Source: Rhodovulum visakhapatnamense (lineage in GTDB: Bacteria > Pseudomonadota > Alphaproteobacteria > Rhodobacterales > Rhodobacteraceae). Taken from it: a DNA stretch of 58,450 nt. Under the pieces are notes generated by a model, which saw only the letters and a program-made list of their open reading frames with translations, was not told the DNA's origin and made no database searches. The stretch covers positions 1 to 58,450 of the forward strand of contig NZ_SOEB01000028.1 of NCBI RefSeq assembly GCF_004365965.1. Direction: 5' to 3'. Both the position numbers and the translations under genes were made by a program. Shown in pieces: positions 1 through 58,450 of this stretch (the stretch's first letter is position 1; each line of letters opens with the position of its first letter).

Positions 1-95
1 ACCCGCTACGACAAGACCGCTGAGAGCTTCCTCGGCTTCATTGACATCACGTCGATCCGTCTCTGGGTCCGCCATTTGTCAACATGACCTAGAAG
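1..95 (+). mobile_element. 3' end of an IS5-family (IS427-group-like) insertion sequence
   Basis: The first 87 bases encode the last 28 residues of a transposase (ending SIRLWVRHLST, stop 85-87), a C-terminus I recognise from IS5-family elements of the IS427 group. The same 95 bases occur in inverted orientation at 58356-58450. The rest of the element lies outside the window. The shared block ends with CTAG and four more bases. The group assignment rests only on this short tail. Confidence 0.75.
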
Positions 96-313
96 AAAAG
101 TCGTTTAAAACCAGAATATTGCTGGAATCAGTTAAAAAGTTGCTTTGGCGAATAGAGGCATGAGATTGCCTCCCTTGGTAATTGGACATTCTGAAGGATC
201 AGGAATCATGATAAACAAAGCTGCGAGGATTGGACAAAGGGAGCGTCTGATCTTCGGGTTCGGCTGCGCCGAGATGGCGGCCTGATCGCTGCGGGGACCT
301 TGGCTCGGGTCTT
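96..313. other. Non-coding stretch between IS remnants
   Basis: No convincing gene is seen. The sequence is more AT-rich up to about position 230 and then becomes GC-rich, which fits a junction between the terminal IS, some foreign DNA and the 3' flank of the IS5 transposase remnant that follows. Confidence 0.5.
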
Positions 314-930
314 TCACGGACCCTTTCGCGATGTCTTGGCCCGCCGTGTTGGCGGTTTTGCAGAATTCGGACGGACTCGTCCCCACGCCCTCCGCCTCCG
401 TCGGACCAGGAGCAGGTTGCCAGGCGCGAACAGCGTGAAGAGCTGAGCGCGGTTTTTGGCCAGTCCCCGATCGCGGGTCTTCACGTCGCCGAACTGGCGC
501 TTGAGGACCCGGAACGGGTGGCCGACGCGGGCCCGCACCATGGCGATGATCCGGTTGATCTTCTCGTCCTCGGGGTGAAGCTTGCCGCCCATGGGCGCCT
601 TGCGCATGACACCCCAGGCGCCGCCGACGGCGACGAACGCGGCCTTCCGCTCGGCGCTGACATAGCCCTTGTCGGCTCAGACCGAGCTTTCCTCGCCATG
701 CAGCACCTTGTCCCGGATCCGACTGTCATGCACCTTGGCGGTCGAGGTCTCGAGGCTGTGGACCGTGCCACTCTGCGCATCGACGCCGACATGCGCCTTC
801 ATCCCGAAAGACCAGGTGTTGCCCGTCTTCGTGGACGACATCTCCGGGTCGCGGGCGCCCGCCTTGTTCTTTGTGGACGACGGCGCATCGATGATCGTCG
901 CATCGACCAGCGTTCCTGTCGGCGGTGTTG
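314..930 (-). pseudogene. IS5-family transposase remnant (truncated, internal stop)
   Basis: Read on the minus strand, this frame gives a DDE transposase core: [18 protein letters not shown] near 860-916, then [39 protein letters not shown] and the C-terminal VGHPFRVLKRQFGDVKTR and GLAKNRAQLFTLF. A TGA at complement 677-679 replaces the tryptophan expected just before ADKGY. Homology stops near 930, so the N-terminal third is missing. The stop is in frame with both halves, so this is one gene broken by a nonsense change and a 5' truncation. It is not related to the IS at the window ends and cannot make an active enzyme. Confidence 0.85.
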
Positions 931-1058
931 TCGGGCGCGATCCGGGTCGGGACCTCGAAAGGGGTCAACGGCCTTCTCGCGCGTTGGCAGCCGCCGCGCC
1001 GGACCGGAACCCGCGCGGCCGGATAGAGGCCGTGACCCCGCGCCGGGCCGACCGGAGC

Positions 1059-1072
1059 CGCGAGCGCTCGCG
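1059..1072. promoter_or_regulatory. 14-bp perfect palindrome upstream of ade
   Basis: CGCGAGCGCTCGCG lies about 105 bases before the ade start codon, in the 931-1178 gap that otherwise shows no gene. It could be an operator, but such palindromes arise easily at this GC content, so this is only a candidate. Confidence 0.25.
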
Positions 1073-1178
1073 ACCGCAGCCTTTCTGAGGTGCCGTGCGG
1101 CGGGCCGGTTCTTTCGCGTCTTGATTGTGTCACCCGGCCTTGCGACCCTGCCGGCAGTCCCTCGCCAAGGAGTCGCCG

Positions 1179-2876
1179 ATGGTCCAGCCGCTTTCCGATC
1201 TGATTGCCCAGGGCCGCGGGCTGGTGCCGGCCGATCTGGTGCTGAGAGGCGGGCAGGTGCTCGATCTGGTGACCGGCGAGATGGTGCCGGGCGATGTCGC
1301 GATCTGCGGCGAAACGATCGTCGGCATCGGCAGTGCCTATGAAGGGCGCGAAGTCCTCGACGTTTCCGGGCTGACGCTGGTGTCGGGGTTCATCGACACG
1401 CATCTGCATATCGAAAGCTCGCTGGTGACGCCGCTGGAATTCGACCGCTGCGTCTGCCCGCGCGGCGTGACCACGGCAATCTGCGACCCGCATGAGATCG
1501 CCAATGTGATCGGGATCGAGGGCATCGACTATTTCCTCCGGGCCGCGACGCGCACGGTGATGGACATCCGGGTGAACCTGTCCTCTTGCGTGCCCTCGAC
1601 CGGGATGGAAACGGCGGGCGCGCGGATCGAGGCCGAGGCGCTGGTCGCGCTGAAGGATCATCCCCAGGTCATCGGGCTGGCCGAGATGATGAACTACCCT
1701 GGCGTTCTGATGCAGGACCCGGGCGTTCTGGCCAAGCTCGAGGCGTTTCGCGGCGGCCATATCGACGGCCATGCGCCGCTTTTGTCGGGCAGGGACCTGA
1801 ACGCCTATATCGCGGCGGGCATCCGCACCGAGCATGAGGCGACGAGCGCCGCCGAGGCGCGCGAGAAGCTGCAGAAGGGGATGCGGGTGCTGATCCGCGA
1901 AGGGTCGGTCTCGAAGGACATGGTGGCGCTGTCGCCGCTGCTGAGCGAACGGACCTCGCCCTATATGTGCCTGTGCACCGACGACCGGAACCCTCTGGAT
2001 ATCGCCGAGCAGGGCCATCTCGATCACATGATCCGCTGGATGATCGGGCAGGGCACGCCGGTGCTTGCGGCCTATCGGGCGGCGTCTCTGTCGGCGGCCG
2101 AGGCGTTCGGTCTGAAGGATCGGGGCCAGATCGCGCCGGGCAAGCGGGCCGATATCGTGGCGCTCGAGGATCTTGCGGCGTGCCGGGCGCGGCTGGTTCT
2201 GGCGGGCGGGCGGCTGGCTTCGGCCGGGGCTTTCGCCGCGCGCGAGGATGTGGCGCCGGTCGGGCGCGGCTCGGTCAGGGCGCCGAAGGTGACGGCAGCC
2301 AGTTTCCGTGCCACCTCGAACGCGGCCGAGACCCATGTCATCGGCATCCTGCCGGGCAAGATCCTGACCGAGCATCTGATCGAGGCGGTGCCACCGGAGG
2401 GCGGTGAAAAGCGCGCCGACCCGAGGCGCGATCTGGCCAAGGTCGCGGTGGTCGAGCGGCACGGCAAGAACGGCAATATTGCGGTCGGCTTCGTGCGCGG
2501 TTTTGGTCTGCAGCGGGGGGCGATTGCCTCGACCGTCTGTCACGATCACCACAACATCGTCGCGGTGGGCGTGTCCGAGGCCGACATGGCGCTGGCCGCG
2601 ACCCGGCTTTCCGAGATCGAGGGCGGGTTTGTCGTGGCCGAGGGCGGGCGGGTGCTGGCCGAACTGGCGCTGCCGGTCGCGGGGCTGATGAGCCTTGAGC
2701 CCTTCGAGACGGTCGAGGCGCGGCTGAAGGCGCTGCGCGCGGCAGCGAAGAGCCTTGGCGTGGTGCTGGACGAGCCCTTCCTGCAGCTGGCCTTCATCGC
2801 GCTGCCGGTGATCCCGGCGCTGAAGATCACCGATCGCGGCCTCGTCGATGTCGAGGCCTTCGAGATCATCGGCTAG
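1179..2876 (+). CDS. ade: Adenine deaminase
   Basis: This 565-residue amidohydrolase deaminates adenine to hypoxanthine in purine salvage. The sequence shows the metal-site motif [12 protein letters not shown] near residue 75, then [17 protein letters not shown], the GHAPLLSG and EHEATSA segments, and [10 protein letters not shown] with the catalytic aspartates. [10 protein letters not shown] segment and a separate C-terminal domain ([25 protein letters not shown]) follow, as in the Ade family. I start at the ATG at 1179 because AAGGAG lies 7 bases upstream; an upstream TTG at 1125 would add 18 residues with no family support. It converges with eda, 23 bases away. No purine riboswitch or purine-linked neighbour is evident. 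Confidence 0.93.
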
Positions 2877-2899
2877 GGGCGCCTCGGCGGGTCTTGCGT

Positions 2900-3541
2900 T
2901 CAGCGCGGCAGGGCGGCGGCCTCGCGGGCCAGCGCCACGATGGCGTCCCAGTCGCCTGCCGCGACCTTCTCCTTTGGCGCGACCCAGGAGCCGCCGACGC
3001 ACAGCACGTTCGGCAGGCTCAGATAGCTGGCGGCATTGGCTAGGCTGACCCCCCCCGTCGGACAGAACCGGATCTGCGGCAGCGGGCTTGCCAGCGCTTT
3101 CAGGGCCGCCGCGCCGCCCGCGGTTTCGGCCGGGAAGAACTTCTGGACGCTGTAGCCCTTTTCCAGAAGCGCCATCGCTTCGGAGGCGGTCGCGGCACCC
3201 GGCAAAAGCGGCAGGTCGCCCGCCCGCGCGGCATCGAGAAGCGCGGGCGTCGACCCCGGCGAGACCCCGAACCGGGCGCCCGCGGCCGTGGCGGCCTCGA
3301 CATCCGCCGGGGTCAGCAGCGTGCCTGCGCCGACCACGCCGCCCTCGACGCCCGCCATCTCGCGGATCGCGTCGAGCGCGGCCGGGGTGCGCAACGTGAC
3401 CTCGAGCACCGGCAGGCCGCCCGCGACCAGCGCCTCGGCCAGAGGACGGGCAAGGGCCGCGTCCTCGATCACCAGCACCGGGATGACGGGGGCCTTGCGG
3501 CAGAGCGCCTCGGTGATCTCGCTGGCGGCATGGGGGGTCAT
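2900..3541 (-). CDS. eda: 2-keto-3-deoxy-6-phosphogluconate aldolase
   Basis: This is a 213-residue class I aldolase of the Entner-Doudoroff pathway that splits KDPG into pyruvate and glyceraldehyde 3-phosphate. The Schiff-base lysine is K134 in VQKFFPAE, the general acid-base glutamate is E47 in LEVTLRT, and the phosphate-binding GAGTLL and CPTGGV loops are present. The length is normal for the family. It lies 63 bases downstream of edd on the same strand, so the two probably form one transcript that gives the last two steps from 6-phosphogluconate. Confidence 0.95.
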
Positions 3542-3604
3542 TCTGGCGGTCCTTTCGCGCGGTCGTCTGACGTTTCAGTGGGTATTTAGGCCAAGAAGAA
3601 GCGG

Positions 3605-5410
3605 CTAGACAACGATCCCCGCGCCCTCGGTCGCGGATTTCGCATGCGCTCGGAAGGCGGCGAAGAGCTCGCGCCCCAGTCCGGTCTCATTGGCCGAGAG
3701 ATCGGGGGTGACGGGCGGGCGGTCGAGCGCGCCTTCGGTCAGCACGTCGAGCCGGCCGGCGGGCGCGTCGAGCCGGATCAGGTCGCCGTCCCGGAGACGC
3801 GCGAGCGGGCCGCCATCGACCGCTTCGGGGGTGACATGGATCGCGGCCGGGACCTTGCCCGAGGCGCCCGACATCCGCCCGTCGGTGACGAGGGCGACCT
3901 TCAGGCCCCGGTCTTGCAGGACCGACAGCGTGGGGGTCAGAGCGTGCAGCTCCGGCATGCCGTTCGCACGCGGACCCTGGAAGCGGACGACGACGATGGT
4001 GTCGGAGGTGAACTCGCCCCGCTTGAAGGCCGCCTTGACCGCTTCCTGATCGTGAAAGATGCGCGCGGGCGCCTCGATCATGTGGCGTTCCGGGGCGACG
4101 GCCGAGACCTTGATGATGCCGCGCCCCAGATTGCCGGTCAGGGCGCGCAGGCCGCCCGTCGCCTGGAACGGATCGGCGGTGGGGCGCAGGATCTTGTCGT
4201 TGAGGCTTTCGCCGGCGCCCTCGGTCCATGTGAGGGTGCCGTCGACGAGCTTGGGCTCGCGGGTGTAATGCGCCAGCCCCTCGCCCGCGACGGTCAGGGT
4301 GTCGGGATGCAGGAGGCCCGCCGCGAGCAACTCGCCGATCATGTAGCCAAGCCCGCCCGCCGCGTGGAAGTGGTTCACGTCGGCCAGCCCGTTCGGATAG
4401 ACCCGGGCCATCAGGGGCGTGACCTCGGAGAGCCGCGCGAAATCCTCGATATCGAGCAGGATGCCCGCCGCGCGCGCCATGGCGGGCAGGTGCAGCACGA
4501 GGTTCGTGGACCCGCCCGTCGCCATCAGCCCGACGATGCCATTGGCGAAGGCGCGTTCGTCCAGAACCCGGCCCGCAGGGGTATACCGGTTGCCCAGGGC
4601 GGTGATCTCGAGCGCCCGTTGCGCGCCCGCCACCGTCAGCGCATCGCGCAGGGCGGTGTTGGGGGGGACGAAGCTGGCGCCCGGCAGGTGCAGCCCCATC
4701 AGCTCCATCAGCATCTGGTTGGAATTGGCGGTGCCGTAGAAGGTGCAGGTGCCCGGGCCGTGATAGCTTTCCATCTCGGCCTGCATCAGCGCGTCGCGGC
4801 CGATCTCTCCGGTGGCGTATCTCTGGCGGACCTTGGCCTTTTCGTCATTGGGCAGGCCCGAGGTCATCGGTCCAGCGGGCAGGAAGACGGCCGGGATATG
4901 GCCGAAGCTCGCGGCCGCGATCACGAGGCCCGGCACGATCTTGTCGCAGACGCCCATGAAGACCGCCGCATCGAAGCAGTTATGGCTGAGCGCGACGCCT
5001 GCCGAGAGCGCGATCACGTCGCGCGAGAACAGCGACAGCTCCATCCCGGTCTGGCCCTGTGTGACGCCGTCGCACATGGCGGGCACGCCGCCCGCGACCT
5101 GGGCGGTGGCGCCAGCTGCGCGCGCGGCGTCGCGGATCAGGGCGGGGAACCGCTCGAAGGGCTGATGCGCCGAAAGCATGTCGTTATAGGCGGTGACGAT
5201 CCCGAGATTGGGGGCGCGGCCTTCGGCGAGGAGGTCCTTGGCCGCGCCCGAGGCAGCATAGGCATGGGCCTGGTTGCCGCAGGTCAGATGGGCGCGGGCG
5301 GGGCCCTGATCGGCCGCGCGGGCGATCCGGTCGAGATAGGCGGCGCGGCTGTCGGCCGAGCGGCGGACGATGGCCCGGGTGACCTCTTCGAGCACGGGGT
5401 GAAGCGGCAT
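3605..5410 (-). CDS. edd: 6-phosphogluconate dehydratase
   Basis: This 601-residue enzyme of the IlvD/Edd family converts 6-phosphogluconate to KDPG. Visible signatures are [15 protein letters not shown] (C113), GVCDKIVPG (C155) and [13 protein letters not shown] (C222), which carry the cysteines expected to hold the [4Fe-4S] cluster, and [18 protein letters not shown] near the C-terminus. The length fits Edd rather than the shorter IlvD. The start at 5410 has purine-rich sequence upstream. A 14-bp palindrome 41-54 bases before the ATG suggests control by a LacI-family repressor. The gene is divergent from the methyltransferase gene at 5531. Confidence 0.95.
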
Positions 5411-5450
5411 GGCGGTCTCCTCTCGCGGGTGGATAAGGCGGGATATAGAA

Positions 5451-5464
5451 CGTTAGCGCTAACG
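5451..5464. promoter_or_regulatory. LacI-family-type operator palindrome before edd-eda
   Basis: CGTTAGCGCTAACG is a perfect 14-bp palindrome in the 120-bp gap between edd and the divergent methyltransferase gene. Its core resembles operators of LacI-family sugar regulators, which have a central CG and AT-rich arms. No LacI-family gene is in the window, so the repressor must be encoded elsewhere. Confidence 0.6.
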
Positions 5465-5530
5465 GGGAAAGGGCGGGCGGGCCGCGCGATTCCCCTTCCC
5501 GCCGCCATCGTCTGGCCGTAGGAGAGGCCC

Positions 5531-6739
5531 ATGAGCACCGAACCGAGCACCGACTATCCCACGATCCGGCTGATGCCCAAGGCCGAGGCGCGCGCTATCC
5601 GTCACGGCTTTCCCTGGGTCTATTCCGACGAGCTGGTCATGGACCGGCGCACCAAGGCGCTGGCGCCCGGAACGCTGGCGGTCCTGGAAGATGCCGAGCG
5701 GCGGCCGCTGGGGCTGGCGGCGGTCAATCCGCTGTCGCGGATCGTGGCGCGGGTGATCGACCGCGACCCCGAGGCGGTGGTGGATCAGGCATGGTTCGCG
5801 GCCCGGATCGGGTCGGCGCTGGCGCTGCGTGACAGGCTTTACGACGCGCCCTTCTACCGGCTGGTCCATGCCGAGGCCGACGGTCTGCCCGGGGTGGTCA
5901 TCGACCGTTTCGGCAGCGCCGCGGTGGTGCAGCCCAATGCCGCCTGGGCCGAGTATCGGCTCGACGCGCTGGTGGCTGCGCTGGTCGAGGTCAAGGGCGT
6001 CGAGACCGTGGTCAAGAACGGCTCGGGCCGGGTGCGGGGGCTGGAGGGCCTGCCCGAAGAGACGCTGGTCTTGCGGGGCGCCCTGGAGGGACCGGTACCG
6101 GTTCCGATGAACGGTGCGACCTACATGGCCGATCTGACCGGCGGGCAGAAGACGGGGCTGTTCTACGACCAGCGCCCGAACCATGCCTTCGCGGCGGGGC
6201 TGGCGAAGGGCGGCCGGGTGCTGGACGTCTTTTCGCATGTGGGGGGCTTTGCCCTTGCGGCGCTGGCGGCAGGTGCCGAAAGCGCGCTGGCGGTCGACGG
6301 GTCCGAGCCCGCGCTGGCGCTGGCCGAGGCCGGGGCAGAGGCTTCGGGGCTGGCCGGGCGGTTCGCGACACGGAAGGGCGATGCCTTCGACACGCTGGCG
6401 GCGCTGGGCGCCGAGGGCGCGCAATTCGAACTGGTGGTCTGCGACCCGCCTGCCTTCGCGCCGTCGAAATCGGCGCTCGATGCCGGGCTTCGGGCCTATG
6501 AGCGGGTGGCGCGGCTGGCGGCGGCGCTGGTGGCGCCGGGCGGGTATCTGGTCCTGTGTTCCTGTTCGCATGCCGCCGATCTGGCGAAATTCCGGGCCGC
6601 CAGCGCGCGCGGCATCGGCAAGGCCGGGCGGCGCGGGCAGATCCTTTACACCGGCTTTGCCGGGCCGGATCATCCGGTGCTGCCGCATCTGGCCGAGTCG
6701 GGCTATCTGAAGGCGCTGGCCTTCCGCCTGACCGAATGA
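5531..6739 (+). CDS. RlmI-like class I SAM-dependent rRNA methyltransferase
   Basis: This 402-residue protein has an N-terminal PUA-like domain (residues about 10-85, starting RHGFPWVYSDEL), then an EEHEE-like domain and a Rossmann methyltransferase domain. Motifs are LTGGQKTGLFYDQRPNH, VLDVFSHVGGFAL (SAM binding), VVCDPPAFAPSK and LVLCSCSHA, with the two catalytic-type cysteines of m5C methyltransferases. In enterobacteria RlmI makes m5C1962 in 23S rRNA; the same target here is inferred. AGGAGA lies upstream of the ATG. Its last codons overlap the next gene by an ATGA junction, so the two are likely cotranscribed. Confidence 0.88.
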   Translation: MSTEPSTDYPTIRLMPKAEARAIRHGFPWVYSDELVMDRRTKALAPGTLAVLEDAERRPLGLAAVNPLSRIVARVIDRDPEAVVDQAWFAARIGSALALRDRLYDAPFYRLVHAEADGLPGVVIDRFGSAAVVQPNAAWAEYRLDALVAALVEVKGVETVVKNGSGRVRGLEGLPEETLVLRGALEGPVPVPMNGATYMADLTGGQKTGLFYDQRPNHAFAAGLAKGGRVLDVFSHVGGFALAALAAGAESALAVDGSEPALALAEAGAEASGLAGRFATRKGDAFDTLAALGAEGAQFELVVCDPPAFAPSKSALDAGLRAYERVARLAAALVAPGGYLVLCSCSHAADLAKFRAASARGIGKAGRRGQILYTGFAGPDHPVLPHLAESGYLKALAFRLTE

Positions 6740-7275
6740 AGGTCCTGCTGGACACCTGTGTCCTTTACCCGACCGTGCTGCGCGAAATCCTGCTGAAGGT
6801 GGCGGGGACGGGGCTGTTCACCCCGCTCTGGTCGGCCCGCATCCTCGAGGAATGGGCGCGGGCCGCGTGCAAGATCGGACCGACCGGCGAGGCGCAGGCC
6901 CGGGCCGAGATCGCCCTTTTGCGGGGGGCTTGGCCGGGGGCCGAGGTGGCGCCGAAGGCGGGGCTTGAGGCGCGGCTCTGGCTGCCCGATCCCGACGACG
7001 TGCATGTGTTGGCGGCCGCCGTGGCGGGCGGGGCCGATGCGATCCTGACCTTCAACGCACGTGACTTTCCCGGCCATCTACTGGCGGCCGAGGGGCTTGT
7101 CCGTGCCGCGCCGGACGGGCTCCTGATGGATCTGTGGCTGGCCGATCCCGGGCCGGTCGAACGGGCGGTGGCCGAGGTTCATGCCGCCGCCGAACGGATG
7201 GCGGGCGAGCCGCTGGCCCTGCGCGCGCTGCTCAAGCGGGCACGGCTGCCCCGGCTGGGCAAGGCGTTGGGCTGA
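6736..7275 (+). CDS. PIN-domain protein, candidate nuclease
   Basis: The protein has 179 residues. The start KVLLDTCVLYPTVLRE carries the first PIN aspartate (D6), EEWAR in the ARILEEWAR segment the conserved glutamate, and LPDPDDVHVLAAAV plus ILTFNARDF the later acidic cluster. This architecture fits a Mg-dependent RNase of the PIN family. The start ATG overlaps the stop of the methyltransferase gene by 4 bases. There is no adjacent small antitoxin gene, so a classical VapC role is not supported. A C-terminal extension past residue 125, rich in Ala, Arg and Leu, has no clear domain. Confidence 0.78.
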   Translation: MKVLLDTCVLYPTVLREILLKVAGTGLFTPLWSARILEEWARAACKIGPTGEAQARAEIALLRGAWPGAEVAPKAGLEARLWLPDPDDVHVLAAAVAGGADAILTFNARDFPGHLLAAEGLVRAAPDGLLMDLWLADPGPVERAVAEVHAAAERMAGEPLALRALLKRARLPRLGKALG

Positions 7276-7573
7276 TCCGACGCGCTGCTTGCGACGAGGG
7301 AAAAGCGGGAAGCCACGGCCACTCTCCGTCGCCTCCCGCGAATGTGGCCAGGGGCCACGAAAATGAAGAGAGATCGCTCTCTCCTGCGGTGCCGGTCTCG
7401 GACGCGATCCTGCATCGATCTGGCATCAGGGCCAGACCCGTCAGGACCACGGCCCCCACCGGATCCGATCTGACCGATCCACCGCCCCCCTGAAAAAGGG
7501 TGGTCCAAATATGCCTTTGACGGGCCCTGCGGGAATTGGGGATTTTCCCTCATGCATGTGAGGTCGCGGCGGG
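7276..7573. other. Convergent intergenic region with two hairpins
   Basis: The gap lies between the PIN gene and luxR, which converge. Two perfect small hairpins are visible: 7344-7358 (GTGGCC, loop AGG, GGCCAC) and 7367-7382 (AGAGAG, loop ATCG, CTCTCT). Neither has a T-tract, so terminator function is only possible. No gene is seen. Confidence 0.4.
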
Positions 7574-8326
7574 TCAGGGCGCGATCAGGCCGAGGATCAG
7601 GGCGCGGGCCACGGCATGGGTCCGGTTGACCGCATGCAGCTTGGTCATCGCCGAGGCCATGTGATGTTCCACGGTCTTTTCGGCGATCGACAGCCGGAAC
7701 GCGATTTCCTTGTTGCGGAGCCCGGCCGCGGACCAGAGCAGGCATTCCCGTTCGCGCAGAGACAGCCGGATCATGTCGGCGGCAATGTCAGGCGTCTGCG
7801 CCAGGGCATGGAAGAGGGCGGCCGCGCTGAGGATCGCGCCCTCGCTGGCGGCAAGGATCTCTTCGGCCTGGGCCAAGGTGCGCGCGTCGAAGGCCAACCC
7901 CATACCGCTTCGGTTCAGCCGAGACCGGCCCTTGAGCGGAAGGGTCATCCCGAAGGCCAGGCCGAAATCCTCGCACAGGCCCAGCACATCGCGTGCCTCG
8001 GGATCGGCGGCAAGGGTGTCGCCGGGCCGGTTCCAGTAAAGCGGGGCCTCGGCGTCGGACTCGCAGTAATGCGCGCGCGGATCGTGATCGATCATCCCTT
8101 CCGAGGCATAGCGCCGGGTGAAGCCTTCGGGATAGGTCGCGTGATAGATCATCTCGCGCGAGATAGACCGCACCCGCACGGACGGCAGCTGCGCATAGAG
8201 GGCATGCGACACGCCATGCGCGCGCAGGTGATCGTTGAAAACCAGCCAGGCCGCGTCGAACGAGCGTTGCGCGCGCAGCGTTCCGGCAAAGTCGAGGCCT
8301 TGGGGTTCCACACTCATGACGGGCAA
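7574..8326 (-). CDS. LuxR-family regulator with autoinducer-binding domain
   Basis: The protein has 250 residues. Residues about 20-165 resemble the acyl-homoserine-lactone-binding domain (YHATYPEGFTRRYASEGMID followed by HDPRAHY and PLYWNRPGD, then GLAFGMTLPL). Residues about 180-250 are a GerE helix-turn-helix (LSLRERECLLWSAAGLRNKE, EKTVEHHM). This is the layout of quorum-sensing regulators. No luxI synthase is nearby, so it is an orphan or solo receptor in this window. An alternative start at MSVEPQG would shorten it by three residues. It is 76 bases downstream of the M48 protease gene on the same strand. Confidence 0.88.
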   Translation of the reverse strand: MPVMSVEPQGLDFAGTLRAQRSFDAAWLVFNDHLRAHGVSHALYAQLPSVRVRSISREMIYHATYPEGFTRRYASEGMIDHDPRAHYCESDAEAPLYWNRPGDTLAADPEARDVLGLCEDFGLAFGMTLPLKGRSRLNRSGMGLAFDARTLAQAEEILAASEGAILSAAALFHALAQTPDIAADMIRLSLRERECLLWSAAGLRNKEIAFRLSIAEKTVEHHMASAMTKLHAVNRTHAVARALILGLIAP

Positions 8327-8402
8327 CTCTGGGCAACAGGACTCGGACCTAACAGGGCCGGAGTGAAAAGTTCATTAAGGATACATCTTTCGATATCCGA
8401 CG

Positions 8403-9098
8403 CTAGGTCGTCGTCGCCGGGGTCCAGCGGGTCTCCATCGCCTCGATTGCTGCGATGCGGTCGGCTGTGCGCGGGTGGCTCATCAGCCAGGCAGGCATGG
8501 CGCCGCCCCGGCTTTGGGTGATGCGGTCGAGCTTTTCGAACAGGGTCTTTTGCGGTCCGGTCCCGATACCGGCCTTGGTCAAGAGTGCCGCGGCATAGGC
8601 ATCGGCCTCGTATTCGTCCTGACGGCTGAGCCGTGCAGCCAGGAGCGAGGCCAGAGCATTGGCCAGATAGACGCCGATGCCGGGCAGGACCCGGCCCAGA
8701 ACCATCGCCAGCGCCGTCCGCATGGCGTTCTGGCCGGAAAAGTCGATCATCCGGCGGCGGCCGTGTCCAAGCGCCACATGACCCAGTTCGTGGGCGATCA
8801 CGCTGGCCAGTTCCTCGGCGGTCACCTCGCCCGCGCGGTAGCGGTCGTGAAACCCGCGGGTGATGAAGATCCGCCCGTCGGGCGCTGCCAGCCCGTTGAC
8901 CGGCGCGATCTCGTAGATGTCGACGCGGATTCGCGGCAGGTCGAGCGCCCGGGCCATCCGGTCGGTCAGCGCTTTCAATGCGGGATCGGCCAGTTCCGAG
9001 GAACGCGCGTCAAGCTCGCGCCCCGTGCGCCAGGCCGAGAACCGGTACATCGCAAGCGCGTAAAGCACCGCCAGAAGGATCGGGGTCAGTTTCAGCAT
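8403..9098 (-). CDS. M48-family zinc metalloprotease
   Basis: This 231-residue protein has one N-terminal hydrophobic segment (about residues 3-18), which could be a signal anchor. The zinc site is HELGH at H103-E104-H107, and the third ligand is probably the glutamate in DEYEADAYA (E162-E164). The region resembles HtpX/Oma1-type peptidases that degrade membrane or envelope proteins. I start at MLKLTP because the hydrophobic anchor then sits at the N-terminus; the longer open frame to 9431 runs across the katG promoter region. It is divergent from katG. Confidence 0.88.
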   Translation of the reverse strand: MLKLTPILLAVLYALAMYRFSAWRTGRELDARSSELADPALKALTDRMARALDLPRIRVDIYEIAPVNGLAAPDGRIFITRGFHDRYRAGEVTAEELASVIAHELGHVALGHGRRRMIDFSGQNAMRTALAMVLGRVLPGIGVYLANALASLLAARLSRQDEYEADAYAAALLTKAGIGTGPQKTLFEKLDRITQSRGGAMPAWLMSHPRTADRIAAIEAMETRWTPATTT

Positions 9099-9186
9099 CC
9101 CCCGAAATATGGGACGTCGCGCCGCCGAAACAATCGCGTCGCACCGGTCGGGGCCCGGATCGGGGGGCGCACTGCCAGTCTGATAA

Positions 9187-11589
<2,403 letters not shown>

Positions 11590-11630
11590 GCGGACGCACG
11601 GGGCTGGCCGGCGGGTCCGGCCGGGTCCGC
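11590..11630 (+). terminator. Nested GC-rich hairpin after katG
   Basis: Directly after the katG stop, GCGGAC (11590-11595) can pair with GTCCGC (11625-11630), and within it GGCCGG (11606-11611) with CCGGCC (11617-11622). There is no T-tract, so it may act as an RNA-stabilising or Rho-assisted end. The remainder of the gap to 11883 shows no gene. Confidence 0.4.
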
Positions 11631-11883
11631 CCCCCTGGGGCCGGAGAGCGGTGTCGCCGCCTTCCGGCCCTTTTCCTCAACCCTTTCAAGTATGTGAAAC
11701 GGGTGAGGCCAATTTCGGTCTTTTGCAGCGAATTCAGTTGATCCATTGCGGTTTTCTGGTGAAATGGACCGCGATTTTACGTAACGTTAACCCGCGGCGC
11801 AAATCATGCGGGTAGTGTTCCGCCAAGGATGCCGATCTCTGACAGATCGCCTGTTTCCTGGCTCGTGATCAAGGTTTCCTGAC

Positions 11884-12594
11884 ATGACGAATATGCCAAC
11901 GGACAGTCTACCTGTGCCTCGTCGTCCTGCCGAGCGGAGCTTTGTCGTGCTCATGCTCGACGATAACGAGATCGACCGGCTGCGCCTGAAGAAACTGTGC
12001 CTGCGCGCCGGGCTCAAGTTCCGGGTGCGCGAAGCGGCAAGCATCCACGATTTCCGCGCCGCACTGGACGAGACCTCTTATGACATGGTCTTTCTCGACT
12101 ACGATCTGAAGATGGAAACCGGGCTTGACGCGCTCGAACTGCTCAAGGCCCATCCCGATCAGCCCAAGGCCATCGCCATCATGATCACCAGTTCCGACGA
12201 CCCCGCCACGGTCGCCGAGGCGATGCGCTCGGGGTGTTCGGACTATCTGGTCAAGGACGAACTGACCATCTCGATGATCCGCCGCGCGGTGACCGCTGCG
12301 ATCGAGCGCGAGATCTACCGGGCCGCGATCCTTCACGAACGCGAAGCGCGGGCCGAGGTGGAACAGATGCTCGAACGGTTTTCGGCCGTCTGCGCGGCCG
12401 ATATTCGTGGCATGCTGTCGGGCATGCTGCGCAAGATCCGTGTGGTGACCCAGTCTGTCGAGGGCCATTCCGAGATCCGCAAGGAGGCCGCCGAGGCCGA
12501 GCGGGCCTGCCTCGACCTGTTCGAATACCTGGAGAACATGAAAACCATTCTCGCACTCGAGGCGCAACCGAAGACGGAACGACTGTTGAGATAG
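11884..12594 (+). CDS. Response regulator: receiver plus degenerate DHp-like helix pair
   Basis: The protein has 236 residues. Residues 20-138 form a full receiver: acidic pair D26-D27, phospho-acceptor D72 in VFLDYDLK, T102 and K124. A long helix follows, then residues 165-225 (AVCAADIRGMLSGMLRKIRV) that line up with the DHp helices of the two kinases encoded next door (FASHDLKAPLRVI and VLVHDFRAPIRSI). The phospho-accepting histidine is replaced by A172 and no ATPase domain follows. No DNA-binding domain is present. It is the first gene of a cluster with the sensor kinase 9 bases downstream. It could be a dimerising regulator or phosphate sink for the neighbouring kinases; that is inference. 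Confidence 0.8.
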   Translation: MTNMPTDSLPVPRRPAERSFVVLMLDDNEIDRLRLKKLCLRAGLKFRVREAASIHDFRAALDETSYDMVFLDYDLKMETGLDALELLKAHPDQPKAIAIMITSSDDPATVAEAMRSGCSDYLVKDELTISMIRRAVTAAIEREIYRAAILHEREARAEVEQMLERFSAVCAADIRGMLSGMLRKIRVVTQSVEGHSEIRKEAAEAERACLDLFEYLENMKTILALEAQPKTERLLR

Positions 12595-12603
12595 GGGAGA
12601 ACT

Positions 12604-14934
12604 TTGGAAACGCGTCAGGTCATCGTCGGCCGGCAGATCAGTCTGGGCGTGAAACTCGCCCTGATGGCCTTTTGCGTCGTCCTTGTGGCAAGTCTATTCT
12701 TCGCTGCGGTGAACCTGTTCGGCGTCCAGTGGTATCGCACCGCCGCGGTGTCGCGGATGGAATTCGCGGGCGGGTTCTTTGCGGAACGGCTGCTGCAGCA
12801 ACTGGATCTGATGGCGTCCGACGGCCGCAAAATCGCGGCCCTTCCGGAAATCGACGGTGTGGTGGCGGCCACGGGTCAGGGACTGCACGATCAGAAAGTC
12901 CAGGAGTCGCCGGACATCTACTGGCATCGGCGGCTGGAGGCGGTCTTCGATTCCGTCCTGCGGACCCGGCCGCACTATTCCCAGCTGCGCTATATCGGGC
13001 GGGACGACAACTGGCGCGAAGTCGTGCGCGTGAACCGGGTCAGCGACCGCACGGAAGCCGTTCGGCGCAGTGCGTTGCAGTCGAAGGGAGACGAACCCTA
13101 TCTGGCCGACGAAGCCGCGCTCGATGCCGGGCAGCCGTTCTTCTCGCGGGTTACCCTGAACCGGGAACAAGGCCGCGACGAGGGGCCGCCGACGATTCGT
13201 CTTGTCGTGCCGGTGCCAGGCTCCGATGGCCGCGCTGTCGGAGCGTTGGTGATCAATGCCGATTTCGAATCGATCCTGCGGGCCGCGGTCATTTATCCGG
13301 CGGACGGGTATGTCGTCACGGCCATGACGTCATCCGGCGATTTCATGCGTTACGATCCGGTCACCGGACCCGGGCCGCTGCGATTTCATGGCACTCCGGG
13401 CTGGCGCGCCGAGGATCTTCCGGACCTTGGCGGCATCGTACCGTCCGGGTCGACGCGGGCCACCAAGATCGGCTGGCAACGGGCGATCAATGTCACCGGG
13501 CTCAGCGCGGCTTCGCTGAGCCGGGGGGAGCGTCTGCCTCTGCGGACCGACATCTTTGTCGTGACCGAACTGCCGACTCCGTATCTTTTCGCGCCGATCC
13601 GTCAGCAGCTTGTCTATGGGCTTGCGGCGGGCATCGTCTTGTCGGTCCTGGCCGGGCTGGTAGCCTGGCATTTCGGAAACCGGCTGACGGGACCGCTGAA
13701 CCGGTTGGCCCGCGGCTTGCGCGCCAGCGAGCCGGGCGACGATCTGCGGGACCTAGTCCCTGAAAGCAACGACGAGGTCGCCGAACTGGCCCGCGCGGTC
13801 GTCAAGCTGAACGAGAGACTTTATCAGAAATCGGCGAAACTCAACGCGATTTTCGCCGAGGCGGCGGATGGGCTGATCACCATAAATCAGGAGGGTGTCA
13901 TAGAGGAAGCCAATGTCGCCGTGGCCCGGATTTTCGGATACGAACCCTCCGAACTGCTGGGGCGGAATGTGTCGATGCTGATGAGCGACAAAGAGGCCGT
14001 CAAACACGACAGGATGATGCGCAGGCGGATCGGTCAGGCGACGCCGCAGCGTCTGATCGCCGGGCGTGAGATGCCCGGCAAGCGCAAGGACGGCACCGAG
14101 ATCACCGTCGAGATCTCGGTCGCAAGCACAAGTCATGCCGGCGGCACGCGGTTCATTGGCGTGCTGCGCGATGTGAGCAGCCGGCGCGAGGCTCAGGCCC
14201 GTAGCGAGGCGCTCGTCCAGGCGCTGGAACGTTCGAATGCCGACCTCGATGCCTTCGCCTATTTCGCCTCCCACGACCTGAAGGCGCCGCTTCGCGTCAT
14301 CGACAATGCCTCGGCCTGGCTCGAGGAGGATCTGGCGCCCTATCTCAACGACGACACCCGCGACAGCATGAACCTGCTGCGCAGTCGGGTCGCGCGGATG
14401 GACCGGCTTCTGGACGATCTCTTGAACCATTCGCGGATTGGCCGGATCGACGAAAAGGCCCGGATCGTCGAGGGCAGGGAGCTTGCCAGCGAATTGCGCG
14501 GGCTTCTGAACCTTCCCGAGGGGTTCACGTTCGAAGTGACACCCGATTTCGACAAGCTGCATATTCCGAATATGCCGATCAAGACGATCCTTCTGAATCT
14601 TCTGGGTAATTCGCTAAAGCACCATGACCGGCCGACGGGGCTCGTTCGTCTGTCGGGCCGCGAAACGGATGACGCCTATTGCCTGTCGGTCAGCGATGAC
14701 GGCCCGGGAATTCCGCCAGCCTATCATAAGAAGGTTTTCAAAATGTTCCAGACATTGCGTCCCCGCGACGAAGTCGAGGCCAGCGGGATGGGGCTCGCGA
14801 TGGTCCTGAAATACGTGCAAATCGCCGGGGGGCAAGTGCGGATCGAAAGCGACGGCGGTCGCGGCACGACGATGCATGTGGTCTGGCCCAAGGTCCGTGC
14901 GAAGTCGGGCAAATCGGCGTGGCGCGCGGCATGA
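12604..14934 (+). CDS. Membrane sensor histidine kinase (periplasmic sensor, HAMP, PAS)
   Basis: This 776-residue protein starts at a TTG with GGGGAG five bases upstream. TM1 is about residues 14-36, a periplasmic sensor of roughly 300 residues (dCache-like spacing) follows, TM2 is about 337-357, then HAMP, then a PAS domain (about 409-530: IFGYEPSELLGRNVSMLMS and GKRKDGTEITVEIS). The DHp box is FASHDLKAPL with H557; the ATPase has NLLGNSLKHH, SDDGPGIPP and GMGLAMV. The PAS resembles FixL, but the FixL haem histidine position reads as Gln-Arg, so haem binding is not expected. It overlaps the following receiver gene by 4 bases. The ligand is unknown. Confidence 0.88.
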   Translation: METRQVIVGRQISLGVKLALMAFCVVLVASLFFAAVNLFGVQWYRTAAVSRMEFAGGFFAERLLQQLDLMASDGRKIAALPEIDGVVAATGQGLHDQKVQESPDIYWHRRLEAVFDSVLRTRPHYSQLRYIGRDDNWREVVRVNRVSDRTEAVRRSALQSKGDEPYLADEAALDAGQPFFSRVTLNREQGRDEGPPTIRLVVPVPGSDGRAVGALVINADFESILRAAVIYPADGYVVTAMTSSGDFMRYDPVTGPGPLRFHGTPGWRAEDLPDLGGIVPSGSTRATKIGWQRAINVTGLSAASLSRGERLPLRTDIFVVTELPTPYLFAPIRQQLVYGLAAGIVLSVLAGLVAWHFGNRLTGPLNRLARGLRASEPGDDLRDLVPESNDEVAELARAVVKLNERLYQKSAKLNAIFAEAADGLITINQEGVIEEANVAVARIFGYEPSELLGRNVSMLMSDKEAVKHDRMMRRRIGQATPQRLIAGREMPGKRKDGTEITVEISVASTSHAGGTRFIGVLRDVSSRREAQARSEALVQALERSNADLDAFAYFASHDLKAPLRVIDNASAWLEEDLAPYLNDDTRDSMNLLRSRVARMDRLLDDLLNHSRIGRIDEKARIVEGRELASELRGLLNLPEGFTFEVTPDFDKLHIPNMPIKTILLNLLGNSLKHHDRPTGLVRLSGRETDDAYCLSVSDDGPGIPPAYHKKVFKMFQTLRPRDEVEASGMGLAMVLKYVQIAGGQVRIESDGGRGTTMHVVWPKVRAKSGKSAWRAA

Positions 14935-15395
14935 CGCAGGATGCAGACCTCCTTGGCCGGACGCCGCTGAACCTTCTTATCGTCGAGGATGACGACGGTG
15001 ATGCCAAGGCCGTGCGCCGGGCTCTGAACCGCTCACGAATTAAGGCGACATTGACCCGCGCCGTCGATGGTGTCGAAGCCTTGTCGATCATGCGTGGTGT
15101 CGCCGGCCCTGTTCCCGCCTCTCCCTATATCGTGCTGGCCGACATCCGGATGCCAAGGATGAACGGTCTCGAATTCCTGCATGAGTTGCGCAATGACTGC
15201 AGCCTCAGGCAAGCCGTTGTCTTTGTGCTGACGACATCCAATGACGATGACGACAAACGCATTGCCTATGAGGCAGGTATCTCGGGGTATATCCTCAAAC
15301 AAAGGGTCGGGCGCGATTTTGCGTCGCTCATAGAGACTCTGGACCGCTTCTGGAATATATTGAGCTTTCCGGATATTCGCCTCAGCGAGGACTAA
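14931..15395 (+). CDS. Single-domain response regulator
   Basis: This is a 154-residue stand-alone receiver with no output domain. It has the acidic triad in IVEDDDGD, the phospho-acceptor D71 in VLADIRMPRMNG, a Thr pair at 101-102 and K123 in GYILKQ. It resembles the small receivers paired with phytochrome-type kinases. ATG at 14931 overlaps the kinase stop (ATGA); a GTG at 14919 in the same frame is less likely. It probably carries phosphate between the upstream kinase and the downstream hybrid, or acts by protein binding. Confidence 0.87.
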   Translation: MTQDADLLGRTPLNLLIVEDDDGDAKAVRRALNRSRIKATLTRAVDGVEALSIMRGVAGPVPASPYIVLADIRMPRMNGLEFLHELRNDCSLRQAVVFVLTTSNDDDDKRIAYEAGISGYILKQRVGRDFASLIETLDRFWNILSFPDIRLSED

Positions 15396-15398
15396 AGG

Positions 15399-16538
15399 AT
15401 GCGCGATCTGGATGTCATGATCATCGATGACGACGCCGGCGACCGGAAACTCATTCGCCGGTTGCTGGAACGATCCGGGATGTGCCGATCCATTTGTGAA
15501 GCGGAATTGGTGCATGCGGCACTCGATCACGGTTCCGAGACGCTCGACGCGGTTTTCATAGACTATGTTCTTCCCGGGGAAAACGGGCTCGACGGACTTG
15601 AGACGCTCAAGAGAAAATGGCCCGGCGCCGCTTTCATTCTTATGACCGGCCAGGGCGACGAGCAGATCGCCAAGTCGGCAATCCTTGCAGGGGCCGCCGA
15701 CTATACCCCGAAATCGCGGATCAACCAGGCCGGTCTTGAGAGGATGCTGGTCCGGGCGGTCGAAATGGTGCGCCTTGCGCAGCGGGTCGAGGAACAACGG
15801 CAGGAATTGCTGACGTTCTCAAATGTTCTTGTTCATGACTTCCGTGCGCCAATCCGCAGCATCCGGTTCATCTGCGAGCAGCTCGACGAGGAAATGGGCG
15901 AGGTGCAATCGGCGGAACTGCAGAAGCTGATGGTCATGATGAAGAAGACCGCAACCCAGATGTCGCATCTGGTCGAAACGCTGGCCGATCATATTCGCAC
16001 GGACATCAATCCGGTCTTCGAGACGATTCCCGCCACCGAACTCGTCGAAAATGCGCTTTCATTCCTGGATCAGGATATTCGAGAAAGCGGCGGGAGCGTC
16101 GATGTCGATCTGTCGGACTTCGATGTGTTTTGCAGCCCCGCGATGCTGGCTCAGCTGCTGCAGAACCTGGTATCGAATGCGATCAAGTATTCCGGCGAGA
16201 ACGCCCCCGAAATCCGGATTTCGGCGCGGCGGCTCGAAAATGGAGACGTGCTTTTCGAAGTTGCGGATCGCGGCATCGGGGTTCCCGAGGAATACCGGCA
16301 GCGCATTTTCGAGCCGTTTCAGCGTCTTTCCTGGGCGACCGACAAGCCGGGGACCGGGCTGGGGCTTGCCACGTGCCAAAAGATCGTCAAGCGTCATGGC
16401 GGCCGCATCTGGTGCGAAGCCAATCCCTATGGCGGAACGCTGATGCGGTTTCGCGTGCCTGGGTCCAGCGCGCCTGTTGACGGGTTCGCCTCGAAAGTCT
16501 GGTCGCCACACCCGAGTGATGCGGCCGTCTCGCGTTGA
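15399..16538 (+). CDS. Receiver-histidine kinase hybrid (N-terminal receiver)
   Basis: The protein has 379 residues. Residues 1-125 are a receiver (D10-D12 acidic patch, phospho-acceptor D55 in VFIDYVLP, T83, K105). A helix then leads to a DHp with H146 in VLVHDFRAPIRSI and an ATPase with NLVSNAIKYS, VADRGIGVPEEY and GTGLGLATC. It has no membrane segment, so it is cytosolic and its kinase is probably controlled by phosphorylation of its own receiver. It starts 4 bases after the single-domain receiver gene and closes the four-gene cluster. No DNA-binding partner is encoded nearby. Confidence 0.87.
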   Translation: MRDLDVMIIDDDAGDRKLIRRLLERSGMCRSICEAELVHAALDHGSETLDAVFIDYVLPGENGLDGLETLKRKWPGAAFILMTGQGDEQIAKSAILAGAADYTPKSRINQAGLERMLVRAVEMVRLAQRVEEQRQELLTFSNVLVHDFRAPIRSIRFICEQLDEEMGEVQSAELQKLMVMMKKTATQMSHLVETLADHIRTDINPVFETIPATELVENALSFLDQDIRESGGSVDVDLSDFDVFCSPAMLAQLLQNLVSNAIKYSGENAPEIRISARRLENGDVLFEVADRGIGVPEEYRQRIFEPFQRLSWATDKPGTGLGLATCQKIVKRHGGRIWCEANPYGGTLMRFRVPGSSAPVDGFASKVWSPHPSDAAVSR

Positions 16539-16631
16539 GGCGCGGAAGACGGCTGCCATAGGCGTTTCCACCCCGTGACGACCCCGGGAAACGGAAAATT
16601 GCCACCGCTGCCCGGCCATGTACGGCCGACG

Positions 16632-17647
16632 TGTCACATCCCGTGTGATTGTAGGCCCGCTTCCTGAAGAGTTCGGGTCTGTGACGTTGCCAGTCCTCGA
16701 GGGTTGCGACGGGGGGCGCCGCTTCAGGGCCGATTGCGGCAGCTGGCTGTTGCAGAGGTGGACGCAGCGCAGGATAGTCTGCTCGAGGTCCTCTCCGCTG
16801 TGGAAGCGATGGCTCTGGAGCATGCCCTCGATCCGACCGTTGAACCGCTCGACCATGCCGTTCGTCTGCGGCCGCATCGGCGGCGCCAGGTGGTGTTCGA
16901 TACCGAGGTCCGTGCAGAGCAGATCAAACGCGTGTTGTCGGGGTCCCGCGCGCTTGCGCAGGCCGAACAGCCGGTCGGTAAAGGCCTTGCCGTTCTCGGT
17001 CAGCACCCGGGCGATCTTCATCGGGGCCGCGCGCTCGAGATCGCGTGAGGCAACCTCCGCGCATTGGCCGCGCTCTGTGCCGGGCAGATGCGCACGAAGA
17101 CCCACCGCGCGGCCCGGTCGATGGCCACGAAGAGGTGGCGGCGGCGATCCTCGTCGGCCATCCGGGGCAGGTATTTGATGTCGATGTGCAGGTCGCCGGG
17201 GTCGTCGGCCTTGAAGCTGCCGTGCGCGGGCTTGGATGCCTTCGGCTTCGGCGCCCGCAGGTTGCCCAGGCCATGGCGTCGGAGGCAGCGGTCGAGCCCC
17301 GAGCGCGAGACATGCGGGCTGAGGAATTCGCGCACCACGGCAGGCGGCTCGTCGAGCGGCAGGAGGAGCGCCTTGCGCAGCGCACGCCACCGCCTCCTGC
17401 GCCGGGGGGGCAGCGCCGTCTGAAGCCTGTGCGGCGTGTGGCTCCGGTCGTGAACGCCATCGCGCCCCCGCCACGTCCAGACCGTCTGTTCAGAGATCCC
17501 GTCGCGCTCGGCCACCATCCAGGCCGGGTCCGTGCCCGCCTGGATCGCCGTCCGGATCCCCGGTGTCGTTGTCGCCTGCTTGTGAAGAGAGATCGGCACC
17601 TCTGCCCTCCATCCCGGACCTCGCGCAGACGCGATCTTGCCATGCAC
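16632..17647 (-). pseudogene. IS481-family transposase, frameshifted
   Basis: The minus strand encodes a recognisable DDE transposase in pieces: a helix-turn-helix part (ERDGISEQTVWTWRGRDGVH, SRSGLDRCLRRHGLGNLR) and catalytic segments DPGDLHIDIKYLPRMADE and RHLFVAIDRAARWVFV in one frame, then ARVLTENGKAFTDRLFGLRK, LAPPMRPQTNGMVERFNGRI in another. The frame changes near 17035, where the expected Arg-Asp-Leu-Glu follows only after a shift, and again in a C-run near 16700. The normal stop is also lost. It is therefore probably inactive, unless the shifts are sequencing errors in homopolymers. Confidence 0.85.
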
Positions 17648-17690
17648 AGGGCAGACCGACGGGGGCTATGTGATCATCCGGGATGGGAGA
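16632..17690 (-). mobile_element. IS481-family insertion sequence, decayed
   Basis: The unit of about 1.06 kb is bounded by imperfect inverted ends, TGTCACATCCCGTGTGAT at 16632 and TCTCCCATCCCGGATGAT read inward from 17690 (13 of 18 positions agree). This size and TG(T)-type end fit IS481. I see no clear target duplication. It sits between the two-component cluster and oxyR. The 279-bp gap after it (17691-17969) holds no gene that I can recognise. Confidence 0.75.
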
Positions 17691-17969
17691 CCTACGCGCT
17701 GACGTCGGAATCGATCCTTTGGCGGTTTCCATTGGCGTGAGCCGCCTGAGGGCTTCGACCTTTTGTCCGAACCCGCATGCGCCCCAAGCCCGAGGCGATA
17801 CGGATCAAGGGTCTTCGAGATCCTCGGTCATCACCGGTCCGGCGAGCGCCGCGGTTAAAGCGAGGTTGTGAACTCTTCGCCTGTTCCAAGGGGGAGGGGC
17901 GCCTGCCGGTGTGCTTTCGCCGCGGCCGGACCGCGTTGCGTTATTCGGTCTGTTTGATAGGCCTAAGCC

Positions 17970-18905
17970 ATGAATATCACGCTTCGCCAGCTATCCTATT
18001 TCATCGCGCTTGCCGAGACACGGCATTTCGGCCGTGCGGCCGAATCCGTGCATGTCAGCCAGCCTGCCTTGTCGGTGCAGATCCGTGAGCTGGAGACCGA
18101 CCTTGGCGTGCAACTGGTCGAACGGCAGCCGCGCGCCGTCGTGCTGACCCCGGCTGGGCACGATCTCCTGCGGCATGCGCAGCGGGTGATGCAGGAGGTG
18201 CGGGCCCTCAGGGATGCCGCGCGCTGGCAGCGCGGACTGGGCGGGCGGTTGAGCCTCGGGCTCATTCCGACGGTGGCGCCCTATCTGTTGCCGAAGGCGC
18301 TGCCGCTGATCCGGGCGCAAAACCTGACGCTGGAGATCGGGGTCCGCGAGGCGCGTACCGACCGGCTGCTGGCCGATCTCGATGAGGGGCGGTTGGACGC
18401 CGCGCTGGTGGCGCTGCCGGTCGGACGCGACGATCTGATCGAGGCGCCGCTTTTCGAGGATCGTTTCCTGCTGGCCGGATCGGCGCGGCAGATCGCGGCG
18501 CTGGGCGGCGAAACTGCAGGCGTTCGGCCGGCAGCGCTCGACCCCGACCGGCTGCTTCTGCTCGATGAGGGGCATTGCCTTGCGGATCAGGCGCTTGAGG
18601 TTTGCGGCATGCGGCGCGAGGAGACCAGGGTCGATCTGGGAGCCTCGTCCCTGGCCACGCTCTGCGGTCTGGCGGCCGAGGGCTTCGGTCTGACCTTCCT
18701 GCCGGAAATCGCGCTTGTCTCGGAACGGGCGGCCAGTCCGGCGCTCGCGGTGCATCGCTTTGCCTCGCCCGAGCCCGCGCGTCGGCTGGGTCTGGTGCGT
18801 CGGCGGCTTTCGCGCGACGATGGCTGGTTCGAAGCTCTGGCGGCTATTCTGGCCGAGGCGGGACGGAGCCTGACCGACAGTGCCCGCGCGGCTGCCGGCG
18901 GCTGA
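17970..18905 (+). CDS. oxyR: OxyR-type hydrogen peroxide sensor, LysR family
   Basis: This 311-residue LysR-type regulator has the N-terminal winged helix (ITLRQLSYFIALAETRHFGR, then VSQPALSVQIRELE) and a C-terminal ligand domain. C203 and C212 in DEGHCLADQALEVC have the same context and spacing as the C199-C208 redox pair of E. coli OxyR, so peroxide sensing by disulfide formation is strongly indicated. A likely target is katG at 9382; the two are separated by a two-component cluster and an IS. lipA follows 69 bases downstream on the same strand. Confidence 0.92.
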   Translation: MNITLRQLSYFIALAETRHFGRAAESVHVSQPALSVQIRELETDLGVQLVERQPRAVVLTPAGHDLLRHAQRVMQEVRALRDAARWQRGLGGRLSLGLIPTVAPYLLPKALPLIRAQNLTLEIGVREARTDRLLADLDEGRLDAALVALPVGRDDLIEAPLFEDRFLLAGSARQIAALGGETAGVRPAALDPDRLLLLDEGHCLADQALEVCGMRREETRVDLGASSLATLCGLAAEGFGLTFLPEIALVSERAASPALAVHRFASPEPARRLGLVRRRLSRDDGWFEALAAILAEAGRSLTDSARAAAGG

Positions 18906-18974
18906 GTCGGCCGGTTGCCTTCGCGGTGACAAGAGCCTAAGAGAGGGCGACCCGTCCCGTCAGGGAGACCCCAG

Positions 18975-19925
18975 TTGCGCGACCTGAAGAACCCGGCCGA
19001 ACGCCATCCCGAAAAAGCCCGCCGTCCCGATGCCCCCCAGCCGAAGAAACCAGCCTGGATACGCGTGCGCGCGCCCGGAGGAGAGGGGTATCGCGATACC
19101 CACCGCGTGATCCGCGAACACGGGCTGGCCACCGTCTGCGAAGAGGCGGGTTGCCCCAATGTGGGCGAATGCTGGTCGCATGGCCACGCGACCATGATGA
19201 TCATGGGCGAGATCTGTACCCGCGGCTGCAGCTTCTGCAATGTGGCCACGGGCCGACCCGACGCGCTGGACGTCTTCGAGCCAGGCCGGGTGGCGGATGC
19301 GGTTCAGAAGCTGGGGCTCAGGCATGTCGTGATCACTTCGGTCGATCGCGACGATCTCGCGGACGGCGGAGCCGAGCATTTCGCGCAGACGATCCGCGCG
19401 GTGCGCCACCGGGCGCCCGAGACGACGATCGAGGTGCTGACCCCGGATTTCCTCAAATGCGGGGCAGGGGCGGTCGAGACGGTCGTTGCGGCGCGGCCCG
19501 ATGTCTTCAACCACAATCTCGAAACGGTTCCGGGGCTTTATCCCGAGGTGCGGCCGGGCGCACGCTATTTCCATTCGCTTCGTTTGCTGCAGCGGGTGAA
19601 GGAAATCGATCCGGCGATGTTCACCAAATCGGGGATCATGGTCGGGCTTGGCGAAGATCGCCAGGCGGTGCATCAGGTGATGGACGACCTGCGGGCGGCC
19701 GATGTCGATTTCCTGACCATCGGGCAGTACCTGCAGCCGACGCCCAAGCATCACGGGGTCGACCGTTTCGTGACGCCGGAGGAATTCGCGGCCTATGAGA
19801 GGGCAGCCTATGGCAAGGGGTTCTTGATGGTTTCAGCGACGCCCCTGACGCGGTCGAGCTATCACGCGGGCGAGGATTTCGCCAGGTTGCGTACGGCGCG
19901 CGAGGCGCGGCTGGCTCAAGGATAG
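18975..19925 (+). CDS. lipA: Lipoyl synthase
   Basis: This 316-residue radical SAM enzyme inserts two sulfurs into octanoyl groups on lipoyl domains. The auxiliary cluster cysteines are C55, C60 and C66 ([15 protein letters not shown]) and the radical SAM CxxxCxxC is C81, C85, C88 ([12 protein letters not shown]). Later family motifs [20 protein letters not shown] and SGIMVGLGE are intact. The start is a TTG at 18975 with AGGGAGA upstream. The gene converges with the M50 protease gene across a short symmetrical terminator. Confidence 0.96.
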
Positions 19926-19942
19926 CGCGCGCCGGGCGGTGC

Positions 19943-19967
19943 GCCGAAAATTCGCAGAATTTTCGCG
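19943..19967. terminator. Bidirectional terminator between lipA and the M50 protease gene
   Basis: CGAAAATT (19945-19952) and AATTTTCG (19958-19965) form a perfect 8-bp stem with a 5-base loop, extended by imperfect GC pairs. The A-run and T-run flanks let it act in both directions for the two convergent genes. Confidence 0.7.
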
Positions 19968-19970
19968 GCG

Positions 19971-21053
19971 TCAGCGGTGGCGGTCGCGTCCGCAGATCAC
20001 GATCAGATCGCCGATATTCTCGCGTGTGATGTATCCGATCATCCGTCCGGATGGTTCCGTGACCGTGACGGCCGGTGCGCCCGAATCCTGCAAGGCGTCA
20101 AGCGCCGCGTCGAGCGGGGCGGCCAGGGGAACAGTCGGAATTCCGCGCGCCATGTTTTCGGCCACCGGGCACATGTCGCGTCCCTCCGCCAGTGCCTGAA
20201 AAAGAGCGGTCCGGGTCAGAATTCCGCGCAGACCGCCCCCCGCATCGACCACGGGAAACTCATGCTGGGCAGTCCGGATCAGCGTCGAGGAGGCCCCCCG
20301 AAGCGTGTCGGACGGCTGCAGCGCTTCGTAATCGGTGATCATCGCATCGCGGGCGCGCAGGTGCCGTGCCATGTCCCGCAGCGCGACATCCGCGCTTTCG
20401 GCCCCGGCGGCGGCAAAGATGAAGATGGCGATCAGCACCAGCACGGCATCGCCGGTGACGAGCCCGAGAAACCCGAAGCCGAAAGCCAGCGCTTGACCCG
20501 ACCGCGCCGCGAAACGGGTGGCGGCGACCCGGCCGAGGCGCAGTGCCAGCAGGGCGCGAAACACCCGGCCCCCATCCATCGGAAAGGCGGGAAGCAGATT
20601 GAAGAGCGCGAGAAAGAGGTTCACCGTCGCGAGCTTGCTCCAGAATCCGGCCGCCGGATCTTGAAGGGCCGCCGCCCCCGTCAGATCCGTCCTTGCGCCG
20701 AGGACGATCAGCAGGGTGCAGATTGCCAGGTTCACGGCCGGGCCCGCCAGTGCCACGGCGATTTCCTGGCCCGGCCGCTCGGGCATCCGGTCGAGCCGGG
20801 CAAGCCCGCCGATGGGCAACAGCGTGATGTCGGGCGTCGCGATGCCGAAGCGCCGGGCGGTCAGCGCGTGGCCGAATTCATGGGCGACGACGCAAGCGAA
20901 GAGAGCCAGCACGAAGACCAAGTTCGCCACCGCCGCGATCGGACCGTCGGCGATCCACGCGGCGGCGCCGATCCAGGCGAGAAGCAGGAAGAAAGTCGCG
21001 TGGATCCTGATTTCGGACCCGAATACCCGTCCGACAGGATAGGACCAGGTCAT
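19971..21053 (-). CDS. Site-2-protease-like M50 zinc protease with CBS domains
   Basis: This 360-residue membrane protein has about five hydrophobic segments in the first 230 residues. The zinc site is HEFGH (H58, E59, H62) and the second motif is FNLLPAFPMDGGR with D160. The C-terminal 120 residues look like a pair of CBS modules (EFPVVDAGGGLRGILTRTAL; APAVTVTEPSGRMIGYITRE), which usually bind adenosyl nucleotides. It would cleave membrane-embedded substrates, perhaps in response to energy state. The substrate is unknown. Confidence 0.88.
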   Translation of the reverse strand: MTWSYPVGRVFGSEIRIHATFFLLLAWIGAAAWIADGPIAAVANLVFVLALFACVVAHEFGHALTARRFGIATPDITLLPIGGLARLDRMPERPGQEIAVALAGPAVNLAICTLLIVLGARTDLTGAAALQDPAAGFWSKLATVNLFLALFNLLPAFPMDGGRVFRALLALRLGRVAATRFAARSGQALAFGFGFLGLVTGDAVLVLIAIFIFAAAGAESADVALRDMARHLRARDAMITDYEALQPSDTLRGASSTLIRTAQHEFPVVDAGGGLRGILTRTALFQALAEGRDMCPVAENMARGIPTVPLAAPLDAALDALQDSGAPAVTVTEPSGRMIGYITRENIGDLIVICGRDRHR

Positions 21054-21091
21054 CGGCGCAGGCTCCCCTCACTCCGCATCCCGGCTATGGC

Positions 21092-21571
21092 TCAGAACGG
21101 GATCTCGTCATCGAAATCGCCCGCGGGCTGGGGGCCGCCATAGTCGCCGCCGCGGCTGCCGCCCTGATCGTACCCGCCGCTTCCGCCGCCATAATTGCCG
21201 CCGCCGCTACCCCCGCCGTCGCGGCCGTCGAGCATGGTCAGCTCGCTGCGATAGGGCCGCAGGGCAATCTCGGTCGTGTAGCGGTCCTGACCGGACTGGT
21301 CCTGCCATTTTCGGGTCTCGAGCTGGCCTTCGATATAGACCTTCGACCCTTTGCGCAGATACTGTTCGGCGACGCGGACCAGGGGCTCGGAATAGATTGC
21401 GACCGAATGCCATTCGGTGCGTTCGCGTCGCTCGCCGGTATTGCGGTCCTTCCAGTTTTCCGACGTCGCGATCCGCAGGTTGCAGACCTTGCCGCCCGAA
21501 GGGAAGCTGCGCACCTCGGGGTCGCGGCCGAGATTGCCGATCAGGATGACCTTGTTCACCGAACCTGCCAT
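21092..21571 (-). CDS. ssb: Single-stranded DNA-binding protein
   Basis: This 159-residue protein starts [20 protein letters not shown], has an OB fold through about residue 108, then a Gly-rich flexible linker and the acidic tip DDEIPF that recruits replication and repair partners. The length and domain order are normal. It is divergent from the lytic transglycosylase gene. I looked for the alphaproteobacterial SOS box in the 177-bp gap and found only a poor match. Confidence 0.96.
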
Positions 21572-21604
21572 GCATGCCCTCTTTTCGAATCTTGGTGTTC
21601 CATC

Positions 21605-21620
21605 GTGTACCCGTTTACAC
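21605..21620. promoter_or_regulatory. Inverted repeat GTGTA-N6-TACAC between ssb and the transglycosylase gene
   Basis: A perfect 5-bp dyad with a 6-base spacer lies 34 bases upstream of the ssb start codon and 129 bases before the divergent gene. Its position suits an operator or part of a promoter. The factor is not recognised. Confidence 0.35.
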
Positions 21621-21748
21621 CACCCCGGAGGGGGATAGCGACGGCGAATTGGGCCGGTTCGGGCCGCGGCGACGGGCAGGCTGGCCAGGGACGCATTTTA
21701 TTCCTATAGTCCCCGCGCGAAAACACCCATGACGGGGGAGGGACGAGA

Positions 21749-22345
21749 GTGAAGCCACGGCTTGCAGCGATCGCGCTGACGGTTCTGGCTGTGTCCGGTT
21801 CGCATCCCGCGTCCGGTCTGGCCGAGTCCGTAGTGTCCTCGAAGGCGCGTCTGATGCTCTTCAAATCCCAGACCCGGGTGCTCGACGGTCGCGCCGGCCA
21901 GCAGTATTCGAATTCGGTCCGCCTGCAGCCCGATCGCGTGCATACGCCTTCGCAGGGCAGCCTGCTCTATTCGGGCCGTTATCGCGGCGAGTTCGTGGAT
22001 GTGGCGCGCGACGCGGCCCGCAAGCATGGCGTGCCGGAAGACCTGTTCCTGCGGCTCGTGCAGCAGGAATCGGGCTGGAACTCGGGCGCGGTTTCGCACA
22101 AGGGCGCGATCGGGCTGGCGCAGCTGATGCCGGACACCGCCCGCAGGCTTGGGGTCGATCCGACCGACCCGCACCAGAATCTCGACGGCGGCGCGCGCTA
22201 TCTGCGGCGGCAGTTCGACCGGTTCCGATCCTGGCGGCTGGCGCTTGCCGCCTATAATGCCGGGCCGGAAGCTGTCGAAAAGCACGGCGGCGTCCCGCCG
22301 TATCAGGAGACGCAGACCTATGTCCGGCGGATCTGGGGAAGCTGA
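21749..22345 (+). CDS. Secreted lytic transglycosylase (SLT domain)
   Basis: The protein has 198 residues. The first 25 look like a Sec signal peptide (basic start, hydrophobic [12 protein letters not shown], cleavage near SGLAES). The SLT domain covers about residues 80-198, with catalytic E107 in [16 protein letters not shown], then [20 protein letters not shown] and [18 protein letters not shown]. It would cleave peptidoglycan glycan strands in the periplasm. Its partner process is not indicated by the neighbours. Confidence 0.9.
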
Positions 22346-22363
22346 TCCCGTTCGCGGCCGGGT

Positions 22364-22603
22364 TTAGTCACGGCCGAAGGCGATCCGGTAGACCCCTTCG
22401 GGCAGGTCGAAGGCCGCGCCAAGCTCGTGCAGTTGGGCCAGCGACAGCGTGATTTTCTGGACCCGGTCGGTGCGCGGGTCCAGCTGTTCGACCGTCACGC
22501 AATCCTCGAAGGCCGTGATCGTTACGTCCTCCTGCAGATGCTGCGGCCCCTCGTCGACGAGGGTGATGACGGTGGCGTCGAATTCGTGCTCGATGCTGAA
22601 CAT
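22364..22603 (-). CDS. Small conserved-type hypothetical protein
   Basis: This 79-residue acidic protein (FSIEHEFDATVITLVDEGPQ at the start, DLPEGVYRIAFGRD at the end) shows alternating beta-strand character, no cysteines and no membrane segment. Codon use matches the neighbours and the frame is fully open. I do not recognise a function. It is divergent from the four-cysteine gene pair, so the FNR-type site at 22712 might also affect it. Confidence 0.7.
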   Translation of the reverse strand: MFSIEHEFDATVITLVDEGPQHLQEDVTITAFEDCVTVEQLDPRTDRVQKITLSLAQLHELGAAFDLPEGVYRIAFGRD

Positions 22604-22711
22604 GGCGCAAGGCTAGCCGCCCACGGCCGGCTTGTGAAGCGGTCTTGCCCGGCATTTGCCGGTCCGCACCAGGGGGCGCTCCTGTCTCCGCGCCTCGGGC
22701 GGTGTCCCCAT

Positions 22712-22753
22712 TTGACACGCATCAAGGCGCCCGGTGAGCTCTTGCGGTCTAGT
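22712..22753 (+). promoter_or_regulatory. FNR/FnrL-type class II promoter
   Basis: TTGAC-ACGC-ATCAA at 22712-22725 matches the FNR consensus TTGAT-N4-ATCAA in 9 of 10 positions. A -10-like TCTAGT lies at 22748-22753. A start site near 22760 would put the centre of the box at -41.5, exactly the class II FNR position. The ATG of the first four-cysteine gene is at 22786, so the pair is probably induced when oxygen is low. Confidence 0.65.
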
Positions 22754-22785
22754 TCCATCAATTCGAAATCGACAGGAGACCTTCG

Positions 22786-23055
22786 ATGTCGGGTCAAACC
22801 AAATACGAAGAACACGCCCATCTTGTTGAAAAGATGGCAGAAGTGCTTGGCGTGGATCTTGAGGAAGAGGCCATGGCCGGCCGCTGGACCCCCGAAGACA
22901 TGCAAGATACCGTCTCGCGCTGCCTCGGCTGTACCGAGCCCTCGCAATGCAAGGGCTGGCTCGGGTCTCACGATACCGGGACCGACGAGACGCCGGGGTT
23001 CTGCCGCAACAAGGATCTGCTGGAGGCGATGCGGGCACGGTTGGTGTCCGCCTGA
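22786..23055 (+). CDS. Four-cysteine small protein, DUF6455-like (first copy)
   Basis: The protein has 89 residues and no signal or membrane segment. Four cysteines occur as CLGCTEPSQC then C after 17 residues (TPGFC), i.e. CxxCx5Cx17C. The downstream protein has exactly the same spacing. This pattern could bind zinc or an iron-sulfur cluster. AGGAG sits well before the ATG. It resembles the DUF6455 family of Rhodobacteraceae, whose function I do not know. The FNR-type promoter upstream suggests a role in low-oxygen physiology. Confidence 0.78.
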   Translation: MSGQTKYEEHAHLVEKMAEVLGVDLEEEAMAGRWTPEDMQDTVSRCLGCTEPSQCKGWLGSHDTGTDETPGFCRNKDLLEAMRARLVSA

Positions 23056-23060
23056 GGGCG

Positions 23061-23321
23061 ATGGAAGACCAGGGCAGGCTGTCGAAACATTTCTGGCTGA
23101 CCCAGGGGATGGCGCGCACCATCGGGGTCAATCTCAACGATGCTCTCCGGTCCGGGCAACTGGGCCGGGGCGAATATTCGGAACTGGTGGCTGCCTGCGC
23201 CCATTGCGGCCGCGCCGAGGAGTGCATGCGCTGGATGGGCCATCAGGTTACCGGAGCCGACCGCCTGCCCGAATGGTGCGGCGTGGGCGTCCGCCTGGAG
23301 GCGCTGAAGGAACCTGCCTGA
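23061..23321 (+). CDS. Four-cysteine small protein, DUF6455-like (second copy)
   Basis: The protein has 86 residues and starts 5 bases after the previous stop. It carries CAHCGRAEEC and LPEWC with the same CxxCx5Cx17C spacing as its neighbour, and both share a helical N-terminal part (MARTIGVNLNDAL here, MAEVLGVDLEEEA in the first). The two look like a diverged tandem duplication and may form a heterodimer; that is inference. It ends before a hairpin shared with the convergent cutA. Confidence 0.75.
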   Translation: MEDQGRLSKHFWLTQGMARTIGVNLNDALRSGQLGRGEYSELVAACAHCGRAEECMRWMGHQVTGADRLPEWCGVGVRLEALKEPA

Positions 23322-23343
23322 CGGGTTGGGTCAGGCGCTGGGG

Positions 23344-23359
23344 GTCCCGGTGCCGGGAC
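23344..23359. terminator. Hairpin between the four-cysteine pair and cutA
   Basis: GTCCCG-GTGC-CGGGAC is a perfect 6-bp stem with a 4-base loop between convergent genes. It has no T-tract, so its strength is uncertain. Confidence 0.45.
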
Positions 23360-23367
23360 GCAGGCGG

Positions 23368-23676
23368 TCAGGCTGACGTTTCGGCCGTCAGCCAGGCCGC
23401 CGCCTCGGGCGTCGTTTCGACCGTTTCCCAGGTGATGACCGGCAGGTCGTGGGGATGGGTCTCGGCGATCAGCGAGACCAGCGCGGCGCGGTGGCCGTCG
23501 TCGGTTTTCAGCGTCAGCTGCAATTCCGGCTCTTCGTCGATGCGATCCTGCCAATGAAACAGGCTGACGACGCCGGGCAGGATATTGGCGCAGGCCGCGA
23601 GCCTGCGGTCGAGCGCGGCGCGCGCGATGGCCCGGGCGCTGTCGATGTCGGGGCAGGTCGTGACGACGTGGATCAT
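23368..23676 (-). CDS. cutA: CutA-like divalent cation tolerance protein
   Basis: The 102-residue protein matches CutA in length and motifs: VTTCPDIDSARAIARAALDR at the start, RLAACANILPGVVSLFHWQ, EPELQLTLKT and HPHDLPVITWE. CutA forms very stable trimers related to the PII fold. Its role in metal tolerance is established in enterobacteria but less clear elsewhere. It lies directly upstream of the GTA promoter region, in the opposite direction. Confidence 0.92.
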   Translation of the reverse strand: MIHVVTTCPDIDSARAIARAALDRRLAACANILPGVVSLFHWQDRIDEEPELQLTLKTDDGHRAALVSLIAETHPHDLPVITWETVETTPEAAAWLTAETSA

Positions 23677-23895
23677 TTCGTTTTTCCGAACCTGTCAGGA
23701 TTGAGAGCGCCATCATAGGGGCGTTCGTGGCCCGATACCATTCGACAAGCGGGGACTGGGCGCGTTCGTGTCGGGCCGGTGCGTGAAGCCCGGTTCGCGT
23801 GCCGCTCGACGGATGCGGGCAGTCTTGGGGCATGGGGCATCGGACGCAGGGCGGTTTGCGGGATACCTGCCTGGGAAGCCGTCGGTTATGCGCTG

Positions 23896-23950
23896 TTAAC
23901 TTCTTGTTAGCATTAAACTTCTTGACTCTGCGAACGGTCTGGGGTATACC
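23896..23950 (+). promoter_or_regulatory. GTA cluster promoter with CtrA-like box
   Basis: TTGACT (23922-23927), a 17-base spacer and TATACC (23945-23950) form a good sigma70-type promoter, predicting a start near 23957. Upstream, TTAA-N7-TTAG at 23896-23910 matches the CtrA box TTAA-N7-TTAA in 7 of 8 positions. A near-direct repeat, TTAACTTCTTG (23896) and TTAAACTTCTTG (23913), abuts the -35. CtrA is a known activator of the R. capsulatus GTA, and GafA binds its promoter. Direct binding of either here is inferred. Confidence 0.65.
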
Positions 23951-23957
23951 TTACGGC

Positions 23958-24065
23958 ATGCTGGAAGACGTGGGTTTGGCGGCCCGGGGTACCCCCGGAG
24001 GCCGCCTTTTTGTTGTCTTCTTCCTGCGCCGGGCAGACCAATCAGGCAGATGCGATGACAGATGA
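23958..24065 (+). CDS. Potential 35-codon leader ORF across the GTA terminator
   Basis: An ATG at 23958 falls at the predicted transcription start, so it would be leaderless. The frame (starts MLEDVGLAARGTPGG) runs through the whole terminator hairpin and stops at 24063-24065, overlapping the g1 start codon (24055) by 11 bases. It has no Shine-Dalgarno. If translated, ribosomes would disrupt the hairpin and let polymerase continue into g1. Whether it is translated is unknown; an open frame of this length can occur by chance. Confidence 0.3.
   Translation: MLEDVGLAARGTPGGRLFVVFFLRRADQSGRCDDR
23978..24011 (+). terminator. Strong intrinsic terminator in the GTA leader
   Basis: GGCGGCC (23978-23984) pairs with GGCCGCC (24000-24006), and the interior can also pair (CCGGGG with CCCCGG, with a shifted base). 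TTTTT follows at 24007-24011. The T-run on this strand only makes it a plus-strand terminator. No other plus-strand gene lies closely upstream, so it would end a transcript of about 55 nt from the GTA promoter. Confidence 0.75.
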
Positions 24066-24411
24066 TCCCTCTCCTGAAGCGGGCGGCGCGGCGGCGTGGG
24101 CGCTGCTTGAGGAAGCTGAAGAACATTACAGGCGCACGATCCGCGCCCTGAACGAACTGATCGAGGAAATCGAGGCCGGCAATTCCGAACGTGCCCGCAT
24201 GCTGCGCGGGGCGTTGAACGATCTCGGGAAGGCGGCACAGACGGCGTTCGACGAACGGCAGCGGGTTGAAAGGCGGCTGAATGCGGAAAGCGAGTCCGAA
24301 GGTGGAATCCAAGCGCTTGATCTTGAACAGGCCCGCCTTGAAGTCGGGCGCCGACTGGATCGCCTGCGCAACACCCTAGATGCAGGCCGCGTTTCTGGAG
24401 GGGTTGAATGA
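24055..24411 (+). CDS. GTA small terminase (g1)
   Basis: The protein has 118 residues and is mainly helical and charged (EEAEEHYRRTIRALNELIEE then RRLDRLRNTLDAGRV). It occupies the g1 position of the R. capsulatus GTA, which has been identified as the small terminase that helps load DNA into heads. Sequence similarity in this family is low, so the call rests on position, size and helical character. I use the ATG at 24055; it overlaps the large terminase gene by 32 bases. Confidence 0.8.
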   Translation: MTDDPSPEAGGAAAWALLEEAEEHYRRTIRALNELIEEIEAGNSERARMLRGALNDLGKAAQTAFDERQRVERRLNAESESEGGIQALDLEQARLEVGRRLDRLRNTLDAGRVSGGVE

Positions 24412-25681
24412 CTCGGCGCTGCTGGCGCTGCCTTATCTCTTCGAGTTCTGGGCGTTGCCGCATCAGCTGCCGCCCGAGGGCGACTGGCGTTCTTGGGTGA
24501 TCATGGGCGGCCGGGGTTCGGGCAAGACGCGGGCCGGATCGGAATGGGTCCGGTCGCAGGTCGAGGGCGCAAGGCCGCTTGACGAAGGCCAGGCCCGGCG
24601 GGTGGCCCTGGTGGGCGAGACCGTCGACGAGGCCCGCGAGATCATGGTGTTTGGCGAAAGCGGCATTCTGGCCTGTTCGCCTCCCGACCGGCGGCCGAAC
24701 TGGGAGGCAACGCGGCGGCGGCTGGTCTGGCCGAATGGTGCGGTGGCGCAGGTGTTTTCGGCGCATGACCCGGATTCCCTGCGTGGTCCGCAATTCGATG
24801 CCGCCTGGTCGGACGAGCTGGCAAAATGGAAGCGGGCCGAAGAGACCTGGGACATGTTGCAGTTCGGGCTGCGGCTGGGGCAGGCGCCGCGGCAATGCGT
24901 GACGACGACGCCCCGCAACGTGGCGGTGCTGAAGTCGATCCTGGCGAACCCCTCGACCGTGGTTACCCACGCGCCGACCGAGGCCAACCGGGCCAATCTG
25001 GCAGCCTCGTTCCTCGAGGCGGTCCGGACCCGTTATGCGGGCACCCGGCTCGGGCGGCAGGAGCTTGACGGCGTGCTTCTCGACGAGTCGGACGGCGCGC
25101 TTTGGACGCTGAGCCGGATCGAGGCGCTGAGGGTCGACGAGGCGCCGCCGCTGGACCGGATCGTGGTTGCCGTCGATCCGCCGGTCACGAGCCGCGACAG
25201 CTCGGACGAATGCGGGATCGTGGTGGCAGGGGTCCGGATGCAGGGGCCGCCGCAAACCTGGTGCGCCTATGTGCTGGAGGATGTCAGCATCAGCGGCGTC
25301 GCCCCGACGGCCTGGGCGACGGTCGCGATCGAGGCGATGGAGCGCTATGGCGCCGAGCGGCTGGTTGCCGAGGTCAATCAGGGGGGCGATCTGGTCGAGA
25401 CGGTGATCCGCCAGCTCGATCCGATGGTGCCCTTCCGCGCGGTTCGCGCCACGCGGGGCAAGATCGCCCGGGCCGAGCCGGTGGCCGCGCTTTACGAGCA
25501 GGGCCGGGTCAAGCACCTGCGGGGCCTGCAGGTTCTGGAAGAGCAGATGTGCCACATGACGGCGCGGGGCTACGAGAGCCAGGGCAGCCCGGACCGGGTG
25601 GACGCGCTGGTCTGGGCGATCAACGACCTGATGATCGCCCCGGCGGCGCATTGGCGGCGGCCGCGGGTGCGGGGTCTTTAG
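24380..25681 (+). CDS. GTA large terminase (g2)
   Basis: This 433-residue packaging motor has Walker A GGRGSGKT at residues 43-50, the Walker B acidic pair in WSDELAKW (S144-E146), a coupling TTTPRN motif, and the RNase H-like nuclease with D266 in VVAVDPPVTS and later acidic residues in SPDRVDALVWA. In GTAs it fills heads with about 4 kb of host DNA without strong sequence preference. It is full length, and its start overlaps g1. Confidence 0.93.
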   Translation: MQAAFLEGLNDSALLALPYLFEFWALPHQLPPEGDWRSWVIMGGRGSGKTRAGSEWVRSQVEGARPLDEGQARRVALVGETVDEAREIMVFGESGILACSPPDRRPNWEATRRRLVWPNGAVAQVFSAHDPDSLRGPQFDAAWSDELAKWKRAEETWDMLQFGLRLGQAPRQCVTTTPRNVAVLKSILANPSTVVTHAPTEANRANLAASFLEAVRTRYAGTRLGRQELDGVLLDESDGALWTLSRIEALRVDEAPPLDRIVVAVDPPVTSRDSSDECGIVVAGVRMQGPPQTWCAYVLEDVSISGVAPTAWATVAIEAMERYGAERLVAEVNQGGDLVETVIRQLDPMVPFRAVRATRGKIARAEPVAALYEQGRVKHLRGLQVLEEQMCHMTARGYESQGSPDRVDALVWAINDLMIAPAAHWRRPRVRGL

Positions 25682-25751
25682 TCCGGCCGGATCGCGCTTG
25701 CGGGCCGTCTCGCCCTCGGCCCCGCGCAGGTCGTGCCATGTCCAGGCCTAT

Positions 25752-25810
25752 CCGGGACTGTCCCGGGTGCGCGCCGCAGCTTTTGGGCCGACCGTCGGCG
25801 AAACCGACGG
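25752..25810 (+). promoter_or_regulatory. Two hairpins between GTA g2 and g3
   Basis: The gap between g2 and g3 is 149 bases, unusually long for this operon. It holds CCGGGA-CTG-TCCCGG (25752-25766) and CCGTCGG-CGAAA-CCGACGG (25792-25810), both perfect. The second ends a few bases before GGAGG, the ribosome-binding site of g3. They may affect RNA processing or translation of the portal gene. Confidence 0.5.
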
Positions 25811-25830
25811 AAATCGGAGGATGATCTGCA

Positions 25831-27006
25831 ATGAAATTCAACCTTTTCCGCCGTGCGACGGAACGACTGCCCGAGACCAAGGCCTCGGCCACCGGCCCGG
25901 TGATCGCCTGGGCGGGGGCAGGGCGCGCGGCCTGGACGCCGCGCGATACGAGTTCGCTGATCCGGTCGGGGTTCAACGGAAATCCCGTGGGCTTTCGTGC
26001 GGTGAAGCTGATCGCGGAGTCCGCGGCGGCGCTGCCGCTGATCTGTCAGGATGACGAGCGGCGCTATGAGGCGCATCCCGTGCTGGATCTGCTGAAGCGG
26101 CCGAATCCGGCGCAGGGACGGGCCGAGCTGCTGGAGGCGCTTTACGGTCAGTTGCTGTTGTCGGGGAACGGATATCTCGAGGCGGTAGGCGGCGAGGGCG
26201 GGCTGCCGTTCGAGCTGCATGTGCTGCGGTCGGACCGGATGCGGCTGGTGCCGGGGGCCGATGGCTGGCCGGTTGCCTACGACTACATGGTGGGCGCGCG
26301 CAAGCACCGGTTCGACATGACAGGGGCGGTCCCGCCCATCTGCCATATCAAGAACTTCCATCCGCAGGACGACCATTACGGGTTGTCTGCAATGCAGGCG
26401 GCGGCGACCGCGATCGACGTGCACAATTCGGCCTCGCGCTGGTCGAAGGCGCTCTTGGACAACGCCGCGCGGCCCTCCGGGGCAATCGTCTATCACGGCG
26501 GCGAGGGGCAGTCGACGCTGAGCGAAGAGCAATATGCCCGGCTGCAGGATGAGATGCTGTCCTATCATCAGGGGGCGGCCAATGCCGGGCGGCCGATGCT
26601 GCTGGAGGGCGGGCTCGACTGGAAGCCGATGGGGTTCTCGCCCTCGGACATGGAATTCCAGAAGACCAAGGAGGCCGCGGCCCGCGAGATTGCCACGGCT
26701 TTCGGGGTGCCGCCGATGCTGTTGGGTATCCCGGGCGAGGCAACTTATGCCAATTACCAGGAGGCAAACCGCGCCTTCTACCGGCTGACCGTGGTCCCGC
26801 TGGTGGCCAAGGTCGCGGGAGCGGTGGCCGAGTTCCTGACCCATTTCAGCGGCGCCGCGGTTTCGCTTCGGCCCGATCTCGATCAGGTGCCGGCGCTGGC
26901 CGCAGAGCGGGATACGCAATGGAAAAGAATCTCCGAAGCCGACTTCCTGACCGAAGACGAGAAACGCGCGCTGCTCGGCCTGCCGAGGCGGCCGGAGGGC
27001 AGGTAA
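25831..27006 (+). CDS. GTA portal protein (g3)
   Basis: This 391-residue HK97-type portal forms the dodecameric ring through which DNA enters the head. Characteristic segments are NPVGFRAVKLIAESAAALPL, LLLSGNGYLEAVGGEGGLPF, ICHIKNFHPQDDHYGLSAMQ and FGVPPMLLGIPGEATYANYQ, the last being a hallmark of the family. It is full length. GGAGG lies about 10 bases before the ATG; a competing ATG at 25821 is in another frame. Confidence 0.95.
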   Translation: MKFNLFRRATERLPETKASATGPVIAWAGAGRAAWTPRDTSSLIRSGFNGNPVGFRAVKLIAESAAALPLICQDDERRYEAHPVLDLLKRPNPAQGRAELLEALYGQLLLSGNGYLEAVGGEGGLPFELHVLRSDRMRLVPGADGWPVAYDYMVGARKHRFDMTGAVPPICHIKNFHPQDDHYGLSAMQAAATAIDVHNSASRWSKALLDNAARPSGAIVYHGGEGQSTLSEEQYARLQDEMLSYHQGAANAGRPMLLEGGLDWKPMGFSPSDMEFQKTKEAAAREIATAFGVPPMLLGIPGEATYANYQEANRAFYRLTVVPLVAKVAGAVAEFLTHFSGAAVSLRPDLDQVPALAAERDTQWKRISEADFLTEDEKRALLGLPRRPEGR

Positions 27007-27008
27007 CC

Positions 27009-27251
27009 GTGGCCGGGCAACGGTCCGGCTCGCGGTTTCTCTACGCCCCGTTCGACGCGACGCATATCCGGATCGAGGCCAGCGAGCGGGTGATGGAGGA
27101 GCGCTGGAGCGCCCTCGAATACCGCCTGAAACGCATCGAGGAGATGCTGGACCAGATCGAAAAGCGCATGTGGCTGACGGTCTACGGAATCGTGGCGGTG
27201 ATCCTGGCAGAGGGGATCGCCTCGATCCTGTCCGCCATTTCGACGCCCTAG
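27009..27251 (+). CDS. GTA g3.5 protein, short with one membrane segment
   Basis: The 80-residue protein starts at a GTG at 27009, two bases after the g3 stop, with GGAGG upstream. It has an amphipathic helix (ERWSALEYRLKRIEEMLDQI) and a C-terminal hydrophobic segment (LTVYGIVAVILAEGIASIL). It matches the position and size of g3.5 in the R. capsulatus cluster, whose role is not known to me. A longer in-frame start inside g3 at 26919 seems unlikely. Confidence 0.7.
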   Translation: MAGQRSGSRFLYAPFDATHIRIEASERVMEERWSALEYRLKRIEEMLDQIEKRMWLTVYGIVAVILAEGIASILSAISTP

Positions 27252-27271
27252 AAGCGAAGAGGACAGAGGTG

Positions 27272-27838
27272 ATGAAGGAGTACGAAAGTGGCATCGCACT
27301 TGAACGCAAGTTCTGCAAGAGCGATACCTTGCCGCTGGCGCTGAAGGATGGCGCGGTGATCGAGGGCTATGCTTCGGTCTTCGGCGCCGCCGATTACGGG
27401 GGCGATATCGTCCAGAGCGGCGCCTACACCGCCTGTCTGCGGCAGATGGGAACCGAAGGCCGACGGGTGAAGATGCTTTGGCAGCACGATCCCTGCGAGC
27501 CGATCGGGGTCTGGGACGAGGTGCGCGAGGATGCCCGCGGGCTGTATGTCAAGGGCCGTATCCTGACCGACGTGGCGCGGGGCCGCGAGGCGGTGGCGCT
27601 GGTTGCGGCGGGCGCCATCGACGGGCTGTCGATCGGCTATCGTACCAAGCGGGCCGGCAAGGATGACAGCGGGCACCGTCTGCTGGCCGAACTGGAGCTG
27701 TGGGAGGTGTCGCTGGTGACCTTTCCGATGCTGGCCGACGCGCGCGTCGGCACCAAGGCGGAGGGCACCGCGGAGGAGCTCTTGCGCGACCTGGCGGAGG
27801 CCTTTGCGGGCGCCCGCCGGATGCTGGCCGAAGGCTAG
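27272..27838 (+). CDS. GTA prohead protease (g4)
   Basis: This HK97-family (U35/S78-type) capsid maturation protease has 188 residues. Motifs are VIEGYASVFGAADYGGDIVQ, the KMLWQHDPCEPIGVW block with the catalytic histidine, GAIDGLSIGYRTKRA with the serine, and ELWEVSLVTFPML. It trims the N-terminal part of the capsid protein encoded next. I start at ATG 27272, with AAGAGG 9 bases upstream, although an in-frame GTG precedes it by one codon. Confidence 0.9.
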   Translation: MKEYESGIALERKFCKSDTLPLALKDGAVIEGYASVFGAADYGGDIVQSGAYTACLRQMGTEGRRVKMLWQHDPCEPIGVWDEVREDARGLYVKGRILTDVARGREAVALVAAGAIDGLSIGYRTKRAGKDDSGHRLLAELELWEVSLVTFPMLADARVGTKAEGTAEELLRDLAEAFAGARRMLAEG

Positions 27839-27877
27839 CTCCCTCTTCAAATCTCACTCCCAGACAGGACTGCCAAC

Positions 27878-29065
27878 ATGACCGAGACCGAAATCAAGGC
27901 CGGGCGGGCCCATGGTCCCGCTATGGAGATGCGTGAAGCTCTGGAGGACTTCCTGATCGATTTCAGGGGGTTCCAGTCGGAAGTGAAATCGAGGCTCAAG
28001 CAACAGGAAGAGCGACTGACCATGTTCGACCGGAAATCACAAATCACGGCGGGTCGTCCCGCCCTGTCCCGCGCCGTCGAGATCGAGGTGCCCCACAAGA
28101 AGGCCTTCGGCGCCTATCTGAGGTCCGGCGACGACGATGCGCTGCGCGGGCTCGAATTCGAGGGCAAGGCCATGTCGACGGCTGTCGCCGGCGACGGCGG
28201 CTATCTGATCGACCCCGAGACGGCGAGCACGATCAAGTCGGTGCTGACCGCGACGGCCTCGATCCGGTCGATTGCCCAGGTGGTGACGGTCGAGGCCAGT
28301 TCCTATGACGTGCTGGTCGATCATGCGGATACCGGGTCGGGCTGGTCCAGCGAGACCGGCAGCCAGGTCGAGACCGGGACGCCGCAGATCGAGCGGGTGA
28401 CGATCCCGCTGCACGAGCTGTCGGCGATGCCGAAGGTCAGCCAGCGCCTGCTGGACGACAGTGCCTTCGATATCGAGGGCTGGCTGGCAGGCCGGATTGC
28501 CGACAAGTTCTCGCGGGCCGAGGCCGCGGCCTTCATTCTGGGCGACGGGACCGACAAGCCGCGCGGGTTCCTCAGCCATCCCAAGGTCGCCGAAGCAAGC
28601 TGGAGCTGGGGCAGCCTCGGTTATGTCGCCACCGGCGCCGATGGCGATTTCGACGTGGGCGCGCCGTCGGACGCGATCCTCGATCTGGTCTATTCGCTGG
28701 GCGCGGTCTATCGGGCGAATGGCAGCTTCGTGATGAACTCGAAGACTGCGGGCGCCGTGCGCAAGATGAAGGATGCCGACGGGCGGTTTCTGTGGTCGGA
28801 CGGTCTGGCTGCGGCCGAGCCCGCACGGCTTCTGGGCTATCCGGTGCTGATCGCCGAGGATATGCCCGACATCGCACCGGACGCGGCGGCCATCGCCTTT
28901 GGCGACTTCCAGGCCGGCTATACCGTCGCCGAACGCCCCGATCTGCGGGTGCTGCGCGATCCCTTCTCGGCCAAGCCGCATGTGCTTTTCTACGCCACCA
29001 AGCGCGTGGGCGGCGATGTCAGCGACTTTGCCGCAATCAAGGTGCTGAAGTTCTCGGTCGCCTGA
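27878..29065 (+). CDS. GTA major capsid protein (g5)
   Basis: This 395-residue HK97-fold capsid protein has an N-terminal coiled scaffold-like region (about residues 1-100, with KSRLKQQEERLTMFDRKSQ), which the g4 protease would remove. The mature core begins near SRAVEIEVPHKKAF. Family segments include GGYLIDPETASTIKSVLTAT, MPKVSQRLLDDSAFDIEGWL and RGFLSHPKVAEASW. It is the most abundant particle protein, yet its ribosome-binding site is weak. A strong RNA structure follows the stop. Confidence 0.95.
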   Translation: MTETEIKAGRAHGPAMEMREALEDFLIDFRGFQSEVKSRLKQQEERLTMFDRKSQITAGRPALSRAVEIEVPHKKAFGAYLRSGDDDALRGLEFEGKAMSTAVAGDGGYLIDPETASTIKSVLTATASIRSIAQVVTVEASSYDVLVDHADTGSGWSSETGSQVETGTPQIERVTIPLHELSAMPKVSQRLLDDSAFDIEGWLAGRIADKFSRAEAAAFILGDGTDKPRGFLSHPKVAEASWSWGSLGYVATGADGDFDVGAPSDAILDLVYSLGAVYRANGSFVMNSKTAGAVRKMKDADGRFLWSDGLAAAEPARLLGYPVLIAEDMPDIAPDAAAIAFGDFQAGYTVAERPDLRVLRDPFSAKPHVLFYATKRVGGDVSDFAAIKVLKFSVA

Positions 29066-29119
29066 CACCGGCGGATCTGGCCTGCACCAGCAAACCCGGC
29101 CCCGACAGTGGGCCGGTGA

Positions 29120-29189
29120 GACGCGCGCCGGTCCCCCGGGGCCCGCCCCGGTGCTCCCTCCATCGGAGCGGGACGGGCCGGCGCGCGTC
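29120..29189 (+). promoter_or_regulatory. Large structured element between GTA g5 and g6
   Basis: GACGCGCGCCG (29120-29130) and CGGCGCGCGTC (29179-29189) form a perfect 11-bp stem. The interior holds more pairing, including GCTCC (29153-29157) with GGAGC (29165-29169). It fills the 160-bp gap after the capsid gene and lacks a T-tract. It could stabilise the 3' end of the upstream RNA or reduce read-through, giving more capsid than tail proteins. Confidence 0.55.
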
Positions 29190-29225
29190 AACCTTGCGTC
29201 GAGGGAAAGCGGAGAGACGGAAAAG

Positions 29226-29822
29226 ATGATGCTGATAGAGCAGACGACGGTGCCGGCTGCGGCGCTTCCGCTTGCGCAGTTCAAGGCGCACCTGCGCCTC
29301 GGAACCGGCTTTGCCGATGCCGGGGACCAGGACGCCTATCTGGAGACGCTGCTGCGCGCGGCGCTGGCGGCAATCGAGGCGCGGACCGGCAAAGTGCTGA
29401 TTTCCCGAAGTTTCAGTTATGTGCTTTATGGCTGGCGCCACGGGGGCAGCCAGTCCTTGCCGGTCGCTCCGGTGCGGGCGGTGACCGAGATCCGGATCGT
29501 TGACCGGGGCGGCGTGGCGGTGCCGGTCGCGCCCGAGCGCTATCACCTGCTGGCCGATGCCCATCTGCCGGTGGTGCGCGGCGCGGGCGGTTCGATGCCC
29601 GGGATTCCCTTCGAAGGCAGCGCCGAAATCGACTTCGAAGCGGGCTTCGGTTCCGACTGGGCGGCGGTGCCCGAGGATCTGGGCCATGCCGTGCTGCTGC
29701 TGGCGGCGCATTACTATGAGAACCGGCTGGAGCAGACCGTGGGCGGCGGAGCGATGCCCTTCGGGATCGCGGCCCTGACCGACCGCTGGCGCAGGCTTCG
29801 GATGACACCGGGAGGCGTGTGA
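29226..29822 (+). CDS. GTA head-tail adaptor (g6)
   Basis: This 198-residue protein corresponds to the phage head-tail connector (gp6-like, DUF1320/phiE125-type) that sits below the portal. Typical features are PLAQFKAHLRLG and DAYLETLLRAALAAIEARTG near the start, a central beta part, and a C-terminal LGHAVLLLAAHYYENRLEQT helix. I use the ATG at 29226; the frame is open further upstream only across the structured gap. Confidence 0.87.
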   Translation: MMLIEQTTVPAAALPLAQFKAHLRLGTGFADAGDQDAYLETLLRAALAAIEARTGKVLISRSFSYVLYGWRHGGSQSLPVAPVRAVTEIRIVDRGGVAVPVAPERYHLLADAHLPVVRGAGGSMPGIPFEGSAEIDFEAGFGSDWAAVPEDLGHAVLLLAAHYYENRLEQTVGGGAMPFGIAALTDRWRRLRMTPGGV

Positions 29823-30163
29823 TGGCGAGGTCCCCGATCCTGAACCGGCGCCTTGAGCTGGAAGTGCCGGTGCGGGTCGCCGACGGTGCCGGTGGCTTTT
29901 CCGAGACCTGGGTGGCGCGCGGCACGCTGTGGGCCGAGGTCACGGTGCGCTCGGGCGGCGAACAGTCCGGCGAGGAACTGGCCCTGTCGCGGGTGCTGTA
30001 CCGGATCGTGGTCCGCGGCGCTCCTCCGGGCGCCCCGGAGCGGCCCGTTGCCGGTCAGCGGTTCCGCGAGGGTTTGCGGTCGTTCCGCATCCGCGCAGTG
30101 ACCGAGCACGACACGCGCGGGCAGTATCTGGCCTGCCTCGCCGAAGAGGAGTTGGCGGCATGA
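29822..30163 (+). CDS. GTA head-tail stopper (g7)
   Basis: This 113-residue protein is of the phage head-closure (SPP1 gp16-like) family: NRRLELEVPVRVADGAGGFS, ETWVARGTLWAEV and GLRSFRIRAVTEHDTRGQYL. It would seal the head after packaging and receive the tail. Its ATG shares one base with the g6 stop (TGATG), so translation is coupled. Confidence 0.87.
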   Translation: MARSPILNRRLELEVPVRVADGAGGFSETWVARGTLWAEVTVRSGGEQSGEELALSRVLYRIVVRGAPPGAPERPVAGQRFREGLRSFRIRAVTEHDTRGQYLACLAEEELAA

Positions 30164-30570
30164 GCTATGGCATGGCGGCCGCTTTGCAGGCTGCGATCTT
30201 TCAGCGGATTTCGGGGCATGCCGCCGTTGCCGCGATTGTGGGCGAAGCGGTGTATGACGCCGTGCCCGCGGGTCGCCTTCCGCCGATCTATGTGAGCCTC
30301 GGACCAGAAGAGGTCCGTGATGCGTCCGACAAGGACGCGGGCGGCGCGCTGCATCTCGTGACGATATCGGTCGTCAGCGAGGAGGCGGGATTCGCCCGGG
30401 CGAAAGCCGCCGCCGGGGCCATTTCCGATGCCCTGACCGAGGCACCGCTTGTGCTGGTTCGGGGCAGGGTGGTCGGACTGTGGTTCGACCGTGCCCGCGC
30501 CCGACGTGTCGGCGCGCAGGATCAGCGTCGCATCGACCTGCGGTTCTCCGTCCGGGTCGAGGACGATTGA
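30160..30570 (+). CDS. GTA tail terminator (g8, DUF3168)
   Basis: This 136-residue protein of the DUF3168 tail-completion family (LQAAIFQRISGHAAVAAIVG, YVSLGPEEVRDASDKDAGGA, LHLVTISVVSEEAGFARAKA) caps the tail tube at its head-proximal end. It overlaps the previous gene by 4 bases. Confidence 0.87.
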   Translation: MSYGMAAALQAAIFQRISGHAAVAAIVGEAVYDAVPAGRLPPIYVSLGPEEVRDASDKDAGGALHLVTISVVSEEAGFARAKAAAGAISDALTEAPLVLVRGRVVGLWFDRARARRVGAQDQRRIDLRFSVRVEDD

Positions 30571-30593
30571 ATGACACACCTGGAGTACGCGAA

Positions 30594-31007
30594 ATGACGG
30601 CGCAGAACGGCAAGGATCTTCTCATCAAGGTCGATATCTCGGGCGCGGGAGACTTCTCGACCTTTGCGGGTCTGCGGGCCTCGCGCATCAGCTTCAATGC
30701 CGAGCCTGTGGACGTGACCAGCCTGGAAAGCCAGGGCGGGTGGCGCGAACTTCTGGCGGGCGCGGGCGTCAAGTCGGCCGCCATCACCGGATCGGGCGTC
30801 TTCAAGGATGCGGAAACCGACACGCGCGCGCGACAGGTCTTCTTCGAGGGTCTGATGCCGGTCTTTCAGCTGGTGATCCCGGATTTCGGGATCGTCGAGG
30901 GACGGTTTCAGGTCAGCAGCCTGGAATATGCCGGCAGCCACAATGGCGAAGCCACCTATGAAATGACGCTTGCTTCGGCCGGTGTCCTCAACTTTACGGC
31001 GATCTGA
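30594..31007 (+). CDS. GTA major tail tube protein (g9)
   Basis: This 137-residue phage major tail protein forms the tube rings: MTAQNGKDLLIKVDISGAGD, FAGLRASRISFNAEPVDVTS and VKSAAITGSGVFKDAETDTR match the TP901-1-type family found in GTAs. The ATG is at 30594; the longer open frame begins inside g8. A 23-bp gap precedes it. Confidence 0.92.
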   Translation: MTAQNGKDLLIKVDISGAGDFSTFAGLRASRISFNAEPVDVTSLESQGGWRELLAGAGVKSAAITGSGVFKDAETDTRARQVFFEGLMPVFQLVIPDFGIVEGRFQVSSLEYAGSHNGEATYEMTLASAGVLNFTAI

Positions 31008-31009
31008 GC

Positions 31010-31342
31010 ATGCCAAACCCCCACGCAGGCGAAGTCGCGCTGATGGTCAATGGAGAACGGCAGGTTCTCAAGCTTACGCTTGGTGCCCTGGCCGAGCTGG
31101 AGGCGGCGCTGGGCGCCGACACCCTGCTGACCCTGATCGAGCGCTACGAGGAAGGGCATTTCGCGACGCGCGACGTGATTGCGCTGTTGCTGGCGGGGCT
31201 TCGGGGGGGCGGCTGGAAGGGCACGACTGCCGACCTTGCCGAAGCCGATATCGGCGGCGGTCCGATCGCCGCGGCCCAGGCGGCCGCGCAGCTTCTGGCC
31301 CGGGCCTTCACCTTGCCGGAGGCAAAGCACGATGGGCTTTGA
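31010..31342 (+). CDS. GTA tail assembly chaperone (g10)
   Basis: This 110-residue protein of the GTA-specific chaperone family (EVALMVNGERQVLKLTLGAL then AELEAALG, FATRDVIALLLAGLRGGGW) would coat the tape measure before the tube polymerises. It starts 2 bases after g9 and overlaps g10.1 by 11 bases. Confidence 0.88.
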   Translation: MPNPHAGEVALMVNGERQVLKLTLGALAELEAALGADTLLTLIERYEEGHFATRDVIALLLAGLRGGGWKGTTADLAEADIGGGPIAAAQAAAQLLARAFTLPEAKHDGL

Positions 31343-31526
31343 CTGGGGCGGCCTCATGCGGGCAGGCATTCGCGGTCTCGGTCTGAGGCCGTCCGAGTTC
31401 TGGGATCTCACACCTGCGGAACTGATGCTGATGCTGGGGGCCGAAGGCGGGCCCGCCCCCATGAGCCGTGCGCGGCTGGAGGAACTGGCCCGCGCCTTTC
31501 CGGATAAACTGAGGGACGAAGGATAG
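31332..31526 (+). CDS. GTA tail assembly chaperone, short (g10.1)
   Basis: The 64-residue protein (LGLRPSEFWDLTPAELMLML, then ARLEELARAFPDKL) matches the small second chaperone (phage TAC_10 type) found between g10 and the tape measure gene. In many tailed phages these two come from a frameshift; here they are separate overlapping genes. It ends 3 bases before g11. Confidence 0.87.
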   Translation: MGFDWGGLMRAGIRGLGLRPSEFWDLTPAELMLMLGAEGGPAPMSRARLEELARAFPDKLRDEG

Positions 31527-31529
31527 GCC

Positions 31530-32198
31530 ATGGCCGAGGCTGAGGATATCGAGTCTTTCGAGGCGCAACTGGAGGCGCTGGAGACGACCTTGGGGGGAGC
31601 GAGCGGTACGGCCGCGGCCTTCGAGGTGGAACTTGTGCGGATGCGGGACTCGCTGACGCTGACGAACCGAGAGGTCAGCTCGTTGTCGAATGCCATCGGT
31701 CGCGGCCTGAGGGGGGCCTTCGACGGACTGGTCTTCGACGGAATGAAACTGTCGGATGCATTGAAATCGGTCGCAAACTCGGTTGCGAATGCGACCTATG
31801 CCGCAGCGGTCAAGCCGGTGCAGAACCAGCTGGGCGGTCTGCTTGCCGGCGGTATCGAGGGGCTTCTGGGCGCCGCACTTCCCTTTGCCCGGGGTGCGCC
31901 CTTCTTGCAGGGGCGGGTCATTCCCTTCGCCTCTGGGGGCATCGTCGGCCAGGCGACCTATTTCCCGATGCGGGGGGCGACCGGATTGATGGGCGAGGCG
32001 GGGCCGGAAGCGATCCTGCCGCTGTCGCGCGGGGCGGATGGCCGGCTGGGGGTCCGGTCGGACGGCAGCGGGTCGTCGCGCCCGATCCAGATCGTCATGA
32101 ACATCAGTACGCCTGACGTGCAGGGATTCGCGCGCAGCCAAAGTCAGATCGCGGCCGAAATGAGCCGCCTGCTGTCGCGCGGCCAGCGGAACAGGTGA
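31530..32198 (+). CDS. GTA tape measure protein (g11)
   Basis: This 222-residue protein is short, as expected for the short GTA tail. A coiled N-terminus (ESFEAQLEALETTLGGASGT) is followed by a Gly/Ala-rich part with FARGAPFLQGRVIPFASGGI and TGLMGEAGPEAILPLSRGAD, both hallmarks of small tape measure proteins. It sets tail length and is probably ejected ahead of the DNA. Confidence 0.92.
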   Translation: MAEAEDIESFEAQLEALETTLGGASGTAAAFEVELVRMRDSLTLTNREVSSLSNAIGRGLRGAFDGLVFDGMKLSDALKSVANSVANATYAAAVKPVQNQLGGLLAGGIEGLLGAALPFARGAPFLQGRVIPFASGGIVGQATYFPMRGATGLMGEAGPEAILPLSRGADGRLGVRSDGSGSSRPIQIVMNISTPDVQGFARSQSQIAAEMSRLLSRGQRNR

Positions 32199-32213
32199 AG
32201 GAGGACAGAGCCC

Positions 32214-32846
32214 ATGGCATTTCATGAAGTCCGCTTCCCGGCCAATCTGAGTTTCGGGTCGGTCGGCGGTCCGGAGCGCCGAACAGAGATCGTGACGCTC
32301 GCCAATGGCTATGAGGAGCGCAACTCGCCTTGGGAACATGCCCGGCGGCGCTACGATGCGGGGGTCGCGATGAGTTCGCTCGACGATGTAGAGCAGCTGA
32401 TCGCCTTCTTCGAGGCGCGGCGCGGCCAGCTTTACGGATTCCGTTGGAAGGACTGGTCCGACTACAAGTCCTGCCGCCCGTCGGGCGCGGTCGATCCAGA
32501 AGATCAGGTGATCGGGATCGGGGATGCCAGCACTGTCGAGTTCCAGCTGAGAAAGACCTATGCCTCGGGCAGCCAGTCCTATCTGCGCCCGATCGCCAAG
32601 CCGGTGGCCGGCACGGTGTCTGTCGCAGTCGACGGGCGCCAGCTGTTTGCCCCGGTCGATTTTGCCATCGAGACATCGACGGGGATCGTGACCTTGGCCG
32701 AGCCGCCGGGGATGGGCGCGGTGGTGACCGCGGGCTTCGAGTTCGATGTACCGGTGCGATTCGACACCGACCGGATCCAGACCTCGGTCGAGAGTTTCCG
32801 GGCGGGCGAAGTCCCCTCGGTCCCGGTCGTGGAGCTACGGATCTGA
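32214..32846 (+). CDS. GTA distal tail protein (g12, DUF2460)
   Basis: The 210-residue DUF2460 protein (MAFHEVRFPANLSFGSVGGP, then LYGFRWKDWSDYKSC and VRFDTDRIQTSVESFRAGEV) forms the ring that joins the tube to the baseplate hub. AAGGAGGA precedes the ATG. Its stop shares a base with the g13 start. Confidence 0.92.
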   Translation: MAFHEVRFPANLSFGSVGGPERRTEIVTLANGYEERNSPWEHARRRYDAGVAMSSLDDVEQLIAFFEARRGQLYGFRWKDWSDYKSCRPSGAVDPEDQVIGIGDASTVEFQLRKTYASGSQSYLRPIAKPVAGTVSVAVDGRQLFAPVDFAIETSTGIVTLAEPPGMGAVVTAGFEFDVPVRFDTDRIQTSVESFRAGEVPSVPVVELRI

Positions 32847-33733
32847 TGCCGCTTTCGGCGACATTTCAGGCCCATCTGGAAAGCGGCGCGACGACGCTTG
32901 CCAGGGCCTGGGCGCTGACGCGCCAGGACGGCGTGGTCATGGGCTTTACCGATCACGACCGCGATCTGACCTTCGCGGGCATCACCTTCCGCGCCGATAC
33001 CGGCATGACGGCGCGGGCGTTGAGCCAGACCACGGGCCTTTCGGTCGACAACTCGGCGGCCGTGTCGGCGCTGAGTTCGGAGGCGATCACCGAAGAGGAC
33101 ATTTCGGCCGGACGCTATGACGGTGCGGCGCTGAGGATCTGGATGGTGAACTGGCGCGATGCCGCCCAGCACGCGCTGATCTTCACCGGCACGCTGGGCG
33201 AGATGACCCGGACGGCCGGGGTCTTCGAGGCCGAATTGCGCGGTCTGTCCGAGGCGCTGAACCAGCCGCAAGGTCTGGTCTATCAGGCGCCCTGCGGGGC
33301 GGTTCTGGGCGATGCGGCCTGCCGCTTCGACACCGCTCATCCCGATTTCTCGACGGTCGTTCCTGTGGCAAGCGTGACCGGACGACGCCTGTTCCGGATC
33401 GCCGGACTGTCGGGCTTTGCCCCACGCTGGTTCGAACAGGGGCGGCTCGAGGTGGTGTCGGGGCCGGCGGCGGGGCTGGTGGGCGCCATCAAGGGGGACC
33501 GCGAGGACAGCGGGGGGCGGGTGATCGAGCTTTGGTCCGAGATCCGCGGCACCGTCCTGGCGGGCGACAGTCTGCGGCTGGTCTCGGGCTGCGACCGGCG
33601 GGCAGAGACCTGCCGGGACAAGTTCGACAATTTCCTCAACTTCAGAGGGTTTCCGCATATTCCGGGCGAGGACTGGCTGATGAGCTATCCGACCCGCTCG
33701 GGGCTGAACGACGGGGGAAGTCTGAAATCATGA
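32846..33733 (+). CDS. GTA hub protein (g13, DUF2163)
   Basis: This 295-residue DUF2163/phage_BR0599 protein has four cysteines at C150, C159, C249 and C256 (QAPCGAVLGDAACRFD; GCDRRAETCRDKF), followed by FLNFRGFPHIPGED. These are the ligands expected for the metal or iron-sulfur centre reported in hubs of this type. All four are kept, so the hub should fold. It links the distal tail ring to the megatron. Confidence 0.9.
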   Translation: MPLSATFQAHLESGATTLARAWALTRQDGVVMGFTDHDRDLTFAGITFRADTGMTARALSQTTGLSVDNSAAVSALSSEAITEEDISAGRYDGAALRIWMVNWRDAAQHALIFTGTLGEMTRTAGVFEAELRGLSEALNQPQGLVYQAPCGAVLGDAACRFDTAHPDFSTVVPVASVTGRRLFRIAGLSGFAPRWFEQGRLEVVSGPAAGLVGAIKGDREDSGGRVIELWSEIRGTVLAGDSLRLVSGCDRRAETCRDKFDNFLNFRGFPHIPGEDWLMSYPTRSGLNDGGSLKS

Positions 33734-34173
33734 CCATCATGGGAGAACGCGCCGCCAATGAGGCGCGCCGCTGGATCGGGACACCCTATCGGCATCAGGG
33801 ATCGGTGCGCGGTGCCGGGGCGGATTGCCTCGGGCTTCTGCGCGGTGTCTGGCGGTCGCTTTACGGGCGCGAGCCGGAAGAGGTGCCGCCCTATACGCCG
33901 GACTGGTCCGAGCCTCAGGGCGAAGAGATCCTGTGGCGCGCGGCCGGGCGGCATCTGATCGCCAAACCGCTGGAAGAGGCCGCCGAGGGCGATGTGATCC
34001 TGTTCCGGATGCGCGACGACACCGTTGCCAAGCATCTGGGCGTTCAGGGTCGGGTCGAAGAGGCGCCGAGTTTCATCCACGCCTATTCGGGGCGCGGTGT
34101 GGTCGAAAGCTCGCTTTCCCAGCCCTGGGCGCGGCGGATCGTGGCCCGCTTTGCCTTTCCCGAGGGGATCTGA
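33730..34173 (+). CDS. GTA NlpC/P60 cell-wall peptidase (g14)
   Basis: This 147-residue NlpC/P60 peptidase has catalytic C33 in GSVRGAGADCLGLLRGVW and histidine H102 in DTVAKHLGVQG. It would open the peptidoglycan of the recipient during DNA delivery. ATG 33730 overlaps the g13 stop by 4 bases. Confidence 0.92.
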   Translation: MTIMGERAANEARRWIGTPYRHQGSVRGAGADCLGLLRGVWRSLYGREPEEVPPYTPDWSEPQGEEILWRAAGRHLIAKPLEEAAEGDVILFRMRDDTVAKHLGVQGRVEEAPSFIHAYSGRGVVESSLSQPWARRIVARFAFPEGI

Positions 34174-34176
34174 CCC

Positions 34177-37100
34177 ATGGCAACGATTGTTTTGTCGGCG
34201 GCCGGAGCGGCCGCCGGCTCGGCGCTGGGCGGGTCGGTCCTGGGGCTGTCGAGCGCGGTCATCGGACGGGCCGTGGGCGCCACGCTGGGCCGCGTGATCG
34301 ACCAGCAGCTTCTTGGCAGCGGATCGCAGGCGGTCGAGACCGGAAAGGTCGAGAGGTTCCGCCTGACCGGCGCCAGCGAGGGCGCGGCCGTCGGCCGGCT
34401 ATGGGGGCGGTCGCGGGTGGCGGGGCAGGTGATCTGGGCCTCGCGCTTTCGCGAGACGGTCAGCACGCATGGCGGAGGAAAAGGCGCGCCCAGCAAGCCC
34501 AAGGTCAAGGAATACAGCTATTCGGTCAGTCTGGGGATCGCACTCTGCGAGGGCCAGATCGCCCGGGTCGGCCGGATCTGGGCAGACGGCGCCGAGATCG
34601 AGCCGCAATCCTTGACGCTGCGCGTCTATGACGGGTCCGAAGATCAGTTGCCCGATGCGCTGATCGAGGCGGTCGAGGGGCCGGGGCGGGCTCCGGCCTA
34701 TCGCGGCATCGCCTATGTGGTGATCGAGGACATGGAGCTTGCACGCTTCGGCAACCGCGTGCCGCAACTGTCCTTCGAGGTCGTGCGGCGGGCGGCGGGA
34801 GCGACGGACGATCTGCCCGCGCTGGTGCAGGGCGTGTCGCTGATCCCGGGCACCGGCGAATATGCCCTGGCAACGACGCCGGTTCATTTCTCCTACGGGC
34901 CGGGTCAGGCGGTATCGGCGAACGTCAATTCGCCGAGTGGCAAGACCGACATCGCCACATCGCTCGACATGCTGCAGGGCGAATTGCCGAATGTGCGTTC
35001 GGTCTCTCTGGTGGTCAGCTGGTTCGCCTCGGACCTTCGCGCGCCGGTCGCGCGGCTTCGGCCGAAGGTCGAACAGACAGGCTTCGACGGCAACCCGATG
35101 CCCTGGCGGGTGGCGGGGCTCAGCCGGAGCGCGGCCGAGATCGTGCCCCATGTCGACGGGCGGCCGATCTATGGCGGCACGCCTGCCGATGCCAGCGTGA
35201 TCGAGGCGATCCGGGCGCTGAACGCGCGCGGTCAGGACCCGGTCTTCTATCCGTTCATCCTGATGGACCAGGTGCCGGGCAATGCGCTGATCGACCCCTA
35301 CACCGGCGCGGCGGGTCAGCCGCCCTTGCCCTGGCGCGGCCGCATCACGCTGAATTTCGCGCCCGGCCATCCCTTCACCACGAATGGCACGCGGTTCGCG
35401 GAAGACGAGGTTGCGCTGTTCTTCGGCACGGCTCGGCCGGAGGATTTCACTGCCTCGGGACAGAGCGTTGCCTATGCCGGGACCGATGACTGGAGCTATC
35501 GACGCTTCATCCTGCACTATGCCCATCTTTGCGCGTTGGCGGGGGGCGTGTCGGCCTTCTGCATCGGGTCCGAACTGCGCGGTCTGACGACGATCCGCGG
35601 CGGGTCCGGGCGGTTTCCCGCGGTCGATGCCCTGCGTGCGCTGGCCGAGGATGTGCGTGCCGTCCTCGGGCCCGGCTGCAAGATCGGCTATGCTGCCGAC
35701 TGGAGCGAGTATTTCGGCTATCACCCCGAGACCGCTCCGGGCGACGTGCATTTCCATCTCGACCCGCTCTGGGCGGACCCGGCGATCGACTTCATCGGGA
35801 TCGACAACTACATGCCCCTGTCGGACTGGCGCGACGGCGACGATCATGCCGATGCCGCCTGGGGCGCGATCCACGATCTGGACTATCTGCGCGCGAATAT
35901 CGAGGGTGGAGAAGGGTTCGACTGGTACTATGCCTCGCAGGCTGCCCGCGACGCGCAGATCCGCAGTGCGATCACCGATGGCGCTCATGGCGAGCCCTGG
36001 GTCTGGCGCTACAAGGACATCCGCAACTGGTGGCAGAGCACCCATCACGACCGGATCGACGGGGTCCGCAGTGCGACGCCGACGACCTGGGTTCCGCAGT
36101 CGAAGCCGATCTGGTTCACCGAACTGGGCTGTCCGGCGGTCGACAAGGGAACCAACGCGCCCAACCTGTTCAGCGATGCCAAATCCTCGGAAAGCGCGCT
36201 GCCGCCCTATTCGACCGGCGCCCGCGACGACCTGATCCAGACCCAGTATTTGCGGGCGATGCTGGGCTATTGGGGCGATCCGGCGGCGAACCCGGTTTCG
36301 GCGCTTTACGGCGGGCCGATGGTGGATCTGTCGCGGGCGCATGTCTGGGCCTGGGATGCGCGGCCCTATCCGCAGTTTCCCGGGAACCGGACGCTCTGGT
36401 CGGATGGCGACAATTACGGGCGCGGACACTGGCTGAACGGACGGGCCTCGGCGCAGGCTCTGGATGCGGTGATCCGCGAGATTTGTACCGCCTCGGGGGT
36501 GACCGATCTGGATGTGTCCGATGTCTACGGGCTGGTACGGGGCTATGCGGTTGGCGACCTGGCCGGGGCACGGTCGGCGTTGCAGCCCCTGATGCTGGCT
36601 TTCGGCATCGAGGCCGCCGAGCGCGACGGTCGGATCGTGTTCTTCAACCGCGACGGGCGGGCCGGGGTCGTCCTCGACCCCGCCGATCTGGCCCAGACCG
36701 GAGATCTGGCCGGCGATATCGAACACAGCCGGACCCCGGGGGCCGAGACCGCCGGACGGGTGCGCCTGTCTTTCGTCGAGGCCGATGGTGCCTATGAGAC
36801 CCGGGCGGCCGAGGCGATCTTTCCCGATGAAGCCAGCCGGGCGGTCTCGGTCAGCGAATTGCCGCTGGTGCTGACTGCGGCCGAGGGGCAGGCCGTCGTC
36901 GAACGCTGGCTGTCGGAATCCCGGGTGGCGCGCGACCGGGTGCGGCTGGCCTTGCCGCTGTCGACGCTGTCTGTGGGGGCGGGCGACGTGATGCGGCTGC
37001 CATCCGGCGATTACCGGATTGATCGGGTCGATCTGGCCGATACGCGGCAGATCGAGGCAGTGCGGGTCGAGCGGGGACTTTACCTGCCGCCGCGCTTCGA

Positions 37101-38076
37101 GGATCGCGGCGTGGCCCAGGCCGCCTTTGTGGCGCCGGTGCCGGTGCATGCGGTCTTCCTCGATTTGCCGCTGCTGACCGGCGAGGAGGTCCCCCATGCG
37201 CCCCATGTCGCGGCGGTCGCGGCCCCCTGGCCCGGTACGGTCGACGTCTACACGGCGGTCGAGGATGCGGGCTACACGTTGAACGCGACGCTCGACCGGT
37301 CCGCAGTGATCGGTCTGACCGAGACGCCGCTTGCGGCAGCCGACCCCGGCCGTTGGGACCGGGGGCCCGCGCTTCGGGTCAAGCTTGCGGCGGGCAGCCT
37401 TGCCTCGGTCGGCGAGGCCGATCTGTTGGCCGGGGCCAATGTCGCGGCGATCGGGGCGGGCGGACCCGGGGGCTGGGAGGTATTCCAGTTCGCCGAAGCC
37501 GAACTGATCGGGCCGCGGACCTACGAGCTGAGGCTGAGGCTTCGCGGGCAGGCCGGGACCGAGGCCGACATGCCCCAGATCTGGCCCGTGGGAAGCACCG
37601 TCGTGCTGCTTGATGCGCGGGTGCCGCAGATCGCGCTTGCCGCGTCGGCGCGGGGGCTTGCGCGGCATTACCGGATCGGCCCCGGGACGCGGGCCTATGA
37701 CGACCCGAGCTACGACCATGTCCGGCTGGCCTTCGACGGGATCGGGCTTCGGCCCTATGCCCCCTGTCATCTTAAGGCGGTGCGAGCGCCCGGCGGCGAT
37801 CTGGAGCTGAGCTGGGTACGCCGAACGCGGGTGGACGGCGACAGTTGGGCCTCGGTCGAGGTGCCGCTGGGCGAAGAGCGCGAGCTTTATTCGGTGCTGG
37901 TGAAATCCGGCGAAGGTGCGGTGCTGCGGACCGAAACTGTCGCCGCAACAGGCTGGACCTATACCGCAGCCATGCAGGCGGCAGACGGGACGACAGCGCC
38001 CTCCGCCCTCGAGGTGGCGCAACTGTCCGACCAGTTCGGACCCGGACCCTATCGGAGGATCGAGATCGATGGCTGA
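34177..38076 (+). CDS. GTA megatron / baseplate-host specificity protein (g15)
   Basis: This 1299-residue protein has a Gly/Ala-rich hydrophobic N-terminus (AAGAAAGSALGGSVLGLSSA). The middle (about residues 420-750) is the GTA TIM-barrel-like domain, ending with PIWFTELGCPAVDKGTNAPN. The next part (about 780-950) matches the phage-tail_3 type region, and the C-terminus ends in a beta-rich domain. It forms the tip that penetrates the outer membrane and reaches the periplasm. The frame is intact, so the particle should be infectious. It overlaps the next gene by 8 bases. Confidence 0.93.
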   Translation: MATIVLSAAGAAAGSALGGSVLGLSSAVIGRAVGATLGRVIDQQLLGSGSQAVETGKVERFRLTGASEGAAVGRLWGRSRVAGQVIWASRFRETVSTHGGGKGAPSKPKVKEYSYSVSLGIALCEGQIARVGRIWADGAEIEPQSLTLRVYDGSEDQLPDALIEAVEGPGRAPAYRGIAYVVIEDMELARFGNRVPQLSFEVVRRAAGATDDLPALVQGVSLIPGTGEYALATTPVHFSYGPGQAVSANVNSPSGKTDIATSLDMLQGELPNVRSVSLVVSWFASDLRAPVARLRPKVEQTGFDGNPMPWRVAGLSRSAAEIVPHVDGRPIYGGTPADASVIEAIRALNARGQDPVFYPFILMDQVPGNALIDPYTGAAGQPPLPWRGRITLNFAPGHPFTTNGTRFAEDEVALFFGTARPEDFTASGQSVAYAGTDDWSYRRFILHYAHLCALAGGVSAFCIGSELRGLTTIRGGSGRFPAVDALRALAEDVRAVLGPGCKIGYAADWSEYFGYHPETAPGDVHFHLDPLWADPAIDFIGIDNYMPLSDWRDGDDHADAAWGAIHDLDYLRANIEGGEGFDWYYASQAARDAQIRSAITDGAHGEPWVWRYKDIRNWWQSTHHDRIDGVRSATPTTWVPQSKPIWFTELGCPAVDKGTNAPNLFSDAKSSESALPPYSTGARDDLIQTQYLRAMLGYWGDPAANPVSALYGGPMVDLSRAHVWAWDARPYPQFPGNRTLWSDGDNYGRGHWLNGRASAQALDAVIREICTASGVTDLDVSDVYGLVRGYAVGDLAGARSALQPLMLAFGIEAAERDGRIVFFNRDGRAGVVLDPADLAQTGDLAGDIEHSRTPGAETAGRVRLSFVEADGAYETRAAEAIFPDEASRAVSVSELPLVLTAAEGQAVVERWLSESRVARDRVRLALPLSTLSVGAGDVMRLPSGDYRIDRVDLADTRQIEAVRVERGLYLPPRFEDRGVAQAAFVAPVPVHAVFLDLPLLTGEEVPHAPHVAAVAAPWPGTVDVYTAVEDAGYTLNATLDRSAVIGLTETPLAAADPGRWDRGPALRVKLAAGSLASVGEADLLAGANVAAIGAGGPGGWEVFQFAEAELIGPRTYELRLRLRGQAGTEADMPQIWPVGSTVVLLDARVPQIALAASARGLARHYRIGPGTRAYDDPSYDHVRLAFDGIGLRPYAPCHLKAVRAPGGDLELSWVRRTRVDGDSWASVEVPLGEERELYSVLVKSGEGAVLRTETVAATGWTYTAAMQAADGTTAPSALEVAQLSDQFGPGPYRRIEIDG

Positions 38077-38782
38077 CACCGCGAACCTGTCGCTTCCGCT
38101 GCTGCAGGCGGCGCAGGCTCAGAAGCATGTGACCGTGAACGAGGCGCTGACCCGGCTCGACGCGCTGGTGCAGCTTCGGCTGCAAAGCGTCACCGTTTCG
38201 GCCCCGCCAATGGGGGTGCCGGACGGTCAGGCCTGGGGCGTTCCGGCCGCGGGCGAGGGCCTTTGGGAGGGACAGGACGGCCGGATCGCGGTGCAGGACA
38301 ATGGCGGCTGGGTCTTCGTCGCCCCGCTGCCAGGCTGGCGGGCCTATGTGGTCGATGCGGGCGCGGACATGCGCTGGACCGGCAGCGCCTGGTCTGCCAT
38401 CGGCGCGGCGGTTTCGGCCTCGGGTGCAGGTATTGCGCTGCGGGTGCTGGAGTTCGACCATGTCCTGACGCCCGGAGGTGCGCAGGATTCGGGTGTGGCG
38501 ATCCCGTCCCATGCGACCGTTTTCGGCGTGACCGGGCGGGTGATCGAGGCAATCTCGGGCACGCTTTCCGCCTGGCGGCTGGGCGCGGACGGATCGGACA
38601 ACCGATTCGGGTCGGGCCTCGGCCTGGGGCTCAATTCCTATGTGCACGGGGTTCTGGGCTCGCCCCTGACGGGCTACGCGCCGATGCCGCTGACCCTGAC
38701 GCCCGAGGGCGGCGACTTTTCCGGCGGCACCGTGCGGCTTGCCGTCCATTTCGCCGAACTGACGATTCCGGCCAGCGTCTGA
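38069..38782 (+). CDS. DUF2793 protein after GTA g15, possible tail fibre component
   Basis: This 237-residue protein has an N-terminal DUF2793 domain (TANLSLPLLQAAQAQKHVTV, then NEALTRLDALVQL) and a C-terminal beta-rich part (LEFDHVLTPGGAQDSGVAIP, SNRF-like segment and SYVHGVLGSPL). The same gene follows g15 in R. capsulatus. The C-terminal part resembles receptor-binding or fibre domains, so a role in host attachment is likely but unproven. Confidence 0.85.
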   Translation: MADTANLSLPLLQAAQAQKHVTVNEALTRLDALVQLRLQSVTVSAPPMGVPDGQAWGVPAAGEGLWEGQDGRIAVQDNGGWVFVAPLPGWRAYVVDAGADMRWTGSAWSAIGAAVSASGAGIALRVLEFDHVLTPGGAQDSGVAIPSHATVFGVTGRVIEAISGTLSAWRLGADGSDNRFGSGLGLGLNSYVHGVLGSPLTGYAPMPLTLTPEGGDFSGGTVRLAVHFAELTIPASV

Positions 38783-38791
38783 GGCGGCGGG

Positions 38792-39100
38792 ATGCGTCCG
38801 GTGCTTCATGGAGATGCGGTGGCCGCGGCGCGGGCACTTTACACCTTGCCGCAGGCCGACCGTGCCGGGGCGCTCCAGGCGATGCTCTTGCGGGTCGAGG
38901 CGGCGGATGCCTATCGCAAGCGGTTCGGGCGCGGCCATCCGCTTTGGGGAAACGGATCGCTGATGGCACTGGTTCAGCGCGGGGCGCTGCCGCCCGAACC
39001 CTCGCTGGACGAGCCCGACTATTGCCGATGCCTGGCGCAAGTCTTCGCGGCGCTGGCGGCGTGGCGGGACTGGAAGGCGGCCTTTCCCTCCCCGGGCTGA
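38792..39100 (+). CDS. Small conserved protein at the end of the GTA cluster
   Basis: The 102-residue helical protein (LHGDAVAAARALYTLPQADR, RFGRGHPLWGNGSLMALVQR, CRCLAQVFAALAAWRDWKAA) starts 9 bases after the previous stop. Proteins of this look follow the GTA in Rhodobacteraceae. I do not know its function. It is the last gene of the apparent operon. Confidence 0.72.
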   Translation: MRPVLHGDAVAAARALYTLPQADRAGALQAMLLRVEAADAYRKRFGRGHPLWGNGSLMALVQRGALPPEPSLDEPDYCRCLAQVFAALAAWRDWKAAFPSPG

Positions 39101-39249
39101 GCCGATAGCCGCCGCGAATACGGGCGACGGCGGGTCGGTTCGGCGCCCGGGCGGGCCGGTTAAGGTCACGTCTGCGCGCGTGCGCGGCTTGATCTTGGAA
39201 GGAGGCGCGGATCTGCTGTAGTATGGGGCGGAAACGAAAGGGAACGCCC

Positions 39250-40071
39250 ATGCCCGAGATCAAGCCCCGCCTTGCCGAACTCGACCCGGTCTGGAAACGG
39301 ATCTGCGACGAGGCCGAGGAGGCCGTGCACGCAGAGCCCTTGCTGGGCGGGCTGATGCATTCGAGCCTGTTGCACCATGCCGGGTTCGACGACGCGCTGG
39401 CCTATCGCTTCGCGATGAAGCTGTCCTCCGGCGACATGTCCGAGCAGTTGTTGCGAGAGATCGCCGATGCGGCCTATGCCGACGATCCGGGGCTTGGCCG
39501 GGCGGCGCGGGCGGATCTGACAGCGGTCTACGACCGCGATCCGGCCTGCCACCGCTATATCCAGCCGATCCTTTTCTTCAAGGGTTACCAAGCGTTGCAG
39601 GCCTATCGGGTGGGGCATTGGCTTTGGCGGCGGGGCCGTCAGGACATGGCCTATCTGGTGCAGATGCGGGTGTCGGAGTGCTTTGGCGTCGACATCCACC
39701 CGGCGGCGCGGATGGGGCAGGGGATCATGATTGACCATGCCCATTCCATCGTGATCGGCGAAACCGCCGTGGTCGGCGACAACGTCTCGATGTTGCATTC
39801 GGTGACGCTGGGCGGGACCGGCAAGGACGATGGCGACCGTCACCCGAAAATCGGCGACGGGGTGCTGATCGGGGCCGGGGCCAAGGTTCTGGGCAACATC
39901 CATGTCGGCCATTGCTCGCGGATCGCGGCCGGGTCGGTGGTGTTGCAGGACGTGCCGCCCTGTTCGACTGTCGCCGGGGTGCCCGCGCGGATTGTGGGCG
40001 AGGCGGGCTGCGACCAGCCTTCGGTGATGATGGATCACCGGCTTGGCGGCTGCGGCTGCAGCGAGGACTGA
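39250..40071 (+). CDS. cysE: Serine O-acetyltransferase
   Basis: This 273-residue enzyme makes O-acetylserine, the precursor of cysteine. A helical N-terminal domain precedes a left-handed beta-helix of hexapeptide repeats (IHPAARMGQGIMIDHAHSIV, GETAVVGDNVSMLHSVTLGG, KIGDGVLIGAGAKVLGNIHV). The C-terminal tail, where feedback-inhibiting cysteine acts, is present. I start at ATG 39250, preceded by AAAGGGA. I recall cysE as a frequent neighbour of GTA clusters in Rhodobacterales. Confidence 0.93.
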   Translation: MPEIKPRLAELDPVWKRICDEAEEAVHAEPLLGGLMHSSLLHHAGFDDALAYRFAMKLSSGDMSEQLLREIADAAYADDPGLGRAARADLTAVYDRDPACHRYIQPILFFKGYQALQAYRVGHWLWRRGRQDMAYLVQMRVSECFGVDIHPAARMGQGIMIDHAHSIVIGETAVVGDNVSMLHSVTLGGTGKDDGDRHPKIGDGVLIGAGAKVLGNIHVGHCSRIAAGSVVLQDVPPCSTVAGVPARIVGEAGCDQPSVMMDHRLGGCGCSED

Positions 40072-40116
40072 AAAACGGGTGCGGGTCCGATGATCCCGAG
40101 AGGGGACGTTTGGCGC

Positions 40117-41199
40117 TCAGGCTTCCCTGTCTTCCCGGCTGAAACTCGCGGGGCAGCCATCGGCGGTTTGATTTGGTACAGGTGCGGGCGTGGCGGCGCT
40201 GAGGATCATCCGGCGATGGGCGCGAGGTGAAAAGCCGGTCCAGCGGCGATAGGCCCGGGAGAAATGCGCCGGGTCGGCATAGCCCAGTTGATCGGCGATC
40301 TCGGCGATGGGGCCGTCGCTGGTCAGCAGGTTCTAGGCCTCGCGGACCAATCCCGTGTCGAGCAGGGCGCTTCAGGTCGCGCCGCAGAGGTCGGAGCTGC
40401 CGCTGAAGGCTGCGCCGCGACAGACCGAGCCGGGCGGCGACGCGGTCGATCCCGGGACGTCCGCGCAAAAGCTCCAGCCGGATGGCGGCACGCACGCCGG
40501 CCGCGGGATCGGGGGCCGTCGGCATGGTCTCTGGCGCGGCGTCGTGCGAGGGCGCGTCCATGCCGCCGCTGGGTTGAGGGCTGCAAGACACCGTTCATCG
40601 AATTCCATGCCCGGAACCGGGCTGTCGCCTCGGTCCGGTCCGCACACCGGGGCGCGAAAAAGCTGTTCGAGATGGGCGATCCGCGCGCGCTCGATGTCGC
40701 GGATGCGGATCGCCTTGGGCGACCAGGCCTCTCCCGGGAAATGCCGCAGCAGGTCTAACTGATAGCCGGTGGCCGGCAATTCGTTCTGGAAACGCCCGGC
40801 CTTGCCCCGGGTGTGAGAGGCCATCGACCAGCGCACCCCCCGCCGCAGTCGGCAAAGCACCAGATCGGTGTCGGTCTGCATCATCCGGTTCAGCGTGCCA
40901 TTGGCCCGCCGGATCGCGGCGCCAAGCGTCGGAGCCTCGGTCGTGCCGGTGCCGTAGGGGCCCAACATCCCGGTGCGAACGGCGGCACCCATCTCGGCTC
41001 CGAAATCCGTGCTGCCAGTGTCGCGGCCCGCGGCCTGCAGGACGGCGTAGTGATCCATCCGGGGCAGCACCAGAACGGGCCGGTCGAGAAGCCCGACGGG
41101 TAGATCGACCGCACGCAGGATGCGATCCATCCGGCCGCCGAGACGGTCCACGCATGACCTGATCGGCGCCAGTGCGCTGGCCCTGACATATCCTCCCAT
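40117..41199 (-). pseudogene. AraC-family regulator, broken by frameshifts and a stop
   Basis: The first part (complement 41199 to about 40590) reads as an AraC N-terminal ligand domain: VRASALAPIRSCVDRLGGRM then ATGYQLDLLRHFPGEAWSPK. The helix-turn-helix follows in other frames: AAIRLELLRGRPGIDRVAAR and LGLSRRSLQRQL in one, then IAEIADQLGYADPAHFSRAY and RRWTGFSPRAHRRM in another, with a TAG (complement 40335-40337) between them. At least two frameshifts and one stop are needed to read it through, so it is decayed. Its stop would be at 40117-40119. Confidence 0.85.
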
Positions 41200-41285
41200 A
41201 TCGGCGCCTCCAAGTGCAGCGTGGCGCGAAATGGCATGCGCGCAAAGCCGCGTAGCCTTAGCTTGCGCGGGAGGAGGACCATCCC

Positions 41286-41807
41286 ATGCCGCTTTGCCGT
41301 CTTATTCCGATCCTGCTTCTGGCCGGTGTCTTCGGAGCCTCCGCACGGGCCGATCCGCTGCCGGTTGCGGTCTTCGACATCGAGTTCGTCAACTTCAGCC
41401 AGGAGGTCGAGTTCGGCGCCACCAACGCGGCCGAACGGGCGCGGGCGCGGATGCTGTCGGATGCGTTCCGCAGGCTTGTCGCGCAAAGCGGGCGCTACCG
41501 GCTGGTCGACATGGCGCCCGCCGAGGCCGATCTGGCGCTTCACGGAAATCCCTTCAGCTGCAACGCCTGTGAGGCGGACATTGCCGCGCGGCTTGGGGCC
41601 GAGCGGTCTTTTACCGGGGCGGTGCAGAAACTGTCAGTCCTGGTGCAGACCATCGTCATCCGCGAACGCGACGCCCGCACGGGCGAGGTACTGGCGCTCT
41701 ATCAGACCGATATCCGGGGCAACACCGATGAAGCCTGGCGGCGCGGGCTTAGCTGGCTGATGAAGAACCGGATGCTGCCGGGCACCGCCGCGCTCGATGG
41801 CGGCTAG
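41286..41807 (+). CDS. Secreted DUF3280/DUF2380-like protein
   Basis: This 173-residue protein has a Sec signal peptide (LCRLIPILLLAGVFGASARA, cleavage about residue 22). The mature part begins PLPVAVFDIEFVNFSQEVEF and has a cysteine pair in FSCNACEADIAARLGA and AWRRGLSWLMKNRML near the end. It resembles the DUF2380/DUF3280 group, which often accompanies periplasmic quinoprotein or c-type cytochrome systems; none is nearby here. The function is unknown. Confidence 0.78.
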   Translation: MPLCRLIPILLLAGVFGASARADPLPVAVFDIEFVNFSQEVEFGATNAAERARARMLSDAFRRLVAQSGRYRLVDMAPAEADLALHGNPFSCNACEADIAARLGAERSFTGAVQKLSVLVQTIVIRERDARTGEVLALYQTDIRGNTDEAWRRGLSWLMKNRMLPGTAALDGG

Positions 41808-41822
41808 ATCCCGGGGGCCGCG

Positions 41823-43016
41823 TCATGCGGTGTCGCGCCGGATCTCTTCGTCGAGGATCTCCGCGATGACGCGGCAATCCTCGGGGGTGAAGGTCAGCGG
41901 TATCCGTAAGTCGATCAGCCCCGCCAGAACGCGGTCGGTCCGGGGCAGGGGCTCGGGTGCGGCATAGTCCCAATGGGCATAGCGCGAGGTGAAGCCCTGC
42001 GGCTGTGCCGCGCCGAACCATTTCAGCTCGACCCCGCGCGCGGCGCAGCGGGCAACGAGGGCCTCGATCCGGCCGGGCGTCCAGTCGGGCAGGCGGGCCT
42101 GGAAAGACGAACCGACGAAGCTTTCAGCGGCGGGCCGCTCGATCAGCGCAAGCTCCGGCGTTGTCCGCAGTCCATTCTCAAGCGCGCGGTACAGCTCGGC
42201 CCAGCGGACGATCCGGCCGGGCAGGTCGGCCAGCTGCGGCCGAAGGATCGCGGCGCGAAGCGCATCCATTCGGCCCGAGACGTTCGGTACCTGGGCCCAG
42301 AGATCCTCGAAGACCTCGGGCGCGGGGGCGGCGCTGTGGCGCGGATACATCATGTAGGATCCCGACAGCAGCACGGCCCGGGCCATCAGCTTGGGGTCGT
42401 CGGAAATCAGCAGTCCCCCTTCGCCCGAATTGAGGTGCTTGTAGGTCTGGGTCGAATAGCAGGCCATCGCGCCATGCCGCCCCGAGGCCACACCGTTCCA
42501 GGCGGCCCCCATCGTATGGGCGCAATCCTCGATCACCCGCACCCCCGCGCCGTCGCAGATCGTCATCAGCCGGTCCATGTCGCAGATATGGCCGCGCATA
42601 TGCGACAGCAGCAGAACCCTTGCACCGGTCTCGTCTATCCGCGCCTTAAGATGGTCGAGGTCGATCACCAAATCGGGCGTGACCTCGACCAGCACCGGCT
42701 GAGCGCCGAGGCTGGCGATGGCCCCCGGCACCGGCGCCAGCGTGAAGGCATTGGTCAGGACCGGCTCGTCCGGCCTCACTTGCAGCGCCCGAAGCGCGCA
42801 GGCCAGCGCGTAGCCACCCGAGGCCACGGCCAGCGCGAACCGCGCGCCGGTGAAGGCCGCAAAGTCCTCCTCCAGCAATGCGACCTCGCCCGCCTCGCCC
42901 TCGGCGAGGTTGTAGCGATGCAGCCGCCCGTGCCGCAGCACCGCGACCGCCGCCTCGATGGCGGCCTCGGATATCGGTTCCTGCTGGGTGAAGCTGCGGG
43001 TGAAGCGGCGCGCCAT
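41823..43016 (-). CDS. DegT/DnrJ/EryC1-type PLP aminotransferase
   Basis: This 397-residue aminotransferase is of the sugar-nucleotide family. PLP is probably bound by K193 in TQTYKHLNSGEGG with D164 in VIEDCAHTMG; NAFTLAPVPGAIASLGAQPV and DLVIDLDHLKARIDE are typical. Such enzymes usually aminate keto-sugars for cell-surface glycans or antibiotics, but no sugar-biosynthesis partners are here. It starts 3 bases from gph on the same strand, so the two are probably cotranscribed. The substrate is unknown. Confidence 0.85.
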   Translation of the reverse strand: MARRFTRSFTQQEPISEAAIEAAVAVLRHGRLHRYNLAEGEAGEVALLEEDFAAFTGARFALAVASGGYALACALRALQVRPDEPVLTNAFTLAPVPGAIASLGAQPVLVEVTPDLVIDLDHLKARIDETGARVLLLSHMRGHICDMDRLMTICDGAGVRVIEDCAHTMGAAWNGVASGRHGAMACYSTQTYKHLNSGEGGLLISDDPKLMARAVLLSGSYMMYPRHSAAPAPEVFEDLWAQVPNVSGRMDALRAAILRPQLADLPGRIVRWAELYRALENGLRTTPELALIERPAAESFVGSSFQARLPDWTPGRIEALVARCAARGVELKWFGAAQPQGFTSRYAHWDYAAPEPLPRTDRVLAGLIDLRIPLTFTPEDCRVIAEILDEEIRRDTA

Positions 43017-43019
43017 GGC

Positions 43020-43691
43020 TCAGCTTTCCGGCAGAAGACGGGCGACGAGGCCGTCAAGCTCGTCATAGGTTCTCATCAGTGCCTCGGGGACGAGGCCGGG
43101 CATTTCCGCCGCGGCGGGGCCGAAGGTCACCAGCACGCAGGGTACGCCCGCGGCACGCGCGGTCGCGCGGTCGGTTGCGCTGTCGCCGACTAGAAGCGAG
43201 TGCGCGACCTGCCCGCCCGCGCGCTGGACCGCCAGCACGTAAGGCGCCGGGTCGGGCTTTCTGACCGGCAGGGTATCGGCCCCCACCAGCGAGGCGAACA
43301 GCCCGCGCACGCCGAGCAGGGTCATCAGGTCTTCGGCCAGGGCTTCAGGCTTGTTGGTGCAGATCCCGACCGCGATGCCAGTGGCCCGCAGCCTCTCGAC
43401 CGCGTCGAGCGCGCCCGGATAAAGCCGCGTATGGCGGTCGAGCCCGGCTGCGTAATGGTCGAGGAAAAGAGGAAACTGTTCGGCCACCGGCGCCTCTTCG
43501 CTGATCTTCCCCAGACGTTCGAATCCAAGTCGCAGCATCGCCCGCCCGCCAAGGAAGGCTGTGGCGGCATCGGCCTCGGGGTCCAGCGGGCGGCCCTTTC
43601 CCAGCGTCTCGAAACAGGCATTGGCCGCGTCGATCAGGTCGCGGCTGGTATCGGCCAGGGTGCCGTCCAAATCGAAGATCACCGTCCGCAT
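43020..43691 (-). CDS. gph: Phosphoglycolate phosphatase-type HAD hydrolase
   Basis: This 223-residue HAD enzyme has nucleophile D7 and D9 in VIFDLDGTLADTS, motif II in VGICTNKPEALAED, the motif III lysine in LPVRKPDPAPYV and motif IV in LLVGDSATDRATARA. Gph removes 2-phosphoglycolate from photorespiration or DNA repair. The length and cap size fit. It is divergent from glmU with a 126-bp gap. Other HAD specificities cannot be excluded. Confidence 0.85.
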   Translation of the reverse strand: MRTVIFDLDGTLADTSRDLIDAANACFETLGKGRPLDPEADAATAFLGGRAMLRLGFERLGKISEEAPVAEQFPLFLDHYAAGLDRHTRLYPGALDAVERLRATGIAVGICTNKPEALAEDLMTLLGVRGLFASLVGADTLPVRKPDPAPYVLAVQRAGGQVAHSLLVGDSATDRATARAAGVPCVLVTFGPAAAEMPGLVPEALMRTYDELDGLVARLLPES

Positions 43692-43817
43692 CCGTGCCTC
43701 GTCCTTCCGTTCGCCGCCCTGTAACAGAGCGAAATGCCAAGTGAAGCGGCCGCCGGTTGCGAACCGCAGGAACCGCGATAAAAGGGAGGCGAGAAAAAGG
43801 AAAGAGCAGAGACCCCC

Positions 43818-45167
43818 ATGCCCACCGCCCTGATCCTCCTGGCCGCCGGCCAGGGCAACCGGATGATGTCCGATCGCGCCAAGGTGCTGCACGAGGTGGC
43901 CGGGGCGCCGCTTCTGGCCCATGCGATGGCGGCGGGCCGCGCGCTCGACCCGGTCCGCACCGTGGTTGTGACCGGGCATCAGGCCGACGCGGTGCGCGCG
44001 GCGGCGCTCGATATCGACCCCGAGGTCGCGGTGGTCGAGCAGGCCGAGCGGCTTGGGACCGGCCATGCCGTGGCCCAGGCCCGCCCCGCGCTGGACGGTT
44101 TTTCGGGCGACGTGATCGTGCTTTACGGCGATACGCCCTTCATCCGCCCCGAGACGCTGGAGGCGATGGCCGCCGCCCGCGCCCAGCATGCCGTGGTGGT
44201 TCTGGGCTTTCATGCCGCCGACCCCAAGCGCTACGGGCGGCTGGTGATGGCGGGCGAGGCGCTGGACCGGATCGTCGAATATAACGACGCGACCGAGGCG
44301 GAACGCGCCCTGACGCTGTGCAATTCGGGCGTCATCGCCGCCGATTGCGCGACGCTCTTCGAGCTGATCGGCGCGCTTTCGAACGACAATGCGGCGGGCG
44401 AATACTACCTGACCGACGTGGTCGGGCTGGCCTGTGCCCGCGGGCTGTCGGCCGGTGTCGTCATCTGCGACGAGGCCGAGACGCTGGGCGTCAATTCGCG
44501 CGCCGATCTGGCCGCGGCCGAGGCCGCCTTCCAGGCCCGCGCGCGTGCCGGGGCGCTGGATAACGGGGTCACGCTGACCGCACCCGAAACGGTCTTCTTC
44601 GCCTTCGACACCGTGATCGGCCGCGATGCCGTGATCGAGCCAAACGTGATCTTCGGCTCCGATGTCACCGTCGAATCCGGCGCCCGGATCCGTGCCTTCT
44701 CGCATCTCGAGGGCTGTCATGTCAGCCGTGGTGCCGTGGTCGGCCCGTTTGCCCGGCTGCGTCCCGGTGCCGAACTGGCCGAGGACGTGCGGGTCGGCAA
44801 TTTCGTCGAGATCAAGAATGCGCAGGTGGCCGAGGGCGCCAAGGTCAACCACCTGAGCTATATCGGCGACGCCACGGTGGGCGAGCATGCCAATATCGGC
44901 GCGGGCACCATCACCTGCAATTATGACGGCGTCTTCAAGCACCGGACCGAGATCGGCGCCCATGCCTTCATCGGGTCGGACACGATGCTGGTGGCGCCGG
45001 TGCGGATCGGCGCCCATGCCATGACCGCCTCGGGCTCGGTCATCACCACGAACGTGCCCGACGACGCGCTGGCGCTTGGCCGCGCGCGGCAAGAGGTCAA
45101 GCCGGGGCTCGCGCGGCGGCTGATGGACCGGCTGAGGGCCGAAAAGGCCAAGCGCAAGGGACACTAG
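43818..45167 (+). CDS. glmU: Bifunctional GlmU: GlcN-1-P acetyltransferase / UDP-GlcNAc pyrophosphorylase
   Basis: The protein has 449 residues. The N-terminal uridylyltransferase has LAAGQGNRMMSDRAKVLHEV and VLYGDTPFIRPETLEAM; the C-terminal half is a left-handed beta-helix with FVEIKNAQVAEGAKVNHLSY and GAGTITCNYDGVFKH. It makes UDP-GlcNAc for peptidoglycan and lipid A. glmS follows 33 bases downstream, so the pair supplies the full route from fructose 6-phosphate apart from GlmM. Confidence 0.95.
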   Translation: MPTALILLAAGQGNRMMSDRAKVLHEVAGAPLLAHAMAAGRALDPVRTVVVTGHQADAVRAAALDIDPEVAVVEQAERLGTGHAVAQARPALDGFSGDVIVLYGDTPFIRPETLEAMAAARAQHAVVVLGFHAADPKRYGRLVMAGEALDRIVEYNDATEAERALTLCNSGVIAADCATLFELIGALSNDNAAGEYYLTDVVGLACARGLSAGVVICDEAETLGVNSRADLAAAEAAFQARARAGALDNGVTLTAPETVFFAFDTVIGRDAVIEPNVIFGSDVTVESGARIRAFSHLEGCHVSRGAVVGPFARLRPGAELAEDVRVGNFVEIKNAQVAEGAKVNHLSYIGDATVGEHANIGAGTITCNYDGVFKHRTEIGAHAFIGSDTMLVAPVRIGAHAMTASGSVITTNVPDDALALGRARQEVKPGLARRLMDRLRAEKAKRKGH

Positions 45168-45200
45168 GCGGGCCTTCCCGCCCCATTCGGAGCAAATCGC

Positions 45201-47024
45201 ATGTGCGGAATCGTCGGCGTTCTGGGAGATCACGAGGCCGCGCCGCTGCTGGTGGCGGCGCTCGGGCGGCTTGAATACCGGGGCTATGACAGCGCCGGGA
45301 TCGCCACCGTCAATGCAGGGCGGCTCGACCGCCGCCGGGCGGTGGGCAAGCTTGTCAACCTGTCGGACCTTCTGGTCCACGAGCCGCTGCCGGGCAAGGC
45401 CGGGATCGGCCATACCCGCTGGGCCACCCATGGCGCGCCCACCCTCGCCAATGCCCATCCCCAGCGCGCGGGCCGGGTCGCGGTGGTCCATAACGGCATC
45501 ATCGAGAATTTCCGCGCGCTCCGTGACGAGCTCGGCGCCCGCGGCATCGGCTTCGAAAGCGATACCGATACCGAGACGGTGGCTCATCTGGCCCAGACCT
45601 ATCTCGACGAGGGGCTCACGCCGCGCGAGGCCGCGGCCCGCGCCATCGACCGGCTGGAAGGCGCCTTCGCGCTCCTGTTCCTGTTCGAGGGCGAGGACGA
45701 TCTGATGATCGCCGCCCGCAAGGGCTCGCCGCTGGCGGTGGGTCATGGCGAGGGCGAGATGTTCGTGGGCTCGGATGCCATCGCGCTGGCCCCGCTGACC
45801 AACCGGATCACCTATCTCGAAGAGGGCGACCGCGCCGTCGTCACCCGCGCGGGCGTCGAGATCTTCGACGCCACGGGCGATCTGGTCCCGCGCGAGATCC
45901 GCACCATCGAGATCGACGCCACCCGGGTCGAGAAGGGCGGCTACAAGCATTTCATGGCCAAGGAGATCGCCGAGCAGCCCGCGGTGCTGGGCGATGCGCT
46001 GCGCCATTATCTGGGCGAGGAGGGCACCGAGATCGCCCTGCCCGGCGGCGGCATCGACTTCTCGGGGATCACCCGGATCACCATGGTCGCCTGCGGCACC
46101 GCCTATCTGGCCTGCCTCACCGCCAAGTACTGGGTCGAGCGGCTGGCCGGGCTGCCGGTCGATGTCGATGTGGCCTCGGAATTCCGCTACCGCGAGCCGC
46201 CCATTCCCGAGGGTACGCTGGCGATCTTCGTCAGCCAGTCGGGCGAAACCGCCGACACGCTGGCCGCGCTGCGCTACTGCAAGAACCGGGCCGACCGGAT
46301 CGTTTCGGTGGTGAATGTCGCCGAAAGCTCGATCGCGCGCGAAAGCGACCTGGCGCTGCCGATCCTTGCGGGCGCCGAGATCGGCGTCGCCTCGACCAAG
46401 GCCTTCACCTGCCAGCTGGGCGTGCTGGCGCTGCTGGCGCTCGAGGCGGCGCGGCAGCGCGGGCGGCTGTCGCCGGCGGCGCTGGCCGAACATCTGGCGG
46501 CGCTGCGCGCGATGCCGGGTCGGTTCAACGCGGCGCTGGCCCTCCAGGACCGGATCGAGGGGCTGGCCCGGCGTCTGGCCGAGGCCACCGACGTTCTGTT
46601 CCTCGGGCGCGGCGCGATGTATCCGCTGGCGCTTGAGGGCGCGTTGAAGCTGAAGGAAATCAGCTACATCCATGCCGAGGGTTATGCCAGCGGCGAACTG
46701 AAGCATGGCCCGATAGCTCTGGTCGAAAAGACCGTGCCCGTGATCGTGATGGCGCCTTATGATCGGCTGTTCGACAAGACCGTGTCGAACATGCAGGAGG
46801 TGATGGCGCGCGGCGGTCCGGTGCTTCTGATCACCGATGCGCGTGGCGCGGCCGAGGCTGGCAGCGGCGTCTGGGAGACGCTGGTCCTGCCCGAGGCGCC
46901 CGAGCTTTTCGCTCCGATGCTATATGCCCTGCCGGTGCAGCTTCTGGCCTATCACACGGCGGTGGCCAAGGGCACCGATGTCGACCAGCCCCGCAACCTG
47001 GCCAAATCGGTCACCGTCGAATAG
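45201..47024 (+). CDS. glmS: Glucosamine-fructose-6-phosphate aminotransferase
   Basis: This 607-residue enzyme has an N-terminal glutaminase domain with catalytic C2 (MCGIVGVLGD) and HTRWATHGAPTLANAHPQ, and a C-terminal pair of SIS domains with ACGTAYLACLTAKYW, IFVSQSGETADTLAALRYCK and the closing DVDQPRNLAKSVTVE. It makes glucosamine 6-phosphate. No glmS ribozyme is expected in Proteobacteria, and none is seen. Confidence 0.96.
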   Translation: MCGIVGVLGDHEAAPLLVAALGRLEYRGYDSAGIATVNAGRLDRRRAVGKLVNLSDLLVHEPLPGKAGIGHTRWATHGAPTLANAHPQRAGRVAVVHNGIIENFRALRDELGARGIGFESDTDTETVAHLAQTYLDEGLTPREAAARAIDRLEGAFALLFLFEGEDDLMIAARKGSPLAVGHGEGEMFVGSDAIALAPLTNRITYLEEGDRAVVTRAGVEIFDATGDLVPREIRTIEIDATRVEKGGYKHFMAKEIAEQPAVLGDALRHYLGEEGTEIALPGGGIDFSGITRITMVACGTAYLACLTAKYWVERLAGLPVDVDVASEFRYREPPIPEGTLAIFVSQSGETADTLAALRYCKNRADRIVSVVNVAESSIARESDLALPILAGAEIGVASTKAFTCQLGVLALLALEAARQRGRLSPAALAEHLAALRAMPGRFNAALALQDRIEGLARRLAEATDVLFLGRGAMYPLALEGALKLKEISYIHAEGYASGELKHGPIALVEKTVPVIVMAPYDRLFDKTVSNMQEVMARGGPVLLITDARGAAEAGSGVWETLVLPEAPELFAPMLYALPVQLLAYHTAVAKGTDVDQPRNLAKSVTVE

Positions 47025-47129
47025 CGGGCGAATTGCTGGCCCCGGCGAATGTGAAGGTGTGATAAATTCGGTGCCTTTGTAAGAAACTCCGTACGCAAGT
47101 GTGTGCGGGAGCGGGCAGCCGTCCAGCAC

Positions 47130-47383
47130 CGTCGGATGACCGCCGTGGCCGCCGCCAGCTCTGGCGATGGCGTCAACCTCGGCAATCTCTTCGGCATTGC
47201 ATCGGGGGACGCCGCCATTGGCGATCCGCTGGTTTTGGTGACGGAAGGCGTCTTCGAGATGCCCAAAGTCCCCACCGACGAACTGGCCGTGGGCGATGCG
47301 GTCTTTTTCCGCACCTCCGACGGGACTGTGACCAGCGCCGCCAGCGGAAGCACCAAGATCGGCGTGGCCGTCTCGGCAGCGGG
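47130..47383 (+). pseudogene. DUF2190 phage-capsid-type gene fragment
   Basis: The plus-strand frame encodes VNLGNLFGIASGDAAIGDPL, then VTEGVFEMPKVPTDELAVGD and GSTKIGVAVSAAG, the core of DUF2190 proteins, which decorate phage capsids. The N-terminus lacks a proper start, and the expected final strands after VSAAG are missing because the frame runs into the truncated integrase gene. It is a leftover of a prophage structural module. Confidence 0.75.
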
Positions 47384-48514
47384 TATGCCTCAACCCGTAA
47401 AGAGAATGTCCCGGCGTCTCCGAGAGCCTGTTGGCCCGAAGATACTTGTTGACCGTGGCCGAGAGGCTGGCGGGGCTGGTGCGGTATTTGGGGAAGCCGT
47501 CGGGGCACTGCGCCAGAGCCTTCAGGCTCACGCCCGTCAGGGGGATGACGCGGCGTGCGTTGCGCGTCTTGAGCTGGCGTCCAACGGGCTCAATCGAAAT
47601 GTGCGGTGTGGCCGCGCCAAGCCGTATCTGATCGCTTGTGAGGGCCGCCAGCTCGCTCGGCCGCGCCCCGGTGTTGACCATCGCCAGAAGGATGCAGCGG
47701 GCTTCCTTGTTGAGCCCGTCCAGCGCCCCGGGGGCCAAGAGCTTGTCGCGTATCCAGCTTTCGGAGAAGGGCGGGCGCTGTTGTGCCTCACCTTCCTTGA
47801 AGCTGAGATCGGAGAGGGGCAGCACCAGCCCGAGCGGTTTCATGCGGTTCACGGTCTTCAGCACGTCGCCAAGGTGGATAAGGTCTTTGTTGCCCGAGTT
47901 TGGCGTAAGGTCTTCGCTCTGGATGCGTTCAAACCACCACTGGCGGAAGTCCAGCATATCGTCGCCGGTTATGTCGCCAATGGCCTTGTCGCCTACCACG
48001 TCCACGAACTTCTTCACGGCTTTCTTGCGCGGGTTTTCCCAGTGTCGGAGCTGGTCCGGGCTCTTGCCAAGCGTCTTGTCCGCGACCAAGCCCCAATAGA
48101 GTTCAAGAGCCCGAGTCACTGTTATCGCCGGTTCACTCACTCCGCCCATAAGGGCAGCCGTGTCCCGCATATCCAGTTCACCGTCTTTGCGCTCTTTGAG
48201 GCTTCGACACGTGCAAGGAGCTGGTCTTGCGGCAGCTTGGCGATTTGGGGCGCTGGCGGGTAGCGGAAGCCCCGGACGGCGGCGAGATTCTTGGCTGCCT
48301 CGAAACGCTTTTCCGCGTCGCTTGTGTCACCGGCAAGGCGGGCTTCCCAGCCCTCAACAATGTGCTGCCAAGCGACGGGGGCTTTCTGTTGGGCGACGGT
48401 AAGGGAGTCCGTGTGCAGGCTGACCCAGATGCTCTTGCGCTCTTCCACGCGCTCATAGCGGCGCGGCGCGCGCTTGCGCAGGTGATAAGTGCTGCCCCGC
48501 TTCATGATGGTCAT
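47382..48514 (-). pseudogene. Phage tyrosine integrase, truncated and frameshifted
   Basis: The N-terminus (MKRGSTYHLRKRAPRRYERV) lies at 48514 in one frame and the rest (PAITVTRALELYWGLVADKT onward) in another; the shift is near 48140-48170. The catalytic core shows the first Arg in AMVNTGARPSELAALT and the HxxR box in GHSLYGLRHT, where the gene is cut by the DUF2190 fragment. The catalytic tyrosine and about 60 final residues are missing, so it is dead. It points at tRNA-Ser, a typical attachment site for such integrases. Confidence 0.85.
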
Positions 48515-48638
48515 GGCCGTTTCCCCGCTGGTGGCGTGTGCGGAGTGCGCGGCGAAATGGGTTGCAAAACAAGGCGAAACGACGGATCGCGCGCAGAGCG
48601 CTGCGATCTAACATCTTGCTTTTGCTTGGTAATTTGCC

Positions 48639-48656
48639 AAAACCTCGCAAGGTTTT
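48639..48656 (-). terminator. Terminator after tRNA-Ser
   Basis: AAAACCT (48639-48645) and AGGTTTT (48650-48656) form a perfect 7-bp hairpin with a 4-base loop just after the CCA of the minus-strand tRNA. The T-run at the end of the stem supports intrinsic termination. Confidence 0.6.
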
Positions 48657-48657
48657 G

Positions 48658-48747
48658 TGGCGGAGAGACAGGGATTCGAACCCTGGGAACCCGTGAAGGC
48701 TCAACGGTTTTCGAGACCGCCCCGTTCGACCACTCCGGCACCTCTCC
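48658..48747 (-). tRNA. tRNA-Ser (anticodon CGA)
   Basis: The minus strand folds as a class II tRNA of 90 nt including encoded CCA: acceptor GGAGAGG with TCTCTCC, a long variable arm, anticodon stem with loop CTCGAAA (anticodon CGA, reads UCG), and T-loop GGTTCGAATCC. The truncated phage integrase gene lies just past its 3' end, so it is the likely attachment site. Confidence 0.95.
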
Positions 48748-48905
48748 GCAGCCCGTGGCCTTGTGGAGCGGTCATTTAGTTGGAACCGCGACGGGGTGCA
48801 ACCGTTTTTCGCGCGGGCAGGAAACTTCGCCAAGACTCCCGGACATGGTTGGATTTCCCGCCGCTTCGCGATAGCTCTGAACCACCCCTGAACCCGGACC
48901 CGCCG

Positions 48906-49733
48906 ATGTCACGTCTCTTCGCCGCCGCCGCCCTGATTGCCGCCCTTGCCGGGGGACCGGTCCGGGCCGACGACGGTCCCGAGGTGCAGCGACTCGTCGA
49001 GGCGCTGGCGCTGCCGGATCTGGTCGAGATCATGCGCGACGAGGGGCTGGTCTATGGCGACGGGTTGGAAGCCGACCTTTTCCCCGACCGTGGGGGCGCG
49101 CGCTGGGACGCTGCCGTCGCGCGGATCTACGACTCCGACCGGATCGAGAGGGCGATGCGGGAGGCCCTCGGCACGCGACTCGCGGCCGACGAGATCGAGC
49201 CGCTGGTGGCCTTCTTTACCTCGCCCGAGGGGGCTCGGATCGTGGCGCTTGAACTGTCGGCGCGGCGCGCGATGCTCGACCCCGAGATCGACAAGGCCAG
49301 TCGCGAGCGGCTGGAGGAGATGCAGGCCGACGGCGATCCGCGGCTCGATCTGGTGGGCCGCTTCATCGCGGCGAACGGGCTGATCGAGGCCAATGTCGCG
49401 GGCGCGCTCAATGCCAATTACGCCTTCTATACCGGCCTGGTCGATGGTCGTGCCTTCGATTATGCGCTGACCGAGGACCAGATCCTCGACGATGTCCGGC
49501 GCCAGGAGCCCGAGATTCGCGAGGACACGCGGACCTGGCTTTTCTCTTATCTGGCGATGGCCTATGCGCCGCTCGACGATGCGACGATGGAATCCTACAT
49601 CCGGCTGTCCGAGACCCGCCCCGGGCAGGATCTGAACGATGCGCTCTTCGAGGGGTTCGAGGCCGCCTTCCAGGGTATCTCGCGCGACCTTGGGCTCGCT
49701 GCGGCGCGGTTCATCGCCGGGCAGGATCTTTAG
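48906..49733 (+). CDS. Secreted DUF2059 protein
   Basis: The protein has 275 residues. The first 22 are a signal peptide (SRLFAAAALIAALAGGPVRA). Two DUF2059-like helical units are visible: RLAADEIEPLVAFFTSPEGA with ELSARRAML in the first half and RTWLFSYLAMAYAPLDDATM with ESYIRLSE in the second. These periplasmic proteins have no established role that I know. Start at ATG 48906 because it begins the signal peptide. Confidence 0.82.
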   Translation: MSRLFAAAALIAALAGGPVRADDGPEVQRLVEALALPDLVEIMRDEGLVYGDGLEADLFPDRGGARWDAAVARIYDSDRIERAMREALGTRLAADEIEPLVAFFTSPEGARIVALELSARRAMLDPEIDKASRERLEEMQADGDPRLDLVGRFIAANGLIEANVAGALNANYAFYTGLVDGRAFDYALTEDQILDDVRRQEPEIREDTRTWLFSYLAMAYAPLDDATMESYIRLSETRPGQDLNDALFEGFEAAFQGISRDLGLAAARFIAGQDL

Positions 49734-49993
49734 CCCCGTCCGTGCCGCGGCCGACAGGGACCGGGGCACAGCCAGGCGGGCTTGACTTGGGCGTCGAAAT
49801 CGCCGATACGCACGGCTCTGGCCCGAATGGCGTTCGTACGCAGTCTTTGCGTTCGAGCGCATGGCGGGCTGTTTGACATTGACGAAACATAGACATCGCC
49901 CCGATGGGGGCGCGCTGTCCGGGGCGCGCGCAAGCGCGGGAACACCGCTACGGGGCGGGGCCGAAGGACGCGGCGACAAGAAGGGAATGGCCG

Positions 49994-50635
49994 ATGTTTG
50001 CGGTCCTCAAGACCGGTGGCAAGCAGTACAAGGTGCAGTCGGGTGACGTGCTGCGCGTCGAGAAGCTTGCTGCCGAAGCCGGTGAGACGGTTCAGTTCAA
50101 CGAGATCCTGATGGTGGACGGTCAGGTCGGTACGCCGACCGTCGAGGGCGCTGGGGTGCAGGCCACCGTGATCGACCAGATCAAGGGCGACAAGGTCATC
50201 CACTTCGTCAAGCGCCGCCGCAAGCACAGCTCGCAGCGCACCAAGGGCCACCGTCAGCAGCTGACGCTGCTGCGCGTGACCGAGATCCTGGCCTCGGGCG
50301 CCGCCGCGACCGGCGTGAAGGCCGCGATCGGGTCCGGCTCGGTGTCGGGGGCTGCGGTTATCGTAGCCGAGCCGAAGGCCGCCAAGGCCGCCGAAGCCAA
50401 GGCCGAGGCCCCGGCCGAAGCCGCCGCGCCCGCAGGCGACGACCTGAAGAAACTGCCCGGCGTCGGCCCGGCGATGGAAAAGAAACTGCATGAGGCCGGG
50501 ATCACCCGCTTCGCGCAGATCGCTGCCTGGACCAACGAGCAGGCTGCCGCGATGGATTCGCGTCTCGGCCTGAAGGGCAAGATCGTGAATGACGGCTGGG
50601 TGGCGCTTGCCAAGGACCTGGCCAAGAAGGCCTAA
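49994..50635 (+). CDS. rplU: Ribosomal protein L21 with long C-terminal extension
   Basis: The 213-residue protein starts MFAVLKTGGKQYKVQSGDVL at 49994, preceded by GAAGGGA. The normal L21 fold covers residues 1-103 (including HFVKRRRKHSSQRTKGHRQQ). It is followed by an Ala/Lys/Glu-rich linker and a helix-hairpin-helix-like domain (KKLPGVGPAMEKKLHEAGIT, FAQIAAWT). Such extensions are common in alphaproteobacterial L21; the role of the extra domain is not known to me. The 260-bp gap upstream must contain the promoter. Confidence 0.95.
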   Translation: MFAVLKTGGKQYKVQSGDVLRVEKLAAEAGETVQFNEILMVDGQVGTPTVEGAGVQATVIDQIKGDKVIHFVKRRRKHSSQRTKGHRQQLTLLRVTEILASGAAATGVKAAIGSGSVSGAAVIVAEPKAAKAAEAKAEAPAEAAAPAGDDLKKLPGVGPAMEKKLHEAGITRFAQIAAWTNEQAAAMDSRLGLKGKIVNDGWVALAKDLAKKA

Positions 50636-50653
50636 GCGAGAGGAGAGGACGAC

Positions 50654-50923
50654 ATGGCACACAAGAAAGCAGGCGGCTCCTCGCGTAACGGTCGCGACTC
50701 TGCCGGGCGCCGTCTTGGCGTCAAGATCTATGGCGGCCAGGCGGCCGCGTCGGGCAACATCATCGTCCGTCAGCGCGGTACCAAGTTCTGGCCGGGCGAA
50801 GGCGTGGGCATGGGCCGGGATCACACCATCTTTGCGACCTGCGAAGGCGCCGTGACCTTCAAGAAGGGCCTCAAGGGCCGCACCTTCATTTCGGTTCTCC
50901 CGGTGGCGGAGGCCGCCGAGTAA
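50654..50923 (+). CDS. rpmA: Ribosomal protein L27
   Basis: This 89-residue protein of the large subunit has an N-terminus ([20 protein letters not shown]) that reaches the peptidyl transferase centre, and the typical [11 protein letters not shown]-like segment ([20 protein letters not shown]). There is no N-terminal extension of the kind cleaved in Firmicutes. It lies 18 bases after rplU and is followed by a strong terminator. Confidence 0.97.
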
Positions 50924-50951
50924 GCCGAAACCTCAGGGCAAATCACAAAGC

Positions 50952-50987
50952 GGGGGATCGGCAGAGCGCCGGTCCCCTTTTTGTTTT
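50952..50987 (+). terminator. Intrinsic terminator after rplU-rpmA
   Basis: GGGGATCGGC (50953-50962) pairs with GCCGGTCCCC (50968-50977) with one wobble, loop AGAGC, followed by TTTTTGTTTTT. It is a textbook terminator 29 bases after the rpmA stop. Confidence 0.9.
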
Positions 50988-51247
50988 TGTAAACGGAGCT
51001 CGGGTAGATGAAGCCCCCATGCGTTTCTCGGATCTGGCGGCCGGATGGCCGCCGCGGGACCCGGCTCCGTGCCTTGCAGACGACCGGGGCGGGACCCATC
51101 TTGGTCGCGGGTGACCGTGGGCGCGGGACGCGTGGAAGGACGCGCGTCCCGGGCGTTTGAGACAGGTCCGGGGCGTGCATGTTTCGCGACGCGCCCCGGC
51201 ACATCCGGTCACCGGGAGAATCCGGCGCCGTTCGGAGGAGGCAAGCC
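50988..51247 (+). promoter_or_regulatory. Structured gene-free region before the acetyltransferase-obgE operon
   Basis: The 260 bases after the terminator hold no gene. Two strong hairpins are visible: GGCGGCC-GGAT-GGCCGCC (51036-51053) and GGGACGCG paired with CGCGTCCC (51125-51150). This may be the promoter and 5' leader of the operon, or a small RNA. GGAGG at its end is the ribosome-binding site of the next gene. Confidence 0.4.
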
Positions 51248-51787
51248 ATGAAACTCGACCTGATCCCCCCCCAGCCCGCGATCGCGGCAGAACGCTTCGT
51301 GCTGCGTCCGGTGCGCCGGTCCGATGCGGGGCTGCTGTCGCTTTACAGCGGCGATCTTCGCGTGGCCCGCTTCACCCGCTCGATCCCGCATCCGCTGCCG
51401 CCCGGCGCGACCGAGGCCTTCATCCAACGCGCCCAGGACCCCGAGCGCAGCGAGGATGTCTGGGTCATGGACGGGGCCGAACAGGGGCTGTCCGAGGTTC
51501 TGGGCGTGATCGCGCTCGACCGGATGGAGCGCGACCAGTCGGAAATCGGCTATTGGGTCGCGCCGGCCTTCTGGAATACCGGCATCGCTTCCGAGGCGGT
51601 GGGTGCGCTTCTGACGGCCAATCCGCAGAAGGCCAAGACGGTCTTCGCCGAGGTCTTTCAGGATAATCCCGGCTCGGCCCGGGTGCTGACCAATGCCGGG
51701 TTCGAATATCTCGGCGACGCCGAAGCCTATTCGGTCGCGCGGGAGGCCAAGGTGGCCACCTGGACTTATCTGAAGAAGCTCGGCTGA
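51248..51787 (+). CDS. GNAT acetyltransferase, RimJ/RimL-like
   Basis: This 179-residue GNAT protein of the ribosomal-protein acetyltransferase type: ERFVLRPVRRSDAGLLSLYS, EVLGVIALDRMERDQSEIGY, WVAPAFWNTGIASEAVGALL and DNPGSARVLTNAGFEYLGDA (acetyl-CoA site). The ATG at 51248 follows GGAGGCA; an upstream in-frame ATG at 51179 is less likely. A second GNAT gene follows 3 bases later. Confidence 0.87.
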   Translation: MKLDLIPPQPAIAAERFVLRPVRRSDAGLLSLYSGDLRVARFTRSIPHPLPPGATEAFIQRAQDPERSEDVWVMDGAEQGLSEVLGVIALDRMERDQSEIGYWVAPAFWNTGIASEAVGALLTANPQKAKTVFAEVFQDNPGSARVLTNAGFEYLGDAEAYSVAREAKVATWTYLKKLG

Positions 51788-51790
51788 CAG

Positions 51791-54459
<2,669 letters not shown>

Positions 54460-54463
<4 letters not shown>

Positions 54464-55725
54464 AGGACATCATCGACATTCACGCCCTCATGGCCGATCT
54501 GGGCGCGCGCGCCCGGGTGGCGGCGGCCGAACTGGCCTTTGCCCCGGCGGCGGCAAAGCGCAGGGCACTGGACGTCGCGGCCGAGACCGTTCTGAGGCAC
54601 AAGGCGCAGATCCTGGCCGAGAACGCGACCGACATGGAATACGGCCGCGACAAGGAACTGAGCCCGGCCATGCTGGACCGGCTGATGCTGAACGAGGCCC
54701 GGATCGAGGCCATTGCCGCGGGCCTGCGTGCAGTTGCCGCCCAGCCCGACCCGGTGGGCCAGGTGATGGCGGAATGGGACATGCCCTCGGGGCTGCATAT
54801 CCGTCGGGTGCGCACGCCCCTGGGCGTGATCGGCGTGATCTATGAAAGCCGGCCCAATGTCACCGCCGATGCGGGCGCGCTTTGCCTCAAGGCCGGCAAC
54901 GCGGTGATCCTGCGCGGCGGGTCGGAAAGCTTTCATTCCTCGGGGGCGCTGCACGAATGCCTGGTGGCGGGGCTTGCCAGGGCACGGCTGCCCGAGGATG
55001 CGATCCAGCGCGTGCCGACCCGCGACCGCGCCGCAGTCAGTGCGATGCTCACCCTCACGCAGTATATCGACGTCATCGTGCCGCGCGGCGGCAAGGGACT
55101 GGTCGGGCTGGTGCAGCGCGAGGCGCGGGTGCCGGTCTTTGCCCATCTCGAGGGCATCGTGCATATCTATGTCGACAAGGCCGCCGATCCGGCCAAGGCG
55201 CTGTCGGTGGTGCTGAACGCCAAGACCCGGCGCACCGGCATCTGCGGCGCGGCCGAATGTCTGCTGATCCACAAGGACGTGGCCGCGACGCTTGGCGCCG
55301 ATCTGGTCGCGGCGCTGGTCAAGGCCGGGGTGCGGGTCCATGCCGACAAGGTGCTGGCCCGGCTGCCGGGCACGGTGCCCGCCACCGCCGAGGATTGGGG
55401 GCGCGAATATCTCGATATGGACATCGCCGCCAAGGTGGTGGGCGATATCGACAGCGCCATCGAGCATATCCGGACCTTCGGCTCGGGCCATACCGATGCC
55501 ATCCTGACCGAGGATGACGCCGCGGCGGCGCGGTTCTTCGAACGGCTCGACAGCGCGATCCTGATGCGCAACGCCTCGACCCAGTTCGCCGATGGCGGCG
55601 AATTCGGGATGGGCGCCGAGATCGGCATCGCGACCGGCAAGCTGCATGCGCGCGGGCCGGTCGGGGCCGAACAGCTGACCAGCTTCAAGTATCTGGTCGA
55701 AGGCAACGGCACGCTCCGGGCCTGA
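54460..55725 (+). CDS. proA: Gamma-glutamyl phosphate reductase
   Basis: The protein has 421 residues. Motifs are [39 protein letters not shown], the catalytic cysteine in [18 protein letters not shown] and [20 protein letters not shown]. It reduces the ProB product to glutamate semialdehyde. The ATG overlaps the proB stop (ATGA). A GC-rich hairpin follows. Confidence 0.96.
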
Positions 55726-55741
55726 GCCCGGGCTGTGTGAC

Positions 55742-55765
55742 GGGCCCCGGGGCGCGCCGGGGCCC
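55742..55765 (+). terminator. Hairpin after proA
   Basis: GGGCCCCGG (55742-55750) and CCGGGGCCC (55757-55765) form a perfect 9-bp stem with a 6-base loop, 16 bases after the proA stop. There is no T-tract. The rest of the gap to 55922 also holds a small hairpin ACTGC-GTAA-GCAGT at 55887-55900 but no gene. Confidence 0.55.
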
Positions 55766-55922
55766 TGCCTCCGAAGGCTGATGTCAAGGGGATGCCGTCA
55801 TGAAGAGGACTAAGAAAGATACGTGATACCAAGCTCTTGCCGAGCAGATCGTTTTTCGATTTAAAGGCTGGAGAAGTCGCGTAAGCACTGCGTAAGCAGT
55901 CAGGGCCTGACGGTTCTGCTGC

Positions 55923-55999
55923 GCACCCATAGCTCAGCTGGATAGAGCGTCGCCCTCCGAAGGCGAAGGCCTCAGGTTCGAATCCTGATGGGTGCGCCA
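55923..55999 (+). tRNA. tRNA-Arg (anticodon CCG)
   Basis: A 77-nt cloverleaf including encoded CCA: acceptor GCACCCA with TGGGTGC, D-arm AGCTCAGCTGGATAGAG, anticodon loop CTCCGAA (anticodon CCG, reads CGG), T-loop GGTTCGAATCC. It marks the border between the ordinary chromosome and a less GC-rich accessory stretch. Confidence 0.96.
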
Positions 56000-56295
56000 T
56001 TAACCTCGAAATTCCAAAACATTGGCGTGGTCTGTTCACGCGATTGAGCGCATGCGCGCCGTGGCCTAAAGTAGGCGGGCTTCACCAAGGTTGGCGGCAA
56101 AACTCAGGGTGCGGTTGGGAAGGCTCGCGGTATCGTCGAGCAATGCGGGTCGAGACCGAGGAGGGGATCTGTTCCCACATCGGATCAAGGGCCGGGGCGA
56201 GAACCTCTGATACCTATCGCTGAAGCGCCTCCGTTCGCCAAGAGCACCGTGGTCCCCATCAGCAGTATCCGACTCTCAATGCTGACTCACGGGTG
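56000..56295. other. Gene-free stretch after tRNA-Arg
   Basis: No intact gene is seen in these 296 bases between tRNA-Arg and the hipA stop. Short broken frames suggest remnants of mobile DNA, but nothing can be named. I did not find a repeat of the tRNA 3' end here. Confidence 0.4.
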
Positions 56296-57615
56296 TTAGC
56301 CAGCAAGCTGGGCGCGTGCCGCCTCAAACCGCTCACGTAGGTCTTCATGATCAACGTCTAAGTCCTCGACACAGTAGCTGTTCAAAAATTGCCGTCCTGC
56401 AAAGAGATTCCGGTCGGTCTCGTTCAGTTTGGCGTCTTCACAGACCCCGGCCCATTCGGATGCTAGCGTTGTCAGTTGGTCCCCTATGATGGCCTTGGCG
56501 TCATCCTCCTTGATCAAGAAAGCAGGGGCCGCGTCGAGACAGCTTCGGAGCGTGCTCATGCGGTTCTCTCCCTTGATCAGCATCGCCTGCGTCGCCTCGT
56601 TGCCGGTTCTGCCCTGCGGGCAGATGTCGTAGGCAGGGGTGAGGGTGAGCCTCTTCCCATCCCAGAAGGCTGCATGGTTGCGCGCATGGTCGTCGGTGTT
56701 GCCGCACAGGATGTTGAATACTATGCGACCATAAAGCTCTCGGAGCGTTTCCTTCGGCTCTGCGAAGCGGTGGCGAATGATCTCGGCGAGGTCTTCGTAA
56801 GAGGCATAGCGCGCCATCATTTCGTCGAGACCTAGCATGGTCAGAGCCGAAACCATTGCCTTGCGCTGCCAGCCTTCCTCGACTTTGATGCGATCGAACC
56901 GTTCGATCAGCAGCACATCCTTGCCGCCCGCCGCAATCATCGAGACAGGGGCGACGGTGAGCCCGCAGGCCGCTGCCAGCCTCATGGCGACGAACTCCGC
57001 CTTGACGACGCTGTAGAGGTCCGTGCTCGAGGAGAATTTGGCGATCATCTTATGGTCGCCATTGTCAATCAGGGCCTTCGGGCGGGCACCACCAATCGAT
57101 GTGCCGTGGTTCAAAGCCTGGTCGAGCGCGGGCGTGAGCGGGATGCCTTTTTCGATCCGCTCGGCCGCTTCGAGCAACTCCTCATAGGTCGCCTCGGCCT
57201 TTAGGCGCGGGATATACTTTGTGGCGGAGTGCTGAAAATCGAGCGCGCCGATCCGGTCCGAACCCGATTCCAGCAAGTAGGTGAGTTCGTTGATCTCGCG
57301 GGATTCTGCCTCTGCGGCTTTGGCGCCAACCAGGCGATTGATGATGACCCTGCGGCCCCAGGCGTCTGGTGAGCCGTCCCGAATGGAGCTTGCCATAGAC
57401 AGGCCAGGGGCGGGTTCGATCAAGCCGCGCTCGAGCGGAAGCTCGGGTTCGTAGATCGGGATCGCGCCCGCACGGTTCAGGTAGCTGGCACCGTAGTTGA
57501 AGGCGAATTGATCCCCGTTCTTTGTGAGACGTCCAGCCACGACGGGCTCCGTTTCTCCGGGCAGCCAAATCCAGACAAAGGCGTCATCGTGTTGCTTCAG
57601 CTTAGAAGTCATCAT
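56296..57615 (-). CDS. hipA: HipA-family serine/threonine kinase toxin
   Basis: This 439-residue HipA kinase has LTKNGDQFAFNYGASYLN at the N-terminus, the Gly-rich segment GTSIGGARPKALID (S173 is the likely autophosphorylation site), ATP lysine K193 in HKMIAKF, catalytic CGNTDDHARNHAAF (D309, N313) and metal-binding D330 in LTPAYDICP. All key residues are present. In E. coli HipA phosphorylates glutamyl-tRNA synthetase and causes dormancy. It overlaps hipB by 14 bases. The start could be the next codon (57612). Confidence 0.92.
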   Translation of the reverse strand: MMTSKLKQHDDAFVWIWLPGETEPVVAGRLTKNGDQFAFNYGASYLNRAGAIPIYEPELPLERGLIEPAPGLSMASSIRDGSPDAWGRRVIINRLVGAKAAEAESREINELTYLLESGSDRIGALDFQHSATKYIPRLKAEATYEELLEAAERIEKGIPLTPALDQALNHGTSIGGARPKALIDNGDHKMIAKFSSSTDLYSVVKAEFVAMRLAAACGLTVAPVSMIAAGGKDVLLIERFDRIKVEEGWQRKAMVSALTMLGLDEMMARYASYEDLAEIIRHRFAEPKETLRELYGRIVFNILCGNTDDHARNHAAFWDGKRLTLTPAYDICPQGRTGNEATQAMLIKGENRMSTLRSCLDAAPAFLIKEDDAKAIIGDQLTTLASEWAGVCEDAKLNETDRNLFAGRQFLNSYCVEDLDVDHEDLRERFEAARAQLAG

Positions 57616-57934
57616 CGACCTCTTGCTTGCGATGGCGAACGCTCTTCGGAAGCAAGGTTAGCTTCTCGTCGAGCCGGGTATTGTGCATTTGCAGGCTGCG
57701 ATCATCGAGGTCAAACAGACGAACACCCACCAGCGCCGCGACTTCGAAGACGATGCCGATCTCGGAGCCGGCCTCTCCATTTTCGATCTTGCGCAGCGTC
57801 TTGCGGGTGATGCCAGCCCGTTCGGACAGATCCTCGGCCGTGAGGCCACGCTCCAGCCGGCCAGCCTTAATTAGCTTGCCGAGGAGGGAGAGCGTCTGCT
57901 TTGTTGCTCGGGAGTAGCTGCGTGTTACTCTCAT
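57602..57934 (-). CDS. hipB: HipB-like antitoxin, Xre-type HTH
   Basis: The protein has 110 residues. A helix-turn-helix of the Xre type covers about residues 18-75 (IKAGRLERGLTAEDLSERAG, then ITRKTLRKIENGEAGSEIGI). The basic C-terminal tail (LPKSVRHRKQEVDDDF) may contact the toxin. It precedes and overlaps hipA, the usual order for antitoxin-toxin operons, and probably represses its own promoter through the dyad at 57926-57956. Confidence 0.88.
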   Translation of the reverse strand: MRVTRSYSRATKQTLSLLGKLIKAGRLERGLTAEDLSERAGITRKTLRKIENGEAGSEIGIVFEVAALVGVRLFDLDDRSLQMHNTRLDEKLTLLPKSVRHRKQEVDDDF

Positions 57935-57956
57935 GGTAAACCCATCAATATGAGTA
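57926..57956. promoter_or_regulatory. Imperfect dyad at the hipB start, likely HipB operator
   Basis: TACTCTCAT (57926-57934) and ATGAGTA (57950-57956) form an imperfect inverted repeat, TACT(CT)CAT / ATGAGTA, across the hipB start codon. AT-rich sequence for a promoter follows upstream (to 57970). HipB-type autorepression through such dyads is established for E. coli HipB; here it is inferred. Confidence 0.4.
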
Positions 57957-57980
57957 ATTTAATATCCACAAGACGCCATC

Positions 57981-58083
57981 GCGGGCCTTTTGGTGCCCAT
58001 AGCGTACAGCGCAGGCCTGAGTTGTCAAGGGAGTGGGTAAGTTAAGACCCTGAAGGCTTACGTGCGGGCCTTTGGGTGCTCAT
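57981..58083. repeat. Pair of 20-bp direct repeats
   Basis: GCGGGCCTTTTGGTGCCCAT at 57981-58000 and GCGGGCCTTTGGGTGCTCAT at 58064-58083 agree in 18 of 20 positions, 83 bases apart. They lie in the gene-free 57957-58191 region. They could be recombination sites or remains of a duplicated segment. Confidence 0.55.
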
Positions 58084-58191
58084 CTCGGTGGGCAATCATC
58101 TGAAGGCGGGTTAGCCGCGACTGTGGAGGTCATCAGAGGTGATGTACAGTTTCGGTAGCACGAGAGCCGCTCACAAGATCAAGTACGAACC

Positions 58192-58362
58192 TTAACCCCC
58201 AACATCACCCATCCCCTCATCGAAAGTCTCAATAAAAGTGATCATCTCCAAGATGATGCGCTCAGACGAGGGCTTCCGCTGAAGAATGCCAGGCACTTCC
58301 GTCATGATCGCGATCACCTCGTCAGTCAGTGGGCGCTTACCGGAAAACTGATATGCTTCTAG
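58192..58362 (-). pseudogene. C-terminal end of a gene cut by the terminal IS
   Basis: The minus strand is open through the IS boundary, and the non-IS part encodes about 53 residues: SGKRPLTDEVIAIMTEVPG, then RKPSSERIILEMITFIETFD and EGMGDVGG before a TAA at 58192-58194. This looks like the end of a real protein. It faintly recalls the C-terminus of type I restriction HsdR subunits, but I would not name it on this basis. The upstream part is outside the window or deleted. Confidence 0.5.
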
Positions 58363-58450
58363 GTCATGTTGACAAATGGCGGACCCAGAGACGGATCGAC
58401 GTGATGTCAATGAAGCCGAGGAAGCTCTCAGCGGTCTTGTCGTAGCGGGT
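58356..58450 (-). mobile_element. 3' end of the same IS as at position 1, inverted
   Basis: These 95 bases are the exact reverse complement of positions 1-95. The transposase stop codon is at complement 58364-58366. The shared block ends within CTTCTAG, so the IS end is near 58356-58363. It interrupts the gene fragment at 58192-58362. Confidence 0.8.

Follow-up and report, generated by a model that had tools for sequence, protein, structure and literature searches.

Why should a strong predicted terminator lie between the promoter of a GTA operon and its first gene? The question is raised by Rhodovulum visakhapatnamense, in which the window (the whole stretch of DNA analysed, 58,450 nucleotides, positions 1 to 58,450 of contig NZ_SOEB01000028.1) carries such an arrangement directly before its GTA cluster. 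An earlier note had read it as an attenuator, which stops transcription by default and lets RNA polymerase into the operon if a leader ORF is translated or if an antiterminator acts. The features relevant for the argument are:

23368 to 23676, minus strand: cutA (PF03091), divergent, upstream of the element
23896 to 23910, plus strand: CtrA-like box TTAA-N7-TTAG, read from the sequence, one mismatch to TTAA-N7-TTAA
23922 to 23927, plus strand: -35 element TTGACT, matching the consensus at 5 of 6 bases
23930 to 23939, plus strand: conserved spacer block GCGAACGGTC, candidate binding element for an antiterminator (the C-terminal domain of GafA)
23945 to 23950, plus strand: -10 element TATACC, matching the consensus at 4 of 6 bases
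23957 to 23962, plus strand: CATGCT at about +1 to +6, -10-like, candidate sigma-dependent pause element
23958 to 24065, plus strand: leader ORF of 35 codons (ATG at 23958, stop at 24065), judged incidental
23964 to 23970, plus strand: 5' arm of helix P0, pairing with 24014 to 24020 (window fold; family-wide covariation)
23978 to 24006, plus strand: P1, the terminator hairpin (fold; terminator predicted across loci; covarying pairs)
24007 to 24011, plus strand: U-tract TTTTT, predicted RNA 3' end, giving an RNA of about 55 nt
24014 to 24020, plus strand: 3' arm of P0 (window fold; covariation)
24024 to 24036, plus strand: P2, a short hairpin CTGC...GCAG (window fold; 4 pairs, weak here)
24055 to 24411, plus strand: g1, at the small-terminase position, first gene of the GTA operon (ORF, ATG at 24055)
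24380 to 25681, plus strand: g2, terminase large subunit (PF03237/PF17289), overlapping the end of g1 and used as the anchor for comparison

What the note had read from the letters was borne out in the window: the promoter with its 17-nt spacing, the CtrA-like box next to it, the strong hairpin with a T-run (23978 to 24011), and an ORF that runs from its ATG through the hairpin and across the g1 start. This ORF sits within a longer GTG-start frame (23799 to 24065). Throughout, +1 (offset 0) is the C of the CANGCT block, 23957 in the window, a position predicted from the promoter. P1 alone (23978 to 24006 plus TTTTT) folds with -24.4 kcal/mol (z -2.72), a stability reached by 1 of 200 shuffles. 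For the leader as a whole (109 nt), the stability is nothing unusual, with a z of -1.26 and 26 of 200 shuffles reaching it. A generic promoter scan, which requires a T at the sixth -10 base, listed no promoter between 22500 and 40500. A generic terminator scan, with 8 terminator-like sites against 9.5 expected, did not list the P1 hairpin, probably because its stem is bulged. As these scans listed neither feature and found no excess of sites, the single window was unable to settle the matter.

Related loci were anchored on the terminase, found in 16 of 16 genomes of the genus and searched for across the family in 295 genomes, roughly one for each genus, of which 241 passed a cut of E <= 1e-100, and 80 loci were taken from named genome contigs. 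After orienting and de-duplication, the 125 loci gave 114 distinct upstream regions; L017, which has no terminase motif, was excluded. An iterated profile of the element matches 112 of these 114 GTA loci, the exceptions being L114 and L123. The counts anchored at +1 have n = 111, as the match of L069 is truncated and this locus was excluded from them.

A terminator (called at dG <= -12 with at least four T in five) is predicted between +20 and +75 in 107 of the 111 loci. Among the controls, the same criteria picked out 6 of 333 windows from coding DNA and 3 of 333 mononucleotide shuffles, as well as 3 of 111 windows upstream and 4 of 111 on the opposite strand. Given such low controls, the element is real, directional and near-universal in these loci. 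The U-tract starts at a median of 49 nt past the +1 base, and g1, by a simple ORF rule, at a median of 95 nt. No Pfam family matched g1, and its name rests on its position and on published work (PMC6854486). The note had proposed to align the region across related GTA clusters, and expected conservation of both the hairpin and the leader frame; promoter and hairpin are conserved, the leader frame is not. Judged from the aligned sequences, it is the promoter and the terminator that form a deeply conserved element, to which the leader ORF does not belong.

Conservation within the element has three peaks. The first covers TTGAC and the spacer block: in 107 of 111 loci, TTGA precedes CANGCT by 33 to 35 nt, and, in a set aligned on the nearest TTGA (110 rows, three of which sit on a wrong TTGA), a C follows directly in 107. 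In the same set, the spacer block reads CG-N2-CG-N-TC (C in 94 and G in 103 loci, then C in 102 and G in 88, then T in 81 and C in 82, of 110). The second peak consists of the first two -10 bases (T in 105, A in 107 of 110). The third and strongest spans +1 to +18, CANGCT(A/G)GAAGA-N-GTGGG, and contains the most conserved block of the element, CANGCT at +1 to +6, with A at the second position in 110 and T at the sixth in all 111 loci. This block is unpaired in the consensus structure.

The CtrA-like box behaves differently and was ruled out as a general part of the element, since it is limited to a clade and not family-wide. Upstream of the promoter, TTAA-N7-TTAA is found without a mismatch in 16 of 111 loci, where shuffles give 0.15, and with at most one mismatch in 32 of 111 (2.4 in shuffles), among them 15 of the 16 in the Rhodovulum genus set. 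The exact matches are in L003, L004, L006, L008, L009, L010, L011, L013, L015, L016, L019, L022, L042, L052, L099 and L115. In Rhodobacter capsulatus, CtrA is described as not binding to the GTA promoter (PMC6363796). Within the Rhodovulum clade, direct control by CtrA may occur.

The leader RNA is predicted to form one long hairpin, in which P0 (GAAGUG../..CAUUUC) encloses P1 and the U-tract, followed by a second, P2. In much of the family, P2 is CUCGUGC/GCAUGAG, with changes on both sides in 7 of 7 pairs. Across 100 loci aligned to a covariance model (alignment A3; mostly close relatives were left out, L142 was added, and 100 of 100 matched), pairing was kept in 94.4% of the cells compared to 84.9 in shuffles; this alignment was fitted to the structure and is therefore biased toward it. 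Changes on both sides were present in 23 of the 26 pairs, and double-change cells numbered 184, compared to 33 in shuffles and 17 to 49 when the structure was slid. P0, P1 and P2 were also recovered from a structure-free MAFFT alignment of 49 loci. In the seed alignment (A1; 49 of 60 candidates), P2 is invariant because the loci were picked for an intact P2, and a further alignment (A2) was excluded, as it contained eight opposite-strand hairpin matches. In an Rfam search of the window and of L052, L067, L122 and L110, the only matches at the gathering score were two tRNAs, both in the window; the best match below threshold between 23850 and 24120 was RcsR1, with 16.8 of 60 bits.

The covariance model of promoter and leader (R1) finds one site in the R. 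visakhapatnamense genome (62.4 bits, E 2.3e-15; next best E 1.15) and a site in 212 of the 295 family genomes, which are about one per genus and not phylogenetically independent. Of the 241 genomes that pass the terminase cut, 189 are positive, as are 23 of the 54 failing it, with 34 of the 54 assigned by inference. Seven of the 23 were fetched, and a terminase motif lies beside the site in six and is absent in one, so the cut was too strict for some genomes. From genomes without an R1 site, 16 loci bearing a terminase were inspected. A smaller search gave E < 0.01 for L147, L148, L149, L153 and L155. Inspection by eye showed a hairpin followed by at least TTTT in L148 and L149, and by TTT only in L153 and L158; in the other twelve it is lost or degenerate. 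The element is thus common in the family and not obligatory. Among L114, L123/L152 and L146 to L161 there are GTA loci which kept the terminase while lacking an intact terminator.

The family also carries a candidate regulator. DUF6456 (PF20057), the domain of the GafZ-type regulators, occurs once in the R. visakhapatnamense genome (G000:C25:60647-61054), in a protein with an N-terminal HTH, encoded by gafA, and it occurs in 269 of the 295 family genomes. The element is present in 208 of the 269 genomes with PF20057 and in 4 of the 26 without it (6 of the 26 inferred), an association with a Fisher p of 5e-10, uncorrected for relatedness or for gaps in the assemblies. In the gafA promoters of R. 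visakhapatnamense and R. capsulatus, there is no spacer match with fewer than four mismatches and no match to the start pattern with fewer than five. The same two promoters carry the CtrA-type site described in PMC6363796.

One family genome, G410, we take to be that of R. capsulatus, going by its capsid and by what is known of the SB1003 genome; the matching parts of both published primers are present in it. Its capsid protein is 100% identical over 380 aa to that of PDB 6tb9/6tba. Another genome, G292, had a single match to a published primer and was rejected as R. capsulatus, the second primer being absent. The R. capsulatus GTA locus (L142) carries the whole element (R1, 96 bits), in the order TTGAC, GCGAACG spacer, CATGCTAGGAGAGGTGGG, hairpin, TTTTTT and CTCGTGC...GCATGAG. 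We therefore regard the RcGTA promoter and the one in the window as the same, and the GafA binding and start site described for R. capsulatus map onto the element (PMC6363796, PMC9638019). The only R. capsulatus probe reported to be bound by full-length GafA was pGTA2, 76 to 125 bp upstream of g1 (PMC6363796), and the C-terminal GafA domain is reported to bind the same place (PMC9638019). With the first ATG of the g1 frame (offset 95) as start codon, pGTA2 covers offsets -30 to +19, and a start at the second ATG (101) shifts this by 6. The spacer block, the -10, the start and CANGCT thus all fall within the probe, and the hairpin lies outside. GafA binding at the spacer block is consistent with this result, although the bound probe covers the start region too.

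Promoter-proximal loading of an antiterminator is known from phage Q proteins and from AlpA, where a -10-like sequence in the initially transcribed region, a binding element in the -35/-10 spacer and an intrinsic terminator downstream are described (PMC9371919, PMC6606751). At the sequence level, the element shares with Q (lambda, 21, 82) and AlpA the -10-like sequence, a candidate spacer element and a predicted downstream terminator (PMC6606751, PMC9371919), and its spacer block and CANGCT occupy the places of the two loading elements. It differs in that the candidate antiterminator, GafA, is unrelated in sequence, and in having the conserved P0-P1-P2 leader. The second relevant system is the GTA of Caulobacter crescentus, in which GafZ lets polymerase cross a terminator and requires a spacer element (PMC11150451). 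The C-terminal domain of GafA is homologous to GafZ, a shown antiterminator, and the authors of that study suggest that R. capsulatus GafA might antiterminate too (PMC11150451).

The likeness to Caulobacter GafYZ includes a DUF6456 regulator, a GTA terminase operon, a candidate element between -10 and -35 and a terminator to be crossed (PMC11150451). The details are different. The account of Caulobacter has a palindromic ZBE, a degenerate -35 (AATCAT), IHF and an upstream GafY site, a start codon at +251, and, past the first gene, three repeats of 150 bp that make up the terminator (PMC11150451). In contrast, the element described here has a near-consensus -35, a leader of about 98 nt that is structured and conserved, a -10-like block, and one intrinsic terminator about 20 nt past +1. 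The ZBE palindrome GCGCCCG-CTGGCGC is absent from the spacer, which reads CTGCGAACGGTC... in the window and CG-N2-CG-N-TC in the family. Repeats like terGTA are absent after the first gene in the window, where the overlap of g1 and g2 leaves no room for them.

On the strength of the three counterparts in Q/AlpA and of the GafZ findings, we take the element to be a promoter-proximal, Q-like termination gate opened by GafA, a reading to which we give a probability of about 0.64. Its starting point is the observed conservation, structure and geometry of the cis-element, together with the presence of gafA. RNA polymerase would start near 23957 from a housekeeping-type promoter and would stop by default at P1 and the U-tract, producing an RNA of about 55 nt instead of a GTA mRNA of about 15 kb. 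The -10-like CATGCT probably holds the polymerase, still bearing sigma, in a promoter-proximal pause. The C-terminal (GafZ-like, DUF6456) domain of GafA, bound at the spacer block and/or the start region, would then load onto the paused polymerase, which would become resistant to termination, so that the operon is read only in cells making GafA. In lambda, the terminator lies further from +1 than it does here. This course of events retains much of the attenuator of the earlier note, namely the promoter-proximal terminator, the expected stop after about 55 nt and the branch in which an antiterminator acts; control by translation of the leader is the part that finds no support here.

Several observations speak against the gate. 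GafZ is modelled without similarity to Q or AlpA, the Caulobacter ZBE palindrome differs from the spacer here, and in Caulobacter polymerase meets the terminator only past the first gene (PMC11150451). For R. capsulatus, the literature accounts for activation by contact between GafA and omega (PMC9638019; discussion in PMC11150451). Some lineages do without the terminator (4 of the 16 R1-negative loci keep the hairpin). In addition, a bare Q-type gate needs neither P0 nor P2. This is the main gap, and the reason for weighing an explanation based on RNA.

According to that explanation, P0, P1 and P2 themselves (in the manner of put or EAR), or a ligand or protein bound to them, would set readthrough. 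P0 and P2 covary and persist even though a terminator needs P1 only, and 66 of 111 loci have CTCGTGCGG at the start of P2, a sequence that runs past the stem. Yet the helices are nested and not mutually exclusive, with P0 lying outside P1, and no competing antiterminator helix was seen: the best fold of the first 75 nt without P1 is worse by a median of 27.8 kcal/mol (minimum 18.3, n = 107). Furthermore, conservation is highest in the unpaired +1 to +10 and reaches the untranscribed spacer DNA, which a device made only of RNA does not need, and the Rfam search gave no match. We thus consider control by the RNA itself unlikely, although it is the strongest of the alternatives to the gate. P0 and P2 may stabilise the 5' end, aid the loaded complex or affect g1 translation, and P2 with CTCGTGCGG could function in g1 translation or bind a protein. 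The 3' arm of P2 adjoins the likely ribosome-binding site of g1 (in L142 at about 2150 to 2190, and in many family loci).

Alternatively, the RNA of about 55 nt could itself be the product, a trans-acting sRNA made by default with the GTA mRNA arising by readthrough. There is a precedent in the Rhodobacteraceae: UpsM, in the leader of the dcw cluster, resembles the element in having a small ORF, as is typical of the family, and a strong intrinsic terminator ahead of a large operon; it differs in its length of 206 nt, in its gene cluster and in that no promoter-embedded antiterminator elements are noted in the text available (PMC5089854). A conserved single-stranded 5' end would also suit an sRNA. 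However, the most conserved region suits a function in promoter DNA equally well, and the words 'GTA' and 'terminase' are absent from the main texts of the sRNA surveys of R. pomeroyi (PMC4809877) and P. denitrificans (PMC5107571). A functional sRNA seems to us quite improbable.

The terminator could also be an insulator that keeps readthrough from upstream genes out of a lethal operon. A co-directional mltG lies upstream in 76 of the 111 loci, and the terminator is present in 75 of these 76; but it is also present in 32 of the 35 loci without an mltG match, including the window and L002, both of which have a divergent cutA. As cutA reads away from the element, it does not need the terminator. 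Upstream genes were assigned by tblastn with cutA and mltG, because open-frame tests are unreliable in GC-rich DNA, and mltG matching covered up to 1.5 kb upstream (less than 1.5 kb in 47 of 111 loci). The element is independent of the upstream gene. Besides, a terminator located downstream of the promoter has to be crossed by the GTA transcripts as well, and insulation has very little probability as its function.

Equally improbable is that the hairpin does not terminate in vivo and merely stabilises the 5' end of the mRNA, while the conserved DNA serves only initiation activated by GafA, the step at which all control would then lie. Published R. capsulatus work does support activation through contact of GafA with omega and recruitment (PMC9638019; discussion in PMC11150451), and P0 would shield the 5' end. 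Nevertheless, the T-run directly after P1 is kept, and on one strand only, whereas a stabiliser needs no U-tract.

The least likely explanation is the other branch of the earlier note, leader-peptide attenuation, in which ribosomes on the 35-codon ORF would disrupt the hairpin and let polymerase pass: the ORF exists and crosses the hairpin, and UpsM indicates that leaders with a terminator and a small ORF occur in the family (PMC5089854), but the ATG at +2 is present in just 54 of 111 loci (AAG in 46), permits only leaderless initiation, and opens frames of 4 to 147 codons that extend beyond the g1 start in 28 of the 54, with no competing helix to be freed, so that we give it almost no credence. 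The bases of this frame do not form a coding pattern: A stands at +10, a third codon position, in 108 of 111 loci, and at +9, a second position, in 90, with G in 20; the third position at +7 does vary, between A and G. The leader ORF most likely arises as a by-product of the conserved CANGCT block.

Returning to the Q-like gate opened by GafA, its novelty has to be seen in the light of the available literature. The statement of the earlier note that no attenuator is described for GTAs is in part outdated, as antitermination by GafZ is known for the Caulobacter GTA (PMC11150451) and antitermination is indicated for the Bartonella GTA by a title cited in PMC13236601. As far as seen in these sources, neither is the element described here. 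Among the open-licence matches listed for GTA and antitermination, these two were found and no description of the present element. Likewise, for the model RcGTA, no description of a terminator or a conserved leader RNA before the structural operon was found among the open-licence matches listed. The words 'terminator' and 'hairpin' are absent from the main texts of PMC6363796 and PMC9638019, and 'antitermination' from that of PMC9638019.

If real, the gate would supply the missing target for the suggestion that GafA antiterminates (PMC11150451), and would explain in simple terms how an operon that is lethal and has a near-consensus -35 is kept off. The mechanism would be testable in R. capsulatus with few base changes. 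More tentatively, and with rather less confidence than in the gate as such, we propose that the archetypal GTA family runs on a Q-like gate in which GafA, a two-domain protein unrelated to Q, is both initiation activator and processive antiterminator, with the P0-P1-P2 RNA taking part in the loading or termination-resistant complex. In that case, the rare-producer behaviour would be set partly by elongation and not only by initiation. It is plausible that the gate acts as a second lock on the lethal operon and so explains why few cells make GTAs; an alternative source of this heterogeneity is the positive autoregulation reported for gafA (PMC6363796).

Model R1 also provides a compact signature for finding the GTA clusters of Rhodobacteraceae. 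Phages were rejected as a source of the element, with all 226 phage records that have a terminase match being under 60% identity. In IMG/VR, at least 120 stretches matched the start-region pattern, with 80 loci among those listed. The full element is present in 21 of the 40 that were tested, and no contig among these 21 exceeds 19 kb (L206, L212, L213, L218, L222, L226, L232, L233, L238, L240, L241, L247, L249, L253, L263, L267, L270, L271, L273, L280 and L282). None of the tested contigs above 30 kb has it in full, and L260 has the hairpin only (19.8 bits). A length of 11 to 19 kb suggests that the 21 contigs are GTA clusters of bacteria entered in the database as viruses.

In other alphaproteobacterial families, some hairpin with a T-run lies between -700 and -150 of the terminase match in 14 of 28 loci, mostly not at a promoter. 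Among the 28, of which 11 were read by eye, L187, L189, L190, L197 and L200 have a GC-rich hairpin and T-run before the small-terminase position, some with promoter-like sequence directly before. These five loci, which may be phage or GTA relatives, possibly represent an independent or older version of the gate. By eye, the hairpin follows soon after a YATNGTC-like start region in L189, L190 and L200.
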